A DNA stretch of 64,000 nt. It comes from Lacibacter sp. H375. GTDB lineage: Bacteria > Bacteroidota > Bacteroidia > Chitinophagales > Chitinophagaceae. The stretch lies in NCBI RefSeq assembly GCF_037892425.1, contig NZ_JBBKTT010000001.1, forward strand, positions 4,278,001-4,342,000, given 5' to 3'. The translations under genes were made by a program, and so were the position numbers. Under the pieces are notes generated by a model that did not search any database, was not told the DNA's origin, and saw only the letters and a list, made by a program, of their open reading frames with translations. This document shows, piece by piece, positions 1 to 64,000 of this stretch (positions are counted from its first letter, which is position 1; each line of letters begins with the position of its first letter).

Positions 1-451
1 GCAGCACTTTAAGATCAAGTTCCATCCCAATCACAAACATGAAAAGGATAAGACCTATCTGGCTAAGGAATTGCAGATTGCCTAGTGATTGAGGAGGAAA
101 CAATGTAGCGGAGAATTCGGGAAACACAGTACCAATCAATGACGGCCCTAAAACAATACCGGCAATAATTTCTCCGATGACAGTTGGTTGTCCGATCTTT
201 TTGAATACCCAGCCAAAGAAACGTGCGGCAAAAATGATGGTCACAATTTGTGCCAGCAGAATGGCCAATGGATGCTGCAGATTATGAAGAAGAGAATCTG
301 TAAAATCGTCCCACTTGGTTTTTTCAGAAACAGCTGCTTTGATTGCTCTGCCCTTCTCCAGTTTAATGCCCATGAGAATGATCCAGTACATTAAAACAGA
401 AAAAGCTCCTATTGTTATAATATAAAAAAAGCCGTTCTTGAATTTTTTCAT
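1..451 (-). CDS. Cation:proton antiporter, CPA2/Kef type (3' part outside window)
   Basis: About 150 N-terminal residues are visible; the gene runs off the left edge. I read it by translating the complement from the ATG at 451. A first membrane segment (about residues 8-28) and a charged loop (about 30-55) precede a second hydrophobic stretch. Then comes the block IGQPTVIGEIIAGIVLGPS (about residues 87-105), a hallmark of CPA2 antiporters (Kef/NhaS3-like). A further segment ending in FVIGMELDL follows. The family exchanges K+ or Na+ for H+ across the inner membrane. The extra N-terminal segment and loop are common in Bacteroidota members. Whether regulatory RCK domains follow cannot be seen. 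Ion specificity is unknown. Confidence 0.85.
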   Translation of the reverse strand, partial: MKKFKNGFFYIITIGAFSVLMYWIILMGIKLEKGRAIKAAVSEKTKWDDFTDSLLHNLQHPLAILLAQIVTIIFAARFFGWVFKKIGQPTVIGEIIAGIVLGPSLIGTVFPEFSATLFPPQSLGNLQFLSQIGLILFMFVIGMELDLKVL

Positions 452-610
452 TATGCCGTTTTAATTAAAATGTTAGCTACAATGCAAAAACGGGACTACT
501 TAATGGAGAAAAGCGAATTTACGGTTTCCTGCAATTAATTTCCCTGTGTGAAGGAGATTTTGCAGGAATGAAGGATGAAGAAATTGTTAGGAAAGACTGG
601 AATGTTTTGA

Positions 611-705
611 CTGACAGATCTCTCCTTCGTCGGGATGACAGAGGGCGGAGCATCTGCATAACTGTTCATAATCACTTGTCATTTCGAAGAACGAGAAAAC
701 TGATG
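611..705. repeat. REP-like imperfect inverted repeat
   Basis: Left arm 611-642 carries the words CTCTCCTTCGTC and GGGATGACAGA. Right arm 677-703 carries GTCATTTCGAAGAACGAGAA. Complemented, the two arms align with several mismatches, so the stretch can fold into a long imperfect hairpin. From memory, words such as GTCATTTCGAA and GGGATGACA are characteristic of dispersed intergenic palindromes in Bacteroidota; copy number in this genome cannot be tested here. It fills the gap between two minus-strand genes. Confidence 0.5.
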
Positions 706-723
706 GGAATATTTATCATCATC

Positions 724-1122
724 TCATTTTCGTTTTCGAAACTGCTCATAAATATAATCATGAACATACAGCTGTTTGTAATGTCTCATTTTATATCTAA
801 TAACAATTCCATGGTCGAAGGTTTCAACAGTATTAAAATTATATTCTTTTCCATTATCCATGACAACTGTTACATCAAAAAATCCTTTATTAATTTTTAG
901 TTCAAAGGTTCCGGCAAATGTTCTGTCATTTATCAATGCACAAAATTTATTCGTAGACTCTTTGTCGACTAAAATGATTGAACGGGGAATTGTGCGATCT
1001 CCTAATCGATTAACAATTTCGATTCGATCAATATGAGAGCAAGCAATCTGCTCAACATCATATGAAATGCATGCATAGGAAAAATAAGAAGAAAAGAGGA
1101 TGAGCAGTATATTTTTTAACAT
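724..1122 (-). CDS. Hypothetical exported protein
   Basis: I do not recognise this 132-residue protein. The frame is open to 1245, but the likely start is the ATG at 1122. It begins MLKNILLILFSSYFSYACIS, a basic residue, a hydrophobic core and a possible lipobox cysteine (SYAC), so it is probably exported or a lipoprotein. The remainder is a soluble region of alternating strands with VDKESTNKFCALIND and FDVTVVMDNGKEY. The longer reading upstream of 1122 runs into the repeat array at 1206-1239 and looks spurious. It lies downstream of the LolE-like permease on the same strand. Confidence 0.55.
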   Translation of the reverse strand: MLKNILLILFSSYFSYACISYDVEQIACSHIDRIEIVNRLGDRTIPRSIILVDKESTNKFCALINDRTFAGTFELKINKGFFDVTVVMDNGKEYNFNTVETFDHGIVIRYKMRHYKQLYVHDYIYEQFRKRK

Positions 1123-1205
1123 CTCAAGCAAGGTGATTTTTTTTAATACGGTTCTGAAGTGGTAATAACATAACACTGTATATTCGGATACGAAGCCGGG
1201 CTTTG

Positions 1206-1239
1206 GTACATCGTACATCTTTACTTCGTACTTCACATC
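1206..1239. repeat. Degenerate word array, GTACATC/TACTTC family
   Basis: The plus strand reads GTACATC, GTACATC, TTTACTTC, GTACTTC, CACATC in succession: a 7-8 base word repeated with small changes. It ends at the stop codon of the permease gene (complement of 1238-1240). Related arrays occur at 15274-15300, directly after another stop codon, and at 41511-41534. Confidence 0.6.
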
Positions 1240-2470
1240 ACTCAAACCTCAACGCCTTCACCGGGCTCATCTTTCTCACCAGCAACGAAGGAATAAACAG
1301 AATTAAAAAGCTCACCACAAAGGTTACCACATTGATCAACAGCACCTGCCACCACAACACACGAATAGGCGCAGTGGCAACATAGTAAGCGCTTTCATCC
1401 AATTTAATAAAACCGGTTGTTTGTTGCAGCCAGCAAATACCAAGACCAAGCAATGTGCCCAGTGTGAGCCCAACTACTGCAATAATTAAAGCCTGGTTCC
1501 AGAAGATCACCTGCACCTGGTTGTTAGTGGCGCCGGTAGCTTTGAGTAAGCCGATCATACGGGAGCGTTCAAGTACTAGAATGATCAAACAGGAAATTAA
1601 ATTGATGACTGCCACAATGCACATGATAATCAAGATCACCGTTTTGTTGGTGCTTTGCAATGCCAGCCAATCGAAGATGTTGGGATAAATTTCACGCAAC
1701 GGCGTACTGAACCAAACAACAGGCAACTGGTCGAGCAACTGGTTATTGGTTTTATAATCAGTACGATAATCTTTTAAGGTTACTTCATAGCCACCGATCT
1801 GTGTATGGGTCCATCCATTTAACCGGCGGATAAGATTCATGTCGATAATGGCAAATGTTTTATCGTATTCTTCAATCCCTGTTTTATAAATACCACACAC
1901 CGTAACAGGCCGCACACGTGGAGCCGTGCTGTTGTTGTCAATAAAATAAATGAGAATACGGTCGCCCACTTTTGCATTGATCTGTTTAGCAGTATAAGTT
2001 GAAATAACGATCTGGTTATTCTGAACACTGTCATCAAACTCCAGCCACTTGCCTTGCTGCATAAATGGTTGCAACCGTTCTTTGGAGAATTGCTTGTCCA
2101 CTCCTTTCAGTAAAACGCCTTCAATGGTTTCACTGGTTTTAAGCATGGCGGATTTAGTGGCGAATGCATCTACCAGTTTTACATTGGGGTGCGCTTTCAG
2201 TGTGTTATACACCGTATCATTTTTTTCGACAGGAAGTTCTTCTGCCAAACCTGAAACAGATGATTGCTGCTGCTGCACCCGCAGGTGTCCCCAAAAGCTG
2301 AACACTTTACTGCTGACTGTGTATTGAAAGCCTTCAACAAATGCAAATGCAAGAATCATCACCGCAACGCTGATGGCTGTGGCAGCCGCCGACAATCGGA
2401 TGATGAACCGTGAAAAAGATTGGTTTCGTTGAAAAACCAACCGCCGTGCTATAAACGATGCAATGTTCAA
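1238..2470 (-). CDS. LolC/LolE-type ABC transporter permease
   Basis: 410 residues, FtsX/LolE family. A first membrane helix (about residues 22-46) is followed by a large periplasmic domain (about 47-275). Three C-terminal helices follow (about 279-300, 322-345, 377-400), with the family ending PSLLVRKMSPVKALRFE. The opening NIASFIARRLVF is typical of Bacteroidota lipoprotein-release permeases. The likely role is extraction of lipoproteins from the inner membrane with an ATPase partner that is not in this window. The start codon is TTG (complement of 2468-2470); no ATG gives the conserved N-terminus. The stop codon touches a short repeat array. LolC versus LolE cannot be decided. Confidence 0.85.
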   Translation of the reverse strand: MNIASFIARRLVFQRNQSFSRFIIRLSAAATAISVAVMILAFAFVEGFQYTVSSKVFSFWGHLRVQQQQSSVSGLAEELPVEKNDTVYNTLKAHPNVKLVDAFATKSAMLKTSETIEGVLLKGVDKQFSKERLQPFMQQGKWLEFDDSVQNNQIVISTYTAKQINAKVGDRILIYFIDNNSTAPRVRPVTVCGIYKTGIEEYDKTFAIIDMNLIRRLNGWTHTQIGGYEVTLKDYRTDYKTNNQLLDQLPVVWFSTPLREIYPNIFDWLALQSTNKTVILIIMCIVAVINLISCLIILVLERSRMIGLLKATGATNNQVQVIFWNQALIIAVVGLTLGTLLGLGICWLQQTTGFIKLDESAYYVATAPIRVLWWQVLLINVVTFVVSFLILFIPSLLVRKMSPVKALRFE

Positions 2471-2475
2471 ATCTT

Positions 2476-2483
2476 TATCTTTG
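2476..2483 (+). promoter_or_regulatory. Bacteroidota -7 box upstream of the plug gene
   Basis: TATCTTTG matches TAnnTTTG exactly. No clear -33 TTTG is seen. Transcription from here would give a leader of about 160 bases for the plug gene, containing both palindromes at 2516-2580. The box overlaps the 5' end of the divergent permease gene. Confidence 0.5.
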
Positions 2484-2515
2484 AAAGGTTGTAAAACTAA
2501 TGGTTTCTGTTAATA

Positions 2516-2580
2516 AAGGTTACCAACCTTGTATGGGGGTGTAGATTTTTTCAGCATTTTACAATAAGGTTGGCAACCTT
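2516..2580. repeat. Pair of near-identical palindromes, centres 50 bp apart
   Basis: 2516-2530 is AAGGTTACCAACCTT and 2566-2580 is AAGGTTGGCAACCTT. Each is a near-perfect palindrome with AAGGTT/AACCTT arms, and each is followed by G and preceded by an A-rich AATAA. The centres lie 50 bp apart, close to five helical turns. A lone half AAGGTT lies at 2485-2490. They occupy the divergent region between the permease and plug genes, either as operator sites or as leader RNA structures. Confidence 0.6.
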
Positions 2581-2649
2581 GCAACAAACGAAGCAACTAT
2601 TTCCACCTGTTTTTAATCTCTGTAACAGCAGGTTTTAAATTAACGCATC

Positions 2650-3954
2650 ATGCAACAGATAAAACGCCTTTTTGCTTTTCTTGTTTTGGGTTTGTTTTTC
2701 AGCAATACTGTGATGGCACAGGAAGCTGATAAAATTTACAAGAGCAATATCCGTTCGGTAAAGTTTCATGTAAAAGGCGATCAGCTCAGTTACCCGATTA
2801 TACGTCTTAACAGTGGCGACCAGCTTGAACTGCATTTTGATGATATGGATGCTGATGTGAAATACTATTCTTACACCTTCACCCTTTGCAATGCCGATTG
2901 GACACAGGCCATGCTGAGCCAGTTCGATTATATGAAAGGCTTTTCAAATGTGCGTATCAATACTTACCGTAACTCTTCGCTTGTACTTACCCGTTACACA
3001 CATTATACTGCCAACCTGCCCGACCGCAATACTACTCCAACACGTAGCGGCAATTATGTGTTGAAAGTATTTACCAATGGCGATACATCGCAGCTGGCTT
3101 TCACCAAACGTTTCCTGGTGATCGATCCAAAAGTTACTGCAGGTGCAAGCGTGGTGCAGCCATTTAATTCAACCGTGTTTAAAACACATCAGAAAACACA
3201 ATTCAGTGTAAACGTGCAAAACATCAAACCCACAAATATTTTTCAACAGATAAAAGTGGTGATATTGCAGAACTACCGTTGGGACAACAGCATAAGCAAT
3301 CTGCAGCCAACTTTTATCCGTCAGAATATTCTTGAATATAACACTGAAGCACAGGCATTGTTTCCAGCACAGAAAGAATGGCGCTGGGTTGATCTTACAA
3401 GTTTCCGTTTGCAAACCGATCGTGTAGAGAAAGGTGATTATACCAATACCAGTCAAACACTTTATATAAAACCTGAAGGCGAACGGAAAGATCTGCGTTA
3501 CATGTATTACCGTGATTTCAATGGGTTTTACCAATTGATGAATATTGAGCAGAACAATCCTTACTGGCAGGGCGATTATGCAACGGTGTATTTCCGCTAT
3601 TCAACTCCTGATCGTAAAGAAATACCCAACAAAGATCTATACTTGTTTGGTGAGCTTACCAATTACGAATTGACTAATGCCAACCGTTTACAATTTAATG
3701 CGGAGACAGGCATGTATGAAACCAAGCAGTTTTTGAAGCAGGCCCTGTACGATTATATTTACGTAACAAAAGATAAAACCACCAAACAGATCAGCACTGA
3801 AGTTACAGAAGGCAACTGGTGGGAAGCAGAAAATACTTACACGATCCTTGTTTATTACAAACCATTAGGCGGTCGTGCAGATGAATTGGTTGGCATGACC
3901 CAGGTGAACTCTTTAGCGAACCGACCAAACTTCAATAATAACCGGATATTGTAA
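2650..3954 (+). CDS. Type IX secretion system plug protein (DUF5103)
   Basis: 434 residues with a signal peptide (about residues 1-23, ending TVMAQE). The body matches the DUF5103 family as I know it: the opening NIRSVKFHVKGDQLSYPIIRLNSG, the strand-rich middle, and the region with YLFGELTNYELT and the closing YKPLGGRADELVG. Family knowledge: the homologue in Flavobacterium johnsoniae is the 'Plug', a periplasmic protein that occupies the SprA translocon pore when it is not engaged. Two T9SS cargo proteins in this window (ending at 25659 and 50414) fit an active T9SS. It is transcribed alone, divergent from the permease. Confidence 0.85.
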   Translation: MQQIKRLFAFLVLGLFFSNTVMAQEADKIYKSNIRSVKFHVKGDQLSYPIIRLNSGDQLELHFDDMDADVKYYSYTFTLCNADWTQAMLSQFDYMKGFSNVRINTYRNSSLVLTRYTHYTANLPDRNTTPTRSGNYVLKVFTNGDTSQLAFTKRFLVIDPKVTAGASVVQPFNSTVFKTHQKTQFSVNVQNIKPTNIFQQIKVVILQNYRWDNSISNLQPTFIRQNILEYNTEAQALFPAQKEWRWVDLTSFRLQTDRVEKGDYTNTSQTLYIKPEGERKDLRYMYYRDFNGFYQLMNIEQNNPYWQGDYATVYFRYSTPDRKEIPNKDLYLFGELTNYELTNANRLQFNAETGMYETKQFLKQALYDYIYVTKDKTTKQISTEVTEGNWWEAENTYTILVYYKPLGGRADELVGMTQVNSLANRPNFNNNRIL

Positions 3955-3982
3955 AAATTGAATCGTTTTACATTATCAACCG

Positions 3983-4007
3983 CCGTCAGGTTTTACACTG
4001 TTGACGG
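3983..4007. terminator. Hairpin after the plug gene, dispersed-element type
   Basis: CCGTCA (3983-3988) pairs with TGACGG (4002-4007), followed by AGTTTTG, so it may terminate the plug transcript. The surrounding sequence, read on the complement, is closely related to 15308-15331 (shared CGTCAACAGT and TGACGGCGGTT). It is therefore probably a dispersed element rather than a private terminator. Confidence 0.4.
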
Positions 4008-4021
4008 AGTTTTGAACAAAC

Positions 4022-4058
4022 TTTAAACTTTCAACTTTTCAACCTTCAACTTTTCTTT
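4022..4058. repeat. Degenerate word array, CTTTCAACTTTTCAAC family
   Basis: The plus strand reads AACTTTCAAC, TTTTCAAC, CTTCAAC, TTTTC in succession. It lies directly upstream of the SRP RNA promoter. The same words occur inside the trmN6 coding sequence at 15931-15965. Confidence 0.6.
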
Positions 4059-4066
4059 CATTCCCT

Positions 4067-4074
4067 TATCTTTG
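4067..4074 (+). promoter_or_regulatory. -7 box of the SRP RNA gene
   Basis: TATCTTTG is an exact TAnnTTTG match and ends 4 bases before the predicted 5' end of the SRP RNA (4079). This fits initiation right at the RNA end. The -33 region falls in the word array 4022-4058 and shows no clear TTTG. Confidence 0.7.
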
Positions 4075-4078
4075 CGCC

Positions 4079-4173
4079 GGCAGGTCTTGCACGACCAGCT
4101 CCTGCTGAACTCCCCCAGGGTGGGAACGCAGCAAGGGTAAGCGGTTGTAGCGGTGCGATGTAAGTAACCTGCC
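4079..4173 (+). ncRNA. ffs: Signal recognition particle RNA, small bacterial type (4.5S)
   Basis: About 95 bases. The ends pair, GGCAGGT (4079-4085) with ACCTGCC (4167-4173). The apical part carries the SRP signature, with CCAGGGTGGGAACGCAGCAAGG around 4115-4136 matching the conserved helix 8 region that binds Ffh. A T-rich stretch follows at 4175-4187 and should end transcription. The RNA forms the signal recognition particle with Ffh for co-translational membrane targeting. The next gene (start 4251) is separate. Confidence 0.93.
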
Positions 4174-4250
4174 ATTTTTTTCTTTTCCTGTTTGAAGATG
4201 CCCCTAACAAACGAATATTTTTTCATCTTCAAAACAACCAAACTTTACGC

Positions 4251-4904
4251 ATGAAATTTTTCATTGACACAGCAGACCTTTCACAAATTAAGGAAGCGAA
4301 CGAATTAGGTATTCTTGATGGTGTTACTACCAACCCATCGTTAATGGCTAAAGTGGGCATTAAAGGAACCGATGCAATTACGCAACACTACAAAACCATT
4401 TGCGAAATGGTTGATGGTGATATCAGCGCAGAAGTGATCAGTACCGATTTTGCAGGCATAGTAGAAGAAGGGAAAAAACTGGCTGCTATTCACCCGAACA
4501 TTGTGGTGAAAGTGCCAATGATCAAAGATGGTATCAAAGCCCTGAAATATTTTAGCGATAACGGTATTAAAACCAACTGTACGTTAGTATTCAGCGCAGG
4601 CCAGGCAATTCTTGCTGCTAAAGCAGGAGCTACTTATGTATCTCCGTTTATTGGTCGTATTGATGATGGCGGTTGGGATGGTATGGCATTGATTGGCCAG
4701 ATCGCTAACATTTATTCATTACAAGGTTTTGAAACAGAAATTCTTGCTGCATCTATCCGCACACCGTTGCACATTATCCAGGCAGCTGAATTAGGTGCAA
4801 ATGTTTGTACCTGTCCGTTAAGTTCAATACTGGGTTTGTTAAAACACCCGTTAACTGATATTGGCTTGGCGCAATTTTTAGAAGATGCAAAAAAGTTTCA
4901 ATAA
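4251..4904 (+). CDS. fsa: Transaldolase / fructose-6-phosphate aldolase family (TalC/FSA type)
   Basis: 217 residues, the usual length of the short FSA/TalC group of class I aldolases. The N-terminus [20 protein letters not shown] and GVTTNPSL (residues 24-31) are family signatures. The Schiff-base lysine is K87 in [22 protein letters not shown] (about residues 130-143) and the C-terminal ASIRTPLHI also fit. It acts in the cytosol, moving dihydroxyacetone units in the non-oxidative pentose phosphate pathway (transaldolase) or cleaving fructose 6-phosphate. Sequence alone does not separate the two activities; transaldolase is the more likely role in Bacteroidota. A strong terminator follows. 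Confidence 0.93.
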
Positions 4905-4921
4905 GTAAACTCATTATAAAC

Positions 4922-4951
4922 AAAAAGCTCCTGTTACCGGGAGCTTTTTTT
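4922..4951 (+). terminator. Rho-independent terminator
   Basis: AAAAAGCTCC (4922-4931) pairs fully with GGAGCTTTTT (4940-4949) around an 8-base loop, and more T follows. It is symmetric, so it can serve both the aldolase gene and the convergent membrane protein gene ending at 4977. Confidence 0.9.
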
Positions 4952-4976
4952 ATGCATTTATATGAACGAATGAATA

Positions 4977-5417
4977 CTACGCTGAAAGTTTTTCTACATC
5001 CAGCAATTCGTTATCCTTGTTTTCAATAAACTGTTTTCTGTAACGGGCAACCTGTGTCCAATAAATAATCCAACAGATCAACGCTCCCAACCCGAAGAAG
5101 AAACCAATCACGGGCATCAGGCTTGCAATAGCTAAGAGCGCATAAATATTACCGATATCTTTTGTTGGTGTTTGTTGACTATATGAAATATTTAACCTGT
5201 CGCACTCTTGCCTGATTGAATTGGCTAATTTATTAATGACCACAAACATCCAAATCAAATTAAAAAGAGGAATAAGTAATAACCAAACCTGTGCCGGTAC
5301 TAACCGCCTGTTTTCAATTGAGATTTGTTCTGCAGTTCGATAAAGAGTCACTAGAAAGAAAATGTACGGGACAAGAAATGCCAGCAAAAAGGCCAACTGA
5401 ATAAGACCACCCATCAT
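4977..5417 (-). CDS. Hypothetical integral membrane protein
   Basis: 146 residues with four hydrophobic segments: about 5-25, 42-62 (VWLLLIPLFNLIWMFVVIN), 88-105 and 107-127. A hydrophilic loop containing RQECDRLNISYSQQTP lies between the second and third. The PLFNLIWMF block followed by KLANSI and a polar loop is typical of an uncharacterised Bacteroidota membrane family; I cannot give a function. The start at 5417 lies 9 bases after the sirtuin stop, so the two are probably co-transcribed with the sirtuin first. Confidence 0.7.
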   Translation of the reverse strand: MMGGLIQLAFLLAFLVPYIFFLVTLYRTAEQISIENRRLVPAQVWLLLIPLFNLIWMFVVINKLANSIRQECDRLNISYSQQTPTKDIGNIYALLAIASLMPVIGFFFGLGALICWIIYWTQVARYRKQFIENKDNELLDVEKLSA

Positions 5418-5426
5418 AGTTTAATT

Positions 5427-6119
5427 TTAAAGGAAAGATAATAATCGTTCCCGTAATTCCCTCACTCCTTCTGTTGCCGGTTTTTCGATTGCCGTAATAT
5501 TCTGCACCGCCGATGTGTAAGGAATCTTTTTATCAACAATGAATTTTGGAATTGCATCTGCTGCCACCGTAATTAACCCAGCTGCCGGGTAAACAACCAA
5601 TGATGTGCCAACCACTGCAAAAAAATCGGCTTGCTGAACAACAGGAATAGCTTCTTCAATCATCGGCACTGCTTCTTCAAACCAAACAATATGCGGACGT
5701 AGTTGTGCGCCATCCTCCGCCTTATCGCCCACCATTATATCACCTTTAATATCATAGATCAAATGCTCATCACGTTCGCTACGCATTTTTAATATCTGTC
5801 CATGCAGGTGAAGAATATTGGTGGAGCCGCCACGCTCGTGCAGGTCATCGATGTTTTGGGTGATGATGGTTACATCAAAATCATTTTCCAATTCAGCTAA
5901 ACCAATATGTGCTGCATTCGGTTGAGCATTCAAAACATCCTTTCTTCTGTAATTATAAAAATCAAGAACCAGTTGCGGATTCTTTCGCCATGCACGTGGT
6001 GTGGCTACATCTTCTATCTTGTAGCCTTTCCATAAACCATCACTGTCACGAAATGTACGTAAACCACTTTCGGCACTGATGCCTGCACCAGTGAGTACAA
6101 CCAATTTCTTTTTCTGCAT
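5427..6119 (-). CDS. cobB: NAD-dependent protein deacylase, sirtuin (CobB/SIRT5 class, no zinc cysteines)
   Basis: 230 residues. The NAD-binding GAGISAESGLRTFRD is at residues 11-25, QNIDDLHERGG at 88-98 and the catalytic histidine at H106 (LHLHG); VVGTSLVVYPAAGL is near residue 170. Tyr55 and Arg58 (FYNYRR) match the YxxR pair that in SIRT5 and E. coli CobB binds acidic acyl groups, so desuccinylase/demalonylase activity is likely. The protein has no cysteine at all, so the usual Cys4 zinc site between the HG motif and the C-terminal Rossmann part is absent. It starts at an ATG 4 bases after a -7 box and is followed closely by the membrane protein gene. Confidence 0.9.
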   Translation of the reverse strand: MQKKKLVVLTGAGISAESGLRTFRDSDGLWKGYKIEDVATPRAWRKNPQLVLDFYNYRRKDVLNAQPNAAHIGLAELENDFDVTIITQNIDDLHERGGSTNILHLHGQILKMRSERDEHLIYDIKGDIMVGDKAEDGAQLRPHIVWFEEAVPMIEEAIPVVQQADFFAVVGTSLVVYPAAGLITVAADAIPKFIVDKKIPYTSAVQNITAIEKPATEGVRELRERLLSFL

Positions 6120-6123
6120 ACTT

Positions 6124-6131
6124 CAAAAATA
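6124..6131 (-). promoter_or_regulatory. -7 box giving a leaderless sirtuin mRNA
   Basis: On the minus strand TATTTTTG matches TAnnTTTG and ends 4 bases before the ATG at 6119. Initiation at the usual distance would place the transcript start on or next to the start codon. Confidence 0.55.
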
Positions 6132-6141
6132 AAGAAAGAGT

Positions 6142-6771
6142 TTAATCGATGCGGGTGAGTTCTTTGCCGGGTTTTGCATAACTGTACCTTGCCAGCTTCT
6201 CCGTTGCATAATAACCATCAATGCCGAGTGAGGTGATGATGTTGGCTTTTTCTAAGTCGAGAAAGCCATCGGATGCCAAAATCTGATCATCAATGAACAC
6301 TCCTGTAACAGCACCGATCACAAAAAATGTATTGTTGAATTTGATGGGAATGATCTCTTTTAATTCCATGGCATACTTCACCGGACTTTCAAACACAAAT
6401 GGCGCTTTGCTGTGTTCCGTTAATTCTTCTGTTAAACCAACAGCGTTAAATTCACTCTCTGCATACTTTGCACTTGTTTGATGAGCCTTCTCAACCAGAT
6501 TTGCAGGAATAAGATTGATGGTATACTGTCCTGTTGCTTCTATATTACTGAGTGTGTGCGGAGCAGCTTCTTTTGGCCGGTTGACAAAACCAATTAATGC
6601 AGGATCGGCACCGATATGTACAACATTGCTGAAGATGGCGAGATTACTTTTACCCTCTTTACTAACTGTGGCAATTAAACTGGCACTTTTAAAACCGCTT
6701 AGACTGTTAATGAAATTACCTCTGTAAAAACGTTCCCAACTCTGAATAGTTGAAAGACTGTAAAAAGCCAT
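6142..6771 (-). CDS. Flavin reductase family protein
   Basis: 209 residues with the flavin reductase-like, FMN-binding split-barrel fold. The core is about residues 10-170: GFKSASLIATVSKEGKSNLAIFSN, then PALIGFVNRPKEAAPHTLSNI and YTINLI. The block SAKYAESEFNAVGL matches the region that contacts FMN and substrate in this family. The C-terminal extension (about 171-209) contains GIDGYYATEKLARYSYAKPGK, frequent in the Bacteroidota group. It probably uses NAD(P)H to reduce free or bound flavin; the partner enzyme is unknown. It is divergent from the photolyase gene with only 51 bases between start codons. Confidence 0.85.
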   Translation of the reverse strand: MAFYSLSTIQSWERFYRGNFINSLSGFKSASLIATVSKEGKSNLAIFSNVVHIGADPALIGFVNRPKEAAPHTLSNIEATGQYTINLIPANLVEKAHQTSAKYAESEFNAVGLTEELTEHSKAPFVFESPVKYAMELKEIIPIKFNNTFFVIGAVTGVFIDDQILASDGFLDLEKANIITSLGIDGYYATEKLARYSYAKPGKELTRID

Positions 6772-6822
6772 TGTTCTTTTTGAATGCTAAACATTCTGCA
6801 TTGAAAATTGTTGTGTTTTTCT

Positions 6823-8304
6823 ATGAGTTCTGTTTCGTTGATTTTTCCTCACCAATTGTTCAAGGCGCATCCTGCGCTGGAGAAAAACCGTCCAGTGTAT
6901 CTGGCAGAAGAATGGTTGTTTTTCCGTCAATACAAATTTCATAAGCAGAAGCTGGTGCTGCACCGTGCATCGATGCAGTTTTATGCACAATGGTTGAAGG
7001 ATAATGGATACGAGGTGAATTATATTGAAACAACACAGGCTGAAAATGATGTTCGTAAGCTGATCACTTCATTGGTCAAACAAAAGATCACTGAAATTCA
7101 TATTGCTGATGTCTCTGACAACTGGTTGTTGAAACGCATCAAAGAAACATGTCTGCAGTACAAGATCAAACTCATCATTCATGCAACACCGGGCTTTTTG
7201 AATACAATGGATGAAGTAGCTGATTACTTCAGCAAAAAGAAAACTTATTTCCAAACCGATTTTTATACGCATCAACGCAAGCTGCGAAAGATATTATTAG
7301 AGAAAGATGGCAAACCACTCGGCGGCAAATGGACCTACGATGCAGAGAACCGGGAAAAATATCCGAAGAAACAAACGCCACCGGCTGTCAATTTTCCAAA
7401 ACCAAACAAGTATATCAACGAAGCAACGGCCTATGTAGAAAAGCATTTTACTGATAACTATGGTTCTGTTGATGGGCCACATTTTTTTGTTTGCAGTTTT
7501 GAAGAAGCGGAGCAATGGCTCGATGACTTTATTGAACAACGTTTTAGGCAATTCGGCATTTATGAAGATGCGATTGTAACGAAAGAGTATATCCTGCATC
7601 ACTCGGTATTAACGCCCATGCTTAACGTGGGCTTGCTAACACCACAACAGGTATTGGATAAAGTGTTGAACGAAGCAACGAAGCATAATATCCCACTCAA
7701 CTCACTGGAAGGATTTGTACGACAGATCATGGGCTGGCGTGAGTTCATACGAATTGTGTACGAACGTGAAGGAACAAAACAACGCACTACCAACTACTGG
7801 CAGTTCAAACGAAAAATACCCGAGAGTTTCTGGAACGGCACTACGGGTAAATTACCCATAGATGAAACAATTAAGAAAGTATTGAAGACGGGTTACTGTC
7901 ACCACATTGAACGTTTGATGGTGTTGGGCAATTTTATGTTGCTCTGCGAATTTGATCCCGATGAAGTGTATCGCTGGTTCATGGAACTGTTTATTGATGC
8001 CTATGATTGGGTGATGGTGCCGAATGTGTATGGCATGACGCAGTTTGCAGATGGCGGATTGATGACCACAAAACCTTACATCAGCGGCAGTAATTATTTA
8101 ATGAAGATGAGTGATTATGAAAAAGGTGATTGGCAAGAGGTTTGGGATGGTTTGTTCTGGCGGTTTATGCATGTACACCGGGATTTCTTTTTACAGAACC
8201 CAAGATTAGGTATGTTGATCAAAACATTTGATAAGATGCCGGTTGAAAAACAGCAAACACATTTAAGAAACGCCGAAAAGTTTTTACAACAACTCGACCA
8301 ATGA
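6823..8304 (+). CDS. Photolyase/cryptochrome family protein of the Fe-S (FeS-BCP) group, lacking the Fe-S ligands
   Basis: 493 residues from the ATG at 6823; the frame is open to a TTG at 6808, but MSSVSLIFPHQLF fits the family. The N-terminal antenna-type Rossmann domain is about residues 1-130 and the helical FAD domain about 230-470. Family blocks: FVRQIMGWREFIR (298-310), HHIERLMVLGNFMLL (360-374), PNVYGMTQFADGG (400-412) and KPYISGSNYLMKMSDY (417-432). Relatives (PhrB, CryB) bind a [4Fe-4S] cluster with four cysteines and repair (6-4) photoproducts. Here the first ligand site reads KLPIDE, the CxxC after SDY is replaced by EKGD (433-436), and the loop with the fourth cysteine is shortened. 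It overlaps the next gene by 4 bases. Confidence 0.88.
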   Translation: MSSVSLIFPHQLFKAHPALEKNRPVYLAEEWLFFRQYKFHKQKLVLHRASMQFYAQWLKDNGYEVNYIETTQAENDVRKLITSLVKQKITEIHIADVSDNWLLKRIKETCLQYKIKLIIHATPGFLNTMDEVADYFSKKKTYFQTDFYTHQRKLRKILLEKDGKPLGGKWTYDAENREKYPKKQTPPAVNFPKPNKYINEATAYVEKHFTDNYGSVDGPHFFVCSFEEAEQWLDDFIEQRFRQFGIYEDAIVTKEYILHHSVLTPMLNVGLLTPQQVLDKVLNEATKHNIPLNSLEGFVRQIMGWREFIRIVYEREGTKQRTTNYWQFKRKIPESFWNGTTGKLPIDETIKKVLKTGYCHHIERLMVLGNFMLLCEFDPDEVYRWFMELFIDAYDWVMVPNVYGMTQFADGGLMTTKPYISGSNYLMKMSDYEKGDWQEVWDGLFWRFMHVHRDFFLQNPRLGMLIKTFDKMPVEKQQTHLRNAEKFLQQLDQ

Positions 8305-8573
8305 ATTTTACAATAGAAGACAAAGACCGCATTATTGAAATGGCCTGGGAAGACCGCACTCCTTTTGAAGCCATTGAACTACAGTTTGGGTTAAAGGAAA
8401 AAGATGTCATTGCTTTTATGCGGGCCAACAGCAAACCATCGAGCTTTCGTATGTGGCGGAAACGCATGGCAGGTCGGTCTACAAAACACATAGCTTTACG
8501 GAGCGATGATGTGAACCGTTTTAAATGCAACCGTCAACGCAGCATCAGCATGAACAAAATCAGTAAAAGGTAA
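8301..8573 (+). CDS. DUF2805 / TIGR03643 family protein
   Basis: 90 residues. WEDRTPFEAIELQFGLKEKD and VIAFMRANSKPSSFRMWRKR (about residues 16-55) match the TIGR03643/DUF2805 family as I know it. That is a small basic protein with a helix-turn-helix-like N-terminal half and a very basic tail, of unknown function. Its genes are often found beside photolyase genes in marine and freshwater bacteria. Here the start codon overlaps the photolyase stop (ATGA), so translation is probably coupled. A DNA-binding or photolyase-partner role is a guess. Confidence 0.85.
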   Translation: MNFTIEDKDRIIEMAWEDRTPFEAIELQFGLKEKDVIAFMRANSKPSSFRMWRKRMAGRSTKHIALRSDDVNRFKCNRQRSISMNKISKR

Positions 8574-8576
8574 ACT

Positions 8577-10025
8577 ATGAATATCCTCCTTACAGGTGCC
8601 AATGGTTACATCGGCCAGCGACTCATCCAGTTGCTGTTGCAGGAGGATCACATCATCTATTGCTGTGTACGTAACAAAGAACGGTTTGATGCAGAGTATC
8701 GTCACCCGAAAATCCGCATTATCGAAATTGATTTTCTCAATCCGGGAGCAGTACAACTACCGGTCGAACTGGATGTAGCATTTTATCTCATTCATTCTTT
8801 AACATCAGCAGCCGGAACATTTGAAGCTGAAGAACAAACCTGTGCAGAAAACTTTAATCGACTTATCAAGCAAACCAATACGCAACAGATTATTTATCTC
8901 GGCGGTATTGTTAATGCCAAACATCTGTCCCAACATCTCTCCTCTCGTTTGCATGTAGAGAGTATTTTAAAAGCAACCAATATACCGTTAACTATTTTAC
9001 GTGCAGGTATCATTGTGGGTTCGGGCAGTGCATCGTTTGAAATCATCCGTGATCTTACAGAGAAACTACCGGTCATGATCACCCCACAATGGCTCAATAC
9101 AAAATGCCAGCCCATTGCAGTGCGGAATGTATTGCAGTACTTAATGGGTGTGATGTTGAAAGAATCTACTTATAATCATGATTTCGATATTGGAGGACGT
9201 GAAGTGCTTTCCTATAAACAAATGATCCTGCAGTTTGCTGAAGTTCGTGGATTGAAGCGATACATCTATACCTTACCCGTCATGACGCCACGCATTTCGT
9301 CTTATTGGTTGTACTTTCTTACGTCCACTTCTTATCCGCTTGCCGTGAACCTGGTAAACAGCATGAAAGTAGATGTGATTTGCAGACCGAATGATCTGGA
9401 AAAAGAACTCAACATAAAACCATTTACGTATAAAGAAGCGGTTTCACTTGCGTTTGAAAAAATTGAACAGAACATGGTGGTGAGCAGCTGGAAGGATGCA
9501 TTCAGCAGCAGCAAAACATCCTTGCAGTTAATGCAATACATGCGGGTGCCTGAGTTTGGTTGTTACAGAGATGTAAAACAACGGGAGATCAAACCAGAGC
9601 AGGTTGATGCGGTACTGAATAAGATCTGGAGCATTGGTGGACAAACCGGTTGGTATTACGGTAATCATCTCTGGCTGCTACGTGGTTTTCTTGATAAGTT
9701 ATTTGGAGGTGTTGGTCTTCGTCGTGGTCGTACCAATACAAACAAAATTGAAGCCGGTGATGCATTGGATTTCTGGCGGGTACTTGTTGCGGATAAAACA
9801 CAAAAACGTTTGCTGTTGTATGCTGAAATGAAATTGCCCGGTGAAGCGTGGCTGGAGTTCCGCATTATGAAGTTGAAAAATAAACTACAGTTAAGGCAGG
9901 TTGCAACCTTTCGTCCAAAAGGGATCTGGGGTCGATTATATTGGTACAGCGTAGTACCGTTTCATTATTTTATTTTCAATGGAATGATCAATCAAATTGT
10001 AAAGGAAGAGCGTCAAAAAGTATGA
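8577..10025 (+). CDS. SDR-type NAD(P)-binding protein with C-terminal DUF2867
   Basis: 482 residues. The N-terminal Rossmann domain has GANGYIGQRLIQLL (about residues 7-20) and the region IIYLGGIVNAKHLSQHLSSR, as in extended/atypical SDRs of the YbjT/NmrA type. The second half (about 330-482) fits DUF2867, with QTGWYYGNHLWLLRGFLDKLFGGVGLRRGR and FWRVL, a SRPBCC-like fold. The same two-domain architecture occurs in many Bacteroidota proteins; substrate and reaction are unknown. The start is 3 bases after the DUF2805 stop and the stop overlaps the next start (TATGA), so it belongs to the photolyase operon. Confidence 0.85.
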   Translation: MNILLTGANGYIGQRLIQLLLQEDHIIYCCVRNKERFDAEYRHPKIRIIEIDFLNPGAVQLPVELDVAFYLIHSLTSAAGTFEAEEQTCAENFNRLIKQTNTQQIIYLGGIVNAKHLSQHLSSRLHVESILKATNIPLTILRAGIIVGSGSASFEIIRDLTEKLPVMITPQWLNTKCQPIAVRNVLQYLMGVMLKESTYNHDFDIGGREVLSYKQMILQFAEVRGLKRYIYTLPVMTPRISSYWLYFLTSTSYPLAVNLVNSMKVDVICRPNDLEKELNIKPFTYKEAVSLAFEKIEQNMVVSSWKDAFSSSKTSLQLMQYMRVPEFGCYRDVKQREIKPEQVDAVLNKIWSIGGQTGWYYGNHLWLLRGFLDKLFGGVGLRRGRTNTNKIEAGDALDFWRVLVADKTQKRLLLYAEMKLPGEAWLEFRIMKLKNKLQLRQVATFRPKGIWGRLYWYSVVPFHYFIFNGMINQIVKEERQKV

Positions 10026-10405
10026 GAACATATTTACCTAAAATCGCTGTTAATCTATTAGGCATTTTCTTTGTTCTCGGCGGCATCAATCATTTCATCA
10101 ATCCTGATTTTTATTTGCCGTTGATACCCGATTACATTCCTTATCATGCACTGCTCAACTATGCAAGTGGCGCTGGTGAAGTTTTAGCAGGCATTGCTGT
10201 ATTGATTCCATCAACAAGAAAACTTGGCTGCAATGCCATCCTGTTTTTACTGATCGCCTTTTTACCGTCACATATTTACTTTATTCAGAAAGGCGGATGC
10301 TTGAGCGATTCCTTGTGCGTACCTGCATGGGTAGCATGGGTTCGTTTGCTTGTTATACATCCTGTTTTAATCTATTGGGCGTACAAATGCCGTACAATTA
10401 AATAA
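10022..10405 (+). CDS. DoxX-like integral membrane protein
   Basis: 127 residues from the ATG at 10022, which overlaps the previous stop; the frame upstream lies inside the preceding gene and is not used. There are four hydrophobic segments: about 6-24, 42-62, 68-86 and 101-120. GGINHFINPDFYLPLIPDY (about residues 19-37) and ASGAGEVLAGIAVL (45-58) are typical of small DoxX/MauE-type quinone-related membrane proteins. The function is unknown; in this context it may belong to an oxidative or light-stress module. Confidence 0.8.
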   Translation: MRTYLPKIAVNLLGIFFVLGGINHFINPDFYLPLIPDYIPYHALLNYASGAGEVLAGIAVLIPSTRKLGCNAILFLLIAFLPSHIYFIQKGGCLSDSLCVPAWVAWVRLLVIHPVLIYWAYKCRTIK

Positions 10406-10412
10406 GTTGAAG

Positions 10413-11507
10413 ATGATTTCGTTTGCTACAGACTACTCCTCTATTCTCGAACGTATTGAAATCGTTGACCCCATCCGTTACGGAAAAACGAGAAATTTTA
10501 TTGATGGTGATGTTACGTATCTGTCGCCCTACATTTCACGTGGTGTGATCAGTGTAAAGCAGGTGAAAGAGATAGTACTGCAGAAAGGTTACAAGCATTA
10601 CCAGGTAGAAAAATTTCTGCAGGAACTTGCCTGGCGTGAATATTTTCAACGGGTATGGCAGGCAAAAGGAACAGCTGCAATTAACACCGCATTGAAACAA
10701 GAACAGCTTGATGTAAAGCATACACAAATGATCGGTGCTGTTGCAAACGCATCAACAGGTATTGAAGCGATTGATCAACCGATCAGTAAACTGTATGAAA
10801 CAGGTTACATGCACAATCATGCACGTATGTACACAGCATCCGTTGTATGTAATGTTGGCAAAGCACATTGGCATCAACCCAGTAAATGGATGTATTATCA
10901 TTTACTAGATGGCGATCTGGCAAGTAATAACTGCAGCTGGCAGTGGGTTGCAGCAGCCTTCTCTTCCAAAAAATATTATTGCAACCAGGAAAACATCAAC
11001 AAGTATTGCAACAGTAATCAACGAAAAACATTTTTGGATAAGAGTTATGATGCATTACCGGAGATGGATATCCCGGATGCGTTGCAGCAAACAGTTGATT
11101 TATCATTAAACACTGAGTTACCAAACGCAACTGCGATCAACATCGATCCATCAAAACCTGTATTGGTCTACAACTCCTATAACCTCGATCCCAATTGGCG
11201 AAAAGAAGAAGATGTCAACAGAATACTATTGTTAGAGCCATCGCATTTTGTTAACTACCCGGTGAGTGAAAAGGTGCTGCAGTTCATCCTTGATCTGTCG
11301 AAAAATATTGAGCACATCCAGCTTTTCGTGGGCGAGTTTGATGAACTGATGCAGTTAACTGGCGATGCGGTCATCATCTCCAAAGAACATCCGGCCTTTG
11401 AACATTATACGGGAACTAAAGACAGGCGTGACTGGATGTTTCCGCAGGTAACAGGTTTCTTCAATTCATTTTTCAGCTATTGGAAAAAATGTGAACGTTA
11501 TTTATAA
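10413..11507 (+). CDS. FAD-binding domain of DNA photolyase with a C-terminal alpha/beta domain; N-terminal antenna domain missing
   Basis: 364 residues from the ATG at 10413 (a TTG two codons earlier is less likely). Residues about 15-215 are the helical FAD domain of class I CPD photolyase/cryptochrome: TYLSPYISRGVIS (32-44), FLQELAWREYFQRVW (66-80), YMHNHARMYTASVVCNVGKAHW (about 131-152) and the FAD-site motif DLASNNCSWQWVAAAF (167-182). The N-terminal antenna domain found before this in normal photolyases is absent. Residues about 235-364 instead form an alternating strand/helix region (PVLVYNSYNLDP, RILLLEPSHF, IQLFVGEFDEL, AVIISKEHPAFEHY) that resembles an antenna-type Rossmann domain placed at the wrong end. 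DNA repair activity is uncertain. Confidence 0.8.
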   Translation: MISFATDYSSILERIEIVDPIRYGKTRNFIDGDVTYLSPYISRGVISVKQVKEIVLQKGYKHYQVEKFLQELAWREYFQRVWQAKGTAAINTALKQEQLDVKHTQMIGAVANASTGIEAIDQPISKLYETGYMHNHARMYTASVVCNVGKAHWHQPSKWMYYHLLDGDLASNNCSWQWVAAAFSSKKYYCNQENINKYCNSNQRKTFLDKSYDALPEMDIPDALQQTVDLSLNTELPNATAINIDPSKPVLVYNSYNLDPNWRKEEDVNRILLLEPSHFVNYPVSEKVLQFILDLSKNIEHIQLFVGEFDELMQLTGDAVIISKEHPAFEHYTGTKDRRDWMFPQVTGFFNSFFSYWKKCERYL

Positions 11508-11557
11508 ACATCGCTCAACCAAAGCATTTCTTTTTTGTTGAAGCATAAACTCATTTC

Positions 11558-12274
11558 ATGGAATCGGTAAAAAATAAAAACGTATTGATCGTTGGTGCAA
11601 CAGGCGGTATTGGCAGCAGAGTGGCAAAATTATTGGCAGGCAGCGGAGCCAATTTATTTCTGGCAGGTCGTAACATCGAAAAACTGGCAGCGTTGGCACA
11701 GGAGTTAAATCCTCCTTCATCCAAAACATTGGCGCTCGACATCAGTAAACCATCTGAAGTTGCAGTGTTGAAAGAACAGTTCTTTGCAAACTACCCGACC
11801 ATTGATGTATTGGTAAATGCAGCAGGGCTGGGTATTATCAAATCATCTGATACATTAACCGAAGAAGAGTTCATGCAGACGATTCATACAAACTTGTATG
11901 CACCTTTCCTATTGGTGAAAGCATTTCTACCTCACATGAAAGAAACAAAGAAAGGATTGATCATTAATATCCCCGGTATTCTTGGTAAAGTACCCATGTT
12001 GGGTGCAGCTGCTTACAGTGCATCGAAGTATGGACTGAACGGCATGATGCAAAGCATTCGTGAAGAAGTGAAGCGTACTGAAATACGTATTACCAATTTA
12101 TTTCTTGGTGGCGTTGATACGCCATTCTGGGATACTATTGATCTGCGTGTACAACGTGATAAAATGGTGATGGCCGAAGAAGCAGCAAAAGCCATTTGGT
12201 TTTTATGCCAGCAACCAACCAGTGCAGTGGTAAGTGAAATGGTGGTGCAACCATTCAATCATCAGGCAATATAA
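11558..12274 (+). CDS. Short-chain dehydrogenase/reductase (classical SDR)
   Basis: 238 residues, classical SDR length. The cofactor motif VGATGGIGSRVA is at about residues 12-23, NAAG near 88-91 and YSASKYG near 152-158 (catalytic Tyr and Lys). NLFLGGVDTPFWD lies in the substrate lid. It probably uses NADP(H), because GRNIEK follows the second strand. The substrate is unknown. It is the last plus-strand gene of the photolyase island, about 50 bases after the preceding gene, and ends inside a strong bidirectional terminator. Confidence 0.88.
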   Translation: MESVKNKNVLIVGATGGIGSRVAKLLAGSGANLFLAGRNIEKLAALAQELNPPSSKTLALDISKPSEVAVLKEQFFANYPTIDVLVNAAGLGIIKSSDTLTEEEFMQTIHTNLYAPFLLVKAFLPHMKETKKGLIINIPGILGKVPMLGAAAYSASKYGLNGMMQSIREEVKRTEIRITNLFLGGVDTPFWDTIDLRVQRDKMVMAEEAAKAIWFLCQQPTSAVVSEMVVQPFNHQAI

Positions 12275-12310
12275 ACAAGAACGGCTGCCAATTGGCAGCC
12301 GTTCTTGTTT
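12273..12310. terminator. Bidirectional terminator, perfect 38-bp palindrome
   Basis: AAACAAGAACGGCTGCCAA (12273-12291) is exactly complementary to the following 19 bases. GC-rich core, A-rich 5' and T-rich 3' flanks serve both strands. It separates the SDR gene from the convergent SRPBCC gene and starts within the SDR stop codon. Confidence 0.92.
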
Positions 12311-12329
12311 TATAGAAACGGTTTTTCGT

Positions 12330-12836
12330 TTATGCTGCTTTATGAAATTCCACACTGTTCGTTTGTGCTGTTGGCCATTTACCAAACATTTCTTCTACAA
12401 CTTTGATCCTGTATTGAAAAATTTTCTTCAGCTGTGCTTTCACAAATAATGTATTAGCGATGTTGCCTAAAAAGCCAAGTGGGTTGCGGTAATGTACAAT
12501 ATCCGTCATCTCCACACCACCATCAATGATTTTAAAATGATGTTGATGATGCCACAGCTGGTAGGGACCAAAACGTTGTTCATCTACAAAAAACTCCATG
12601 TCCTTTACATGAGTGATCTCTGTCATCCAGTAAACAGGAATTCCAAGTACAGGCTTCACTTTGTATTCGATGATCTGTCCCGGATACATTTTTGCACCGT
12701 GATGTTTCGAAAGAATTTTGAAACCAAGATCATTTGGTGTGATCTTTTGCAGATTTGCCGGATTGGAAAAGAATTCCCAGGCCGTTTCTATATCAACAGG
12801 AATCTGTTGTACAGTTTTTAACGAGAACGTTGCCAT
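12330..12836 (-). CDS. SRPBCC family protein
   Basis: 168 residues. The START/SRPBCC helix-grip fold is indicated by FSLKTVQQIPVDIETAWEFFSNPANLQKITP (about residues 4-34) and the closing helix KKIFQYRIKVVEEMFG. The block FVDEQRFGPYQLWHHQHHFK (about 87-106) is typical of the ligand-binding Bacteroidota group related to cell-division inhibitor SulA-like/DUF proteins. The ligand is unknown. It follows the 97-residue gene by 3 bases, so the two share an operon facing the photolyase island, in which such SRPBCC genes commonly occur. Confidence 0.85.
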   Translation of the reverse strand: MATFSLKTVQQIPVDIETAWEFFSNPANLQKITPNDLGFKILSKHHGAKMYPGQIIEYKVKPVLGIPVYWMTEITHVKDMEFFVDEQRFGPYQLWHHQHHFKIIDGGVEMTDIVHYRNPLGFLGNIANTLFVKAQLKKIFQYRIKVVEEMFGKWPTAQTNSVEFHKAA

Positions 12837-12839
12837 TGA

Positions 12840-13133
12840 TTAGTTGTAAAGATTATTTGCGATAACGATTTCGGGATATTCATTCGTTTCACTTGCCCAT
12901 TGATACAGCAATTCGCTGCCGATAGGTTCATAAATATCTCTCTTTAACGGATCAGTAGGTAGTTCTTTCATTGGTACGAGTACGAGAAAATGTGGTTCCA
13001 CATAATCGTAATGTTTATCTACCGTTAACCCTTTTACCTGAACAAACTTGTACCCTTTGCTTTGCAACTGATCCAATGCTTTTTTGTTGAATTCGATCGT
13101 GGCACTTCGGGCTTCTGCAATTCCTTTTCGCAT
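12840..13133 (-). CDS. Conserved-looking hypothetical protein
   Basis: 97 residues, not recognised. An N-terminal helix (about residues 3-28) is followed by KFVQVKGLTVDKHYDYVEPHFLVLVPMKELP and a C-terminal region ELLYQWASETNEYPEIVIANN. There is no signal peptide or membrane segment, so it is cytosolic. It is the first gene of a two-gene operon with the SRPBCC gene. A -7 box (TAACTTTG, complement of 13227-13234) lies about 95 bases upstream. Confidence 0.6.
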   Translation of the reverse strand: MRKGIAEARSATIEFNKKALDQLQSKGYKFVQVKGLTVDKHYDYVEPHFLVLVPMKELPTDPLKRDIYEPIGSELLYQWASETNEYPEIVIANNLYN

Positions 13134-13226
13134 GGTGATTGAATTATATAATGAATAATAAACGGGAGGCGAAATTGTTCGCTCAGCATGGGAGATTTAA
13201 CGAATGTTGATCGAACGATCGGCTTT

Positions 13227-13234
13227 CAAAGTTA
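13227..13234 (-). promoter_or_regulatory. -7 box upstream of the hypothetical/SRPBCC operon
   Basis: The minus strand reads TAACTTTG, an exact TAnnTTTG match. The rest of 13134-13390 holds no convincing gene; I see only the small inverted repeat AACTTTCATAAAGTT at 13252-13266. Confidence 0.4.
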
Positions 13235-13390
13235 CGAATTCAACAAACTATAACTTTCATAAAGTTGAACGAATGACGGGAACGATTGCGTAACCGGCAA
13301 AAAGATATTAGATGAAATCTACTTTTGAGTTTGTATTCGCTAAACCAAATGAACAAGCGTAGAAAAGTGAAAACAGGTGTGTAAAAGTAA

Positions 13391-13418
13391 GCCCGTCCTA
13401 CGAGGGCGTTTGACGGGC
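13391..13418. repeat. Hairpin beside the duplicated tRNA terminator
   Basis: GCCCGTC (13391-13397) pairs with GACGGGC (13412-13418) around a 14-base loop. It directly borders the left copy of the tRNA terminator at 13428-13450. No function is known. Confidence 0.4.
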
Positions 13419-13427
13419 AATAAAAAA

Positions 13428-13450
13428 CCCGCCTTCAGTTGAAGTGCGGG
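13428..13450 (-). terminator. Duplicated copy of the tRNA-Leu terminator
   Basis: CCCGCCTTC-agtt-GAAGTGCGGG with A and T tracts on both sides. It differs from the copy at 13781-13803 at four positions, and the flanking tracts are identical. In its present place it would end transcription of the GIY-YIG gene. Confidence 0.75.
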
Positions 13451-13462
13451 TAAAAAAAATTG

Positions 13463-13530
13463 TGCGCACGAAAGGAATCCCCGCCTGACCGAGTCATTCG
13501 GGCAGGGAACCTTTACATCCTTGCGAATGG
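13463..13530 (-). pseudogene. Fragment of tRNA-Leu: 3' half, interrupted by a 27-base insert
   Basis: Positions 13463-13479 plus 13507-13530 match the T arm, variable arm and 3' acceptor strand of the intact tRNA-Leu (13816-13856) with two differences (GCGCAC for GCCCAC, TTTAC for TTCAC). The 5' half, including D arm and anticodon, is missing. The T-arm region is broken by a 27-base hairpin insert. The fragment also encodes the last residues of the GIY-YIG protein. It cannot give a working tRNA. Confidence 0.85.
13480..13506. repeat. 27-base palindromic insert in the tRNA fragment
   Basis: CCTGACCGA (13484-13492) and TCGGGCAGG (13498-13506) form a hairpin with one mismatch around a 5-base loop. 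The insert is absent at the matching point of the intact tRNA (between 13832 and 13833). It supplies the last three codons and the TGA stop of the GIY-YIG gene. It looks like a small mobile palindrome. Confidence 0.65.
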
Positions 13531-13763
13531 AAATAATTCGTCAACCAACGTTTACCTGCTGCTGATTTCAAGTACTTTTCCCTTAATCTCGCAGAAGCCC
13601 AATCAGGATGTGTTTCGATGTAAATAATTTTCCAGGGGCGATGTCCTTTTGTAAATCTGTTTTTCCCGGCATTGTGCTCAACTAATCTATGTTCAACATC
13701 TTTTGCCATGCCGGTATACCATGTATTATCAGTTAAACTTTCTATTACGTATACAACAATCAT
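13494..13763 (-). CDS. GIY-YIG nuclease domain protein (UPF0213 type), fused to a tRNA remnant
   Basis: 89 residues. The GIY-YIG core is read as VYVIES (residues 4-9) and WYTGMAKDVEHRLVEHNAG (15-33). The arginine helix is at R26 and the catalytic glutamate in ARLREKYLKSAAGKRWL (about residues 58-74). Standalone proteins of this size are structure-specific or homing-type endonucleases, or have no known target. It lies downstream of tRNA-Leu on the same strand, directly after the tRNA terminator. Residues 79-86 (HSQGCKGS) are encoded by the duplicated tRNA-Leu fragment, and residues 87-89 plus the stop by the 27-base insert. The gene therefore sits between direct repeats, as in an integrated element. 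Confidence 0.85.
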   Translation of the reverse strand: MIVVYVIESLTDNTWYTGMAKDVEHRLVEHNAGKNRFTKGHRPWKIIYIETHPDWASARLREKYLKSAAGKRWLTNYFHSQGCKGSLPE

Positions 13764-13780
13764 GTTGTAAAAATAAAAAA

Positions 13781-13803
13781 CCCGCCTTCAAACGAAGAGC
13801 GGG
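13781..13803. terminator. Terminator of tRNA-Leu
   Basis: CCCGCCTTC-aaac-GAAGAGCGGG with AAAAAA before and GGGTAAAAAAAA after on the plus strand, so it works for minus-strand transcripts ending at the tRNA and may work both ways. It separates the tRNA from the GIY-YIG gene. Confidence 0.85.
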
Positions 13804-13815
13804 TAAAAAAAATTG

Positions 13816-13899
13816 TGCCCACGAAAGGAATCGAACCTTCACATCCTTGCGAATGGCAGATTTTGAGTCTGCTGCGTCTACCAATTCCGCCACATGGGC
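13816..13899 (-). tRNA. tRNA-Leu (anticodon CAA)
   Basis: 84 bases, read on the complement. Acceptor strands GCCCATG and CGTGGGC pair (one G-T) with discriminator A. The D arm is GCGGAATTGGTAGACGC, the anticodon stem GCAGA/TCTGC has loop CTCAAAA (anticodon CAA), a long class II variable arm CATTCGCAAGGATG follows, and the T loop contains GTTCGATTC. CCA is not encoded. It is intact and should be functional, decoding UUG. Confidence 0.95.
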
Positions 13900-13944
13900 A
13901 TGTAATAACTATTTTTTAAGAACTCACCCGTCCGGCTCAAGCAT

Positions 13945-13963
13945 TTTTGCCGTGGCGGCAAAA
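13945..13963. repeat. Short perfect hairpin between tRNA-Leu and the dehydrogenase gene
   Basis: TTTTGCC (13945-13951) pairs with GGCAAAA (13957-13963) around GTGGC. It lies upstream of both divergent genes and has no T-tract. The function is unknown. Confidence 0.35.
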
Positions 13964-14071
13964 GGCTTTCCTTCGGGGCTGCAATATTACAGAATCTTTG
14001 CTTTCGTATGAAATTTTTTATGCGTACTACTTTTTCTTAAATCTTATATTGCAAGCCCTTAAACGATTGAA

Positions 14072-15274
14072 ATGCTTACGATAGGACTTATCAGAGAAGG
14101 AAAAACACCAGCCGATAACCGTGTGGCTCTCACCCCTGCCCAATGCAAGTGGGTTCATAAAAATACAAGCGATGTAAAGATCGTGGTGCAATCATCGCCC
14201 CAACGCTGTTTTACCGACAAAGAATACCGCTCAGCCGGTGTTGAAATAACCGAAGACATGACCCATTGTGATGTATTATTCGGTATTAAGGAAGTGCCCG
14301 TGGAAGAACTGATTCCCAACAAAACCTATCTCTTCTTTTCTCATACCAAAAAAGCACAGTTACATAACCAAAAACTGATGCGTGCCATGGTTGAAAAAAA
14401 AATCACTCTCATCGATTACGAATGTTTAACGCATGATGACGGACAACGCATCATCGGCTTTGGTTTTTTTGCAGGTATAGTGGGAGCTCACAATGGCATG
14501 ATGGCTTTTGGCAAACGTACAGGAGCCTTTAAGTTGGGTCGTGTAGGTGATGTGCGAGATTACCGTCAACTCATTCATACTTATTTTGGATTGAAGCTTC
14601 CGAAGATAAAAATTGCTATAACCGGCAGCGGTCGAGTGGCACATGGCTTACTGGAAATTATGAACCTGTTGGGTGTAAATGAAGTGGAACCGTTCGATTA
14701 TTTACATCGCCAATATGAATACCCGGTGTATGTACATTTGAAGGGTCGTGATCTGTACGAACGAAAAGATGATGGCACTTACAACCGTGATAACTTTCAC
14801 GAACATCCCGAAGAATATAAATGCAGCTTTTCTCCTTTTGTTAAGCAAACAGATATACTGTTGAACGGTGTTTATTGGGATAAAAGTATTCCTTCTTTGT
14901 TTTCACTGGATGAGTTTCGTAATGCGTCGTTCAAGATTCAGACCATTGCTGATATAACTAATGACACTGGTGGTTCTATTCCCATCAATATCGGAGATTC
15001 AACGATTGCTGATCCTGTTTACGGAGTTGATAAAATTACGCTGCAGAAAACAGCACCATACTTACCCACTTCTGTTGATGTGATGGCTGTTGGCAATTTG
15101 CCCAATGAATTACCAAGAGATGCTTCCCGTTATTTTGGCGAACAACTCATTAAGTATGTATTGGAAGATCTGGTAAAAGGCGGCTCTACAATATTAAATC
15201 GTGCAACGATGTTGAAAGCAGGTGTATTAACAGATGAGTATGATTACCTGAAAGAATATGCGGGTGTGAAATAA
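14072..15274 (+). CDS. NAD(P)-dependent oxidoreductase, alanine dehydrogenase/PNT family (saccharopine dehydrogenase-like)
   Basis: 400 residues. The N-terminal AlaDH/PNT domain has IGLIREGKTPADNRVALTPAQC (residues 3-24) and later YLFFSHTKKAQ and LIDYECLT. The Rossmann domain begins at IAITGSGRVAHGLLEIMNLLGV (about residues 176-197). The downstream ADITNDTGGSIPINIGDSTIADPVYG resembles lysine-forming saccharopine dehydrogenase (Lys1) more than alanine dehydrogenase. It probably oxidises or forms an amino acid-derived secondary amine with NAD; the substrate is not certain. It stands alone, and its stop codon is followed at once by a word-repeat array. Confidence 0.82.
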   Translation: MLTIGLIREGKTPADNRVALTPAQCKWVHKNTSDVKIVVQSSPQRCFTDKEYRSAGVEITEDMTHCDVLFGIKEVPVEELIPNKTYLFFSHTKKAQLHNQKLMRAMVEKKITLIDYECLTHDDGQRIIGFGFFAGIVGAHNGMMAFGKRTGAFKLGRVGDVRDYRQLIHTYFGLKLPKIKIAITGSGRVAHGLLEIMNLLGVNEVEPFDYLHRQYEYPVYVHLKGRDLYERKDDGTYNRDNFHEHPEEYKCSFSPFVKQTDILLNGVYWDKSIPSLFSLDEFRNASFKIQTIADITNDTGGSIPINIGDSTIADPVYGVDKITLQKTAPYLPTSVDVMAVGNLPNELPRDASRYFGEQLIKYVLEDLVKGGSTILNRATMLKAGVLTDEYDYLKEYAGVK

Positions 15275-15300
15275 TGTACGATGTAAGATGTACGAAATAC
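15274..15300. repeat. Degenerate word array, GTACATC family
   Basis: Read on the complement it is GTATTTC, GTACATC, TTACATC, GTACAT: the same words as at 1206-1239. It begins on the last base of the dehydrogenase stop codon. Confidence 0.6.
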
Positions 15301-15307
15301 GCTACCA

Positions 15308-15331
15308 CGTCAACAGTTGCAAACCCTGACG
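15308..15331. repeat. Hairpin element related to 3983-4007
   Basis: CGTCA (15308-15312) pairs with TGACG (15327-15331). Together with the flanking GCGGTTAAAC it aligns over about 30 bases with the complement of 3978-4007 with few changes. It lies between convergent genes and may act as a terminator. Confidence 0.45.
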
Positions 15332-15345
15332 GCGGTTAAACGAAT

Positions 15346-16068
15346 TTATAAATACAAATAGTAATCTTTCAACAAGTTTACAAATCCATTTGTATATTGA
15401 TTGTTTTCATCTTTGATCGCAAGTTCTTCGACAGTCGGTTCTGTTTTCGTTCTGCTGAACCATAACATCGAACGAAAATAACCGTGCTTTACAGATTGCT
15501 TTACCTTCACATGAGTTTGAAGATGAAGATTGGTTGCTTTCGCTAAATCTATCATTCTTTCTGAACGTCCATAAGGAAGTAAAACTGCGAAGCTTCCATC
15601 GTCGGCTAAATTCAAATCAACTACTTGCACTAATTCATCCAGTTTCAATCCCTCATCGTGCATGGCGACGTTACGATTTGCAGCACCTGATTTTAAATCG
15701 CCTTCATAAAAAGGCGGATTGGAAATAATAAGATCATACTTCTTCGTAAAACTGAATTGTTTTACATCTGCATGAAACAACTGCAATCGTTCTTTCCAGG
15801 GTGAAACTTCAATATTTTCTTTCGCCTGATCGTACGATGGTTCATCAATTTCAATTCCATCGATCAATACATCAGACTTTTGTACAATCATCAACATCAG
15901 TAATCCTGTTCCTGCACCAATGTCTAACGCACTTTTCACTTTCAACTTTTCACTTTCAACTTTGCTTGCTACCCACGCTCCAAACAAACAACTATCAGTA
16001 CTTACTTTCAACGCAGCCTTTTCCTGCTGAACAATAAATTGTTTGAATTGAAAATAATTATTAGGCAT
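15346..16068 (-). CDS. trmN6: tRNA1(Val) adenine-37 N6-methyltransferase
   Basis: 240 residues from the ATG at 16068; the longer frame to 16134 runs through a repeat array. TrmN6/YfiC features: FKQFIVQQEKAALKVSTDSCLFGAW (about residues 8-32), SAM-binding LDIGAGTG (48-55), acidic strand end GIEID, and catalytic motif NPPF in IISNPPFYEGDLKSG. It methylates N6 of A37 in tRNA-Val. Residues 36-46 (KVESEKLKVKS) just before the SAM motif are encoded by a tandem word repeat and form a charged insertion not expected there. Its start lies about 60 bases after the tsaD stop. Confidence 0.9.
   Translation of the reverse strand: MPNNYFQFKQFIVQQEKAALKVSTDSCLFGAWVASKVESEKLKVKSALDIGAGTGLLMLMIVQKSDVLIDGIEIDEPSYDQAKENIEVSPWKERLQLFHADVKQFSFTKKYDLIISNPPFYEGDLKSGAANRNVAMHDEGLKLDELVQVVDLNLADDGSFAVLLPYGRSERMIDLAKATNLHLQTHVKVKQSVKHGYFRSMLWFSRTKTEPTVEELAIKDENNQYTNGFVNLLKDYYLYL
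15931..15965. repeat. CTTTCAACTTTTCA word array inside trmN6
   Basis: The plus strand reads CTTTTCA, CTTTCAA, CTTTTCA, CTTTCAA, CTTTG: a 14-base unit twice over, in frame within trmN6. The same words make up the intergenic array at 4022-4058. Confidence 0.7.
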
Positions 16069-16074
16069 GAAGAA

Positions 16075-16104
16075 AGAGTGATGAGTAATGAACGATGAGT
16101 TAAG
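16075..16104. repeat. Degenerate word array, GATGAGTAATGA family
   Basis: GAGTGATGAGTAATGAACGATGAGTTAAG: the words GATGAG, TAATGA, CGATGAG in succession. It fills the gap between tsaD and trmN6 and would lie in the trmN6 leader. Confidence 0.5.
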
Positions 16105-16127
16105 ACTACCTGCTAAACACTTACAAA

Positions 16128-17168
16128 CTACCACTCCGCTCTTGCACTCGGCTGCACACTTAGTGAAGCAAAATCATTTGCCAGGAATTTATGATAAGCT
16201 GTAATAGCAATCATACCTGCATTATCAGTGCAATATTCAATCGAAGGGATAAACGTTTTCCAATGATACTTCTCGCCCATTTCTGTAAATGCTTTTCGTA
16301 GACCACTGTTGGCACTAACGCCACCAGCTAAACAAATTTGTGTAATGCCTGTTTGCTTGGATGCTTTCTTCAGTTTGTTGAGCAAGATCGAAACAATGCG
16401 TTGCTGAACTGATGCACAAATGTCATTCAGGTTATCAGCAATGAATTGTTTTTGCTCGGCTTCGCTTTTCAAAAACTCTTCTTTATAAACAAGGCTTGCT
16501 CCTGCATTACGAAGGAAATAGAGAATAGAAGTTTTCAATCCACTGAAACTGAAGTTGAGTTCAGGTATTTGCGGTTCAGGAAATTTAAACCGATCAGGAT
16601 TACCAAGCTGTGCATATTTATCGATCAATGGGCCGCCCGGATAAGGAAGTCCCAGTAACTTTGCTGTTTTATCAAATGCTTCGCCCGCTGCATCATCAAT
16701 TGTTTCGCCAAGCACTTTCATTTTCGTAGCGCTTTCGCATAACACAATTTGAGTATGCCCGCCACTTACTGTTAAACATAGAAAGGGAAAAGAAGGTTTT
16801 TCTTTGGGAATTAAGTTCGCCAACACATGCGCCTGCATATGATGCACTGCAATCAACGGAATATCCAATGCAAGTGATAACGATTTTGCAAACTGTGCGC
16901 CAACTAATAAAGAACCGATCAATCCCGGTGCTTGTGTAAATGCAACAGCATTCAGTTCTGTTTTCTCTATTCCTGCTTTCTTCAACGCCTCATCAACAAC
17001 GGGTACAATGTTCTGCATATGTGCCCGGCTAGCAAGCTCTGGCACCACTCCACCATATTGTTCATGTACAACCTGCGTAGCAATTATATTGGAAAGGATA
17101 ACCCCGTCACGGCAAACAGAAGCCGATGTTTCGTCGCAGGAAGATTCGATAGCGAGAATATTGATCAA
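16128..17168 (-). CDS. tsaD: tRNA N6-adenosine threonylcarbamoyltransferase
   Basis: 346 residues, full length. ILAIESSCDETSASV (residues 4-18), the metal-binding histidines H110 and H114 in HHMQAHVLA, SGGHTQIVL, GLPYPGGP, the FSFSGLKT block and CLAGGVSANSGLR are all present. TsaD transfers the threonylcarbamoyl group to A37 of tRNAs reading ANN codons, with TsaB and TsaE. The start codon appears to be TTG (complement of 17166-17168) and is immediately preceded by a word-repeat array, which may have replaced an original leader. It lies upstream of trmN6 on the same strand, so two A37 tRNA modification genes are neighbours. Confidence 0.95.
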   Translation of the reverse strand: MINILAIESSCDETSASVCRDGVILSNIIATQVVHEQYGGVVPELASRAHMQNIVPVVDEALKKAGIEKTELNAVAFTQAPGLIGSLLVGAQFAKSLSLALDIPLIAVHHMQAHVLANLIPKEKPSFPFLCLTVSGGHTQIVLCESATKMKVLGETIDDAAGEAFDKTAKLLGLPYPGGPLIDKYAQLGNPDRFKFPEPQIPELNFSFSGLKTSILYFLRNAGASLVYKEEFLKSEAEQKQFIADNLNDICASVQQRIVSILLNKLKKASKQTGITQICLAGGVSANSGLRKAFTEMGEKYHWKTFIPSIEYCTDNAGMIAITAYHKFLANDFASLSVQPSARAEW

Positions 17169-17169
17169 A

Positions 17170-17250
17170 ACAGGAATGAAGAATTAGGAATTAAAAATCA
17201 GAAATGCAAAAGTACAGCAACTGCCCTTTGTCATTTCTCATTATTCATTT
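17170..17250. repeat. Inverted pair of degenerate word arrays, GAATTAGGAATTA family
   Basis: The left part (17173-17207) reads GAATGAAGAATTAGGAATTAA then AAATCAGAAATGC. The complement of the right part (about 17229-17253) reads AAAAAATGAATAATGAG then AAATGAC. The arms align imperfectly around a short unrelated centre. They fill the gap between the permease stop and the tsaD start. Confidence 0.55.
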
Positions 17251-17251
17251 T

Positions 17252-18499
17252 TTATTTACTACGTATCGCTACTACAGGATCCATTTTTGCAGCAATAAAT
17301 GCAGGAATAATCCCTGCCAGTATCCCTGTAAGAATACAAACTGCGACAGCACCCAGAAATAAACCAATAGAGATAAATACTTTGAATTTAAATACAGCTG
17401 AAAGAAGAAATGTCAATCCGAATACCAGCGCTAACCCAATGATACCGCCCAGCACACAAAGGAACGCACTCTCCATCAGGAACTCTGCAAGAATAGTTCT
17501 GCGTTTGGCGCCAATAGCTTTCTTCAAACCAATAATGCTGGTACGTTCACGAACAGTTACGAACATGATATTGGCTACACCAAAAATTCCGACAATAAAC
17601 GAAAGGATCGTAATCGCAATACCGCCAATTGTCATCCCGTTAAATATAGAAGTGATTTGGGTAGCACCGCTGCTCACATCATTCAACGCAAAATTATCTT
17701 CCTGTTTGGGATTGAGTTTCCGTACGCTGCGCATTACACCACGCAATTCATTCTTCATATCTTCAGTCGGCACATTTTCTCTTCCTTTCACAATCATAAA
17801 ACCATCGCTGCGGCTTTCATTACCAATCTGGCTTGCAAAGCGGTAAGGAATTATGATCACGTTATCAAAATCCCAACCGCCCAAGAGGTTTTGACCTTGC
17901 TTTTTTAAAATACCCACCACATTTACTTTCCTGCCTTTGATATCTACATTCTTTCCCAAAGCATATTCTGCTTTATCAAACAATTTTTCAGCAACATTAT
18001 ATCCCATCACCACACTTGCCGTACCGTATTCAAATTCATTGGAAGAAAGATAACGTCCCCATCCTATTTCAACCGGTTGTATGATGCTGAATTCATCGGT
18101 TACTCCGTACCAACTCACAGTGGGGAGCGATACATCTTTATAATCAATAGAAGAGGAGTTAAAATAAGTATAGGCCACATTAGACGCCAGGGACATCCGC
18201 TGTTTTACAGGGGCCATTTCTTTGAACTTTGCATTAGGCCGGTTTACATATTTCCACCAGGGATATTCACCACCACCGCCCCATGGCCATTTCTGTACAT
18301 AAATGGTGTTATTACCAAACGACTTGAATTCGCTTTTAATACTGCTTTCAAGACTGCCCACCGTTGCCATTACACTGATGATGCAAAAAATACCAAACGT
18401 AATACCCAACAGGCTTAAAAAAGTCCGCAGTTTGTTCTTCCGTAACTCCTGAGTGGCAAACAGGAGGCTGTTCCAGAAAATTTCGAAGGTTTTACGCAT
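17252..18499 (-). CDS. MacB-type ABC transporter permease
   Basis: 415 residues from the ATG at 18499 (MRKTFEIFWNSL); the ORF extends ten codons further with no support. MacB/FtsX architecture: helix 1 (about residues 28-50, LLGITFGIFCIISVMATV), a large periplasmic MacB_PCD domain (about 55-280), then three helices (about 288-315, 345-365, 378-405). The conserved RTSIIGLKKAIGAKRRTIL coupling region and the ending AAKMDPVVAIRSK are present. It forms an exporter or mechanotransmission complex with a separate ATPase that is not in the window. A promoter with both boxes sits directly before the start. Confidence 0.87.
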   Translation of the reverse strand: MRKTFEIFWNSLLFATQELRKNKLRTFLSLLGITFGIFCIISVMATVGSLESSIKSEFKSFGNNTIYVQKWPWGGGGEYPWWKYVNRPNAKFKEMAPVKQRMSLASNVAYTYFNSSSIDYKDVSLPTVSWYGVTDEFSIIQPVEIGWGRYLSSNEFEYGTASVVMGYNVAEKLFDKAEYALGKNVDIKGRKVNVVGILKKQGQNLLGGWDFDNVIIIPYRFASQIGNESRSDGFMIVKGRENVPTEDMKNELRGVMRSVRKLNPKQEDNFALNDVSSGATQITSIFNGMTIGGIAITILSFIVGIFGVANIMFVTVRERTSIIGLKKAIGAKRRTILAEFLMESAFLCVLGGIIGLALVFGLTFLLSAVFKFKVFISIGLFLGAVAVCILTGILAGIIPAFIAAKMDPVVAIRSK

Positions 18500-18502
18500 A
18501 CC

Positions 18503-18532
18503 CAAATTTATACTGATTTGTCGATGCACAAA
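18503..18532 (-). promoter_or_regulatory. Promoter with -33 and -7 boxes, leaderless
   Basis: The minus strand has TTTG (18529-18532), 18 bases, then TAAATTTG (18503-18510), which fits TTTG-N18/19-TAnnTTTG. The -7 box ends only 3 bases before the ATG at 18499, so the mRNA should be leaderless or nearly so. Confidence 0.65.
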
Positions 18533-18565
18533 GAAAATTGTTACAAATGGAAGCGCTTGGCGGCT

Positions 18566-18573
18566 TACCTTTG
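18566..18573 (+). promoter_or_regulatory. -7 box of prfC
   Basis: TACCTTTG followed by GCGGG is an exact TAnnTTTG match. The leader of about 80 bases contains the inverted word array at 18591-18652. Confidence 0.55.
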
Positions 18574-18590
18574 CGGGCTTAAAAAGGCCG

Positions 18591-18652
18591 ATAGTTCATA
18601 GTTAATAGTCTTAAACGACCCTATTACCCATGAACTATGAACCATGAACTTC
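18591..18652. repeat. Inverted word array, ATGAACTATGAACC family, in the prfC leader
   Basis: Left 18591-18610 reads ATAGTTCATAGTTAATAGTC. Right 18621-18652 reads CTATTACCCATGAAC, TATGAAC, CATGAACT. The two sides are imperfect complements and can form a hairpin. The right side contains the ATG at 18644, an alternative prfC start. Confidence 0.6.
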
Positions 18653-18655
18653 GAC

Positions 18656-20248
18656 ATGAAATTTACAAACGAAATCAATCGCCGCCGCACATTCGCCATC
18701 ATCTCTCACCCGGATGCCGGTAAAACAACGCTTACAGAGAAGTTGCTCTTGTTTGGTGGCGCTATCCAGGTGGCGGGTGCCGTAAAAAGCAATAAGATTA
18801 AGAAACACGCAACGAGTGATTTTATGGAAATCGAACGGCAGCGTGGTATCTCAGTGGCTACATCGGTAATGACCTTTGAATACAACGGCATTCTCATTAA
18901 TCTCTTAGATACTCCCGGTCACAAGGACTTTGCAGAAGATACTTATCGTACGCTTACAGCTGTTGACAGTGTTATTCTTGTGATCGATAGTGTGAATGGT
19001 GTGGAAGATCAAACCCGTCGTTTGATGGAAGTGTGTCGCATGCGTGATACTCCGGTGATCGTATTTATCAACAAAATGGATCGTGATGGAAAGAACCGTT
19101 TTGATCTGCTGGAAGAAGTGGAGAAAGAACTGAATCTTCATCTTCACCCCATGACATGGCCAATCAACAGCGGTAAAGAATTTAAGGGCGTGTACGATCT
19201 CGATAAAAAATCATTGGTTCTTTTTACGCCCAACACAAAAGCAAGTGATGAAGATGTGGTAGAGATCAAAGATCTGTCTGCAACTATACTTGATGAAAAA
19301 GTGGGCGAGATCGATGCGAAGACATTACGGGAAGATGTGGAGCTGGTAGATGGCGTATATGGTGACCTTGATACAGCACAATACCTGAAAGGAAAGGTAG
19401 CACCTGTTTTCTTTGGTAGTGCTGTAAACAACTTTGGTGTGAAGGAAATGCTTGATACGTTCATCCGTATTGCTCCATTACCACAAAGCCGTGAAACTTC
19501 TACACGTCATTTAGATGTGCAGGAAGATAAATTCAGCGGATTTATATTTAAGATCCACGCCAACCTTGATCCGAAACACAGAGATCGCATTGCATTTCTC
19601 CGTGTATGCAGTGGCAAATTTGAGCGTAACAAATATTTTCATCATGTACGGATGGATAAGGATGTGCGTTTCAGCAATCCTTATTCGTTCATGGCAAGGC
19701 AGAAAGATGTCATTGAAGAAGCTTTTCCGGGCGATGTAGTTGGTTTATTTGATACGGGTAACTTTAAAATTGGTGATACCCTAACTGAAGGAGAAAATTT
19801 TTACTTCACTGGTATTCCTTCGTTCTCTCCGGAATTATTTAAAGAAGTAGTGAATAAAGATCCGATGAAGACAAAGCAGCTGGAGAAAGGTTTGATGCAG
19901 TTGACAGATGAAGGTGTTGCACAGTTATTCACACAGTTTGGCGGCAATAAAAAGATCATTGGTTGTGTGGGCGAACTTCAGTTTGAAGTAATTCAATATC
20001 GTTTGCTGCAGGAATATGGTGCCAGTGCTGAGTTCAGGGCAATGCCTTACTACAAAGCCTGCTGGATCACCAGCAAGGATCAAAAAAAGCTGGATGATTT
20101 CACCCGTTTTAAAACAAACAATATTGCAGCGGATAAAGACGGGCATTTAGTATACCTGGCGCAGAGTGAATGGTTCTTAAATACAGAGCGGCAGAATAAT
20201 CCAGATATTGAGTTTCACTTTACGAGTGAGATACATAAAGAGAATTAA
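18656..20248 (+). CDS. prfC: Peptide chain release factor 3
   Basis: 530 residues from the ATG at 18656, which gives the family opening [24 protein letters not shown]; an in-frame ATG at 18644 lies in a repeat. The GTPase domain (about residues 8-270) has [10 protein letters not shown] (17-26, P-loop), [16 protein letters not shown] (G3) and NKMD (G4). Domains II and III follow with [19 protein letters not shown] and the RF3-typical C-terminus. RF3 recycles RF1/RF2 from the ribosome after termination using GTP. The motif [14 protein letters not shown] separates RF3 from EF-G. It is monocistronic. Confidence 0.96.
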
Positions 20249-20252
20249 GTTG

Positions 20253-20334
20253 GTCGGTACTGTTGAAAACCGTCAGACCATTTAAGTATAACTGATTTTC
20301 ATTTTACGTCTGACAGCCTCATGGCCGTGCCGAC
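20253..20334. repeat. Imperfect inverted repeat after prfC
   Basis: Left arm 20253-20278 starts GTCGGTAC and ends GTCAGAC. The complement of the right arm 20308-20334 starts GTCGGCAC and ends GTCAGAC. The terminal 7-8 bases match while the middle diverges. It may terminate prfC or be a dispersed palindromic element. Confidence 0.5.
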
Positions 20335-20347
20335 GAAATAAAATACG

Positions 20348-20875
20348 ATGATCCTCTTCGAATCAGAACGTTTATACGTGCAACCTTATACAAAGGATGA
20401 TGCGGATATTTTCTTTGTATTGAATGGCGATGCGGAGATCATGCAGTATATCCGTGAGCCAAAAACGAAAGAACAAAGTGATGCGTTTCTCGAAGAGAAC
20501 CTGAAATTTTATAACGATCATCCCGGGCTTGGACGATTTGCTGTGTTTACAAAAGATGATAACAGTTTTGCCGGCTCCTTCTCACTCCTGTCAATCGACA
20601 ACAGCGAAAATATTCATCTTGGTTATGCATTGCTGAAACCTTTTCATGGACAAGGATTAGCAACAGAGTTGGTAAAGGCTTCGTTTGATTATGTATTCAG
20701 CACAATTCCAAATGGTAAAGTGCAGGCATTGACAGTTGCTGAAAATATCGGTTCACAAAAAGTATTGTTGAAATGCGGGTTTACGTTTATGACCACAATG
20801 GATCACGAGGGTGATGAAGTAATGGTGTATGAGTTGGCAAGAAACAAGGCACAAGATTCAAGTAACAAGGCTTAG
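20348..20875 (+). CDS. GNAT family N-acetyltransferase
   Basis: 175 residues, RimJ/RimL-like GNAT. ESERLYVQPYTKDDAD opens the fold (residues 5-20). IHLGYALLKPFHGQGLATELVKASFDYVF (about residues 91-119) contains the acetyl-CoA loop (Q/R-x-x-G-x-G/A as HGQGLA). LTVAENIGSQKVLLKCGF matches the N-x-x-S motif near the end. It probably acetylates an amine on a small molecule or protein N-terminus; the substrate is unknown. The C-terminal tail NKAQDSSNKA is low in complexity and probably not part of the fold. Confidence 0.87.
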   Translation: MILFESERLYVQPYTKDDADIFFVLNGDAEIMQYIREPKTKEQSDAFLEENLKFYNDHPGLGRFAVFTKDDNSFAGSFSLLSIDNSENIHLGYALLKPFHGQGLATELVKASFDYVFSTIPNGKVQALTVAENIGSQKVLLKCGFTFMTTMDHEGDEVMVYELARNKAQDSSNKA

Positions 20876-20887
20876 AACTCACCGTTA

Positions 20888-20920
20888 AAGGAAATCCTAA
20901 ATCAGCTATCTAAAATCAAC
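20888..20920. repeat. Degenerate word array, CTAAATC family
   Basis: AAATCCTAAATCAGCTATCTAAAATCAACC lies between convergent genes. The same words (CTAAAATC, CTAAATC) recur at 21543-21556, 38620-38660 and 56536-56660. Confidence 0.5.
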
Positions 20921-20927
20921 CCTGCGG

Positions 20928-21443
20928 TTAAACCTTCCCTATCTTCTCCATCATCTTCTCCACTAACTTATAAGTAGCAGGGCAATACTCTACATTTTGT
21001 TTGTACACATGCACCCACTCTGTAAAATTCTTTTTGGTGTGATGAGGAAACGTAGCACAATCAACAGGACGTATCTCGTAAATAGAGCACTTGTTATCGG
21101 TTAAGTTGAGGAACTGGCAAGGTTGTTTTTTATTCATCATATCACCTGTGCTGCGTTCTTTGTACAACCACTTTGCAGTAAACTCTTCCGGTGTTTGATC
21201 GAAGTGAGCAGAGATGCGTTTAATATCCTGCTTGGTAAAAGTAGGCGTCATGGTTTTGCAGCAATTTGCACATGAAAGGCAATCTGTTTCAGCCCACACT
21301 TCCTTATCCATTTCCTTTGCTATTTTATCAACGCCTTTTGGCTTTACTGTTTCCAAACGGGTAAGAAAATAACGGAAACGGCGACGGTTAGTATTCATTA
21401 AACGTTTGAAGAAAGGAAGATGCATGGGTTTCGACGATTGCAT
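20928..21443 (-). CDS. YkgJ-family cysteine cluster protein
   Basis: 171 residues from the ATG at 21443; the longer frame to 21524 is an artefact of the upstream word array. The metal-binding cysteines are in CLSCANCCKTMTP, CQFL, CSIYEIRPVDCATFP and the late CPA, which match the YkgJ (CxxCxxCC ... C ... C) zinc or Fe-S cluster family. An N-terminal basic helix (RRRFRYFLTRLETVKPKG) precedes the cluster. The family's role is unproven; relatives bind a metal cluster and some are annotated as Fe-S oxidoreductases. It is divergent from xerD. Confidence 0.88.
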   Translation of the reverse strand: MQSSKPMHLPFFKRLMNTNRRRFRYFLTRLETVKPKGVDKIAKEMDKEVWAETDCLSCANCCKTMTPTFTKQDIKRISAHFDQTPEEFTAKWLYKERSTGDMMNKKQPCQFLNLTDNKCSIYEIRPVDCATFPHHTKKNFTEWVHVYKQNVEYCPATYKLVEKMMEKIGKV

Positions 21444-21476
21444 ACCAGAATTGATTAGTAAGCAGCGAATATAATG

Positions 21477-21556
21477 AGCAATTGGCAATTGACAATAAGC
21501 AAAGGAGGAATAGGCAATTGCCACAAGTTAATTGGCAATCGAAAATCTAAAATCAA
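21477..21556. repeat. Word arrays GGCAATTG and CTAAAATC between YkgJ and xerD
   Basis: 21477-21542 contains CAATTGGCAATTGACAAT, GGCAATTGCC and AATTGGCAATC separated by AGCAAAGGAGGAATA. It is directly followed by AAAATCTAAAATCAAAAAC (to 21559). Two word families are thus stacked in one divergent promoter region. Confidence 0.6.
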
Positions 21557-21594
21557 AAACTTCTTACCTTCCAAACTTCAATCGTGTTAGTATT

Positions 21595-22500
21595 ATGTGG
21601 GATCCGTATAAGAAAGGATTTAAAGCTTACCTGCAACTTGAACGTTCGCTGAGTGAAAACTCGGTGGAAGCTTACCTGCATGATGTGGAGATGCTTACGC
21701 AGTACCTGCAATCAACAAGTGATCTAAAGAACCCATCTGAACTTTTGTTGAAAGATCTGCAGCAGTTCATTAAATGGATCGCTGAGTTGGGTATGAGTCC
21801 GGGCAGCCAGGCAAGGATCATCTCCGGACTTCGGCAATTCTATAAATACTGTTTGCTGGAACAGATCAGCACAACCGACCCCACAGCTTTACTTGAAGCA
21901 CCGAAGCTGAAACGAAGTTTACCCGATACATTGAGTTATGAAGAGATCGAAAGCATGATCAACAAGATCGATCTCAGCAAACCTGAAGGTGGCCGCAACA
22001 AAGCCATTCTTGAAACCATGTACAGTTGTGGTTTACGTGTAAGTGAAGTAGTGAATCTGAAACTTTCCAATCTTCATCTTGATGTAGGTTTCATTCGTGT
22101 GATTGGTAAAGGTGATAAAGAACGCCTGGTGCCGATTGGCAGCAGCGCTATTAAGTACATAACCATCTATGTAAATAATATACGTGTACACGTGCAGCCG
22201 AAAAAAGGAAAAGACGATTTTGTTTTTCTCAACAGGTATGGCAGTGAGTTAACTAGAGTCATGATCTTCCTCATCATAAAACAACTGGCAGCTCAGGCAG
22301 GTATTACAAAAAACATTTCACCACATACCTTCCGTCATTCATTTGCCACACACCTTGTAGAAGGCGGTGCCGATCTGCGTGCAGTGCAGGAAATGCTGGG
22401 ACACGAAAGTATTACCACCACTGAAATTTATACTCATCTCGACAGGGAATATCTTCGCAAAACGTTGGAGAAATATCATCCAGGATTTGGCAAAAAATAA
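21595..22500 (+). CDS. xerD: Site-specific tyrosine recombinase XerD
   Basis: 301 residues from the ATG at 21595, giving the normal N-terminus MWDPYKKGFKAYLQLERSLS; the upstream extension is repeat sequence. The N-terminal core-binding domain is about residues 5-95. Catalytic residues: R148 (CGLRVSE), K172 (GKGDKER), H244 and R247 (HTFRHSF), H270 (LGHES) and Y279 (TTEIYTH). XerD and XerC resolve chromosome dimers at dif near the division septum. Length, complete catalytic set and position away from any mobile gene support the housekeeping enzyme rather than an integrase. Confidence 0.92.
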   Translation: MWDPYKKGFKAYLQLERSLSENSVEAYLHDVEMLTQYLQSTSDLKNPSELLLKDLQQFIKWIAELGMSPGSQARIISGLRQFYKYCLLEQISTTDPTALLEAPKLKRSLPDTLSYEEIESMINKIDLSKPEGGRNKAILETMYSCGLRVSEVVNLKLSNLHLDVGFIRVIGKGDKERLVPIGSSAIKYITIYVNNIRVHVQPKKGKDDFVFLNRYGSELTRVMIFLIIKQLAAQAGITKNISPHTFRHSFATHLVEGGADLRAVQEMLGHESITTTEIYTHLDREYLRKTLEKYHPGFGKK

Positions 22501-22558
22501 TCAACCGTTCAAATCTGTTTCTTTGGATTCCTGATGTGTTGTAATTATATTTAGCAAT

Positions 22559-23656
22559 ATGATACAACGTATTTGCAGAATACTCATGCTACTCTCAATG
22601 TCTATCACAATTTGTGTTGCACAAAATCAACGTGCTGCAAATATGGAAGTGATTGCCTATTACTCAGGAGGTAGCGATGCCATCGACAAATACAAAGTTG
22701 AAGAACTCACACAGATCATTTTTTCATTCGGACATTTGAAAGGAAACCGTTTGCATATCAGCAATGCAAGAGACACAGGCAGAATTCAAAAACTGGTATC
22801 GTTGAAACAACGCAACCCAAAACTAAAAGTACTTTTATCACTTGGTGGCTGGGGAGGTTGTGCACCTTGTTCTGATGTTTTTTCAACTGTTGAAGGAAGA
22901 AACGAATTTGCATTATCCGTAAAACAATTATTAGAGTTTTTTAAAGCTGATGGAATTGATCTTGATTGGGAATACCCTGCTATTGAAGGTCATCCCGGTC
23001 ATGCTTATAAAAAAGAAGATAAAGCCAATTTCACTTCGCTGGTGCAGGCACTACGAAATACACTAGGCAAAAAAGCAATTATCAGTTTTGCAGCGGGCGG
23101 TTTTGATAAATTTTTAGAGGAATCGATCGACTGGAAAGAAGTAATGCCCGTGATCAATTATGTAAACCTGATGAGTTACGATCTTGTAAGTGGTTTCAGT
23201 ACAGTCACCGGTCATCATACGCCACTCTATTCAAATAACACACAGAAGCAATCAGCTGATAATGCCGTCAGGTATTTTGAATCTATCAATGTACCCTTGC
23301 AAAAAATAATTGTCGGTGCTGCATTTTATGCACGCACCTGGGAAAATGTGAAAGATGTAAACAATGGTTTGTATCAACACGGAAATTTTAAACATTTCAT
23401 TTCATTCAGCCAGTTTAATCAACGTTTAAATAAAGACAGTGGCTTTGTGTATTACAGGGATAGCATTGCGAATGCTCCGTATGCTTACAATAAACGCACA
23501 AATACATTTGCAACATTTGACGATGAAGAATCTGTTGCGGGAAAAGTGAAGTATGTAAAACAAAAGAAGCTGGGCGGAATCATGTTCTGGGAGCTATCGC
23601 TTGACAAACCCGTAAACGGCTTGCTTAGTATTATCAATAAAGAGAAAAACAAGTAA
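22559..23656 (+). CDS. Secreted glycoside hydrolase family 18 (chitinase-like)
   Basis: 365 residues with a signal peptide (about residues 1-22, ending ICVAQ). The GH18 TIM barrel has LLSLGGWG (about residues 92-99, SxGG motif) and DGIDLDWEYP (131-140), the DxxDxDxE catalytic motif with E138 as acid. YVNLMSYD and the late GGIMFWELSLD supply the other substrate-binding strands. It probably hydrolyses beta-1,4-linked GlcNAc polymers such as chitin or peptidoglycan-like glycans. It has no carbohydrate-binding module and no T9SS tail, so it is probably periplasmic or released by another route. Confidence 0.92.
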   Translation: MIQRICRILMLLSMSITICVAQNQRAANMEVIAYYSGGSDAIDKYKVEELTQIIFSFGHLKGNRLHISNARDTGRIQKLVSLKQRNPKLKVLLSLGGWGGCAPCSDVFSTVEGRNEFALSVKQLLEFFKADGIDLDWEYPAIEGHPGHAYKKEDKANFTSLVQALRNTLGKKAIISFAAGGFDKFLEESIDWKEVMPVINYVNLMSYDLVSGFSTVTGHHTPLYSNNTQKQSADNAVRYFESINVPLQKIIVGAAFYARTWENVKDVNNGLYQHGNFKHFISFSQFNQRLNKDSGFVYYRDSIANAPYAYNKRTNTFATFDDEESVAGKVKYVKQKKLGGIMFWELSLDKPVNGLLSIINKEKNK

Positions 23657-23665
23657 TACCAACCG

Positions 23666-24133
23666 TTAAACCGGGAAGAACATCATTAAACTTTTCACCT
23701 GCTGCCTTAAACGTTCAACAGCTGTTGAGCGATGCTTAAATTCAATACCGTGTATTTCAGTCATTAATTTTTCAAACTTTGTTGCAGAACTATACAAATG
23801 CTTCATAGAATAAAGCTTACTGTTTTGTAAGGTGAACGGAATAGATATATCCAACCTGTTAGCATAGTAACGGCTTCCCAGTTGAAACTGCATCCTGTAA
23901 CTGTTGGCGATAGTTCCCGGTTCAAAGATGAGGATCATATCATGCAACCTGTCGAAGCGCCATTGCCTTTCGTAAAAAAGAAAATTAAATACTTGTAATT
24001 GAGAGGAAGGATGAATAAAAATGGCATCTCTGCCTGCTGCCTGCAGGGATGCCAAACTGATCACTTCTTCTCCTAACTTGTCTTGCAGCGCTTTTGAAAT
24101 TTCAGCGGTATTGAATAACAACATATTTATCAT
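23666..24133 (-). CDS. Hypothetical cytosolic protein
   Basis: 155 residues; the ATG at 24124 (MLLFNTAEISKALQDKLG) is an equally good start. I do not recognise it. The middle has FNFLFYERQWRFDRLHDMILIFEPGTIANSYRMQF, suggesting strands. The C-terminal part (KFEKLMTEIHGIEFKHRSTAVERLRQQVKSLM) is helical and basic. There is no signal or membrane segment. It follows the coiled-coil membrane protein by 19 bases on the same strand, so the two are probably expressed and may work together. Confidence 0.6.
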   Translation of the reverse strand: MINMLLFNTAEISKALQDKLGEEVISLASLQAAGRDAIFIHPSSQLQVFNFLFYERQWRFDRLHDMILIFEPGTIANSYRMQFQLGSRYYANRLDISIPFTLQNSKLYSMKHLYSSATKFEKLMTEIHGIEFKHRSTAVERLRQQVKSLMMFFPV

Positions 24134-24152
24134 TAAGGGATATCAGAAAATC

Positions 24153-25478
24153 TTACCGGTACTGCATTTCGCCTTCGCCATTTACTATGGCGGCTTCTGC
24201 TGTAGCATGATTGAAATGACCGAATCTTGTTTCAATGTCTTTCATGGCCAGGATCATTTCTTTCGACAGCTGTTCACGTTCATCAAGTTTGTGTTGTAAT
24301 AATTCAATTTGTAAAGAGAGTTCATCTCTTTCCCGAATGAATTCAGCGATTGTCTGTTCTTTTTCGTGTACTTGCTTATCTAATAGCCTAAGCGATGATT
24401 CAAACGCCTGTGATCTTTCTTTCCATTCTGTTTCCTTTTGCTCAAGTGAAGAGTGTACCGACCGGAATTGTTCTTCCAGGTCCTGCTTCTCCTTTGCTAT
24501 TTGTTGTAGTTCTAAAATATCTTCTTCAACCATTCTCTTTTCCTGTTGCAGCCTGGTAATATTTTCATTTAACCGTTCATTGCTTGCAAGCAATTGTTCA
24601 TACGAATAGGTATCACGAAGAATAGCAGTTAAATGATCTCTGAATTCCTCTACTTTTTCGGCTACCTGTGTTGCATGTATGCGGGTGGCAGTAATACCAG
24701 CCTTTTGCACAAGAATATCTTCACTTATATTTTTTGTTCCTTCAACGGCATTTAACTGTTGTTTCAAGCGTTCTATTTCATCTTCCAATGACTTTTCCCG
24801 TTCGGTTGTTTTAGCAAGCAACACCTGTTGCTGTAATTGTTCAACCTGCAATCTTGCTTCCGACAGTTCAATACCAAACTGCTTTTTTAGTTTTTCAGCT
24901 TCAGCCAGTTGTTCCTGCAGTTGTTCTTCAAACTTTATTTTATCGTGGTTAAACTGCTCCACCATCAACTCCTTTGAGCTGTGGTTCTCCCTTAATTGCT
25001 CGTAAGCTTCGTTTACATGAAGTTTTTCCTGCTCGGTATTACGTAATTGTTGTTCAAGTTCAAGTAAGCTACGCTCCTGCCTTGCAATTTTATCCTGAAG
25101 ATTTTGTAATATTTGTTGGCCTGCTTCTGTTTCAACATCGTCTCCTTCAACGACATTGCCTTGCCGAAGCTGCTCAATATGAGTTAACGCTTTTGCGTAC
25201 TGCACCTGCAGTTCCATATGTCTTTTTTCTGCTGCTTTCAATTCATCCTGCAACATCAATTCTGCCTCTTCTTTGCGTAATATTTCTGAACTAAATTTAT
25301 TCTGCAATGTTTCTAATTCAAGCTGCAACTCCTCTGTTTCGTTTGAACCTGACTTTAAACTGTATTTATCGAACAATAGTTTCGACACATAACCAGTTGC
25401 CAATGCCAGAAGGATTGTTAAAAATAATTCAGGTGTGTTTAAGGAATAGATTGTTCCGGGTATCACATAAAAATTCAT
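24153..25478 (-). CDS. Membrane-anchored long coiled-coil protein
   Basis: 441 residues, function unknown. One N-terminal membrane helix (about residues 15-37, ELFLTILLALATGYVSKLLF) is followed by almost continuous coiled coil (about 45-425) rich in Glu, Gln, Leu and Lys. A break falls near residues 245-290 (GTKNISEDILVQKAGITATRIHATQ). The end is a short non-helical tail EAAIVNGEGEMQYR. A strong Shine-Dalgarno AAAGGAGAA lies 8 bases before the ATG, unusual among the genes here. It resembles structural scaffold or septum/gliding-type coiled-coil proteins only in general form. Confidence 0.75.
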   Translation of the reverse strand: MNFYVIPGTIYSLNTPELFLTILLALATGYVSKLLFDKYSLKSGSNETEELQLELETLQNKFSSEILRKEEAELMLQDELKAAEKRHMELQVQYAKALTHIEQLRQGNVVEGDDVETEAGQQILQNLQDKIARQERSLLELEQQLRNTEQEKLHVNEAYEQLRENHSSKELMVEQFNHDKIKFEEQLQEQLAEAEKLKKQFGIELSEARLQVEQLQQQVLLAKTTEREKSLEDEIERLKQQLNAVEGTKNISEDILVQKAGITATRIHATQVAEKVEEFRDHLTAILRDTYSYEQLLASNERLNENITRLQQEKRMVEEDILELQQIAKEKQDLEEQFRSVHSSLEQKETEWKERSQAFESSLRLLDKQVHEKEQTIAEFIRERDELSLQIELLQHKLDEREQLSKEMILAMKDIETRFGHFNHATAEAAIVNGEGEMQYR

Positions 25479-25602
25479 AATAAATTCTCCTTTATGTAAG
25501 TTTCATTGCTACAGATCATTTCAGGGGTAAACCGTTCAACAAAAAGGATTTGCGGGAATTATTCTCTAAAAAGCAAATATCAAACCAAACTTATTTTTTG
25601 TG

Positions 25603-25631
25603 GAAAAGAAAAAAGGCCGCTAAAGCGGCCC
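25603..25631 (-). terminator. Terminator after the T9SS cargo gene
   Basis: GGCCGC (25615-25620) and GCGGCC (25625-25630) pair around TAAA. On the minus strand the hairpin is followed by a T-rich run. Its core is the same as that of the hairpin at 26760-26788. Confidence 0.8.
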
Positions 25632-25658
25632 GTTTTATAAGTGTTCTTTCGTTGCTGT

Positions 25659-26720
25659 TTATTGAATTACAATTTTACTGCTATGAAGAAGTTTCTTTTG
25701 TTCATCTGTCACCTGAACAATGTATATACCCGGCAGAGTTCTGCCGTTTAAATGTATTTGCTCTGTTTCACCTCTTCCGCTGATCTGTTTTTGAAAACTG
25801 TAAAACAGTTGACCCGTAGCACTCAACAATCGTAGTTGATAAAGACCAGGTTTTACATTGGGGAATGAAACATTGATGGTACCTGATGCGGCAACAGGAT
25901 TTGGATAAATTTTTACTTTAGAAGGAAGCAAGTTGTCAAGAATAGAGAATTTGCTACGTGTTATTATTGACATCATACCGGTCATCCCACCCATTCTTCT
26001 GGTTTGATATCCAACAACGATCACATCACCTAACAAACCTGTTGCACCTGGTTTCATTTTCACAACAACATCATTCGTCCTATTCAACGCACTGCCTTTT
26101 ATTTCTTTCATTTCATAACCAATGCTGCTGTATTGCAACACCGCTTTTTTGGAAGGGAGATGAATTGTATAATTTCCATTTGCATCTGTAACAACTCCCT
26201 GGTTTGTTCCTCTGATCATGATAGAAACACCTGCCAGCGGTTCCTTTGTTATTTCATCAACTACACTTCCTCGTACAAATAAACTTTTTTGCTGCCATGA
26301 TGGGCTATACCCCCCAAGTACAATAACCTGATCGCTCCCTATCACAGAAGTTGGTTTACAAATTTGGTTTGTGCTTTGTTTTGAAACCTGTTTTTGTAAA
26401 TGTTCTTTAAACTGCCCCTTAGCTTTTGTTGCTAACAAAAATGCAGGCAACAACAAACCCGCTGCGTATTTCAAAAAAGCGGAAGCTGGTTTTAATTCTA
26501 TTTGTTGGATTTGTCTGCCTAATTGATCATCTGTAAAACGACCACAAGCACTTCCGTTGTAGTTGTTAAAGAAGGAAATGATCTCTTCATCTGTTTGCGT
26601 TGTAAAATCCACCACATTCTTTTGACAGGAAGAACAGAACCGTCCCTGTTCAACCGGCGTCATCCTGTTCCAATCTTCATGACAGGGACCGGCAATGCTT
26701 AGGTATAATTTTTCGCTCAT
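25659..26720 (-). CDS. Carboxypeptidase-regulatory-like domain protein with T9SS type A sorting domain
   Basis: 353 residues. The first about 65 residues are a cysteine-containing domain (CHEDWNRMTPVEQGRFCSSCQKNVVDFT) seen at the start of many Bacteroidota proteins. A membrane segment follows (about residues 84-98, YAAGLLLPAFLLATK). Residues about 148-225 form a CarboxypepD_reg-like beta sandwich (RGSVVDEITKEPLAGVSIMIRGTNQGVVTD). The C-terminus has the T9SS type A tail: VKIYPNPVAASGTINVSF ... LPGIYIVQV ... HSSKIVIQ. The cytosolic-looking N-terminus with an internal membrane segment is an odd partner for a secretion tail, so topology is uncertain. It is downstream of the vWA gene. Confidence 0.8.
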   Translation of the reverse strand: MSEKLYLSIAGPCHEDWNRMTPVEQGRFCSSCQKNVVDFTTQTDEEIISFFNNYNGSACGRFTDDQLGRQIQQIELKPASAFLKYAAGLLLPAFLLATKAKGQFKEHLQKQVSKQSTNQICKPTSVIGSDQVIVLGGYSPSWQQKSLFVRGSVVDEITKEPLAGVSIMIRGTNQGVVTDANGNYTIHLPSKKAVLQYSSIGYEMKEIKGSALNRTNDVVVKMKPGATGLLGDVIVVGYQTRRMGGMTGMMSIITRSKFSILDNLLPSKVKIYPNPVAASGTINVSFPNVKPGLYQLRLLSATGQLFYSFQKQISGRGETEQIHLNGRTLPGIYIVQVTDEQKKLLHSSKIVIQ

Positions 26721-26759
26721 AGCAGTTTAGTTTGAAGTTGAAGAATTGGTTTATTGTTA

Positions 26760-26788
26760 GGGTCGGGCCGCTCAAAGCGGCCTGACCC
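26760..26788 (-). terminator. Hairpin between the vWA and T9SS cargo genes
   Basis: GGGTC-GGGCCGC-TCAAA-GCGGCC-TGACCC is a 29-base near-perfect hairpin without a T-run on the minus strand. It may attenuate transcription or protect the 3' end of the upstream vWA message. The core GGCCGC/GCGGCC is shared with the terminator at 25603-25631. Confidence 0.55.
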
Positions 26789-26798
26789 GGTGATGCAT

Positions 26799-28703
26799 TT
26801 AATCGATCACTACACTTTCATCACGCTTGGTATGTTTCTTTACCAGTGATTGTACATTCTGTACAAGCTTGATAAACTCAGTACGGTAGCCTTCTTTATC
26901 AGTACCAATTGCAGCATTTGCCTGGCGGATCACTTTATCATAGGTTGCATTGCCTTTAAATTCAGAGTTGCGCAGCAGCATACCAAACTGCGCAACAGCA
27001 GTGGCAAACCGGAAGTTTTCTGATGTTTTTTCAAATGGTATTTTTTCATCGAGCAAAGGATGAACGATGAGTTTACTTTCATTTCCATCAGGTTCTTTAT
27101 AGCGGAACTTAATGGTCATGATCTCATTCTTCAAACCACTCTTTTTATTCTTTAAAGGTTGTTGGTATTTCAATTCATCCACATCTTCAATAAAATCACT
27201 TTCAACACCAACCGGAATAATTTCATACAAAGCCGTAACAGTATGACCACTTCCTAATTCACCTGCATCTTTTTTATCGTTGTTGAAATCTTCTTTGTTG
27301 AGTAAACGGTTTTCGTAACCAACCAAGCGATATGCCTGCACCAATGCCGGATTAAATTCAACCTGCAGTTTTACATCTTTTGCAATGGTGAACATGGTGC
27401 CGCCAAATTCATTCACCAATACTTTCTTTGCTTCATTCATTCCATCGATGTAAGCATGATTGCCATTGCCTTTATTGGCCAGCTTCTGCATTTTATTGTC
27501 TTTGTAATTACCCATGCCATAACCAAGCACCGTTAAAAACACACCGCTCTTTCGTTCTTCTTCAATCAAGCGTTCCATGGCATCATCGCTGCTCATACCC
27601 ACATTAAAATCGCCATCGGTGCAAAGGATCACACGGTTGTTGCCGCCTTTTTTGATTTGTTCTTTCGCCACATTGTAAGCAAGTTTAATACCTGCGCCAC
27701 CTGCAGTAGAACCACCAGCTTCCAATTTATCAATGGCAGCCATAATTTTTTCTTTATTCATTCCGCTTGTTGATGGCAATACCAAACCTGCAGCACCTGC
27801 ATACACTACTATTGCCACATGATCCTGTTCACGCAACTGATCGACCAATAATTTCAACGAAGCTTTTACAAGTGGCAACCTGTTTTCACCACTCATTGAT
27901 CCGCTTACATCAATCAGAAAAACAAGATTTGATGGAGGAAGATTTGTTGTAGCAATTTCTTTTCCCTGCAAACCAACCATCACCAGTTTATGATCTTTGT
28001 TCCATGGGCATACACTCATTTCAGTATTGATACTGAAGGGATCGTTACCTGTTGGCTGCGGATATTTATACTTGAAATAATTGATGAACTCTTCAACACG
28101 CACCGCACCTTCAACAGGCATTTGTCCGTAATTGATCATTCGACGAACATTGCTGTATGAAGCACCATCCACATCAATAGAGAAAGTAGAAAGCGGCTCA
28201 TCTGTTACCTTACGAAAACGGTTTTCCGTAATGCCATCATAGTCTTCTGTATTGAAAGCTTCATCGCTATGAACAGATACCCCGGCTACTCTTCCCTGGA
28301 TCGCATTGGAAGGGAGACTATAACCATATATTGCTGAAGGTGCATTCTGAGTTACCATCTTTTTCTTTTGTGTTCCATAACCAATCACCACCACTTCTTC
28401 CAGTTTTTGTATTGATGGTTTTAATTTAACACTTACAGTCTGCTGGTTATTCAATTTCACTTCCTCTGTTTCGTAGCCAACATACTGAAACAAGAGTGTG
28501 CTTTTTGCCGATGCCACTTTTATACTGAAACTTCCGTTGGCATCAGTAGCGGTTCCATTCTTTTGTCCTTTCTCTGTAACTGCAACACCAGCTAATGCAG
28601 CACCGGTGTCGTCTGTTACTTTACCGGTAACAAGTACAGGTTCATAAAATGCAGTGCTGAACATAGCAGCAATAAAAACGAGTGTGGTGAATATGTAACG
28701 CAT
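26799..28703 (-). CDS. von Willebrand factor type A domain protein with N-terminal regulatory-like domain
   Basis: 634 residues. A signal or anchor helix (about 1-20) is followed by a CarboxypepD_reg-like domain (about 25-95, ending VVVIGYGTQKKK as in TonB receptors). Next come the YfbK-like vWF-associated N-terminal block (about 168-255), a vWA domain (about 258-430) with MIDAS motif D265-x-S267-x-S269, and a C-terminal DUF3520-type region (about 445-620). The family is surface or periplasmic and metal dependent. Its partners are unknown. The start codon lies only 21 bases from that of the divergent sigma factor gene, which suggests shared control. Confidence 0.87.
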   Translation of the reverse strand: MRYIFTTLVFIAAMFSTAFYEPVLVTGKVTDDTGAALAGVAVTEKGQKNGTATDANGSFSIKVASAKSTLLFQYVGYETEEVKLNNQQTVSVKLKPSIQKLEEVVVIGYGTQKKKMVTQNAPSAIYGYSLPSNAIQGRVAGVSVHSDEAFNTEDYDGITENRFRKVTDEPLSTFSIDVDGASYSNVRRMINYGQMPVEGAVRVEEFINYFKYKYPQPTGNDPFSINTEMSVCPWNKDHKLVMVGLQGKEIATTNLPPSNLVFLIDVSGSMSGENRLPLVKASLKLLVDQLREQDHVAIVVYAGAAGLVLPSTSGMNKEKIMAAIDKLEAGGSTAGGAGIKLAYNVAKEQIKKGGNNRVILCTDGDFNVGMSSDDAMERLIEEERKSGVFLTVLGYGMGNYKDNKMQKLANKGNGNHAYIDGMNEAKKVLVNEFGGTMFTIAKDVKLQVEFNPALVQAYRLVGYENRLLNKEDFNNDKKDAGELGSGHTVTALYEIIPVGVESDFIEDVDELKYQQPLKNKKSGLKNEIMTIKFRYKEPDGNESKLIVHPLLDEKIPFEKTSENFRFATAVAQFGMLLRNSEFKGNATYDKVIRQANAAIGTDKEGYRTEFIKLVQNVQSLVKKHTKRDESVVID

Positions 28704-28724
28704 AAGTTAAGATTTGGAAATAGG

Positions 28725-29381
28725 ATGCAACCATTTTTAGAATTACACAACAACTCCAAAAAATATTTTTACCTAACTTCCCGCCTCAACCTGTTTGGCT
28801 TGGCATTTATAAAGGCAAAAGATGAAACCACATTAACTGACGCAGAGCTGGTACAACTGTACCGGACGAATGCTGATTTGAATGTGCTCAGTAATCTCTA
28901 CCAGCGATATATGGACCTGATCTATGGTATTTGCCTCAAGTATCTGAAAGACCCGGAAGCGGCCAAAGATGCAGTGATCAACATATATGAAGAGCTGATT
29001 GCCAAACTGAAGCAGCATGAAGTGAGTAATTTTAAAAGCTGGTTATACACGCTCAGCCGCAACCATTGCCTCATGCAACTGCGCAAAGAAAAAGGTCATC
29101 ACACGGTAGAAATTCCTGAAACGTTTATGCAAAGCGGCGAATTAATGCATCCAGAAGCCGTAGAGCAAAAGGAAGAACAGCTCACCAGCATGGAAAAATG
29201 CCTTGAGCAACTGCCGGCAGAACAAAAAACCTGTGTTTCTTTGTTTTACCTGCAAGGGAAATGTTATAACGAGATAACCGAGCAAACCGGCATTGAATGG
29301 AATAAAGTGAGAAGTTATATACAGAATGGGCGAAGAAATTTGAAACTTTGTATGGAGAAAAATGCAGCCGATACTATTTAA
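28725..29381 (+). CDS. RNA polymerase sigma factor, sigma-70/ECF type
   Basis: 218 residues as written. The region 2 core (about residues 38-105) has LVQLYRTNADLNVLSNLYQRYMDLIYGICLKYLKDPEAAKDAV and FKSWLYTLSRNHCLMQLRKEK; region 4 (about 150-208) has LEQLPAEQKTCVSLFYLQGKCYNEITEQTGIEWNKVRSYIQNGRRNLK. The first about 33 residues (to FIKAKDET) do not look like a sigma factor, and the start at 28725 is only 21 bases from the divergent vWA gene. A TTG start near 28797 (LAFIKAKDETTL) would fit the family better. It is followed by a membrane partner, the usual sigma/regulator pairing. Confidence 0.85.
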   Translation: MQPFLELHNNSKKYFYLTSRLNLFGLAFIKAKDETTLTDAELVQLYRTNADLNVLSNLYQRYMDLIYGICLKYLKDPEAAKDAVINIYEELIAKLKQHEVSNFKSWLYTLSRNHCLMQLRKEKGHHTVEIPETFMQSGELMHPEAVEQKEEQLTSMEKCLEQLPAEQKTCVSLFYLQGKCYNEITEQTGIEWNKVRSYIQNGRRNLKLCMEKNAADTI

Positions 29382-29446
29382 TCAGCAGTAAAAAGTAAAA
29401 GATCAACTACAACGCACACGATATTGAACGCTACCTCAACAGGCAA

Positions 29447-30664
29447 ATGAATGCTGCAGAAATGCACGCCTTTGAACGGGCCATGATGGATGATCCTATG
29501 CTGGCAGATGCAGTGGATGGTTATCAACCTGTACTTGGCAAAAGGGATATTGATGCTGATATTGCTGAGTTAAAAACAAAACTCAATCCTAAAAAAGAAA
29601 ACGGGAAAGTGATCACCGGTTTCTTCCGTCCGTGGATGAGCGTGGCTGCAGGTGTTGTTATTGTGTTGACAACTGTATTGTTTTATCGAAATCAAAATCA
29701 AGCCCCAACTTCTGAAACAGTTGCTATAAAAGAACAAAAAACGGAAGACACCGTACCTGTGATAAAAGAAACGGTTGTTGATTCAACTACAGTTGCAATC
29801 AATGAATCCAAACCTATACAAGAAATTGCCACTACTCCAAAAGTTTTACCACTGAAGAAAAGAACGTCAACAAAAGACAATGTTGCTTTAGCAGAAGAAC
29901 GAAGTGATGTTGCAATAACAGAGCCCGCAGCCGCTCCGCCGGTTTTAAGTGAAGTTGTTATTGCGCCAAGTTCTCCGAAACCTGCAGCTGCGCTTGAAAA
30001 AAAACAGCAGACTTTTGATTATGCAACCAATGAAACGAAAGCAAAAACAAAATTACCAACGCTCAATAAGTTTACCGGTGTAGTAGTTGATGAAAATAAC
30101 AATCCCCTGCCCTTTGCAAATATTACAGAAGTAAAAAGCCGTGTTGGAACCTATGCTGATGCAAAGGGTAATTTCACTATGATAGCTGCCGATTCTGTTA
30201 TATCCATTGAAACAAGATCGGTAGGTTACAGTAATGCAAATGTGTTGCTGCGCAATAACCAGCAACAAAAAATTGTATTGAAAGATGAAGCAGTTACAGC
30301 AGGCGCTCCTACCCGTGATCAATTGTTTGAACGCAGTCGCAACCGCAATTCGATCATGAAAGAAGAAGTAACAGAGATGGAAAGTGAACCAGCTGATGGA
30401 TGGGACAAATATTCAACCTATGTACTCAATAATCTCCGCACGCCCGATATCAATGATAAGCGCAGGTTCAGCGAAACCCAATTACAAAAGGAAGTGGAGC
30501 TGTCATTTGATGTAAATCCTGATGGCAGTATTGCCAATGTAAAAGTGGAACGTTCCAACTGCAGCACCTGCAACACCGAGGCCATCCGCCTTATCAAAGA
30601 AGGGCCGAAATGGAAATCAAAAACAGGTAAGAAAGAACGGGCACGGTTTACCGTTCAATTTTGA
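29447..30664 (+). CDS. Single-pass membrane protein with TonB C-terminal domain, partner of the sigma factor
   Basis: 405 residues from the ATG at 29447. A conserved-looking N-terminus (MHAFERAMMDDPMLADAVDGYQ) precedes a membrane helix (about residues 66-82). A proline/alanine-rich periplasmic linker follows (about 85-205). A CarboxypepD_reg-like domain (about 208-285, FTGVVVDENNNPLPFANIT) precedes a TonB-like C-terminus (about 330-405, ELSFDVNPDGSIANVKVERSNC). In-frame sequence upstream of the ATG reads DIERYLNRQ, which fits the family, but no start codon precedes it before a stop at 29396. It probably senses envelope state and controls the sigma factor or energises a receptor. Confidence 0.78.
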   Translation: MNAAEMHAFERAMMDDPMLADAVDGYQPVLGKRDIDADIAELKTKLNPKKENGKVITGFFRPWMSVAAGVVIVLTTVLFYRNQNQAPTSETVAIKEQKTEDTVPVIKETVVDSTTVAINESKPIQEIATTPKVLPLKKRTSTKDNVALAEERSDVAITEPAAAPPVLSEVVIAPSSPKPAAALEKKQQTFDYATNETKAKTKLPTLNKFTGVVVDENNNPLPFANITEVKSRVGTYADAKGNFTMIAADSVISIETRSVGYSNANVLLRNNQQQKIVLKDEAVTAGAPTRDQLFERSRNRNSIMKEEVTEMESEPADGWDKYSTYVLNNLRTPDINDKRRFSETQLQKEVELSFDVNPDGSIANVKVERSNCSTCNTEAIRLIKEGPKWKSKTGKKERARFTVQF

Positions 30665-30710
30665 TTTTCGGCAATTTATCAATACTTCTTCCGGCTTTCG
30701 TGCAACTCCC

Positions 30711-30718
30711 TACCTTTG
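30711..30718 (+). promoter_or_regulatory. -7 box upstream of the DUF2911 gene
   Basis: TACCTTTG followed by GCG is an exact TAnnTTTG match about 100 bases before the ATG at 30820. The leader is AT-rich and holds ATATG-N8-CATAT (about 30738-30756), a possible small hairpin. Confidence 0.55.
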
Positions 30719-30819
30719 CGTCCTAAATATTATTGTTATATGAAATGAGCCATATATTTTTTTAATGAATAAATCTCATGGCGAATAACATGTGACCAAA
30801 ACACAATAAAAAATTACAC

Positions 30820-31653
30820 ATGAAAAAGTTACTTCTCGTTGCCTTTTGTATGGGCGCACTTGTAATGGCAGAAGCACAGCAATTAAGAACACCACAACCT
30901 TCCACAACACAAACAGTTAAACAGGAACTCGGTTTGGGAACAGTTGAGCTATCCTATAGCCGTCCGAACATGAAAGGACGTAAAATTTTCGGCGATCTTG
31001 TTCCTTTTGATAAAGTATGGCGCACAGGGGCCAATAATGCCACAACCCTAACCTTTACTGATGAAGTAATCATTGGCGGCACAAAAGTTCCTGCCGGCAA
31101 ATACGGTTTATTATCGATCCCTTCTGCAAACGAATGGACCATCATCATCACAAAACAAACTGATGTTACTTCACCGTCTGCTTACAAGCAGGATATGGAT
31201 GTAGTGCGAGTAAAAGCGAAACCAATGCAACTCCCATGGAGCTTTGAAACATTTGGTATTTCGTTTGAAAACATCAAAGACAATGGTTGCGAATTAATGA
31301 TGGCATGGGATAAAACATTAGTGTCTTTCCCAATCACAACTGATGTTGATGGCAAAGTAATGAAACAGATCGAAACCATTATGAAATCGGATAGTCGCCC
31401 ATATTTTGCTGCCGCTTCTTATTATGCAAACAATGGCAAAGACCTGAACCAGGCAATTGTTTGGTTCGATAAAGCGATTGAGCAAAATCCAAAAGCATTC
31501 TGGGTTTATTACCAAAAAGCAAGCACATTAGCTAAGCTTGGTAAAAAAGCTGAAGCGATTGCTGTTTCAAACAAGTCGATTGAATTGGCGAAAGAAGCAA
31601 AGAATGATGATTATGTAGCTTTGAATGAAAAGCTTCAAAAAGATATGAAATAA
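30820..31653 (+). CDS. DUF2911 domain exported protein with TPR-like tail
   Basis: 277 residues with a signal peptide (about residues 1-19, MAEAQ). The DUF2911 domain is at about 22-165: VELSYSRPNMKGRKIFGDLVPFDKVWRTGANNATTLTF and KVPAGKYGLLSIPSANEWTIIIT. The tail (about 180-277) has helix pairs like tetratricopeptide repeats (DLNQAIVWFDKAIEQNPKAFWVYYQKASTLAKLGKKAEAIAVSNKSIELA). This two-part form is common in Bacteroidota. The biochemical role is unknown; it is periplasmic or attached outside the inner membrane. It is monocistronic with its own promoter and terminator. Confidence 0.88.
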   Translation: MKKLLLVAFCMGALVMAEAQQLRTPQPSTTQTVKQELGLGTVELSYSRPNMKGRKIFGDLVPFDKVWRTGANNATTLTFTDEVIIGGTKVPAGKYGLLSIPSANEWTIIITKQTDVTSPSAYKQDMDVVRVKAKPMQLPWSFETFGISFENIKDNGCELMMAWDKTLVSFPITTDVDGKVMKQIETIMKSDSRPYFAAASYYANNGKDLNQAIVWFDKAIEQNPKAFWVYYQKASTLAKLGKKAEAIAVSNKSIELAKEAKNDDYVALNEKLQKDMK

Positions 31654-31671
31654 GGTTTCTTCTTCTAAACA

Positions 31672-31704
31672 AAAAAACCTCACAGCATTCTGTGAGGTTT
31701 TTTT
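31672..31704. terminator. Bidirectional terminator
   Basis: AAAAAACCTCACA (31672-31684) pairs with TGTGAGGTTTTTT around GCATTC. It lies between convergent genes and serves both. Confidence 0.9.
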
Positions 31705-31719
31705 ATGAGATAACATTTT

Positions 31720-32196
31720 TTATTTCACAATCGGGTAACTGTTCTGTGGTAACGCCAACGGAGGAGTAAGATCAGCTGCATTGAATTTGTTAAGCGAAAA
31801 ATAACTCTTATCGCAACACTCAGTTTGTCTTGTATTATAACCAAAAAGAAGTGAATCGGTAATAGTATTGTTCAAAGAAAGGTAATAGATTGAAAAATCT
31901 TTATTCACAGAAAAACCGGTGATATAATTGGTATCAGCAATCACCTGGAATGAACGTTTGATGTTTTCAACTGCACCACTGCTTGTTCGCTTGGCAAGGA
32001 TCTTTACATTGGCTGAATCATAACGTTTTTTCACACCACCAATAAGATCATTACCTGTACTTCCAACCAAACGGAAGGAGAATAAAGGCAGAATAGGATT
32101 TCCACAATCTGTTCTTGCACAATCTGCCCCACCACAGCGGCTGCCTAAAATTGAAAAAAAGAAAACCGATGCAACGATCAAAAACTTATTCTTCAT
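31720..32196 (-). CDS. Hypothetical lipoprotein
   Basis: 158 residues, not recognised. The opening MKNKFLIVASVFFFSILGSRC is a lipoprotein-type signal peptide with the lipid-modified cysteine probably at residue 21. A cysteine-rich stretch GGADCARTDCGN follows, then a beta-rich domain (about 35-150). Two further cysteines (ECCDKSYFSLNKF) may form disulphides in the periplasm. A -7 box 4 bases before the ATG predicts a leaderless message. Many similar short Bacteroidota lipoproteins exist without known function. Confidence 0.7.
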   Translation of the reverse strand: MKNKFLIVASVFFFSILGSRCGGADCARTDCGNPILPLFSFRLVGSTGNDLIGGVKKRYDSANVKILAKRTSSGAVENIKRSFQVIADTNYITGFSVNKDFSIYYLSLNNTITDSLLFGYNTRQTECCDKSYFSLNKFNAADLTPPLALPQNSYPIVK

Positions 32197-32200
32197 GGCG

Positions 32201-32208
32201 CAAAAATA
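32201..32208 (-). promoter_or_regulatory. -7 box giving a leaderless mRNA
   Basis: The minus strand reads TATTTTTG followed by CGCC and ATG. It is an exact TAnnTTTG match with 4 bases to the start codon, the same spacing as for the sirtuin gene. Confidence 0.55.
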
Positions 32209-32223
32209 ATGTCATTTAAGTAA

Positions 32224-33939
32224 TCAGGCCTTTTCTCTACCTGTTAAAGTTTGAATGATAATCGACAGCAGCACAACAGCCACTGCACCAATTACATTCA
32301 GCCACAGGAAAGAAATAATATCGAGATAATACACACTTATAACAATCACTTCAGAGATAATTGCTGCAATGAATACCGCATTACCCTTTACCTGCTTCAG
32401 ATAAAAAGCCACGAGGAAGATACCAAGTATCGTACCATAGAACCAACTGCCAAGAATATTTACAGCTTCAATTAAACTGTTGCCGAGGTTGTAAGCAAAA
32501 AAAGCGATGATCATGCAGAAGATTCCCCAGAGCAAAGTATAGATCTTACCCCAGCGATATTCTTCTCTTTCTGTTAATGGCTTCTTTGAAAACTTCTGGT
32601 GAAAATCGCACATGGTGCACGATGCAAGAGAATTCAACGCAGCTGCAATACTACCCCATGCTGCAAGAAAAATAATAGCAATGATCAGGCCCACTAATCC
32701 GGTTGGCAACACATCGCCAACAAAACGCAGAAAAATATAATTGGTATCGTTCGTATCGGCATTGGGATCAGCTCTTTTGATCAGGGTTTTCATTTCTGTC
32801 CTGATGACTTTCCCCTTTGTTTCAATTTCCTGTAGCTCCGTTCTTGCTAATTCAACTTCTGCCTCCTGGTTGGCCTTTCTTGCATTGGTCAACGCAATTG
32901 CAACTGTTTTTTTCTGTTCCTGCAACTGATCATAATAATTGCTGGCTTCTTTATATTCGTTGGCATAACTGCTTTTCAGCACCACCGCTTCCTGTGTTTT
33001 ATTAAAAAAGGCAGGTGCTTTAAAAAATGAATAATATGCAAAGAGTAAACATCCGATGATCAATATCAAAAATTGCAACGGCACTTTTACGAAGCCATTC
33101 ATCAACAATCCCAAACGGCTTTCACGTGTATCCTTTGCCGTTAAGTAACGACCAACCTGGCTTTGATCTGTTCCAAAATAACTCAACGCTAAAAAGAAAC
33201 CTCCAATTACACCACTCCAGATATTGTAACGGTCTTTCCAATCGAAACCATCTTCGGTAACACCTGTTGTTATTACGTTGAGTTTACCTCCTTTGCCAGC
33301 CACATGCAATGCATCTGTAAATCCTAATCCTTCAGGTAATGAGGTGATAGCATAGTAACCTGCAATGAACATTGCTGCATATATAATAATGAACTGCACC
33401 TGCTGTGTGTAGGCCACAGCTTTAGCGCCGCCTGTTACCGTATAAACAATCAACAACCCGCCTGTTACAATATTAGTGACATAAATATCCCAGCCCAACA
33501 TGCTGCTCAATACAAGTGATGGTGCAAATATGCTGATGCCGGTACTTAATCCTCTTGACAATAAAAAGAGAAATGAAGTGAAGGTTCTTGTTTTGAGATC
33601 AAATCTTTTTTCCAGGTACTCGTATGCAGTAAACAATTTGAGTTTATGGAATACGGGGACGAACACAATACACACCACGATCATGGCCAACGGCAAACCA
33701 AAATAATACTGCACAAAACGCATTCCATCAGTATAAGCCTGTCCCGGTGCAGTTAAGAAAGTAACAGCACTTGCCTGCGTGCCCATGATGCTCAGTAAGA
33801 TCAACCACCACGGCATTTGCCTGTTGCTGAGAAAATAGCCCTCAAGTGTTTTAGAATGGCGGCTACGGTAAACGCCATATACGATGACACCCAAAAGAGT
33901 TACAATAAGAACGATCCAATCAGTGAGTTGAAAATTCAT
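32224..33939 (-). CDS. Sodium:solute symporter (SSS family)
   Basis: 571 residues with about 13 membrane helices of the LeuT-like SSS fold. Family motifs: LEGYFLSNRQMPWWLILLSIMGTQASAVTF (about residues 32-61), GGAKAVAYTQQVQF (170-183) and SYFGTDQSQVGRYL (253-266). It imports a sugar, amino or sialic acid-like substrate with Na+; which one is unknown. Residues 325-400 form a long hydrophilic, heptad-like insertion (KEASNYYDQLQEQKKTVAIALTNARKANQEAEVELARTEL region) predicted as a coiled coil in one loop, not part of the core fold. It overlaps the 38-codon ORF upstream by 4 bases and closes that small operon. Confidence 0.9.
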   Translation of the reverse strand: MNFQLTDWIVLIVTLLGVIVYGVYRSRHSKTLEGYFLSNRQMPWWLILLSIMGTQASAVTFLTAPGQAYTDGMRFVQYYFGLPLAMIVVCIVFVPVFHKLKLFTAYEYLEKRFDLKTRTFTSFLFLLSRGLSTGISIFAPSLVLSSMLGWDIYVTNIVTGGLLIVYTVTGGAKAVAYTQQVQFIIIYAAMFIAGYYAITSLPEGLGFTDALHVAGKGGKLNVITTGVTEDGFDWKDRYNIWSGVIGGFFLALSYFGTDQSQVGRYLTAKDTRESRLGLLMNGFVKVPLQFLILIIGCLLFAYYSFFKAPAFFNKTQEAVVLKSSYANEYKEASNYYDQLQEQKKTVAIALTNARKANQEAEVELARTELQEIETKGKVIRTEMKTLIKRADPNADTNDTNYIFLRFVGDVLPTGLVGLIIAIIFLAAWGSIAAALNSLASCTMCDFHQKFSKKPLTEREEYRWGKIYTLLWGIFCMIIAFFAYNLGNSLIEAVNILGSWFYGTILGIFLVAFYLKQVKGNAVFIAAIISEVIVISVYYLDIISFLWLNVIGAVAVVLLSIIIQTLTGREKA

Positions 33940-34052
33940 GCAAACTTTTGGGTGAAGAGATAAAAGAGAATGATCAATACAACGAGTACAACTGCTACTG
34001 CAATGTACCAGCTGTTCCAGCCCGATTCGTTTTTATTTGACAAGTTGTTCAT
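33936..34052 (-). CDS. 38-residue single-pass membrane protein
   Basis: It is translated by hand as MNNLSNKNESGWNSWYIAV followed by a hydrophobic run AVVLVVLIILFYLF and TQKFA. It has a polar N-terminus and one membrane helix (about residues 16-33). Its stop (TGA) overlaps the symporter start (ATGA), and its ATG directly follows the stop of the 56-residue ORF. Tight packing in a symporter operon suggests a real small protein, perhaps a transporter subunit. Confidence 0.6.
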   Translation of the reverse strand: MNNLSNKNESGWNSWYIAVAVVLVVLIILFYLFTQKFA

Positions 34053-34223
34053 TTATTCCTTTTCATCATTGCGTGGACGTAAATAATACATCATAAACAA
34101 TGCAATACCAATACCCAGCAACAGACCATAAGCGATTCGTTTGCTGATGAAACCGATCAGCAAACCAAGCCCTAATCCTACTAATAATGTACGTTCGATT
34201 CCTGCTTGTTTCTTTGTACTCAT
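34053..34223 (-). CDS. 56-residue two-helix membrane protein
   Basis: It is translated by hand: MSTKKQAGIERTLLVGLG, then two glycine-rich hydrophobic stretches (about residues 13-26 and 31-47) and a charged tail YLRPRNDEKE. It begins the presumed operon of 56-residue ORF, 38-residue ORF and symporter, with no gap between the first two. The function is unknown. Confidence 0.6.
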   Translation of the reverse strand: MSTKKQAGIERTLLVGLGLGLLIGFISKRIAYGLLLGIGIALFMMYYLRPRNDEKE

Positions 34224-34253
34224 TTATTTTACTTATCTACCTAATAATTGTTT

Positions 34254-36821
34254 TTAATTCTTTGGCTTCGCCAGCAAGTTAGCGATTAACCTGTATGAAC
34301 CTGTCACGCCTGCGGGAAGTTGGCGAAAGAACGCCAATGCCGAATACACAAATCTTCCTTTGCCATAATCAGCAACGATCAAACTTCCGCTACGCTGTGG
34401 CTCATCCGCATCGTTCATGCCAAAAAGAGATGTAAACTTAGCATCAATATTATCTGCTTCGTACACGCTACGCTCCTGGACCCACCCATCAAAATCTTTT
34501 TCTGTGATCTTGTTTGGATAATTCATTACAACATGATTTGGCGCAAGGAAATTCACTTTTGCATTTTCCTCCGTTACACGATTCCTCGAAATAACAAACG
34601 GATACGGAGATATTTTCGAACGCAACTGCCCCAACTGATTGCTCGTGTTATACTGCACCATCAATACTCCACCTTCTTTCACATATTGCATCAAATCATC
34701 GTATGCATTACTTAACCATTCATGAATATTATATGCTCGGATACCTGTTACAACAGCATCGTATTGCTTCAGGTTGGCATACGTTACTTTATCTTCTGAA
34801 AGAATATCAACGGTGTAGCCTAATTGCTGCAAACTATATGGAAGAAAATCACCGGCTCCATTAATATAACCGATCTTCTTGCCTACTATCTTCACATCAG
34901 CTGTCACCACTTTTGTCACCGCATCGGGGAAATAAGTGATCACCGGAATATGATCGTATTGAATTTTACGTACACGTTGCTTGTTAATGAATGAAACACC
35001 TGATGAATAGTTTGGCTGCACAAATCCTGATAAGCCATTGCTGAATTTTTCTGGTCGTACTTTAATATTCAAAAGATAATCATTCCCTTTAACGAATTCA
35101 AACTTCCCATTGTCGGGATTTACTTTCCATCCATTACCACTGTTAATGGAAACAGTTCCTTTAGTGTTGATAGTTGCCTGTGGTATAAATGAAAAGCTGA
35201 TTTGTTTTGATGCTGTGTCTTTAAATAACAGAAGTGAATTACCTGCCTTGATCAATGCAGGTGGATACACTATTAGTTTTTCATACAACTCGCCTTTTAC
35301 AGGATCGGTATGTTTATACATCACCGGTTTGACAAAGGAAAAATCTTTGCCATAAACTGAAATATGAAATACAGCTGAATAGGATGAGGAGTTTTCTGCC
35401 AATCCAATGTTTCGTTGATCATCTACCGTAAAACTTCCGGTGCTCATGGGTTTTTCGATCCAGTATGGTTCGGTCACTTGTCGTTTCACCAGGATGCGTC
35501 GTGCAAAGTTTATATTTTGATTTGGCGTGAGTTGTTTGTCAAATGTTGAATCGACAAAGTAAGCTTGCTCAGTCATTTCCTTTTTTAATGCTTCATCATA
35601 CCAACTCACTTTTGATTTCAAACTATCACGGCTGGCTAATAATAAACTACTATCGAGCTTAACACGCTTTAACAACACAGGAATATTTGTGCGATTGATC
35701 ACATTAAAATTTACACGCAAACTATCGCCTGTTACAATATGCTCCTGGCTGGTACTTGCTTCCATCCATAAACCTGCACATGCTTCAATCAATGCTTTTA
35801 CTTCGTTGAGTTTTTTTACTTTCCAGTCGCCATCATTAATTTTTTCAATGGCGTTGTACAATTCAACCAACGATTTAACAGATGCTGACGGATTCTGATA
35901 TGAATAGTTCGCTACCATCTGATCGATCATTGTATTGATGGCTGCGCCGCCTTCAAACCTGCTCCAGTCGTTAATAATTCCTTCTGCAAGATCTTGTTGC
36001 ACCGGTTCACCTGCACTGAGTGTAAAGAATTCTGTTGATGAACCACGCTGACTCGGCACTCCAAATCCCTGGCTCTTATGCATGCTCCTGCTTTCACTGG
36101 CAATTTCGCCATAGCCTTTACCCAGCAATGGATTAAAAGCGCCTACATCTAATTTCAATTGATCATTTGACGTAGTGTTGTTTCCGCCAAAATTGAATGT
36201 GTTCCAGAAAATGTGTTTTGTTTTCCATGGCTTCACACCATATTTGAATTGTTCAGGAAACCGGTTGGGATCAGCTGCTGCATCAAAGGCCTCACGGGCA
36301 AGTACAGCCGAAGCGGAATGATGACCATGTCCTGCCCTGTTATCAGGTGGGAAACGTGTAATGATCACATCGGGTTGAAACTTGCGTATCACCCACACCA
36401 CATCACTTAATATTTTTTCTTTGTCCCAAATACTTAATGCTTCTTCTGTCGTTTTCGAAAAACCAAAATCGTAAGCACGAGTAAAAAATTGTTCAGCGCC
36501 ATCAATACGTCGTGCAGCCAATAGTTCCTGCGTGCGGATAAGTCCAAGTTCAATTCCCTGCTCATCACCAATGAGGTTTTGCCCGCCATCACCTCTTGTC
36601 ATACTTAAATAACCGGTGCGGTATAAACGTTCTTTGCTGAAATAAGCCAGGAGTCTTGTATTCTCATCGTCGGGGTGAGCGGCTACGTAGAGTACACTGC
36701 CAATGACTTTTAGCTTTTTAAGTGAAAGCAAAATTTCCGCACTGTTCATTGGTTGCGGAGTTTGTGCCTTAGCCGAAAACAGTATAACTAAAGAAAGAAT
36801 AAAAACGATTCCTTTTCTCAT
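34254..36821 (-). CDS. PIG-L (LmbE-like) deacetylase family protein, large exported form
   Basis: 855 residues from the ATG at 36821; the ORF continues to 37073 but MRKGIVFILSLVILFSAKAQ is a clear signal peptide. The PIG-L domain is at about residues 38-250, with the zinc motif AHPDDE (48-53) and HGHH (165-168). Glycan strands follow to about residue 600 without recognised domains. A C-terminal glutamine-amidotransferase-like region (about 690-855) has GYINGAGDFLPYSLQQLGY, YDAVVTGIRAYNIHEWL and LMVQYNTSNQL. It probably removes N-acetyl groups from sugars or antibiotics-like conjugates in the periplasm. Large three-part proteins of this type are common in Bacteroidota. Confidence 0.87.
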   Translation of the reverse strand: MRKGIVFILSLVILFSAKAQTPQPMNSAEILLSLKKLKVIGSVLYVAAHPDDENTRLLAYFSKERLYRTGYLSMTRGDGGQNLIGDEQGIELGLIRTQELLAARRIDGAEQFFTRAYDFGFSKTTEEALSIWDKEKILSDVVWVIRKFQPDVIITRFPPDNRAGHGHHSASAVLAREAFDAAADPNRFPEQFKYGVKPWKTKHIFWNTFNFGGNNTTSNDQLKLDVGAFNPLLGKGYGEIASESRSMHKSQGFGVPSQRGSSTEFFTLSAGEPVQQDLAEGIINDWSRFEGGAAINTMIDQMVANYSYQNPSASVKSLVELYNAIEKINDGDWKVKKLNEVKALIEACAGLWMEASTSQEHIVTGDSLRVNFNVINRTNIPVLLKRVKLDSSLLLASRDSLKSKVSWYDEALKKEMTEQAYFVDSTFDKQLTPNQNINFARRILVKRQVTEPYWIEKPMSTGSFTVDDQRNIGLAENSSSYSAVFHISVYGKDFSFVKPVMYKHTDPVKGELYEKLIVYPPALIKAGNSLLLFKDTASKQISFSFIPQATINTKGTVSINSGNGWKVNPDNGKFEFVKGNDYLLNIKVRPEKFSNGLSGFVQPNYSSGVSFINKQRVRKIQYDHIPVITYFPDAVTKVVTADVKIVGKKIGYINGAGDFLPYSLQQLGYTVDILSEDKVTYANLKQYDAVVTGIRAYNIHEWLSNAYDDLMQYVKEGGVLMVQYNTSNQLGQLRSKISPYPFVISRNRVTEENAKVNFLAPNHVVMNYPNKITEKDFDGWVQERSVYEADNIDAKFTSLFGMNDADEPQRSGSLIVADYGKGRFVYSALAFFRQLPAGVTGSYRLIANLLAKPKN

Positions 36822-36840
36822 GGAAGACAATTGTTGGCTG

Positions 36841-36848
36841 CGAAGATA
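36841..36848 (-). promoter_or_regulatory. Weak -7 box before the PIG-L gene
   Basis: The minus strand reads TATCTTCG, one mismatch from TAnnTTTG, ending 19 bases before the ATG at 36821. No -33 box is evident. Confidence 0.3.
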
Positions 36849-36942
36849 AAGTTTGCACTTATCCGCTTTTTGCCGGTGGTGTAAAAGCTCAAGGATTAAC
36901 ATTTTTGCTGCAAACACAATACAAATCCTGTTTTGTTTCTTT

Positions 36943-38439
36943 TTATAATGATGATCCGAAAAATAAATAAGCCAGCAAGATAGATGTAATGATGCCCACA
37001 AGATCCGCCAGTAACATGGCTCCAACGGCATAACGTGTGTTCTTGATGGCAACTGAGCCAAAGTAAACAGCAATCACATAGAATGTTGTATCAGATGAAC
37101 CTTGCAGAATACATGCAAGCCTTCCGGCAAATGAATCGGCTCCAAAGGTCTTCATCGTATCAATCATCATTCCTCTTGCTCCGCTTCCGCTCATTGGTTT
37201 AATTAAAGCAGTTGGTAGCCCATCAACAAACCGTGTATCGGAACCTAACGCTGCAAACAATGATTTCATTCCATTAATAATTACATCAAACGTTCCGCTG
37301 GTACGCAGCATGCTGATTGCCACAAGCATTCCAACGATATATGGAATAATGCGTACGCCTGTTTCAAAGCCGCCTTTTGCGCCATCAACAAACGCATCAA
37401 ATACGTCAATCTTTTTATACAATGCTCCTACTACAATAGCTACAAAAAGAACAAGTATGATCCCATTGCTGAGTTTGCCCGAAAAAAGTTGAGCTGTCTT
37501 TGCATCTAAACTGGTAACATACAACACCAGTAATGCAATAACAGCCGATATGCCTACAATCCATGCAACAATCACCGGTTGAAATACATTGATCTTTTGT
37601 TTAAATGAAACGATAAACAAAGCAGCCATTGTTGCTGCAAACGTTGCAATCATGCAGGGAATAAAAATATCGGTAGGATTCTGTGCCCCCAGACCCGACC
37701 TGAATGCAATAATAGTTACAGGTATAAGCGTGAGGCCGGATGCATGCAAAGCCAAAAACATGATCTGAGAATTAGAAGCCACTGCTTTATTAGGGTTCAG
37801 TTCCTGCAAGCTCTCCATTGCTTTTAAACCAAAAGGCGTGGCTGCATTATCGAGATTAAGAAGGTTGGCTGAAAAGTTCATCATCATATGCCCCGTTGCC
37901 GGATGGCCTTTCGGTACTTCAGGGAATATTCTTGAAAAAAATGGCCAGATTATCCGTGATAACACCTGAATTCCGCCTGCTTTTTCAGCAATACTCAGGA
38001 ACCCCATAAACAAGGCGAGAATACCAATAAGAGGAATGATTATGTCTACCACAGCATTCTTTGCTGTTTCAATAATGCCGTCAACTTTTCGCTGCAATTG
38101 CTTTTGAACTGATAAGTAAGTAAAAAGCTTTAATGATGGATTTACTGCTTTGATCGAGGTTGCTGAATCAGCCTGAAGGTTATCAGTAAGCAATACAGAA
38201 GCCTTCTGAACAGAATCAACTTTGAAATAGCCATACTCTTTTAAAAATCCGGCATATTCTGCCGAAAGCCTTTGATTAACAGGAGAACCGATAGCGAAAT
38301 AAAAAACACTATCATATTTGTCAGATGATTTTCCAACTACCATCCTGTTAAAGATCTTTTCATCGCCTCCAACCATTTTTACGCCTGCAACAAGAAACGC
38401 TACAAGTATAAATGCACTCCAGATTCTGCTTAAAGCCAT
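36943..38439 (-). CDS. Nucleoside recognition (Gate) domain membrane protein, SpmA-SpmB fusion type
   Basis: 498 residues. A hydrophobic N-terminus (about 5-22) is followed by a periplasmic insertion (about 25-125) and then about eight membrane helices. Two Gate blocks are visible: IIIPLIGILALFMGFLSIAEKAGG with NLLNLDNAATPFGLKAMESL (about 134-215), and the second with GFETGVRIIPYIVGMLVAISMLRTSG (about 365-390) and GSGARGMMIDTM, ILQGSSDTTFYVIAVYFGSV. This matches fusions of Bacillus spore maturation proteins A and B. Their substrate is unknown; in non-sporing bacteria they are membrane transport-like proteins. Confidence 0.85.
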   Translation of the reverse strand: MALSRIWSAFILVAFLVAGVKMVGGDEKIFNRMVVGKSSDKYDSVFYFAIGSPVNQRLSAEYAGFLKEYGYFKVDSVQKASVLLTDNLQADSATSIKAVNPSLKLFTYLSVQKQLQRKVDGIIETAKNAVVDIIIPLIGILALFMGFLSIAEKAGGIQVLSRIIWPFFSRIFPEVPKGHPATGHMMMNFSANLLNLDNAATPFGLKAMESLQELNPNKAVASNSQIMFLALHASGLTLIPVTIIAFRSGLGAQNPTDIFIPCMIATFAATMAALFIVSFKQKINVFQPVIVAWIVGISAVIALLVLYVTSLDAKTAQLFSGKLSNGIILVLFVAIVVGALYKKIDVFDAFVDGAKGGFETGVRIIPYIVGMLVAISMLRTSGTFDVIINGMKSLFAALGSDTRFVDGLPTALIKPMSGSGARGMMIDTMKTFGADSFAGRLACILQGSSDTTFYVIAVYFGSVAIKNTRYAVGAMLLADLVGIITSILLAYLFFGSSL

Positions 38440-38449
38440 AAGTGATTCT

Positions 38450-38480
38450 GATTTAAAATTGAAGATTGCAGATTTTTACG
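38450..38480. repeat. Degenerate word array, AAATTGAAGATTGCAGATT family
   Basis: The complement reads AAAATCTGCAATCTTCAATTTTAAATC, the words TCTGCAATC, TTCAATTT, AAATC. It lies 10 bases before the start of the SpmA/B-like gene and shares words with 38620-38660. Confidence 0.45.
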
Positions 38481-38531
38481 AAACAGCCAAAACCATCTTT
38501 TCACAGGTTTCGCTGCTAAGTTGCGAAGGCT

Positions 38532-38539
38532 TATCTTTG
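38532..38539 (+). promoter_or_regulatory. -7 box of ychF
   Basis: TATCTTTG followed by GCGCC is an exact TAnnTTTG match. The leader to the ATG at 38662 is about 115 bases and ends in the word array 38620-38660. Confidence 0.6.
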
Positions 38540-38619
38540 CGCCTCGAAAAAAAGCAGATTAGAATTGTTGTTGTTGAAGTGTGCGACGCAAGGAACGGTG
38601 AATTGAAATAACAGCCGAC

Positions 38620-38660
38620 AACAAGATCTGTAATCTAACTTCTAAAATCGTATATCGAAT
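38620..38660. repeat. Degenerate word array, GATCTGTAATCTAACTTC family
   Basis: AAGATCTGTAATC, TAACTTC, TAAAATC, GTATATC, GAATC run directly up to the ychF ATG. Words ending in ATC are shared with 20888-20920 and 21543-21556. Confidence 0.45.
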
Positions 38661-38661
38661 C

Positions 38662-39762
38662 ATGGGTTTAAAAGCAGGTATTGTGGGTTTGCCAAACGTT
38701 GGAAAGTCGACCTTGTTCAACGCCGTAAGTAACAGCGCCAAGGCGCAGGCGAGTAATTATCGTTTTTGTACCATTGAACCCAATGTTGGTTTGGTGGATG
38801 TGCCGGATGTTCGTATCGATAAACTGGCGGAACTGGTTGTGCCCGATCGTACAGTGCCTACTCAGATCGAGATCGTTGATATTGCCGGATTGGTGAAAGG
38901 CGCAAGTAAAGGCGAAGGCTTGGGCAATAAATTCCTTGCAAACATCCGTGAAGTAGATGCCATTATTCATGTGATCCGTTGTTTTGAAGATGAGAATGTA
39001 TTGCGTGAAGAAGGCGCCATTAACCCTGTGAGCGATAAAGAAATTATTGATACTGAATTACAGTTAAAAGATCTTGATACGGTTGAAAAGAAGATTCAGC
39101 GTATTGAAAAGCAGGCCCGTGTTGGTGATGCAAAGGCAAAAGCTGAACTGGAAGTATTATTAGCTTGCAAAGCACATTTGGAACAAGGTAAAAGCATTCG
39201 TGGTCTGGATCTTAATAGTGCTGAGCTTGATCTCATCCAGGACTCATTCTTCCTAACGCAGAAAAAAGTATTGTATGTAGCGAATGTGGATGAGGCCAGC
39301 ATGCATACAGGAAATAAATATTCAGAGGCATTGATGACAGCTGTGAAAGATGAAGGTGCTGAGGTAATTGTGATGAATAACAGTATTGAAGCTCAGATCA
39401 GCGAAATGGAAGATCCGGACGACAAGCAATTGTTCATGGATGAATACAAGATGACGGAGCCTGCGTTGAATCGTTTGATACGCACTACTTACCACCTTCT
39501 GGACCTGCAGACTTATTTTACTGCCGGTGTACAGGAAGTTCGTGCATGGACCTTCCACAAAGGCTGGAAAGCGCCACAATGTGCAGGCGTTATTCATACA
39601 GATTTTGAAAAAGGTTTCATTAAAGCTGAGGTAATAGGCTATGATGATTATGTTACCTACAAAACAGAAGCTGCGGCACGTGAAGCAGGTAAATTAAGAA
39701 TTGAAGGAAAGGAATACCTGGTGAAGGATGGCGATGTGATGCACTTCAGGTTCAATGTATAA
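38662..39762 (+). CDS. ychF: Redox-regulated ribosome-binding ATPase YchF
   Basis: 366 residues, full length. The P-loop GLPNVGKST is at residues 9-17, [18 protein letters not shown] follows as in YchF/OLA1, and [20 protein letters not shown] supplies switch II. The coiled-coil part and the C-terminal TGS domain (about 280-366, [43 protein letters not shown]) are present. YchF prefers ATP, binds ribosomes and takes part in oxidative stress and translation control. It has its own promoter and terminator. Confidence 0.96.
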
Positions 39763-39783
39763 CACGACGTGAAATAGTATTAC

Positions 39784-39810
39784 AAAAGCGGCTTAAAAGA
39801 GCCGCTTTTT
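39784..39810 (+). terminator. Terminator of ychF
   Basis: AAAAGCGGCT (39784-39793) pairs with AGCCGCTTTT (39800-39809), followed by T. Confidence 0.88.
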
Positions 39811-39838
39811 ATTTGCACATACTGGCTGGTAAAGGCAT

Positions 39839-39865
39839 AAAAAAATCCCCCGGAAAACCGAGGGA
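39839..39865 (-). terminator. Terminator of rpmE2
   Basis: On the minus strand TCCCTCGG, TTTT, CCGGGGGA is followed by a run of seven T. One G-T pair lies in the stem. Confidence 0.8.
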
Positions 39866-39905
39866 TAATTTATTTACTGAATGGCTCTTAAAGAAACTGT
39901 TCAGC

Positions 39906-40157
39906 TTATGCTTTCTTAGCGTATTTTTTCTTGAATTTATCGATACGACCAGCTGTATCCACGAGGATGTTCTGACCGGTAAAGAATGGGTGGCTCATGC
40001 TGGAAATCTCCAGTTTAATGAGGGGGTATTCATTACCATCTTCCCACTTAACTACTTCTTTTGAAGGAGCGGTAGAACGGGTTAAAAATGAATAGCCGTT
40101 ACTCATGTCTTTAAACACTACAAAACGGTAATTAGCGGGATGAAGTTCTTTTTTCAT
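39906..40157 (-). CDS. rpmE2: 50S ribosomal protein L31, type B (zinc-free)
   Basis: 83 residues. [30 protein letters not shown] and [11 protein letters not shown] match the type B (RpmE2) form. It has no cysteine, so it does not bind zinc, unlike RpmE type A. L31 sits on the large subunit central protuberance and bridges to the small subunit. The upstream leader contains a stable hairpin (40176-40193) that could be an autoregulatory site; this is inference from position only. It has its own promoter and terminator. Confidence 0.96.
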
Positions 40158-40175
40158 AATTCCTGGGAGTTTTCA

Positions 40176-40193
40176 GCACGGATTTGGCCGTGC
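40176..40193 (-). promoter_or_regulatory. Leader hairpin of rpmE2
   Basis: GCACGG (40176-40181) pairs with CCGTGC (40188-40193) around 6 bases. It falls in the 5' leader between the -7 box and the ATG at 40157. It could regulate translation. On the plus strand it precedes nine T and looks like a terminator, but no plus-strand gene ends nearby. Confidence 0.45.
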
Positions 40194-40214
40194 ATTTTTT
40201 TTTAAACGAAAGCG

Positions 40215-40222
40215 CAAAAGTA
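40215..40222 (-). promoter_or_regulatory. -7 box of rpmE2
   Basis: The minus strand reads TACTTTTG followed by CGC, an exact TAnnTTTG match about 58 bases upstream of the ATG. Confidence 0.6.
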
Positions 40223-41003
40223 AAGATTCTGTCTTACTGAGCCAAATGAAATTTTAGAGAAATAACGCCTCTCCAAAAATATTCTATGGGCTGAGTTTGA
40301 TGAAGGAGGCTTTTCTTTTTGCACAAAGACCACACAAACTTAAATTGATTAGCCAATGAAATACCTGTTTAAAGCTGAAATTTATACTGAAGTGCGATTC
40401 ACTACTAACCTCGTTCTTAAAAAATTATGGCCAAGTAACTATCTTCTAAATTTCGAAATAAACGCTATGAAAAGCATTTTTTTTATTGTTACTTTGTCCT
40501 CCCTGTGAAACCTTTGCAAGGTTCAATATCCAGCTTATTACATCTATAAACGAACATTATGTTGACTCACCTGCTGGTAATCGGAACGATCATTTTCTTA
40601 TTTGTAAGCATTCAATGGCTCTCACGCCGCAGAAATATAAAACTCCGCCACGCCCCTCAACGAAATTTTCACCAAAAACAGGAAGTTGCAGCCTGATTTT
40701 ATCGTAATTCCTATCCCCTATTTTCCTTGACTTAGAGGCATAAAAAAAGCACCGAATTGTTCTTTATAATTGCTTGCGCTTTTATACTTACTAACCCAGT
40801 GCTTCCGGAATCAGCAATTATCTTTTAACGGACTTTTGCTGCTCCACCACTTTCACTTTTATTGCTAAAATTTCCAGCGGCTTTGTATGTTAAAAGTAGT
40901 CTTTGATTACTATTTGTTCCAACTTTCAGAGTGCTTTGATATGCACCAGTTAACCACCTGTTTATCCACCGGAAACAGTCCAAAAACAGGAGTTCTGCAC
41001 AGT
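40223..41003. other. Long intergenic region without a recognised gene
   Basis: About 780 bases between rpmE2 and yajQ. I see no RNA gene and no long open frame with coding character. It contains one possible 45-codon membrane ORF (40559-40696). An imperfect -7-like box TTACTTTG at 40489-40496 has one mismatch. The rest is AT-rich, and the right half (40740-40990) shows nothing that I can name. It may be a decayed gene or a regulatory RNA. Confidence 0.5.
40559..40696 (+). CDS. Possible 45-residue small membrane protein
   Basis: It is translated by hand as MLTHLLVIGTIIFLFVSIQW then LSRRRNIKLRHAPQRNFHQKQEVAA. It has one N-terminal membrane helix (about residues 4-20) followed by a strongly basic tail, a typical small-membrane-protein layout with positive-inside orientation. 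No Shine-Dalgarno is seen, which is not unusual here. It is not recognised and could be a chance ORF. Confidence 0.35.
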   Translation: MLTHLLVIGTIIFLFVSIQWLSRRRNIKLRHAPQRNFHQKQEVAA

Positions 41004-41495
41004 TTATGAACGCATATTCTCGAATTGTAAAGGGATTCCGAGATCCCAGCCCTTTGATGCCTGAATCACTTCCTGCAGATCATCAATTTTTTTGCCCGTA
41101 ACCCTAACAATATCGTCGTTTATGGATGCCTGCACTTTCAACCCGGAATCCTTTATATGCTTTACGATCTTTTTAGCATCTTCCTGTTTTAAGCCGTTCC
41201 GCACCAATACTTCCTTCTTCACGAGTTTACCGCTCTGGAACGATTCCTTGCTTTGATCAAATGCCTCGGGAGCTATCCCCTGCTTGTGTGCACGGCTGAT
41301 GAGCACATCAATCAACTGCCCCATTTTCATTTCATCTTCCACCTCAATATTGATCTTAAACTCTTTCTTGTTCAGATCGATCTTCACATGACTCGCTTTA
41401 AAATCAAAACGATTGGTAATCTCTTTAGTGGTAACATTCACTGCATTGTCCAGCGCCTGTGTATCAACTTTACTTACAATATCAAAAGATGGCAT
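41004..41495 (-). CDS. yajQ: YajQ family nucleotide-binding protein
   Basis: 163 residues from the ATG at 41495, giving the family opening MPSFDIVSKVDTQALDNAVNVTTKEI; the upstream extension is repeat sequence. Two ferredoxin-like domains follow, with TNRFDFK near residues 28-34, APEAFDQSKESFQSGKLVKKEVLVRNGL (about 84-111), and VRVTGKKIDDLQEVIQ near the end. Family members bind nucleotides or RNA, and a Xanthomonas homologue binds cyclic di-GMP. Whether this one does is unknown. Confidence 0.95.
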   Translation of the reverse strand: MPSFDIVSKVDTQALDNAVNVTTKEITNRFDFKASHVKIDLNKKEFKINIEVEDEMKMGQLIDVLISRAHKQGIAPEAFDQSKESFQSGKLVKKEVLVRNGLKQEDAKKIVKHIKDSGLKVQASINDDIVRVTGKKIDDLQEVIQASKGWDLGIPLQFENMRS

Positions 41496-41510
41496 ATCAA
41501 AAAATTTGAC

Positions 41511-41534
41511 GTGAGAAGTACAAAATACGAAGTG
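41511..41534. repeat. Degenerate word array, GAAGTACAAAATACGAAGT family
   Basis: GTGAGAAGTACAAAATACGAAGTG; its complement has CACTTCGTATTTTGTACTTC. It is related to the arrays at 1206-1239 and 15274-15300 and lies about 16 bases before the yajQ ATG. Confidence 0.45.
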
Positions 41535-41575
41535 TTTCAATGCAAAAATAAATGTTGCGAAATAAATTACGGGTA

Positions 41576-41603
41576 AAAAAGAAACCCCGGTAGAAACCGG
41601 GGT
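41576..41603 (-). terminator. Terminator of the outer-membrane barrel gene
   Basis: ACCCCGG (41584-41590) pairs with CCGGGGT (41597-41603) around TAGAAA. On the minus strand TTTCTTTTTT follows. Confidence 0.85.
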
Positions 41604-41643
41604 CGTCAATCAACATGAGAAAATATATAGAGAGAATTAAAAC

Positions 41644-44121
41644 TTACTCACTTGCTTTTACACGATTTTGTTCATCAGCTGCGCCGCTTGCTTTACGACG
41701 GGTATTACCATTGATTTTTCCTTTGCTGAAACGATAAGTAAACGTCATACCCACTGTTCTTGAATCTCTTCTTTGCTGAAAGTTTGCGTGAACCAAACCA
41801 TACTTTATCTCGCCCTGACCTCTCTGTGTCCAGAGAATATCTCTTACACTTAAACGGAGTGTTCCTTTGCCTTTCAACACTGGCTTGCTTACGCCAAAGT
41901 TTAATTCACCTAACGGTCTGATATAAAACACGCCTTCATAACCTGCTGTTCTGTAAAAGCCACTGATCTCAGTTGTCCAGTCTTTTCCAAATTTGTAAGA
42001 ATTCGAAGCACTTAAAACCATCGTAGTTCTACCCAATGTAACAAAGTCTCCATTCACCAATCCTTCAAACTTGTTATTATAAACATTCACATAAATATTA
42101 CCGTTCCACTTTTTAATTTGTTTGAATGCACTAACTGCAATACCAAATTGTTGTTGCTTGGCAATGTTTGCACGTTTGACGTATGACTCATTCCTTTCTT
42201 CATTTTGTTCCAATACCTCCTGAATAATATTATTCGTGTTGGTATAATTCAACGTAGTCGTTAAGAAACCTTTATACGTATGTGAAAACTCGATATTATG
42301 GCTGAACTGAGGTCTTAAGTTTGGATTACCCTGTTCGTAGGTATAACGGTCAATAAATTCAACAAAAGGATTTAAACTTTCGTAATCAGGTCTGCGTATT
42401 CTTCTGCCATAGTTCATGCCCAATGAATGCTTTTCATTAACGGCATACTGAATGTATACAGTTGGAAACAGTTGTGTATAGTTTAAATTGAAAGTTGTAT
42501 CAAAGTCAGAGAATTTTTCTTTGTCCTTGTCAAAAGCATAGCCTTTTGAATAGCCTTTTGCTGATGTGTTCTCTAAACGTAATCCAACTTGTGCACTTAT
42601 TTTTTTGTTGAGTTGCTTACTGAAATTGATATAGCCTGCATTGATATTTTCTTTGTACACAAAATCATTACGGCGGGCAGAATCAAGCTGCATAGTATTG
42701 TTGATCAAACTATCATAACGTGCCACGTTATCAGTTTCAACAAAACTTGTTTTAATACCGGCTTCAAACTTCAATCCTTTTTTAAATGGTTGAACATAAT
42801 CAACCTTTGCTGTGTAGATATAAATATTCTGTGGAAGATTGCCGTATAATGTATCAGGCGCTTTCGCTTGACTGCCATTTTCATATTTGTTAAACAGACT
42901 CTGTGTGTTAGTTGCACTATATCTTAAGTAATCCACATCTGCAGAAATCTCCTTTCCTGTTGTATCAAATACATGTCTGAAATTCAGGTTTGAACCAAAA
43001 TGTCTCCAGGTTGATGAATTGTCTGCTTTACCCATTGTTTTGCTCAGCAATATATGATCCGGATTAAAAATATTAATGTCGCTTGTGCTGAGGAATTGAC
43101 CCGGGCTGTAGAATCCATTTGCGGTAACACCTAACGTGGTTTTCTTACTTGCAAAAAAGTCCATCCCCACTTTACCGTTCAAACTTCTGTTCTTATGAAT
43201 CATCCTTGTTTCCTGTTCGAATAAAGAAACCACTTCTTTAGTTACAGAATTTGAAAAACTACGTTGAATATCTAATTCCTGGAAAGAGTTTCTTGCATTG
43301 AAATTTCCGTTAGCAAAAAGATTCACTTTGTTCTTTCTGTAATTGAAAGTAAAGCTGTTTGTGTAACGTTGGTATCGTCCCTGTGTGTAGCCGGTTGTTA
43401 CGCTTCCGTTATAACCAAATTGCAGTGTGCGTTTGGTTTTGATGTTGATAATACCACTGTTACCTGCTGCATCATATTTTGCAGGAGGGTTGGTCATGAT
43501 CTCAATCTGATCAAGTTGCGGGCCTTGCAGATTACGCAAATAATTGGCGAGATCAGCCCCAGATAAATAAGCTGGTTTGCCATCAATAAACACCTGCACA
43601 CCTGCTTTACCTTTCAGGCTGATGTTACCGTCTTTATCAACCGTAATACCAGGTGACTTTTCTAATACTTCCAGAGCGTTAGCTCCGGCATTTGTAGGAG
43701 ACGCATCCACATTTACAACCAGCTTATCGGCCTTTTGCTCAAACATGGGCCTCTTTGCTGTTACGGTTACTTCTTTCAAACCTTTTGCCTCAGGTAACAA
43801 ACTAAACGATGGAACAGTGATCTCCGCTCCCTCTTTTACTTCAATTAAGTTGCTGATCTTTTTCTGGTAACCCACACTGGTAATCCCAAGCAGGTAAGAA
43901 CCATTTTTTACAGATTCAAATGAATAAGCACCGCTTTTATCGGTGATAGCCGCTTTTACAAGCGAACTGTCTTTGCCACGGAGCAACGACACGGTAACGC
44001 CGGAAACCGGCTTTTGGCTTTCGTCTTTTACATCGCCTTTTACACGTGAAGCATTTTGAGCAAAGGAGGAGAAGGTGCAGGTTAGCAAGGCCGCAGTTAG
44101 GAATGCAGAAATCTTTTTCAT
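41644..44121 (-). CDS. TonB-receptor-like outer membrane beta-barrel protein
   Basis: 825 residues with a signal peptide (about 1-21, SSFAQ). The CarboxypepD_reg domain is at about 25-105 (VKGDVKDESQKPVSGVTVSLLRGKD). A plug-like domain is at about 115-230 (ADKLVVNVDASPTNAGANALEVLEKSPGITVDKDGNISLKGKAGVQVFIDGKPAYL), followed by a long barrel (about 235-800) of the 'outer membrane protein beta-barrel family' (PF14905 type). It has no obvious SusD partner, so it may handle siderophores, peptides or serve another role. The lysine/arginine-rich tail (GKINGNTRRKASGAADEQNRVK) extends past the barrel end. Confidence 0.9.
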   Translation of the reverse strand: MKKISAFLTAALLTCTFSSFAQNASRVKGDVKDESQKPVSGVTVSLLRGKDSSLVKAAITDKSGAYSFESVKNGSYLLGITSVGYQKKISNLIEVKEGAEITVPSFSLLPEAKGLKEVTVTAKRPMFEQKADKLVVNVDASPTNAGANALEVLEKSPGITVDKDGNISLKGKAGVQVFIDGKPAYLSGADLANYLRNLQGPQLDQIEIMTNPPAKYDAAGNSGIINIKTKRTLQFGYNGSVTTGYTQGRYQRYTNSFTFNYRKNKVNLFANGNFNARNSFQELDIQRSFSNSVTKEVVSLFEQETRMIHKNRSLNGKVGMDFFASKKTTLGVTANGFYSPGQFLSTSDINIFNPDHILLSKTMGKADNSSTWRHFGSNLNFRHVFDTTGKEISADVDYLRYSATNTQSLFNKYENGSQAKAPDTLYGNLPQNIYIYTAKVDYVQPFKKGLKFEAGIKTSFVETDNVARYDSLINNTMQLDSARRNDFVYKENINAGYINFSKQLNKKISAQVGLRLENTSAKGYSKGYAFDKDKEKFSDFDTTFNLNYTQLFPTVYIQYAVNEKHSLGMNYGRRIRRPDYESLNPFVEFIDRYTYEQGNPNLRPQFSHNIEFSHTYKGFLTTTLNYTNTNNIIQEVLEQNEERNESYVKRANIAKQQQFGIAVSAFKQIKKWNGNIYVNVYNNKFEGLVNGDFVTLGRTTMVLSASNSYKFGKDWTTEISGFYRTAGYEGVFYIRPLGELNFGVSKPVLKGKGTLRLSVRDILWTQRGQGEIKYGLVHANFQQRRDSRTVGMTFTYRFSKGKINGNTRRKASGAADEQNRVKASE

Positions 44122-44200
44122 GATGATGATAAGTTTGATGACTCGGTTTAAAATGATAAGGCTTAACAGTTGACAGTACCTGTTCTTTTCTATTACATGT

Positions 44201-44227
44201 CAAAAGTAGGTTCTATGTTTTGCATAG
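44201..44227 (-). promoter_or_regulatory. -7 box and adjoining palindrome before the barrel gene
   Basis: The minus strand -7 box TACTTTTG is at 44201-44208. Immediately upstream on that strand, CTATG-TTTTG-CATAG (44213-44227) is a perfect inverted repeat inside the promoter spacer. It could be an operator for a repressor or activator of the barrel gene. Confidence 0.45.
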
Positions 44228-44285
44228 TACATTGTTTTATGTCAAATGGCATTTTTAACTGATATTCGGCAAAACAACGACATAC

Positions 44286-44329
44286 ATGTGACGGCCAACC
44301 CTTAAACATGTTACAGAAAACCGTCACAT
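44286..44329. repeat. Inverted repeat ATGTGACGG ... CCGTCACAT
   Basis: ATGTGACGG (44286-44294) and CCGTCACAT (44321-44329) are perfect complements 26 bases apart. It lies between the lgt end and the barrel promoter. The half-sites resemble CRP/FNR-type TGTGA boxes but are too far apart for one dimer site. Confidence 0.5.
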
Positions 44330-44360
44330 TAGGGACGAGCGGAAGAATTTAAATATAGCT

Positions 44361-44390
44361 GGAAAAAAGAAAAGGCTTCCGGTTGGAAGC
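44361..44390 (-). terminator. Terminator of lgt
   Basis: GCTTCC (44375-44380) pairs with GGAAGC (44385-44390) around GGTT. On the minus strand CTTTTCTTTTTTCC follows. Confidence 0.75.
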
Positions 44391-44414
44391 ACTTAAAAAA
44401 TATTAACTCGAAAA

Positions 44415-45704
44415 TTATTTAGATTGTTGGGCCTTACGTTTTGCTACAAAATAGAGAACAATGCCTAAGATCACCAGGCTCAATGAAATCAATTCGGCTT
44501 GGGTTGGCTGAAACGGAAGATCTTCATACTTGGTGTTTACCCTGATTTTTTCAATAAAGAAACGCTCCAATCCATTCAAGACAAGGTAAAGACAGAACAG
44601 TCCTCCGGCCAGCTTTATCCGATCACGGACAAACATGAGAATACCAAAAAGCAGCAGACACATGACTGTTTCATAAAACGGGGTCGGGAAAACCGGCAAA
44701 GGAAGATAATTGCAATGCTCAGGCTGATCACATCCGGGAAGTTTTACTCCCATGCTGTTTACATTATGTGGATAGGTATAAGCCACCATCCAAACCGGAA
44801 GGAATGATGGCGCTTTGAAACTCGCCGATGGTACTTTTTCTACTTTAAAATCACGACCAAACTCCTGGTGGATATAAGCTGTATTATTTTGAACCGCCGT
44901 TTGAAATTCTCCCGGCTTGGCCAATTGAACGGTAGCCGTTGAATCAGTTACATAGGCAGCATTAGGCACACCCCAATCTCCATCACCGGCAACCTGGCAA
45001 CCAATTCGGCCAATAGCATATGCCAACATTAATGTTGGCCCCATGGTATCTGCTAAATGACGGATGGATATCCCTTTTCTTTTTGCATATACAATAATGG
45101 CAATAGCTGCGCAGATCAAACCGCCATAAAACGTTAATCCGCTGAATGATACTAATGAACCAATAGGGTCGGCTACAAATTCATCCCAATTCTCAAGATT
45201 GTGAAATACTTTGGCACCGGCAAACCCGAAAATGGCGGCCATGACCGTGATATCTCCCACCCGCTCATGCGGCCAAACACGTACTTTTCTTTCTTCGGGC
45301 TTTGCAGCTTTTTGTTTATTCTTTTCGTACCACTTTAACCAGGCAAAAAGCAAAGCCAGAGCAATACCTGCACCCCAGCTGCCTTCTGAAGAAAAAATAT
45401 AATCCTGTGGATTTACTCCTTCTCCAGCATTCATAAATGCACCAATGATCTTGTAGCCCATTAAAAAACCCAGCAAAGCATTCAACAGCAATTCAGTTGT
45501 TGTGGCGGGTTGACCGAACATGCGCTTTTCTTCCTTTGGAAATAAAAAGCCTTGTTTCTCTTTTCGTTGAAGACCTTTTGTTAAAACAATAGCACCAGCT
45601 ATAAAAGCAAGTGCAACAAAGAAGCCAAATGAATTGAGAAACCTCGCCCCTTCCCATTCAACACCAAATACGTCTTTTAAGAAATAATATAGATTAGGAT
45701 ACAT
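44415..45704 (-). CDS. lgt: Prolipoprotein diacylglyceryl transferase, long form
   Basis: 429 residues, against about 270-290 in most bacteria. Seven or more membrane helices, the Lgt signature GRIGCQVAGDGDWG (about residues 223-236) and the C-terminal ENPFYE-like block FPTPFYE are present, followed by three final helices. The extra length is an N-terminal region (about 1-150) with added helices and the loop KNKQKAAKPEERKVRVWPHERVGD, plus an insertion (about 235-310, AYVTDSTATVQLAKPGEFQTAVQ). It transfers diacylglycerol from phosphatidylglycerol to the lipobox cysteine, the first step of lipoprotein maturation. The long form is usual in Bacteroidota. Confidence 0.93.
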   Translation of the reverse strand: MYPNLYYFLKDVFGVEWEGARFLNSFGFFVALAFIAGAIVLTKGLQRKEKQGFLFPKEEKRMFGQPATTTELLLNALLGFLMGYKIIGAFMNAGEGVNPQDYIFSSEGSWGAGIALALLFAWLKWYEKNKQKAAKPEERKVRVWPHERVGDITVMAAIFGFAGAKVFHNLENWDEFVADPIGSLVSFSGLTFYGGLICAAIAIIVYAKRKGISIRHLADTMGPTLMLAYAIGRIGCQVAGDGDWGVPNAAYVTDSTATVQLAKPGEFQTAVQNNTAYIHQEFGRDFKVEKVPSASFKAPSFLPVWMVAYTYPHNVNSMGVKLPGCDQPEHCNYLPLPVFPTPFYETVMCLLLFGILMFVRDRIKLAGGLFCLYLVLNGLERFFIEKIRVNTKYEDLPFQPTQAELISLSLVILGIVLYFVAKRKAQQSK

Positions 45705-45791
45705 GCTGAATATTTGAGTTGCAATGATACTTGAAAAAATTGGATTGATCTTTACAGCCGGTTTTACCGGACTCAGCTACTGATTTGTTTA

Positions 45792-46814
45792 TCAATACTG
45801 AAAATAAATTTCTGTTGCACCATACCCATACAACGGATGGTATTGGTTAACGAATGATTTTACTTCTGATTTAAGGCGAAGGATATCATGAATTTCATCT
45901 CTTAGCTTTCCTTCGCCCACACCATGTATTATGATGAGCGTTGGTTGCATGTGCAAGACAGCCAGCTCATAATATTTTTCGAATTCACGTAACTGTGCCG
46001 TAAGAATTTCAAAATTGCTGAGATGTTTCCAATCGCTACTGATCTTTTCAATATGCAGATCAACAACTGAACGTGAAGGCGGAATGTGTTGCCTGGCCTG
46101 GCCTGCATCATATACTTTAAAACCTGCCGCCGATAGTTTATGCAGATCTACTTTATCAGTATGCACTTTATCCGGATAGGTTTCCATCAGCAGGTAGCTG
46201 AAACTCGCTTCCTGTTTTTGCAGCATTTCTTCAATGCGTTGGAACAATTGTTTTGCTTTGACCTTAAGTGAAGCTTCAAAATGATCGGCTTTCTTTTTAT
46301 CTGGTACAGCTAAAGAAAATTCAAAATCAAACCTGGGTGCATCGTTCAGTTTTTCAAACTCAACATCATGAATGTAAAAATCATTGAATGGAAGAATTTC
46401 ATTCCGTAGATTAAATTCACTTTCACCGGTATAACGTAAATGATAATCGAACTTAAAGTGCGTATCAGTATTATTTACGAGATAAATACGGAAATATTCT
46501 ACCACATCATCATCAAAAATATCTTTGTCAAACACCGGCAGAAAAGATATCCATACACCTTCAGCAACGTTATAACCTTTAATGGCACTAACCTTTTCTT
46601 TCTTTACATCATCAACATATTTCTTTTGTTTCGGTGGCGGAGCTTTCTTTTCAGTAAACCGTTTGAAATAGGGAAAATCGATCTGATCGATATACACGGG
46701 AAACTGTACACCTCCAACATCAACCGTCACCATTTTTTTATCGATAATGTCAACCACCTCTCCTTCTTCATTTGAATGCAGCAACAACACCTTATCTCCA
46801 ATCTGAAATTTCAT
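45792..46814 (-). CDS. DUF2027 and Smr domain protein (MutS2-like Smr family)
   Basis: 340 residues. An N-terminal KOW/SH3-like barrel (about 1-55, KFQIGDKVLLLHSNEEGEVVDIIDKKMVTVDVGG) and a DUF2027 beta region (about 85-220) precede the C-terminal Smr domain (about 255-340). The latter has VVDLHIEKI (DLHG-like) and LIIIHGVGEGKLRDEI (HGxGxG motif) as in nucleases of the MutS2 Smr type. The family probably acts on branched DNA or on RNA in ribosome rescue; no function is proven for this architecture. A -7 box lies about 58 bases upstream. Confidence 0.88.
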   Translation of the reverse strand: MKFQIGDKVLLLHSNEEGEVVDIIDKKMVTVDVGGVQFPVYIDQIDFPYFKRFTEKKAPPPKQKKYVDDVKKEKVSAIKGYNVAEGVWISFLPVFDKDIFDDDVVEYFRIYLVNNTDTHFKFDYHLRYTGESEFNLRNEILPFNDFYIHDVEFEKLNDAPRFDFEFSLAVPDKKKADHFEASLKVKAKQLFQRIEEMLQKQEASFSYLLMETYPDKVHTDKVDLHKLSAAGFKVYDAGQARQHIPPSRSVVDLHIEKISSDWKHLSNFEILTAQLREFEKYYELAVLHMQPTLIIIHGVGEGKLRDEIHDILRLKSEVKSFVNQYHPLYGYGATEIYFQY

Positions 46815-46872
46815 AAACTACTTTTAATTTGATCGTGTACACGAAGTAAACCCGAATGTTCGTATAAAGCTG

Positions 46873-46880
46873 CAAAAATA
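46873..46880 (-). promoter_or_regulatory. -7 box of the Smr gene
   Basis: The minus strand reads TATTTTTG followed by CAGC, an exact TAnnTTTG match. A TTTG lies 22 bases further upstream, slightly too far for an ideal -33 box. Confidence 0.5.
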
Positions 46881-46956
46881 ACCCCGATCAACAAATCCTG
46901 TTCAAACAATCGTTGTTAGAATTTATTGTCGGGGTAATCACACCACACTGGAACCA

Positions 46957-47424
46957 TCAGCCCCACTTATGTCTGTGAGGCTTCTCATCAGGATTTTTCC
47001 GCATCCACTCATCAACACTCAGCTTTCCACTGCCTTCTACCACAAAAAACACCAGCAGAATGAGGATGAGCACAGATAACCATAACTCAGAATGTGGTTG
47101 AAAAATACCGCCCGATATGTTTACGAAAATAATAGCGCCTAATAGAACCGGTATCTGCACCAAACAAGCAAACCTAGTAAGTAAACCAAAGGCTACCATA
47201 AGGCCGCCCAGTAAATGAGCAAACACTACATAGTGTGCAAGAAGCCCTGCAGATAAAGATCCAAGAAAACCACTATCAGCTATCAGATCAACGAGTGGTT
47301 GCATGTTGTTGATGAACTGCACACCTTTTAAGGTAAGGATGATTCCCAAAACAATACGGATGAAATCGATCCATTTGGGGTGATGTGTATCGCCCCATTT
47401 CTCCATGCGTTGTACGAAATTCAT
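46957..47424 (-). CDS. DoxX family membrane protein
   Basis: 155 residues with four membrane helices (about 18-36, 58-82, 86-106, 110-128). FIRIVLGIILTLKGVQFI (about 22-39) and AHLLGGLMVAFGLLTRFACLVQIPVLLGAIIF (about 69-100) match DoxX/SURF4-like proteins. The tail DEWMRKNPDEKPHRHKWG is polar and histidine-bearing. Family members are linked to quinol and thiosulphate or oxidative-stress reactions, but the role of this one is unknown. It lies downstream of mgsA on the same strand with a 90-base gap. Confidence 0.88.
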   Translation of the reverse strand: MNFVQRMEKWGDTHHPKWIDFIRIVLGIILTLKGVQFINNMQPLVDLIADSGFLGSLSAGLLAHYVVFAHLLGGLMVAFGLLTRFACLVQIPVLLGAIIFVNISGGIFQPHSELWLSVLILILLVFFVVEGSGKLSVDEWMRKNPDEKPHRHKWG

Positions 47425-47516
47425 AATGGCAAATTTTAAATGTGAAAGAAGCTATGCAAAAGTTACAACGGTTTTCCCGCTTTTGCAAGCCAAATTCTGC
47501 ACATAAAACAGCTCTT

Positions 47517-47969
47517 TTACTTAATCTTACGCTTGAGATATTGACTATAATCTTCCAGCTGGATAGTATAATCATCGAGGATGAGAGGTGATGTAAAAAT
47601 GAAATCGGCTGTGGCACGGTCGCAGGCCGTTGGAATATTCCAGGTAACTGCTAAACGAAGCAATGCCTTTACATCAGGATCATGTGGTTGAGCTTCCATT
47701 GGATCCCAAAAGAAAATGAGTACATCAATTTTACCTTCAGCAATCAGGGCGCCAATCTGTTGATCGCCACCCAACGGACCACTAAGAAGTTTTGTTACCG
47801 GCTGGTCGAGTTTTTCCTCCAGCAATTTGCCGGTGGTGCCAGTTGCGTACAGGTCGTGTTTTGATAATGCGGAACGATTGAAATAAGCCCAATCGATTAA
47901 ATCGGTTTTCTTATAATCATGTGCCACTAACGCAATGCGTTTGCGGACTTTCATTTTTCTTGTTGGCAT
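47517..47969 (-). CDS. mgsA: Methylglyoxal synthase
   Basis: 150 residues. RKRIALVAHDYKKTDLIDWA (about 9-28), YATGTTGKLLEEKL (41-54), LLSGPLGGDQQIGALIAEG and VLIFFWDPMEAQPHDPDVKALLRLA are the characteristic blocks. The catalytic aspartates lie in GGDQQ and FFWDP. It makes methylglyoxal from dihydroxyacetone phosphate, a bypass of lower glycolysis under phosphate limitation. The stop of the amino acid permease gene lies 1 base upstream of its start at 47969; an ATG at 47954 is an alternative. The two are probably co-transcribed. Confidence 0.96.
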   Translation of the reverse strand: MPTRKMKVRKRIALVAHDYKKTDLIDWAYFNRSALSKHDLYATGTTGKLLEEKLDQPVTKLLSGPLGGDQQIGALIAEGKIDVLIFFWDPMEAQPHDPDVKALLRLAVTWNIPTACDRATADFIFTSPLILDDYTIQLEDYSQYLKRKIK

Positions 47970-47970
47970 A

Positions 47971-49662
47971 CTAAACTTGTTCGGCTGCTAATTTACTTTT
48001 TCGATAACCATAAATAAAATAGATCACTAACCCAATTCCCATCCACACAAAAAACCAAAACCAGCTGTTCACCGGAATTTCAATCATCAGGTATAAACAA
48101 CTTAATGCACCTAATACAGGTATGAGCGAATATTTTCGAATAAAAGTAAATACAGATAATACAACAGCAATAATGATGAAGAGCAGGAATAATACTTCCT
48201 GGTGATCTTCATTGAACAGATTGGTAACTGAAGCAGCTACTCGTTCACGGAAAAGGAAAATAAATCCAGCAACGATCAACGGAAGAATAAACTGTGCATT
48301 GATATAAGGCAACTTAAATTTACCTGAACCTTCTGCACGAAGTTTAGGCAATAACAAAACGCCTAAACATACCAACACAAACGCAAACAAGGTTCCAATA
48401 CTTGTAAGATCCGTCATGATTGATGAAGGAAGGAACAATGCAGGAATACCCACTAAAAAACCTGTAACAATTGTTGCGAATGCAGGCGTTTTATATTTCT
48501 TATGTACGTTTGAAAAACGTTTTGGTAATAACCCATCACGACTCATGGTCATCCAGATGCGTGGCTGGCCTAATTGAAATACCAGCAACACACTGGTGGT
48601 AGCTACTACCGCACTGATGCTGATGATATAACCAATCCATTTCAAACCCAACTTATCAAATACATAAGCAAGAGGATCATCAACTTTCAGTTCACTGTAA
48701 TTCACCATACCGGTTAACACCAATGCAATGAGAATATAAAGCACCGTACAAATGAGTAATGCATACATCATACCTCTTGGAAGATCCCGTTGTGGGTTTT
48801 CACATTCTTCTGCCGTTGTACTGATGGCATCAAAACCAATATAGGCATAGAACACAGCACTCACACCCTGCAATACGCCTGTAAATCCGTTGGGCATAAA
48901 CGGATTCCAGTTTGCTGTATCAACATAAAAGAACCCGATGATAATAACGAAAATGATTACGATGATTTTGAAGACCACCATTGCATTGGCGCTCTTTTTA
49001 CTTTCTTTCATACCAATATATGCAAGAGCGGTAATTAGCGCCACGATCAAAAATGCAGGAAGATTCAGAAACAATTTTGTTCCACCTAAATCAGGTGCAC
49101 TGTTAAATCCATTGATGATGGTTTGCATTTCAGTGGTTGCTGCAACACCTGTTGCTAATTGTGCGTTAACAGCAGCTAATGCTTCTTTTGCGGTTGTAAG
49201 ATTGGTTGTTAACCAAAAAGGCAAATGAATATTTAATCCCTGCAAAAGATTATTAAAATAACTGCTCCAGCTGATGGCTACCACAATATTACCAATGGCA
49301 TATTCAAGTATCAACGCCCAGCCAATGATCCATGCCACCAATTCACCAAAACTTACATAGGCATACGTATAAGCACTACCGCTAACGGGTACCCGACTTG
49401 CAAACTCAGCATAACACAACGCAGAAAATCCACAGGTAATGGCGGTAATCACAAACAATAAAGTAACACCGGGGCCGCCATGGAAAGCTGCTGAACCAAT
49501 AGTAGAAAAGATGCCGGCACCAATCACCGCTGCAATACCAAAAAAAGTAAGATCACGCACATTCAATATCCGGTGCAGCTTACTTTCGTTCCCATGTATC
49601 TCACCCGTGTCGTCCGGAAGTATTGCATTGATCTTTTTTTTACGAAATAACTGGTTGGCCAT
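47971..49662 (-). CDS. APC family amino acid permease (cationic amino acid transporter type)
   Basis: 563 residues from the ATG at 49662; a TTG eight codons earlier is less likely. It has about 14 membrane helices. FFGIAAVIGAGIFSTIGSAAF (about 40-60) is the substrate-binding unwound first helix of the APC fold. FASRVPVSGSAYTYAYVSFGELVAWIIGWALILEY (about 88-122) and FYAYIGFDAISTTAEECENPQRDLPRG (about 267-293) are CAT-family signatures. It imports amino acids by proton symport or exchange; the substrate is not certain. A loop insertion (about 150-195, TTNLTTAKEALAAVNAQLATGVAATTEMQ) is unusual in length. It is upstream of mgsA. Confidence 0.9.
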   Translation of the reverse strand: MANQLFRKKKINAILPDDTGEIHGNESKLHRILNVRDLTFFGIAAVIGAGIFSTIGSAAFHGGPGVTLLFVITAITCGFSALCYAEFASRVPVSGSAYTYAYVSFGELVAWIIGWALILEYAIGNIVVAISWSSYFNNLLQGLNIHLPFWLTTNLTTAKEALAAVNAQLATGVAATTEMQTIINGFNSAPDLGGTKLFLNLPAFLIVALITALAYIGMKESKKSANAMVVFKIIVIIFVIIIGFFYVDTANWNPFMPNGFTGVLQGVSAVFYAYIGFDAISTTAEECENPQRDLPRGMMYALLICTVLYILIALVLTGMVNYSELKVDDPLAYVFDKLGLKWIGYIISISAVVATTSVLLVFQLGQPRIWMTMSRDGLLPKRFSNVHKKYKTPAFATIVTGFLVGIPALFLPSSIMTDLTSIGTLFAFVLVCLGVLLLPKLRAEGSGKFKLPYINAQFILPLIVAGFIFLFRERVAASVTNLFNEDHQEVLFLLFIIIAVVLSVFTFIRKYSLIPVLGALSCLYLMIEIPVNSWFWFFVWMGIGLVIYFIYGYRKSKLAAEQV

Positions 49663-49750
49663 ATGAGTTGGTTTTGCAGCGTTCAAAATAGGGAAAAATG
49701 AGGAAACGACAAGAATACATGCACTTTAAGACCTGAAAAAAACACAACAT

Positions 49751-50380
49751 TTATTTTGCTGAAAGATTATATATCTCTACCGCTCTCATAAAACGTTTTT
49801 TCTTAAATTCTTTTAAGGCTTTTGGATTATTAGCCACAAGCAGCTCAATTTTTTGTTCATTAAAAGGTTGAATTGAACCAAAATTCATCTGCATACCAAA
49901 TATTTTAAGATTGGGATCACTCATTTGCGGCGAAAAGGCATACAATGTGATTGTTCCTCTTACAACTGGAAATAACCAACAACTATCCGTAACGATCCCC
50001 ATAGCCGGAACTTTTAATCCAGCATTTTCAAAGGCAGTTACTCTTGCAGTTTCATCAACATAAATTTTTTGAACTCTGTTTGAATCTTTCTTAGAAAGCT
50101 TTCTATCAACTTTTTCAACATATGCCTTTCTCAATATTGTATCATAATAGAAAAAAGAATTAAAATTATGTCTTCTACCATCTTTCAATTCAACTGTTAA
50201 ATTAAAATCTGTAGATTGATTTTTGTACATGGAGCTATTCATCCTCATCTGATTCTGCATAAAATTTGTCTGATTTTGTGACAACACCTTATTTACATCT
50301 GCCCGGTACTGAGCAGGCACTTGTGCACATACATTAAGACTAAAGAAAATCAATGCAGCAAAAATAGAATAGAACTTCAT
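49751..50380 (-). CDS. Hypothetical exported protein
   Basis: 209 residues from the ATG at 50380 (an ATG three codons upstream at 50389 is also possible). MKFYSIFAALIFFSLNVCAQ is a signal peptide cut near residue 20. The mature part is rich in Asn/Gln/Met early (NQTNFMQNQMRMNSSMYKNQS) and later has LTVELKDGRRHNFNSFFYYD, KKIYV-like strands and a helical end LLVANNPKALKEFKKKRFMRAVEIYNLSAK. I do not recognise it. It directly follows the giant PKD protein gene with a 33-base gap, so the two may be co-expressed. Confidence 0.65.
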   Translation of the reverse strand: MKFYSIFAALIFFSLNVCAQVPAQYRADVNKVLSQNQTNFMQNQMRMNSSMYKNQSTDFNLTVELKDGRRHNFNSFFYYDTILRKAYVEKVDRKLSKKDSNRVQKIYVDETARVTAFENAGLKVPAMGIVTDSCWLFPVVRGTITLYAFSPQMSDPNLKIFGMQMNFGSIQPFNEQKIELLVANNPKALKEFKKKRFMRAVEIYNLSAK

Positions 50381-50413
50381 TTGTAACATTTTAAAAGAAA
50401 TTAATGAACCACA

Positions 50414-53400
50414 TTATCGGATAATTGTAACACTGCCGCTTCGTACAAAGCTCTCGCCTGTAGCATCGCAAGTGAGTTGTATGGAGTATGTAAAGCTGCC
50501 GATTGGTGCGGGATATCCTTTGTAATTTCCATCCCATTTCGCTTTGGGATCATCTACAGACAAATTAGAACGATCAAACACTTTGTTGCCCCAACGATCG
50601 TAGATCACAAATAATTTAATGAGCGATGCACCATTACCCAGCACAGAGAAGTAATCATTCTTTCCATCACCGTTTGGTGTAAACGAATTAGGGATGAAGA
50701 TCTGGCTGCCGTTGCAAAGTATTTCGACAGTTACCGAATCAGAAGCGGAACAGTTTTTATCTGTCTTTGCTTCAACAATGTAAGTGATTGTTCTATTAGT
50801 TGAACTTACGGGTGATGGACATTGCACGCAACTCAAGAAATCGGGTGGCCGCCACATCCATGTACTGATGTTACTACTTCCTGTAGCATTTAACTGCACG
50901 GTGTTGCCGGGCAGCGACTGCACATCGGGCCCTGCATTTACAGTTGGTTTTGGATGAACCACAACATCTATATCGAGTGTATCAGTAAAACAATTCTCCG
51001 CATCATAGCCCACAACTGTATATGTTATTGTTGCAGTGGGTGACGCTGTTGTTGAAGCAGATGATATTGAACCAAGCCCTTGTGTATTGTTGATCCATTT
51101 ATACGATGAAGCTCCTGAAACTGTTAACTGTGCTGACTGTCCCTCGCATATGGAATAATTTGTATTTCCTGTAATACTGATTGGCTGTACAACTCTTACC
51201 GTAACTGAATCTGCTTTCTTACAACCATATTGATCGGTGACAAGCACACGATAGTTGGTAGACACAGATGGTGATGCGAATGGAGATGCAGATGACGGAT
51301 CTGAAAGTCCGGCAGAAGGCGACCATTGATAGGCTGTTCCTCCGGTTGCAGAAAGCTGAATACTATTACCCACGCAAACTTTTGGTTGTGCAGGTGATAG
51401 TTGAACAACAGGCAATGCATTCACAGTCAAGATATGGGTGGCTGTATCTAAACAACCTTTATTGTTAACCACGAGTGTAACGGGATAACTACCTGCAGTA
51501 GTATAAATTTGTGCTGCTGGATTTTGTATCGATGCTGTCTGTCCATTTTTAAAATCCCAGCTCCATTGTACGCCATTGGTATTTGTTGCATCAGAAGTGA
51601 ATGTTGCAGTTTCACCTGCGCATATAGCAGCGGGTGCCGTAATTGTTCCTTTGGATGATTCTTTTACAACAACTATTTCTGATACATCTTTTACACAACC
51701 TGAACGTGCAGTAACACGTAAAGTAACGGTATAGCTTCCCGGCGAGTTATATTGAAAAACAGGATTCGCTGTATTTGCTGTATCGGCTGCATTACCGGTA
51801 CCGAAATTCCATTTATAGGAAAGGAAGTTTTGATTCTGCGATGCACCAACACTATACACTTCAGCATTAAAATTGATCTTTACCTGGTTACATGCCTGTA
51901 ATGGAATGCCTTTGATCTTAGCTGATAAACTATCAATGGTAATTTTTTCAGTTGATGGTGCCGCAACAGTGCAACCATCAGTGTTAGTAATCAAAAGAGA
52001 TGGTTTGTAAACACCCGGCCCACGGTATGAATGCACAGCAGTGCTGTCCGTTGATGAAAACAATTGTCCATCACCAAAATCCCAAACATAATTTGTAACA
52101 CCTGTTGCAGATGCATTAAAGTTAACCGGTTGTGAAGAACAGGTTTCTTTCGGATCGAATTTAATCGCAGCATCCAGACCTTTTACTTTTACCGAATCTT
52201 TATACGTGCCTGTTAACCCATTGTAACCATATACATACAAGGTAACAATGTAAGTGCCGGGTTTTGTATAAATATGCGATGGATAATTTACATTGTCTGC
52301 AGTGTTACCATCACCAAAATCCCATTTCACTCTAACGGCTCCTGCAGAGGTATTATTAAACCTTGCCATTACCGGGGGACAACTTGCATTACCTACAAAT
52401 GATGTATTGAAATTAAATGCCGAATTAAAATCTCTTACTACAACAACTTGTGTTGCCTCCGAAGTGCAACCAGTCAATGGATCTTTTGCTATGAGTTTTA
52501 CATTGTACGTACCGGCAATTGTAAATGTATAAGAAGGAGAATATTGCGTGCTTGTTACACCATTACCAAAATCCCAACTGTATTGCGTGTTATATGCATT
52601 GTAGTTGTTCGTGTTATTGTAGAAATACACATTTGTATTCAAAGGAACGTTGGAACCTGATGGATAAAAAGACGCTTTAGGACCCTTTACAGTTACATAG
52701 CCATCGTAATAAGCGCTCGTGGTTGTGCAACCTGCAGCGTCCCTTACTCTGAGTGTGACGTTATAGCTTCCAGGGTTAGAATAAATGTGTGTGACATCAG
52801 CGCCGGTAGTCTTTGTAATTATAGTGCCATCACCAAAGTTCCATTCCCATGATGTGATGGAATTATTTCCGGTAACACTTGATTTATCTTTAAACGTTAC
52901 CGGCAATTGGTAGCATTGATTGCCTCCTTCAATAACAAAAGAAGGTTTTGCTCCCTTTACGGAATAGCTGATATAGTTCGTGGTATCGAAACAACCGGAA
53001 ATTGAATTGTAAAGAATAAACCGCAGTTTATCCTGCAGTGGATCAACCGATCCCAAAGAGCCGGAAAATGGATTTGAATTGATGTAATAGTAACTATTGT
53101 AACCATTAAACGGAGAACCATCGCCATATTCAATGCGGTAAAATGAATAATTGTATCCACCTGCTGGCGACGCCTGCAATCCGGAAACACCATAGCCAAG
53201 ATTTTCATTAGAACAAAGACTTGGATTGTTTACTGCCAGTTGAGGTTTTTGCCTTAACATCACGGTAACCATAACAGAATCACGAACAGTGCACGAGCCA
53301 TTTGATGCGCTCAACCGAACTTTGTAAATTCCTGATGCGCTGTATTGGTGTGTAATATTTGGTTGATACGAAGTGTAAGTTGCCGTTTGCCCATCACCAA

Positions 53401-55363
53401 ATTCCCATAACCAACCTGTTGCTTCTGTTGTCGCATCCGCAAATGTTACTTGCCCTCCACTTCCTTCACAGCCTTTTTGATATCCGTTTATTTTAACAAA
53501 CGGTGGCTTTATTGTGATGTAGTCTACTTTAGTCATCGTATCATGACAAATACCATTTGTTGCAACAAACCTGATTGTGTACTTCCCTGCATTGGTGAAC
53601 CTGTAATACAAATCAGTGCTGCTTAGATCAAAGGATTCTCCGTAGGTCCATGTTCCATTCACATACCAACTGCCACGAAACAATTCACCAGTCGACAGGT
53701 TATCAAAATGAACCAACGTATTGCCACAAATATCTGTGCCTTTTGTTGACACAAAATTTGCAACAGGTTTTGGATACAGGTTGATATTGCTGTAAACCGC
53801 AGTTGCGTTACAACCGGAAGCAGTTGTATAATTCAATGTTACCGAATGAGTGCCGGTTGTTGAAAAAGTAAATTCAGGAGTTGCATCTGTTGATGTGATA
53901 CCGCCAGGAAAATTCCATTTGTAAGAAGTAATTGTTTCCTGTGTTTGTGCTTTGAACTTGACTGTAAACGGTGTGCATGAGTTGGTTCCGCCTGCTGTTG
54001 ATGACGTGTACTCGATCGCAACATAAGGACGTGTAACTGTAACATATTTTGTTGTTACGGCACTACAGCCTTCAGCATTGGTAACTTTTAAACGTACATT
54101 GTAGGTAATGTTTGCAGGATAAGTAAATACCGGCTCCTGTACGGTTGAATTAACTATCGGGTTATAAAAATCATACATGAACGACCACTCCCAACCAACA
54201 GCACCCGCAGTAGTATCTTTGAATTTTATGCGTGCCGGTGCACCACATTTGTCGAGTAACGTATCAAGAAAACCACTTACAACCGGCGTAGGTTTTACTT
54301 TAACCGTTTTTGTAATCGAATCTTTACATGTACCAAAGCTGTTAACCAGTTTAATTGTATAGTCTCCTTTGTTGTAGTAGTAATAACTGAAATTATAACT
54401 GTAATAAGTTGTGCTACCATCACCCATTTGCCAGGTTGTTTGTGATGGCGATGGCGTGCTGAGCGTGGTGATCTGCGCCGACGTTCCTAAACATATTTCA
54501 GGACTCGCCAAACTAAAATCGGCTTTGTAGGATGCAACGTTTACATGATTGGAAAGTGTTTTTGTAACAACACAACCATCAGAACTTGTAGCGGTAAGTT
54601 TGATGGTGTAAATTCCTTTTTGTGTAAAGATGTGTTTGGGATCTTTTTCAGTTGAAGTAGTACCATCACCAAAATCCCATAAGTAACTTAATGTTCCCGG
54701 CCCGGCACTCTTGTTGGTAAATTTCACTTCATCACTGATCTTGCAAAGAATTGTTTGATCAACAGAAAAATCTGCAACAAGCGGATCAAGCACATCAATA
54801 ATATCATTCTTCACAACGGTATTGTAGCAACCGTATTGATTTACGACCGTCAGACTTACCGATGCTTTTTGTTTGATCTGGTAGGTATGCGTAGTTGTGG
54901 GTGAGTATGTTTGTTGCGTTGAGCCATCACCAAAATCCCAGAAGTAAGAATTGATGACGCCATCACCTGCAGCTGATGTGCTGTTGAATGTAACTGTTAA
55001 TGGAGAACACCCTTTTACACTTGAAAATGTAAAATCAGCTTGCGGCTTTTTATACACTTTCACTTCCCTTGTTTTGGTTGAAACCTGGTTACCTTCTTTA
55101 ACCGTTAACGTAACCGTGTAAGAACCTTCAGTTAAATAAACTGCTGACGGATCTTTTAATGAAGACAGATTCCCATTTCCAAAATCCCAGCTATAAACTG
55201 TATTTGCAGAAACGCCTGTTGAAAGATTAGTGAAGGAAGATTTTAAAGGAACACAACCTTGCCCGTTTGCAATAGAGAATTCTGCATTCAGCTGTGCTTT
55301 TAATGTCAGCGAAATGAAAAGGAGAAAAGAAGTAAGGATGGTTCTGGTTACAAATACGGTCAT
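50414..55363 (-). CDS. Giant PKD-repeat protein with gliding motility-type C-terminal (T9SS type B) domain
   Basis: 1649 residues from the ATG at 55363; the upstream TTG is less likely. The signal peptide is at about 1-24 (TLKAQ). About fifteen PKD-type repeats follow, each with a WDFGDG-like motif and a YTVTL/YTIKL strand about 30 residues later. Some copies are degenerate, for example WQMGDGS and WNFPGG. Three Ig-like/adhesin repeats come next (about 1330-1560, VCVGNSIQLSATGG, ICEGQSAQLTVSG, AGPDVQSLPGNTVQL). The end is CNGSQIFIPNSFTPNGDGKNDYFSV ... FDRWGNKVF ... YSIQLTC, the CHU_C/type B sorting domain. It is exported by the T9SS to the surface and probably adhesive. Confidence 0.92.
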   Translation of the reverse strand: MTVFVTRTILTSFLLFISLTLKAQLNAEFSIANGQGCVPLKSSFTNLSTGVSANTVYSWDFGNGNLSSLKDPSAVYLTEGSYTVTLTVKEGNQVSTKTREVKVYKKPQADFTFSSVKGCSPLTVTFNSTSAAGDGVINSYFWDFGDGSTQQTYSPTTTHTYQIKQKASVSLTVVNQYGCYNTVVKNDIIDVLDPLVADFSVDQTILCKISDEVKFTNKSAGPGTLSYLWDFGDGTTSTEKDPKHIFTQKGIYTIKLTATSSDGCVVTKTLSNHVNVASYKADFSLASPEICLGTSAQITTLSTPSPSQTTWQMGDGSTTYYSYNFSYYYYNKGDYTIKLVNSFGTCKDSITKTVKVKPTPVVSGFLDTLLDKCGAPARIKFKDTTAGAVGWEWSFMYDFYNPIVNSTVQEPVFTYPANITYNVRLKVTNAEGCSAVTTKYVTVTRPYVAIEYTSSTAGGTNSCTPFTVKFKAQTQETITSYKWNFPGGITSTDATPEFTFSTTGTHSVTLNYTTASGCNATAVYSNINLYPKPVANFVSTKGTDICGNTLVHFDNLSTGELFRGSWYVNGTWTYGESFDLSSTDLYYRFTNAGKYTIRFVATNGICHDTMTKVDYITIKPPFVKINGYQKGCEGSGGQVTFADATTEATGWLWEFGDGQTATYTSYQPNITHQYSASGIYKVRLSASNGSCTVRDSVMVTVMLRQKPQLAVNNPSLCSNENLGYGVSGLQASPAGGYNYSFYRIEYGDGSPFNGYNSYYYINSNPFSGSLGSVDPLQDKLRFILYNSISGCFDTTNYISYSVKGAKPSFVIEGGNQCYQLPVTFKDKSSVTGNNSITSWEWNFGDGTIITKTTGADVTHIYSNPGSYNVTLRVRDAAGCTTTSAYYDGYVTVKGPKASFYPSGSNVPLNTNVYFYNNTNNYNAYNTQYSWDFGNGVTSTQYSPSYTFTIAGTYNVKLIAKDPLTGCTSEATQVVVVRDFNSAFNFNTSFVGNASCPPVMARFNNTSAGAVRVKWDFGDGNTADNVNYPSHIYTKPGTYIVTLYVYGYNGLTGTYKDSVKVKGLDAAIKFDPKETCSSQPVNFNASATGVTNYVWDFGDGQLFSSTDSTAVHSYRGPGVYKPSLLITNTDGCTVAAPSTEKITIDSLSAKIKGIPLQACNQVKINFNAEVYSVGASQNQNFLSYKWNFGTGNAADTANTANPVFQYNSPGSYTVTLRVTARSGCVKDVSEIVVVKESSKGTITAPAAICAGETATFTSDATNTNGVQWSWDFKNGQTASIQNPAAQIYTTAGSYPVTLVVNNKGCLDTATHILTVNALPVVQLSPAQPKVCVGNSIQLSATGGTAYQWSPSAGLSDPSSASPFASPSVSTNYRVLVTDQYGCKKADSVTVRVVQPISITGNTNYSICEGQSAQLTVSGASSYKWINNTQGLGSISSASTTASPTATITYTVVGYDAENCFTDTLDIDVVVHPKPTVNAGPDVQSLPGNTVQLNATGSSNISTWMWRPPDFLSCVQCPSPVSSTNRTITYIVEAKTDKNCSASDSVTVEILCNGSQIFIPNSFTPNGDGKNDYFSVLGNGASLIKLFVIYDRWGNKVFDRSNLSVDDPKAKWDGNYKGYPAPIGSFTYSIQLTCDATGESFVRSGSVTIIR

Positions 55364-55570
55364 GGTTAACGGGCGTAGCAATGTTAAGTCAAAATGCAGT
55401 GGTGGCGAAGTTTTGCCACACCTTTTTTACATTTTTAAGCGTATTCTTTAACCAGTTTCTATTGAGAGTTTCAGCCAATTATAATTCGATAAAAGTCGAT
55501 ACACAAATAAGTGCAACCTTTTCGCCAATGAGTGTGTCGTTTCGGCTTGTCAACGCAAATTTTATGACAT

Positions 55571-56533
55571 CTAATAATCCCGCTGTACTAAAAACTGCGC
55601 TAACTGCTTTAATGGCTCTTTGCGTTTATTCAGCACCGCTATATCTTCTAAATGCTGCATCGCTTTTTCGAGGTACTGATTCTTTAGCTGCATTGCCCAT
55701 TCATCAACTCCTGCTGATTTGAAAATAGCTACAACTTGTTCTACTTTATCAGCCGGATTATTTTGCATCAGTTCTTTCAACTGTTGCTGTTGTGCAGCTG
55801 ATGCTGTTTCTAATGCATGGATCATCAGGAAGGTTTTCTTATTGGCTTTAATATCACCACCTACCTGTTTGCCAAACTTTGCCGGATCGCCAAAGCAATC
55901 AAGATAATCGTCCTGCACCTGGAAAGCAATACCAAGGTTTCGACCGAATTGATAAATATGATCTGTATTACCGATACTTGCCCCACCGATCATTGCACCA
56001 AGTTTTAAACTTGCCGCCAGGAGTACTGATGTTTTTAATTCAATCATTCGCACATACTCATCAAGATGAACGCTTTCCCGTTTTTCAAAATCCATATCCA
56101 TCTGCTGACCTTCCGATACTTCCAACGCAGTTTTATTGAACAAAGCAAGAATCTGTTTCACATCGCCCTCAACCCTGCCGAGATAATCATAAGACATGGT
56201 TAATGCAACATCCCCTGCGAGTATTGCTGTGTTAACACCATGAATTGCATGTACTGTCTGCTTTCCTCTGCGCAAAGGTGCTTCATCCATTATATCGTCA
56301 TGGATCAATGAAAAATTATGAAAGAGTTCAATAGCTGTTGCTACCTGCCAGGCATCGGGTTTAATATCATCAAACAACTCGTTACCCATTAACACGGCAA
56401 CAGGACGCACCCGTTTACCACCTATGCTGAGGATATGTTGCGCTGCATCATACAACGATGCCGGTTCGTTGGGAAAATGACGCTTATTAAAATATTCTTC
56501 GAACTGTTTTAGTAATTGCTCAAACGACTGCAT
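55571..56533 (-). CDS. Polyprenyl synthetase (short-chain isoprenyl diphosphate synthase)
   Basis: 320 residues. The first aspartate-rich motif DDIMD is at 79-83, preceded by FHNFSLIH, and the second is DDYLD (about 208-212); RRGKQTVH and GGKRVRP (residues 38-44) bind diphosphate. It condenses isopentenyl diphosphate with allylic primers to give C15-C20 products in carotenoid, quinone or undecaprenol pathways; an aromatic residue five positions before the first motif suggests a product of C15 or C20. It lies downstream of rnr. Between the two is an inverted word array. Confidence 0.92.
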   Translation of the reverse strand: MQSFEQLLKQFEEYFNKRHFPNEPASLYDAAQHILSIGGKRVRPVAVLMGNELFDDIKPDAWQVATAIELFHNFSLIHDDIMDEAPLRRGKQTVHAIHGVNTAILAGDVALTMSYDYLGRVEGDVKQILALFNKTALEVSEGQQMDMDFEKRESVHLDEYVRMIELKTSVLLAASLKLGAMIGGASIGNTDHIYQFGRNLGIAFQVQDDYLDCFGDPAKFGKQVGGDIKANKKTFLMIHALETASAAQQQQLKELMQNNPADKVEQVVAIFKSAGVDEWAMQLKNQYLEKAMQHLEDIAVLNKRKEPLKQLAQFLVQRDY

Positions 56534-56535
56534 AA

Positions 56536-56660
56536 CTTTTTGATGTATGATTTCTGATGGTGGATTTAGGATTTGTCAAAGAGGTCGCAAAATATTGAAG
56601 TATGATCAGAATTTTTGATGATAGTAAATCAAACATCCTAAATCCTACATCAGATATCAT
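56536..56660. repeat. Inverted word arrays, CTGATGTAGGATTTAGGAT family
   Basis: Left 56549-56577 reads GATTTCTGATGGTGGATTTAGGATTTG. The complement of the right side (about 56625-56660) reads ATATCTGATGTAGGATTTAGGATG then TTTGATTTAC. The arms share CTGATG-GGATTTAGGATTT in inverted orientation around about 45 unrelated bases. They lie between rnr and the prenyl synthase, immediately before the latter's ATG. Confidence 0.65.
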
Positions 56661-56664
56661 TGCT

Positions 56665-58791
56665 TTATTTCTTCCGCTTTTTTCTTTTCTCTTCACCAAA
56701 TGATCGTGGACCTGATTTAAATGACTTGTCTGAAGCCGTTTCTGAACCAAGCAACTTTCCCTCCGTTGAATCAATATGCCCCAGCACCAATTCATAATCA
56801 AGCTGACGTTTTTCCAAATTCGCTGCCACTACTTTAATGGTTACTTTATCACCCATTCTGAAGCTTCTTCCGCTGCGTTTACCCACCAGGCAATAATCTT
56901 CTTCATTATGTCTGAAATCATCAAAATCGCTCAGCGAAAATAAACTAACAAGTCCTTCACATTTATGTTCAACAGTTTCTACCCAAAACCCGAACGACGC
57001 AACACCACTCACCACTCCTTCAAACTCTTCGCCAAGGAACTGGCTCATGTATTCCACCTGCTTGTATTTGTTGGCAGCCCGTTCACTTTCCATGGCCGAA
57101 CGTTCACGCTCACTGCAATGTTTGCACTTGGCTTCCATCTTTTTATCGATCTGCGGTTCTTTGTCGAGACATTGCTGCAGTACTCGATGCACCAACACAT
57201 CGGGGTAACGACGGATGGGCGAGGTGAAATGACAATAATGTTCAAAACCTAAACCATAGTGACCGATATTCTCAGCGGTATAGACTGCCTTTGCCATGGT
57301 GCGGATACCCAGTGCTTCCAATACATGCTGTTCCGGTTTACCATGAGCATCTTTCAGCATCTGGTTAAATGATTCAGCAATTCGTTTTGGTGATGACACA
57401 TCAAACGTATGTCCATATTTTTTAGCAAACACCATGAACGGACCAAGCTTGGCTTCATCAGGCGTATCATGCACACGATACGGGAATGGAATTGGTTTAT
57501 CTTTTATACTGATTTTGCCAATAAACTCCGCTACATGTTTATTCGCCAGCAACATAAACTCTTCAATGAGTTGATGCGCTTCTTTACTTTCTTTAATGGT
57601 AATACCGATGGGTTTTCGGTTTTCATCTAAAACAAAACGTACTTCCTGTGAAGAGAAATTGATGGCCCCTTTCTTGAAACGATCTCTACGCATTTTTTGT
57701 GCAAGCGTATTCAGCAGAATAATTTCATCGCCATACAAACCTTCACCACCTGCTTCAATTATTTCCTGCACTTCTTCATAACTAAAACGATGATTGGAAT
57801 GAATAACCGTTCTACCTAACCATACGTTTTTGATCTCGCACTTCTCGGTCATTTGAAAAACGGCAGAAAAAGTATATTTATCTTCTTTTGGTCGAAGTGA
57901 ACATAATTCATTGGAAATACGTTCGGGCAACATTGGCAATACACGATCAGGTAAGTAAACAGAGGTTGCTCGTGCATAAGCTTCATCATCTAATGCAGTG
58001 CCAGGCTCTACATAATAACTTACATCGGCAATGTGCACACCAATTTCGTACAGCCCATTTTCGAGTTTCTGAATAGAAAGCGCATCGTCAAAATCTTTTG
58101 CATCAACGGGATCGATGGTGAATGTCAGCACATCACGAAAATCCCTTCGGTTCTTTGCTTCTGCATCACTCACCCCATCGGGGAAACGCTCCGCTTGCTC
58201 CATCACTTCATCATCAAAGCTTAAATTGAAACCGGCAGCAAGCAATATCTGCTTCATGGCAATATCATTCTCCGCTTCCTGCTTCACGAGTTCAAGCACT
58301 TCTCCTTCAGGTATACGCTTGGCCTTATCCCATGCCGTTAGTTTCACCACAACTTTATCATTGTTTGTTGCGCCATTCAATTTATCTGTAGGGATGAACA
58401 GATCGGGCATTGGCCGGTCTGTTTCCGGAACAAAAAAACTGTAGTGCTTTTGTATGCTGATGCGGCCAATGAATTGCGTTTGCTTCCGTTCTATGATACG
58501 GGTGATCTCTCCTTCCACTCTTCCGCCACCACCACCACTCTTGGTGATCTGTACTTCAACCGTATCGCCATGCAGTGCTGTATTGAAATGCTGCGGACGA
58601 ACAATAACATCACGCTCCATATCAACAATCGTTACATAGCCCATGCCGCTCCTGGTAATATCAATTACACCTTTATGACTCGCACCCGGATGTTTATGTT
58701 TACCTCCGGCAACTTTACCTGATTTATGTTTTGCAGCAGAACCTTTAGATTCTTTCTGTTTCGGCTCTTTATTAATTTTCTTTTTCTTCAT
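56665..58791 (-). CDS. rnr: Ribonuclease R
   Basis: 708 residues. A basic N-terminus (about 1-40, lysine-rich), cold-shock-type domains (about 45-190), the RNB catalytic domain (about 235-560) with TIDPVDAKDFDDALSI (acidic active site), and HYCHFTSPIRRYPDVLVHRVL (the conserved HFTSPIRR block). An S1 domain follows (about 610-690, GEEFEGVVSGVASFGFWVETVEHKCEGLVSL) with a very basic KKRKK tail. It is a processive 3'-5' exoribonuclease that degrades structured RNA. The length fits RNase R rather than RNase II. Confidence 0.95.
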   Translation of the reverse strand: MKKKKINKEPKQKESKGSAAKHKSGKVAGGKHKHPGASHKGVIDITRSGMGYVTIVDMERDVIVRPQHFNTALHGDTVEVQITKSGGGGGRVEGEITRIIERKQTQFIGRISIQKHYSFFVPETDRPMPDLFIPTDKLNGATNNDKVVVKLTAWDKAKRIPEGEVLELVKQEAENDIAMKQILLAAGFNLSFDDEVMEQAERFPDGVSDAEAKNRRDFRDVLTFTIDPVDAKDFDDALSIQKLENGLYEIGVHIADVSYYVEPGTALDDEAYARATSVYLPDRVLPMLPERISNELCSLRPKEDKYTFSAVFQMTEKCEIKNVWLGRTVIHSNHRFSYEEVQEIIEAGGEGLYGDEIILLNTLAQKMRRDRFKKGAINFSSQEVRFVLDENRKPIGITIKESKEAHQLIEEFMLLANKHVAEFIGKISIKDKPIPFPYRVHDTPDEAKLGPFMVFAKKYGHTFDVSSPKRIAESFNQMLKDAHGKPEQHVLEALGIRTMAKAVYTAENIGHYGLGFEHYCHFTSPIRRYPDVLVHRVLQQCLDKEPQIDKKMEAKCKHCSERERSAMESERAANKYKQVEYMSQFLGEEFEGVVSGVASFGFWVETVEHKCEGLVSLFSLSDFDDFRHNEEDYCLVGKRSGRSFRMGDKVTIKVVAANLEKRQLDYELVLGHIDSTEGKLLGSETASDKSFKSGPRSFGEEKRKKRKK

Positions 58792-58799
58792 AGTGTTTT

Positions 58800-58857
58800 G
58801 TTTTTTGCCACTGAATCACAACTTGTCTGTTAGTGTTTCTGTGACGTCTCTGTCTTA
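58800..58857. repeat. Word array GACAGAGACGTCACAGAAACAC overlapping the lpxK 3' end
   Basis: The complement reads ACAGAGACG, TCACAGAAAC, ACTAACAGACAAG, TTGTGATTCAGTGGC. It begins inside lpxK and supplies its last codons (KTETSQKH and the stop). The words match those at 61946-62045 (AGAGTCACAGATAACAC). Confidence 0.5.
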
Positions 58858-59936
58858 TCAATTTTTATCGAGAACTGCTGAATAAACTCAATCACAGATT
58901 TTTTCAACTGTTCTTCCCGGTTAAACAAGATACGATGACGAATGGGTAAAACGAATATTGGAAGATCTTCCAGTTCTTCTTTAAATTTCACCAATCGTAC
59001 TGCATCTTTCTCTGTTGTGATAATAATTTTTGTGTCATGATCCATTTTACTAAAACGCTTACGCACCTCTTTCAGATCATCGATACTAAAAATATGGTGA
59101 TCACTAAATGTTATTCTTTCATACGTGTATGAATTGGAAAGAATATGATCTTTCAATGGCTCAATATTAGCAATACCTGTCAACAACAACACTTCCAGCT
59201 TTTTGTGCAGATGGTACTCCTGTTGTGGATGCATAATATGATAAGGCACGCCGTATTCAATAGTTGAAAAGAACAGTTGTTGATGCGGCAATGGATTGAT
59301 CTCTTCCTCAATTTCTTTTCGCTCCTCTTCCGTTAATGCAGCCGGACATTTGGTTACAACAATGATCTCTGCACGTTTGTAACTGTTACGTTCATCACGC
59401 AGATCACCGGTGGGCAAAAAGAAATCACGGGTAAATAAATTGCTATAATCCGTTAAAAGGATATTCAATCCTGCCTTAATGGCTCTGTGCTGAAAACCAT
59501 CATCCAGGATAATAGCCTGCGTTTTTGGCCGGTCGTGCAAAAGTTGAGGTATTGCTTCCAGTCTCGATTCACCCACAGCCACCACTACGTCAGGAAACTT
59601 TAAATGAAACTGCATGGGTTCATCACCAATTTCCAACGCATTGGTTGTTTCGCCGGCTAACACATACCCCTTTGTTTTGCGTTTATATCCTCTGCTGAGT
59701 GTTGCGATATTCACTTCATCTTTTAATAATCGTAGCAAATATTCTACCATTGGCGATTTACCTGTACCTCCCACACTCAGGTTCCCCACACAAATGATTG
59801 GCAAGTTCACTGATGTGGATTTTAATACCCCGTTATCGTATAATCTATTGCGCAGCCATACAACAGCACCGTACAGCAAAGCAAACGGCACCAATAAAAA
59901 ACGGATGGATTGAAATGTGAGATTAGCCAAATTCAT
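58830..59936 (-). CDS. lpxK: Tetraacyldisaccharide 4'-kinase
   Basis: 368 residues. An N-terminal membrane-associated helix (about 8-28), the Walker A GNLSVGGTGKSPMVEYL (51-67), and DGFQHRAIKAGLNILLTDY with RDFFLPTGDLRDE are the LpxK blocks. It phosphorylates the 4' position of the lipid A disaccharide at the inner membrane, a step in lipopolysaccharide synthesis. The last eight codons come from a word-repeat array, so the natural C-terminus has probably been altered. Its start lies within the cyclo-ligase gene, completing a four-gene overlapping operon. Confidence 0.94.
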   Translation of the reverse strand: MNLANLTFQSIRFLLVPFALLYGAVVWLRNRLYDNGVLKSTSVNLPIICVGNLSVGGTGKSPMVEYLLRLLKDEVNIATLSRGYKRKTKGYVLAGETTNALEIGDEPMQFHLKFPDVVVAVGESRLEAIPQLLHDRPKTQAIILDDGFQHRAIKAGLNILLTDYSNLFTRDFFLPTGDLRDERNSYKRAEIIVVTKCPAALTEEERKEIEEEINPLPHQQLFFSTIEYGVPYHIMHPQQEYHLHKKLEVLLLTGIANIEPLKDHILSNSYTYERITFSDHHIFSIDDLKEVRKRFSKMDHDTKIIITTEKDAVRLVKFKEELEDLPIFVLPIRHRILFNREEQLKKSVIEFIQQFSIKIDKTETSQKH

Positions 59937-60495
59937 ATATGCGCTGTGGCGTAATGCAATAGTTTAAAGGTATATCAAATTGTGCACGGTCGGTGATGGT
60001 ATCAATAGCTTCAAAATAACTCAAACCTACTTTCAATACATCGGGTCTGCATTTGGCAAGGAACTTATCGTAAAAACCTTTGCCGTAACCAACACGGTAA
60101 CCGTCGCTATCAAACGCTAAAAGTGGCACAAACACCAGGTCGATCTGTTCTTCATCAATGAGGTTTCCGTTCACCGGTTCATGAATGCCCCACTGGTTTT
60201 TCATCACATCCACCATTTCATCGTATTCAATATGCAGCAGTTCATTTTTTTCGTGATCCATTCGGGGAATCACAATCTTTAATTCCGGGTTGCGGAATTC
60301 GAGGTAATGCAGTAAATGATCGGTCTCTATTTCCTGTTGTTCTTTAATAGCGAGGTAGGTGTGAACGTAGAAAAGATCGGGTAAAGGCAGTTGCTGAAAA
60401 TGGATGAGGATAAGATCATCGAACCGGTTCCTGTCTCCCACGGTGAGGCTTAACCGCTTTTCTTTAAATACTTTCCTTGCCTCTTTTTTCGTCAT
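59923..60495 (-). CDS. 5-formyltetrahydrofolate cyclo-ligase family
   Basis: 190 residues. MTKKEARKVFKEKRLSL (1-17) gives the substrate-binding lysine and arginine. IVIPRM and the signature VFVPLLAFDSDGYRVGYGKGFYDKFLAK (about 125-152) are typical of the family (Fau/YgfA/MTHFS). It converts 5-formyl-THF to 5,10-methenyl-THF using ATP in the one-carbon pool. It overlaps rsmD by 4 bases and lpxK by 14 bases, so translation is coupled. Confidence 0.93.
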   Translation of the reverse strand: MTKKEARKVFKEKRLSLTVGDRNRFDDLILIHFQQLPLPDLFYVHTYLAIKEQQEIETDHLLHYLEFRNPELKIVIPRMDHEKNELLHIEYDEMVDVMKNQWGIHEPVNGNLIDEEQIDLVFVPLLAFDSDGYRVGYGKGFYDKFLAKCRPDVLKVGLSYFEAIDTITDRAQFDIPLNYCITPQRIYEFG

Positions 60496-61040
60496 TCTTC
60501 TTTGGGTTTGTTCACGAAGATAGAAAAGATGGTGGTGCCATAGTTACGCTCCGCCCGGTAATACGGAAACTGTGTATAACTGTTGCGGGGGGTATGTTCT
60601 AATACAAACCAACCGCCTTCATTCAATAGTTCATGTTTAAAGATCATCTTAGGCAGCTCATCAATGGTGCCCAATGCATATGGCGGACCTGCAAAAATAA
60701 AATCAAATTTTTCGTTGCACTGCTCAATGTATTTGAATACATCCATCTTCACCACTTTCAGATTTGTACCGAGTTTGTTGTTGGTCTGCTGTATGAACGC
60801 AGCCATATTGGTATCTTTTTCTACAATGGTTTGATCGGTTGCCCCACGGCTTGCCAGTTCGTAACTGATGCTGCCTGTTCCGCCAAACAGATCCAATGTT
60901 TTGAGACTTTCAATATCGAGATTGTTTTCAATTACATTGAACAAACCGCCTTTTGCAAGATCGGTAGTCGGTCTTGTATAAGGCATTTTAGCCGGTGGCT
61001 GAAATGTTCTTCCGCCGAATTTTCCACTTATGATACGCAT
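60492..61040 (-). CDS. rsmD: 16S rRNA (guanine-966 N2) methyltransferase family
   Basis: 182 residues. MRIISGKFGGRTFQPP (1-16), TRPTTDLAKGGLFNVIEN (about 22-39, the RPT.D..K..LFN block) and the SAM motif LDLFGGTGSISYELASRG (49-66) are RsmD family hallmarks. The catalytic motif normally (D/N)PPY/F reads GPPY (residues 118-121, FIFAGPPYALG), so the acidic/amide residue is glycine. It overlaps DUF3822 by 13 bases and the next gene by 4, in one operon. Confidence 0.9.
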   Translation of the reverse strand: MRIISGKFGGRTFQPPAKMPYTRPTTDLAKGGLFNVIENNLDIESLKTLDLFGGTGSISYELASRGATDQTIVEKDTNMAAFIQQTNNKLGTNLKVVKMDVFKYIEQCNEKFDFIFAGPPYALGTIDELPKMIFKHELLNEGGWFVLEHTPRNSYTQFPYYRAERNYGTTIFSIFVNKPKEE

Positions 61041-61879
61041 GATAAAACCTGGTCGAGTGAAGCTGATAAATGTACAGGGTGTTCTTCTGTTGTTTCAGGG
61101 AAACTAAACTGCAGTTCATCTTTCAACTGCAAATTTAAAATGTAGAGATGCAACACATCATACAACGCCGAATGCTGATCGATCATACCCTGCAAATAAA
61201 CAGTGGTTTCTTCCTGTGTAAGATCAAGTTGTTGCATAGCGTTAAGTATATAATACAACACATCTTCCGGTGTGTGATAATTATACGATTGCAATAATAA
61301 CCAATTACCGTTTTTCTCAACCGTTAATTGCACTTCATTAAAACGAATGGTTGCCGTTACCCTTGCTTCTCCCGCTGCTGTTTTTGTTAACAGCAACGAT
61401 TGCACATGCCACCACTCTCCTTTCGGGAAACGTTTATTTAATAAGGATGCAAGATCTGCATCAACAGCATAATGATTCACGATGCTTTGCTGCAACACAA
61501 TATCCTTCACCAACACACGGTTTGATTGCGGGCCATGAACAAGCTGTAATAATTGTTCTTTGCCGGCCTCGCTGTTTAGTACGGCAGGCACCAATACATT
61601 TAAGGGAGCGTATTGCAATAAGATCACTTTCTGATAATTGGTATGCACCCAAGGATAAGCCGCTGCAATGGCACTTAACTTTTCTTCTAATTGTGTAGCG
61701 TTGATGTGTTGATCAAGCTCAAACACTACCCAGCTGTTCACTTTCTTTTCTGTGGGCTGAAACGATGCAAAACCAATAAACCCTGTACCCGATTGCACCA
61801 GAAGGTTAGCACCTGCGGTATCAACATGTTTTGCTTCGTTCGATTCAATAAATACAGATGGGTGTAACACAGTTTTCAT
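61028..61879 (-). CDS. DUF3822 family protein
   Basis: 283 residues of the actin/RNase H-like DUF3822 family, found next to rsmD in Bacteroidota. Visible blocks are VQSGTGFIGFASFQPTEKKVNSW (about 28-50), the helix region with KEQLLQLVHGPQSNRVLVKDI, and the middle VNHYAVDADLASLLNKRFPKGEWWHVQSLLL. It probably assists or regulates RNA methylation or DNA repair; no function is proven. It is the first gene of the operon with rsmD, cyclo-ligase and lpxK. A weak -7-like box TATTATTG lies about 20 bases before the start. Confidence 0.88.
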   Translation of the reverse strand: MKTVLHPSVFIESNEAKHVDTAGANLLVQSGTGFIGFASFQPTEKKVNSWVVFELDQHINATQLEEKLSAIAAAYPWVHTNYQKVILLQYAPLNVLVPAVLNSEAGKEQLLQLVHGPQSNRVLVKDIVLQQSIVNHYAVDADLASLLNKRFPKGEWWHVQSLLLTKTAAGEARVTATIRFNEVQLTVEKNGNWLLLQSYNYHTPEDVLYYILNAMQQLDLTQEETTVYLQGMIDQHSALYDVLHLYILNLQLKDELQFSFPETTEEHPVHLSASLDQVLSCVS

Positions 61880-61945
61880 TGTTCAATTGCTGCAATAATA
61901 TGAATAATACGGCTGATGCTGAAGAATCGTGCCAGATTTCAGGAC

Positions 61946-62045
61946 AGAGTCACAGATAACACAGATCATTGCTGCTAAGTACGGATTTTGTTTCCCGTCA
62001 GTTCCAACTATTCCATCCGTCCCAATCCATGCTATCCGTGACTCT
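61946..62045. repeat. Inverted repeat AGAGTCACAGATAACACAGAT
   Basis: Left arm 61946-61966 is AGAGTCACAGATAACACAGAT. The complement of 62025-62045 is AGAGTCACGGATAGCATGGAT, identical at 17 of 21 positions. The loop is about 58 bases and includes more words of the type CCATCCGTCCC and CAATCCATG. It lies between the divergent DUF3822 and MATE genes and shares words with 58800-58857. Confidence 0.6.
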
Positions 62046-62077
62046 ATCTTGCTTATTTTCGCCAAAAACGACACTGC

Positions 62078-63436
62078 TTGGAAACAGCTTTACCGAAGAA
62101 TAACCTGCAACTGGAAATTACCAACCGACAAATTCTTTCCATTTCATTACCCATCAGTTTATCACTGCTGGTACCCTTTCTTAATTTCACGGCTAATAAT
62201 TTTTTCCTGAGTGGACTGGGCGAGGCTGCCCTTGGCACAGCAGGTATAACAGGAGTATATTTCCTGGTGGTGGCGGTTGTGGGGAATGGGTTGAACAATG
62301 CCATTCAATCGCTCATTGCACGCAGGGCCGGTGAAAACAGGTTAGAAGAGATCGGGAAGATATTTTCACAGGGTGTGCGTATTGCTTTCATTTTTGCAGC
62401 CATTGGTATTGCACTCACCTACTTGTTTGCACCCATGATCTTCGATTATGCATTACGTTCACAAAATGTGGATGCCAGTGCAGTGAACTTTTTAAAGATC
62501 CGTGTGTGGGGACTTCCCTTTCTATATCTCTTCCAGATGGGAAATGCATTTTTGGTTGGGACGAACAACAGCCGATACCTCATGATCGGTACGCTGTTTG
62601 AAGCAGGTGCAAATATTTTTTTCGATTACGGGTTTATTTATGGTCATTTTGGTTTGCCAGAGCTTGGTTTTAATGGTGCTGCTTATGCATCGGTGTTAGC
62701 AGAGTTTATTGGTATGATCGTTGTTTTCGTGCTCATTTTTATAAAGCGATTGCACATACGTTTTCATTTATTCAATTACCTGCGTTACAGTAAAGAACTA
62801 ACTAAACTGATCCTGAATATTTCCGCACCTCTCATCGGACAGTTTTCTATCAGTCTCATCAGTTGGTTGATCTTTTATATTTTGATTGAACATCATGGAG
62901 AACGGGCCCTCGCTATTTCAAACGTAATGCGCAATATTTTTTCACTTGCCGGTATATTCATCTGGGCATTTGCTTCCACCACCAATGCAATGGTGAGTAA
63001 TATCATTGGTCAGGGTCGAAGTCATGATGTACACAAACTCATCAACCGTATAATGAAGCTGAGTTTTATTGCCGCCTTCTTCATGTTCATCCTGTTCAAT
63101 GTATTTGCACATGAGTTGTTGTCGGTGTTTCAATTATCCAAAGAGTTTGTTGATGCAGCCGTACCGGTGTTGCGTATTGTAACAACGGGTATGTTGTTTA
63201 TGTCTATCTCAGTTGTGTGGCTAAATGCTGTAACTGGCACAGGCAATACACGAATGAACCTGATTATTGAAGCCGTTACTATTGTTGCTTATCTCATTTA
63301 CGTGTACCTGGTCTTAGAAGTGTACAAACTAAGCCTGCTTTGGGCATGGGCATCTGAATTGATTTACTGGAGCGTGATTTTTGTAATGGCCTTCAATTAT
63401 TTGAAGAGTGGGAAGTGGAAGGGAAAGGTGATTTGA
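62078..63436 (+). CDS. MATE family multidrug/toxin exporter
   Basis: 452 residues with twelve membrane helices in two six-helix halves. The first half opens with ITNRQILSISLPISLSLLVPFLNFTANNFFLSGLGEAALGTAG (about 14-56), a MatE signature; the second has ISAPLIGQFSISLISWLIFYILIEHHGERALAISNVMRNIFSL. It exports organic cations or drugs in exchange for Na+ or H+. The start is TTG at 62078: no ATG occurs upstream in frame or early in the protein. A TATTTTCG box (62054-62061) ends 16 bases before it. Confidence 0.88.
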   Translation: METALPKNNLQLEITNRQILSISLPISLSLLVPFLNFTANNFFLSGLGEAALGTAGITGVYFLVVAVVGNGLNNAIQSLIARRAGENRLEEIGKIFSQGVRIAFIFAAIGIALTYLFAPMIFDYALRSQNVDASAVNFLKIRVWGLPFLYLFQMGNAFLVGTNNSRYLMIGTLFEAGANIFFDYGFIYGHFGLPELGFNGAAYASVLAEFIGMIVVFVLIFIKRLHIRFHLFNYLRYSKELTKLILNISAPLIGQFSISLISWLIFYILIEHHGERALAISNVMRNIFSLAGIFIWAFASTTNAMVSNIIGQGRSHDVHKLINRIMKLSFIAAFFMFILFNVFAHELLSVFQLSKEFVDAAVPVLRIVTTGMLFMSISVVWLNAVTGTGNTRMNLIIEAVTIVAYLIYVYLVLEVYKLSLLWAWASELIYWSVIFVMAFNYLKSGKWKGKVI

Positions 63437-63540
63437 CATTTGTTAGTGATATTAATTTAATTCAAATTATACTTCAAATCTTAGCAGCAAAGACCAATGA
63501 ACATTTTATTTACTTAACAGAATCTGCAAAATGAGTAATT

Positions 63541-63574
63541 AAGAAAATCCCGGATAGTTGTCCGGGATTTTCTT
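63541..63574. terminator. Bidirectional terminator
   Basis: AAGAAAATCCCGGA (63541-63554) pairs perfectly with TCCGGGATTTTCTT (63561-63574) around TAGTTG. It lies between the MATE gene and the convergent partial gene. Confidence 0.92.
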
Positions 63575-63585
63575 AATCAGGTTGC

Positions 63586-64000
63586 TTATTGAGAGCTAAG
63601 ATCTTTCCTCAATTTCATAAGATAAACTTCAGTTTTTATAACAGCACCTTCAAAGGTTTTTACCCTGGCATCCCAGGCATCGTATCCGTATTCTTTCGTA
63701 TAACGATCCCGGAAGGTTAGAGTTCCTGCTGCTGGTGGCGTAGGCCTGCCATAAAATCCTGGTTCCAAAGCTTTAAATCCGTCTTTGAGGTTTCTGATGC
63801 TAACAACCACCTGATCGCTGCCATCCCATAGTTGTTCGAAATACGACCAGCTAAAATTCATCATCATAGGGTTTGCCATTTGCTTTTGTATTTTATAATT
63901 TCTGGCAACCTCCCTTCTATAATCTCCCTGATTAATACCTTGCTTTAAATGATCCACCGCCACAGAAAAACTTTCAGCTACAACATCTGCATTCCAGCTG
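63586..64000 (-). CDS. Hypothetical protein, 5' end outside window
   Basis: The frame stays open to the right edge, so the start is not seen; a GTG at 63963 lies in the visible part, but sequence upstream of it in frame (SWNADVVAESFS) looks coding. I do not recognise the visible 138 residues. It is soluble, with NPMMMNFSWSYFEQLWDGSDQVVVSIRNLKDGFKALEPGFYGRP and a tail FEGAVIKTEVYLMKLRKDLSSQ. There is no membrane segment in the part seen. The 3' end is served by the bidirectional terminator. Confidence 0.6.
   Translation of the reverse strand, partial: SWNADVVAESFSVAVDHLKQGINQGDYRREVARNYKIQKQMANPMMMNFSWSYFEQLWDGSDQVVVSIRNLKDGFKALEPGFYGRPTPPAAGTLTFRDRYTKEYGYDAWDARVKTFEGAVIKTEVYLMKLRKDLSSQ

Follow-up and report, generated by a model that had tools for sequence, protein, structure and literature searches.

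A GIY-YIG nuclease gene between an intact tRNA-Leu gene and its displaced 3' half in Lacibacter: a probable minimal homing-type element of tRNA and other conserved genes

The occurrence of one small GIY-YIG gene between an intact tRNA-Leu gene and a displaced copy of its 3' end in Lacibacter sp. H375 raises the question of what brought the three together. An intact tRNA with a displaced 3' fragment is the classic footprint of an integrase, which would make the nuclease gene mere cargo. The first-pass annotation of the 64,000-nucleotide stretch analysed here (NZ_JBBKTT010000001.1, positions 4,278,001 to 4,342,000; the window) proposed instead a minimal tRNA-targeting element lacking a recombinase, a reading now supported by recurrence at many tRNAs, by tRNA-encoded protein tails and by empty sites. 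The locus probably belongs to a family of minimal homing-type mobile elements, each made of a single gene, that parasitize tRNA and other conserved genes and restore their target.

Table 1. Features of the tRNA-Leu locus, with positions counted along the window
Feature	Position	Strand	Remark
tRNA-Leu(CAA), intact	13815..13899	-	the one Leu(CAA) gene in a genome with 44 tRNAs
T-loop point of the intact tRNA-Leu between GGTTC and GATTCC, counterpart of the insertion point	13832..13833	-	within GTTCGATTC
Terminator-like hairpin of the leading tRNA, ACCCGC..GCGGGT and T run	13774..13804	-	duplicated together with the 3' half of the tRNA
GIY-YIG nuclease gene for 89 aa, UPF0213/SLX1-like, with no more than the catalytic domain	13494..13763	-	
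Displaced piece spanning tRNA positions 44-67, from the variable arm to the T-loop	13507..13530	-	translated as nuclease residues 79-86
27-nt palindrome inside the T-loop of the displaced copy	13480..13506	-	contains the stop codon of the ORF
Displaced tRNA 3' end, tRNA positions 68-85	13462..13479	-	alignment with the empty site of G013 starts here and continues downstream
Second terminator copy, then host flank	13419..13451	-	

On the minus strand, tRNA-Leu(CAA) is followed by its terminator, the GIY-YIG gene and the displaced tRNA 3' half with a second terminator (Table 1). The repeat finder resolves the duplication into a part of 61 nt (13419-13479 versus 13772-13832, 92%, spacing 353) and one of 24 nt (13507-13530 versus 13833-13856, 96%, spacing 326), which sum to 85 bases, differing at 6 and interrupted by a 27-base insert at 13480-13506, exactly the repeat, 353 bp apart, that had been described before. 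The 61-nt part gives E = 1.1e-18 in a BLAST search against the whole genome, and no third copy is found there at E <= 0.01; a chance repeat is ruled out by the E value and the repeat finder result. The description of an intact tRNA-Leu with the GIY-YIG gene alone between the copies is likewise borne out by the tRNA call, the ORF list and PF01541: the sole ORF is the GIY-YIG gene, and neither a second gene nor a site-specific recombinase is encoded between the copies, as judged from the ORFs and the sequence read. The claim that residues 79-86 are tRNA-derived holds for residues 79-85 and two bases of codon 86, which come from the displaced tRNA piece, and fails for the remainder of that codon, which is encoded by the 27-nt insert together with residues 87-89 and the stop codon. 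Within 600 bp on each side of the 44 tRNAs of the genome, displaced tRNA fragments are present at both of the two GIY-YIG-bearing tRNAs, and the other 42 yield a single 17-nt T-arm match, probably due to chance. No intron RNA lies around the ORF, since at gathering thresholds Rfam returns nothing at this locus except the tRNA, the one other match in the window being an SRP RNA, and an intron was ruled out on this search; a phage, plasmid or genomic-island origin was rejected on the single gene between the copies and the vehicle searches given below.

The window protein matches PF01541 with 58.6 bits (curated cut-off 22.6). The residues Y5, Y16, G18, R26, H30 and E62, which have a catalytic role in the GIY-YIG fold, are invariant in 20 sequences including the window protein, the first Y being nearly but not fully invariant in a broader set of 29. 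A profile search against the PDB places UPF0213 (1.9e-15) and SLX1 (7e-9) ahead of I-TevI (0.003), and structural ranking of the predicted fold (pLDDT 93.6) agrees with this order; by profile and predicted fold over the domain the enzyme is UPF0213/SLX1-like, with 1zg2, 1ywl, 7cq2 and 6seh as the nearest nucleases, and we know of no mobile member of the UPF0213/SLX1 group. I-TevI and the Seg proteins carry a separate DNA-binding domain after the nuclease domain; such a domain is absent from the window protein, which consists of 89 aa in one compact predicted fold, and sequence-specific cutting is not obvious because nothing extends beyond the catalytic fold. The model TIGR01453 (group I intron endonuclease) does not match the window protein and matches two of six family proteins, below cut-off only. 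The PADLOC defence models give no match for the window protein and weak partial matches for three of six family proteins, on which result a known anti-phage defence system was rejected. None of five family proteins has a match in PHROGs, and naming through NCBIfam or PHROGs yielded nothing or weak matches. As for a mobile vehicle, related genes were found in 0 plasmids and 0 IMG/VR contigs, and the only phage relatives belong to ten Rhizobium phages at 37-39% identity.

The orthologous site was located in relatives with an AlaDH-family gene as the anchor. The empty tRNA-Leu site that the first-pass annotation had suggested looking for is present in G001, G009, G013 and G010, and also in the more distant G006 and G007, all of them without a second tRNA copy. 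In G013, the host flank aligns with a score of 421 from the displaced copy onward versus 182.5 from the leading tRNA onward; the flank fits the displaced copy and not the leading tRNA, and therefore the inserted stretch lies within the tRNA. Incomplete copies occur as well: at this site G004 has a GIY gene cut short, behind which the tRNA end and terminator are repeated in worn form, and a duplicated, palindrome-marked tRNA piece without a full GIY gene is found in G003 (L010), G012 (L015/L081) and G008 (L018, a case read by eye, where the script reported only terminator-like matches). GIY-less relatives keeping the duplicated fragment had been named beforehand as evidence against the proposal; they exist in these three genomes, and at least one of them looks like a decayed element. 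The displaced tRNA pieces of G012 form a tandem array, and the spacer of L015 encodes MKDWVKNF, resembling the GIY C-terminus ..GKRWLTNYF; because of this resemblance we read L015 as a deletion derivative or decayed element, and L010 and L018 could, more weakly, be deletion derivatives too. In all, a full GIY gene is absent beside tRNA fragments at L010, L015, L018, L193 and L196.

A second element in the same genome consists of a GIY-YIG gene at C1:4433782 behind the single tRNA-Arg(TCT), preceded by a 5' and followed by a 3' fragment of the tRNA. In the genus this site is fixed by a neighbouring ORF, which we take to be a uracil-DNA glycosylase gene. It lacks a second tRNA copy in G013, G002, G001, G009, G008 and G006, and is occupied in G000, G011 and G012; in G012 four 5' fragments lie upstream. 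In G003 (97% in the neighbouring protein) the 5' remnant is kept, the GIY gene and the 3' remnant are missing, and tRNA-Arg runs directly into the host terminator that follows the 3' fragment in G000. A solo 3' fragment lies upstream of the tRNA in G010, and G005 (L204) has a single tRNA, but in the other orientation relative to the neighbour; no tRNA was found at this site in L203 and L205. At L192, L199, L200 and L074 the displaced tRNA-Arg(TCT) has its anticodon stem exchanged for TCCCGA/TCGGGA, the loop bases TTCTAA being kept in several of them.

Matches in the protein search occur in 13 of 14 genomes of the genus and in 41 of the 60 genomes of a Chitinophagaceae sample, a family in which a search for GIY-YIG genes directly downstream of tRNAs had been suggested as a check. 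All places listed by the family search supplied 103 distinct GIY domains, 77 of them with an intact tRNA within 500 bp and always on the same strand (77/77), both counts taking in split pseudogene pieces and tandem copies and so not standing for independent events; the tRNA is upstream in 59 and downstream in 18. Given at least 500 bp of context, proximity to a tRNA characterizes 46 of 50 high-scoring domains (>=85) versus 4 of 12 low-scoring ones (<65). With such context on both sides, the tRNA is more than 500 bp away in 14 of 74 domains, three of these being additional copies within tRNA arrays. A displaced fragment of the same tRNA is present at 54 of 63 loci versus 2.2 with mismatched tRNAs, and in 45 of the 54 the GIY gene stands between this fragment and the tRNA. 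For named loci, the fetched stretch contains a tRNA in 23 of 33. In a phylum sample, 62 of 99 genomes have matches at E <= 1e-10. From the matches listed there, 65 loci were considered (the best-scoring matches plus 40 picked by hand rather than a random draw; L207, L227, L231 and L239 were left out because they repeat other loci of the set), and 51 of them have a tRNA or tmRNA at no more than 500 bp, in all 51 cases on the same strand; the other 14 comprise two RNase P loci, two tRNA-fragment arrays, one without a GIY gene found, at least three contig ends, and others. For some related GIY genes there is no recognised RNA gene at the locus, and a low-threshold Rfam search of 15 GIY loci, selected because no tRNA had been recognised there, gave nothing or weak matches.

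The protein lineages follow the target. On a tree with open forks built from 61 GIY domains over 72 columns (one protein per locus and tRNA, leaving out domains of <181 bases and stop-anticodon calls), on which 22 anticodons are represented, the anticodon label requires 31 changes versus 49.6 when shuffled and the amino-acid label 21 versus 42.3, neither being reached in 200 shuffles, and the genome label requires 53 versus 52.6 (139/200 as low). As far as this tree resolves, the GIY proteins are grouped by tRNA isotype, not by genome. The window protein is placed among tRNA-Glu elements, in a clade also found at Gln, Leu(CAG) and Leu(CAA) tRNAs, and most members read carry a palindrome at the same T-loop point in either orientation; the exceptions are L140, with the palindrome in the anticodon loop and the GIY gene upstream, L139, cut off after the palindrome start, and L141, where no intact tRNA is in view. 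The C-terminal tails differ, each being translated from its own tRNA (Glu, Leu, Arg), and a comparison proposed in the first-pass annotation, for tails derived from different tRNAs, thus has a positive outcome.

Occupied and empty alleles are known at cognate sites in tRNA-Leu, tRNA-Arg(TCT) and the RNase P RNA, and movement most likely proceeds by nuclease-induced gene conversion. The host tRNA can be divided into two halves, A and B, that meet in a loop, and the occupied allele reads A-(B'-terminator-GIY-YIG-a'-palindrome)-B-terminator. The half B', presumably brought by the element (in the window, 13832-13815 as the putative replacement), would complete the interrupted tRNA, so that a single-copy tRNA stays functional, the host 3' half B being pushed downstream behind the palindrome and the short tRNA piece a', which forms the end of the nuclease gene. 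The nuclease would cut an unoccupied tRNA gene in a loop (the T-loop in the window clade), and host recombination would repair the break from the occupied allele, using the halves A and B as homology and copying in the whole cassette; elements may also have moved horizontally. The same tRNA homologies would permit tandem multiplication of units and their collapse to GIY-less remnants. The leading tRNA keeps an uninterrupted T-loop, which leaves the self-protection of the donor unexplained and counts against the homing reading. The lack of any domain beyond the catalytic fold, the tRNA fragments without a full GIY gene, the exceptions in the window clade, the GIY genes away from recognised RNA genes, the inserts of other clades in other loops and the empty result of the plasmid and IMG/VR searches weigh against it as well. 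If the homing reading is true, these very small mobile elements persist in essential single-copy RNA genes by replacing the part that they disrupt; they would be a source of the tRNA fragments and tandem arrays of tRNAs seen in genomes, and would offer dozens of natural nuclease/target-site pairs for the study of GIY-YIG specificity.

The nearest precedent is SegB, a free-standing GIY-YIG homing endonuclease of the T4/T6 tRNA region which resembles the present family in its position next to tRNAs of many isotypes, cleaves within tRNA genes, makes tandem tRNA-segB repeats and shows microhomology of the tRNA 5' end with the segB 3' end (PMC13096335). SegB is phage-borne, and the sections of its account considered here describe no replacement half-tRNA, displaced remnant or palindrome (PMC13096335); the elements here, in contrast, are chromosomal, consist of the catalytic domain only and are without PHROGs counterparts, and would extend the SegB-tRNA link from phages to chromosomes. 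The SegB motif RAWTSGAAC occurs at 23 of 83 cleavage sites (PMC13096335); it is the reverse complement of GTTCSAWTY, present in the window T-loop as GTTCGATTC, the insertion place. By our reading the motif corresponds to the T-loop, and the window insertion point appears to fit the preference of SegB. GTTCSAWTY is found in 23 of the 44 tRNAs of the genome, and therefore the motif does not single out Leu. Among the papers listed by one open literature library, no account of a chromosomal GIY-YIG/tRNA family was found, the SegB paper alone being directly relevant by these listings.

A possible, though less probable, variant is that an SLX1-like nuclease cuts the hairpins or cruciforms of structured genes rather than a sequence, the isotype being set only by the homology of the cassette. 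Besides the affinity of the enzyme to UPF0213 and SLX1 rather than to I-TevI, by profile and by fold, the position of the inserts in displaced tRNAs agrees with it. Of 49 distinct inserts, 38 fall in the D, anticodon or T loops, with an expected fraction of 0.335 (binomial tail 3e-10), and 30 of 38 do so after collapsing to one per locus and region (1e-8), figures inflated by shared ancestry, as is the finding that 29 of 43 inserts of <=40 nt have a better fold than 95% of the shuffled versions of themselves. The insert list comes from a script with fixed limits that misses inserts plain to the eye, e.g. L048 and L051; in several of the remaining non-loop inserts a whole arm is replaced, and clades other than that of the window have theirs in the D-loop or anticodon loop. 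SLX1 contains additional domains and has SLX4 as its partner. It is reported to be inactive without SLX4 (PMC8287910), and no partner is seen here, which argues against cutting of this kind, as do the protein-gene targets described below, which are conserved motifs and not obviously hairpins. Inverted repeats of >=12 nt flank the GIY gene in 27 of 235 contexts versus 0.65 with mismatched upstream and downstream sides, and therefore most tRNA-type elements are without such arms.

The palindromes may be independent dispersed repeats that invade loops. The window palindrome was considered as a high-copy repeat of its own genome and rejected as such, occurring once at <=3 mismatches, and CCTGCCTGCCGGCAGGCAGG (<=2 mismatches) is dispersed at 12-48 places in five of 14 genomes and at 0-4 in the other nine. 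A more speculative extension, for which we see about one chance in four, is an undescribed class of hairpin-borne elements in which an SLX1-like nuclease inserts its own gene, and in trans moves short GIY-less palindromes, into hairpin loops within structured genes (the D, anticodon and T loops of tRNAs, P3 of RNase P, the tmRNA neighbourhood) and some conserved protein motifs, the palindromes in displaced tRNAs, and perhaps the dispersed palindromic repeats found in Bacteroidota generally, being the non-autonomous form. At L136 a palindrome is nested in the loop of another, itself within a tRNA remnant, and at L144 a doubled palindrome lies in the T-loop of a remnant.

Palindromes in tRNA loops, tandem arrays and targets other than tRNA (tmRNA, RNase P RNA and protein genes) go beyond what the first-pass annotation had expected. 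GIY-YIG genes lie downstream of tmRNA at 146 bp (L238) and 136 bp (L266), and each unit at L238 includes a copy of the terminator region that follows tmRNA. At L244, L233, L280-L282 and L315 a GIY-YIG ORF is located inside a hairpin of the RNase P RNA, which we take to be P3, between inverted repeats (24 and 19 nt in L244 and L233), again as expected from structure-guided cutting. Within one genus, with one RNase P gene in each genome, three of eight genomes are filled and five empty at this site; L315 belongs to another genus, and its contig starts inside the insert. The intervening sequences of 23S rRNA are likewise hairpin extensions of an essential RNA without an intron, and the RNase P variant differs from them in its host RNA and in its GIY-YIG ORF; it raises the question of how an essential ribozyme can function when one of its helices contains a protein gene. 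The search with the RNase P variant listed 18 places, of which seven (L316-L322) hold neither tRNA nor RNase P. In L316-L321 related GIY-YIG genes interrupt or adjoin conserved motifs of protein genes, presumably, from these motifs, a tyrosine recombinase, an rmlB-like and a RAYT-like gene, and several of these loci have arms such as TCCCGTTAGAAAT / ATTTCTAACGGGA. An arm similar to this type occurs in a Ca. Ryanbacteria locus (L147).

It is unlikely that the GIY gene is cargo and that the duplications were made by a tyrosine integrase or by RecA-driven tRNA recombination, although the footprint mentioned at the outset and the GIY-less tRNA fragments count in favour of this. Like the element here, genomic islands and other integrase elements that enter tRNA genes rebuild the tRNA and leave its original 3' end behind as a displaced fragment; the present elements differ from them in lacking an integrase, in their size of about 0.35 kb, in a terminator within the copied part and in inserts in D, anticodon and T loops. 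Against the cargo reading, no other gene lies between the copies at the loci whose sequence was read, the window genome has clear tRNA fragments only where a GIY gene is present, the inserts occupy three different loops, and GIY genes also occur in RNase P RNA and protein genes.

Tandem arrays with a period of 330-380 bp and up to eight GIY units, found in several genomes, could also speak for a host-beneficial module in which tRNA genes are amplified or renewed by the nuclease, whose retention would serve tRNA dosage; a phage tRNA-Tyr amplified against Septu by SegB is a precedent (PMC13096335). In the arrays read, the further tRNA copies are broken (5' strand missing or palindrome-bearing; ARAGORN still calls some tRNAs), so functional dosage should not rise, and presence within one genus is patchy; we regard this benefit as improbable. 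L235 has eight GIY units at a period of about 365 bp, and L240 is an array of many short tRNA-like remnants, each with a palindrome; neither has an intact tRNA in view. Ordinary duplication of a tRNA beside an unrelated small gene, since tRNA genes do duplicate, can practically be dismissed, being refuted by the recurrence of the arrangement, with its invariable strand, same-tRNA fragments and clean filled/empty pairs.

Three further observations concern the window outside this locus. Rfam identifies a Bacteroidales small SRP RNA at 4071-4178 (95.1 bits). A GC-rich palindrome lies at 26760-26788, with a 12-bp stem, one mismatch and a 3-nt loop, the longer-stemmed of the two GC-rich palindromes printed by the script. 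At 12203-12449 the peptide KQERLPIGSRSC is common to ORFs on both strands, which points to a long palindrome at the end of the gene stopping at 12274.
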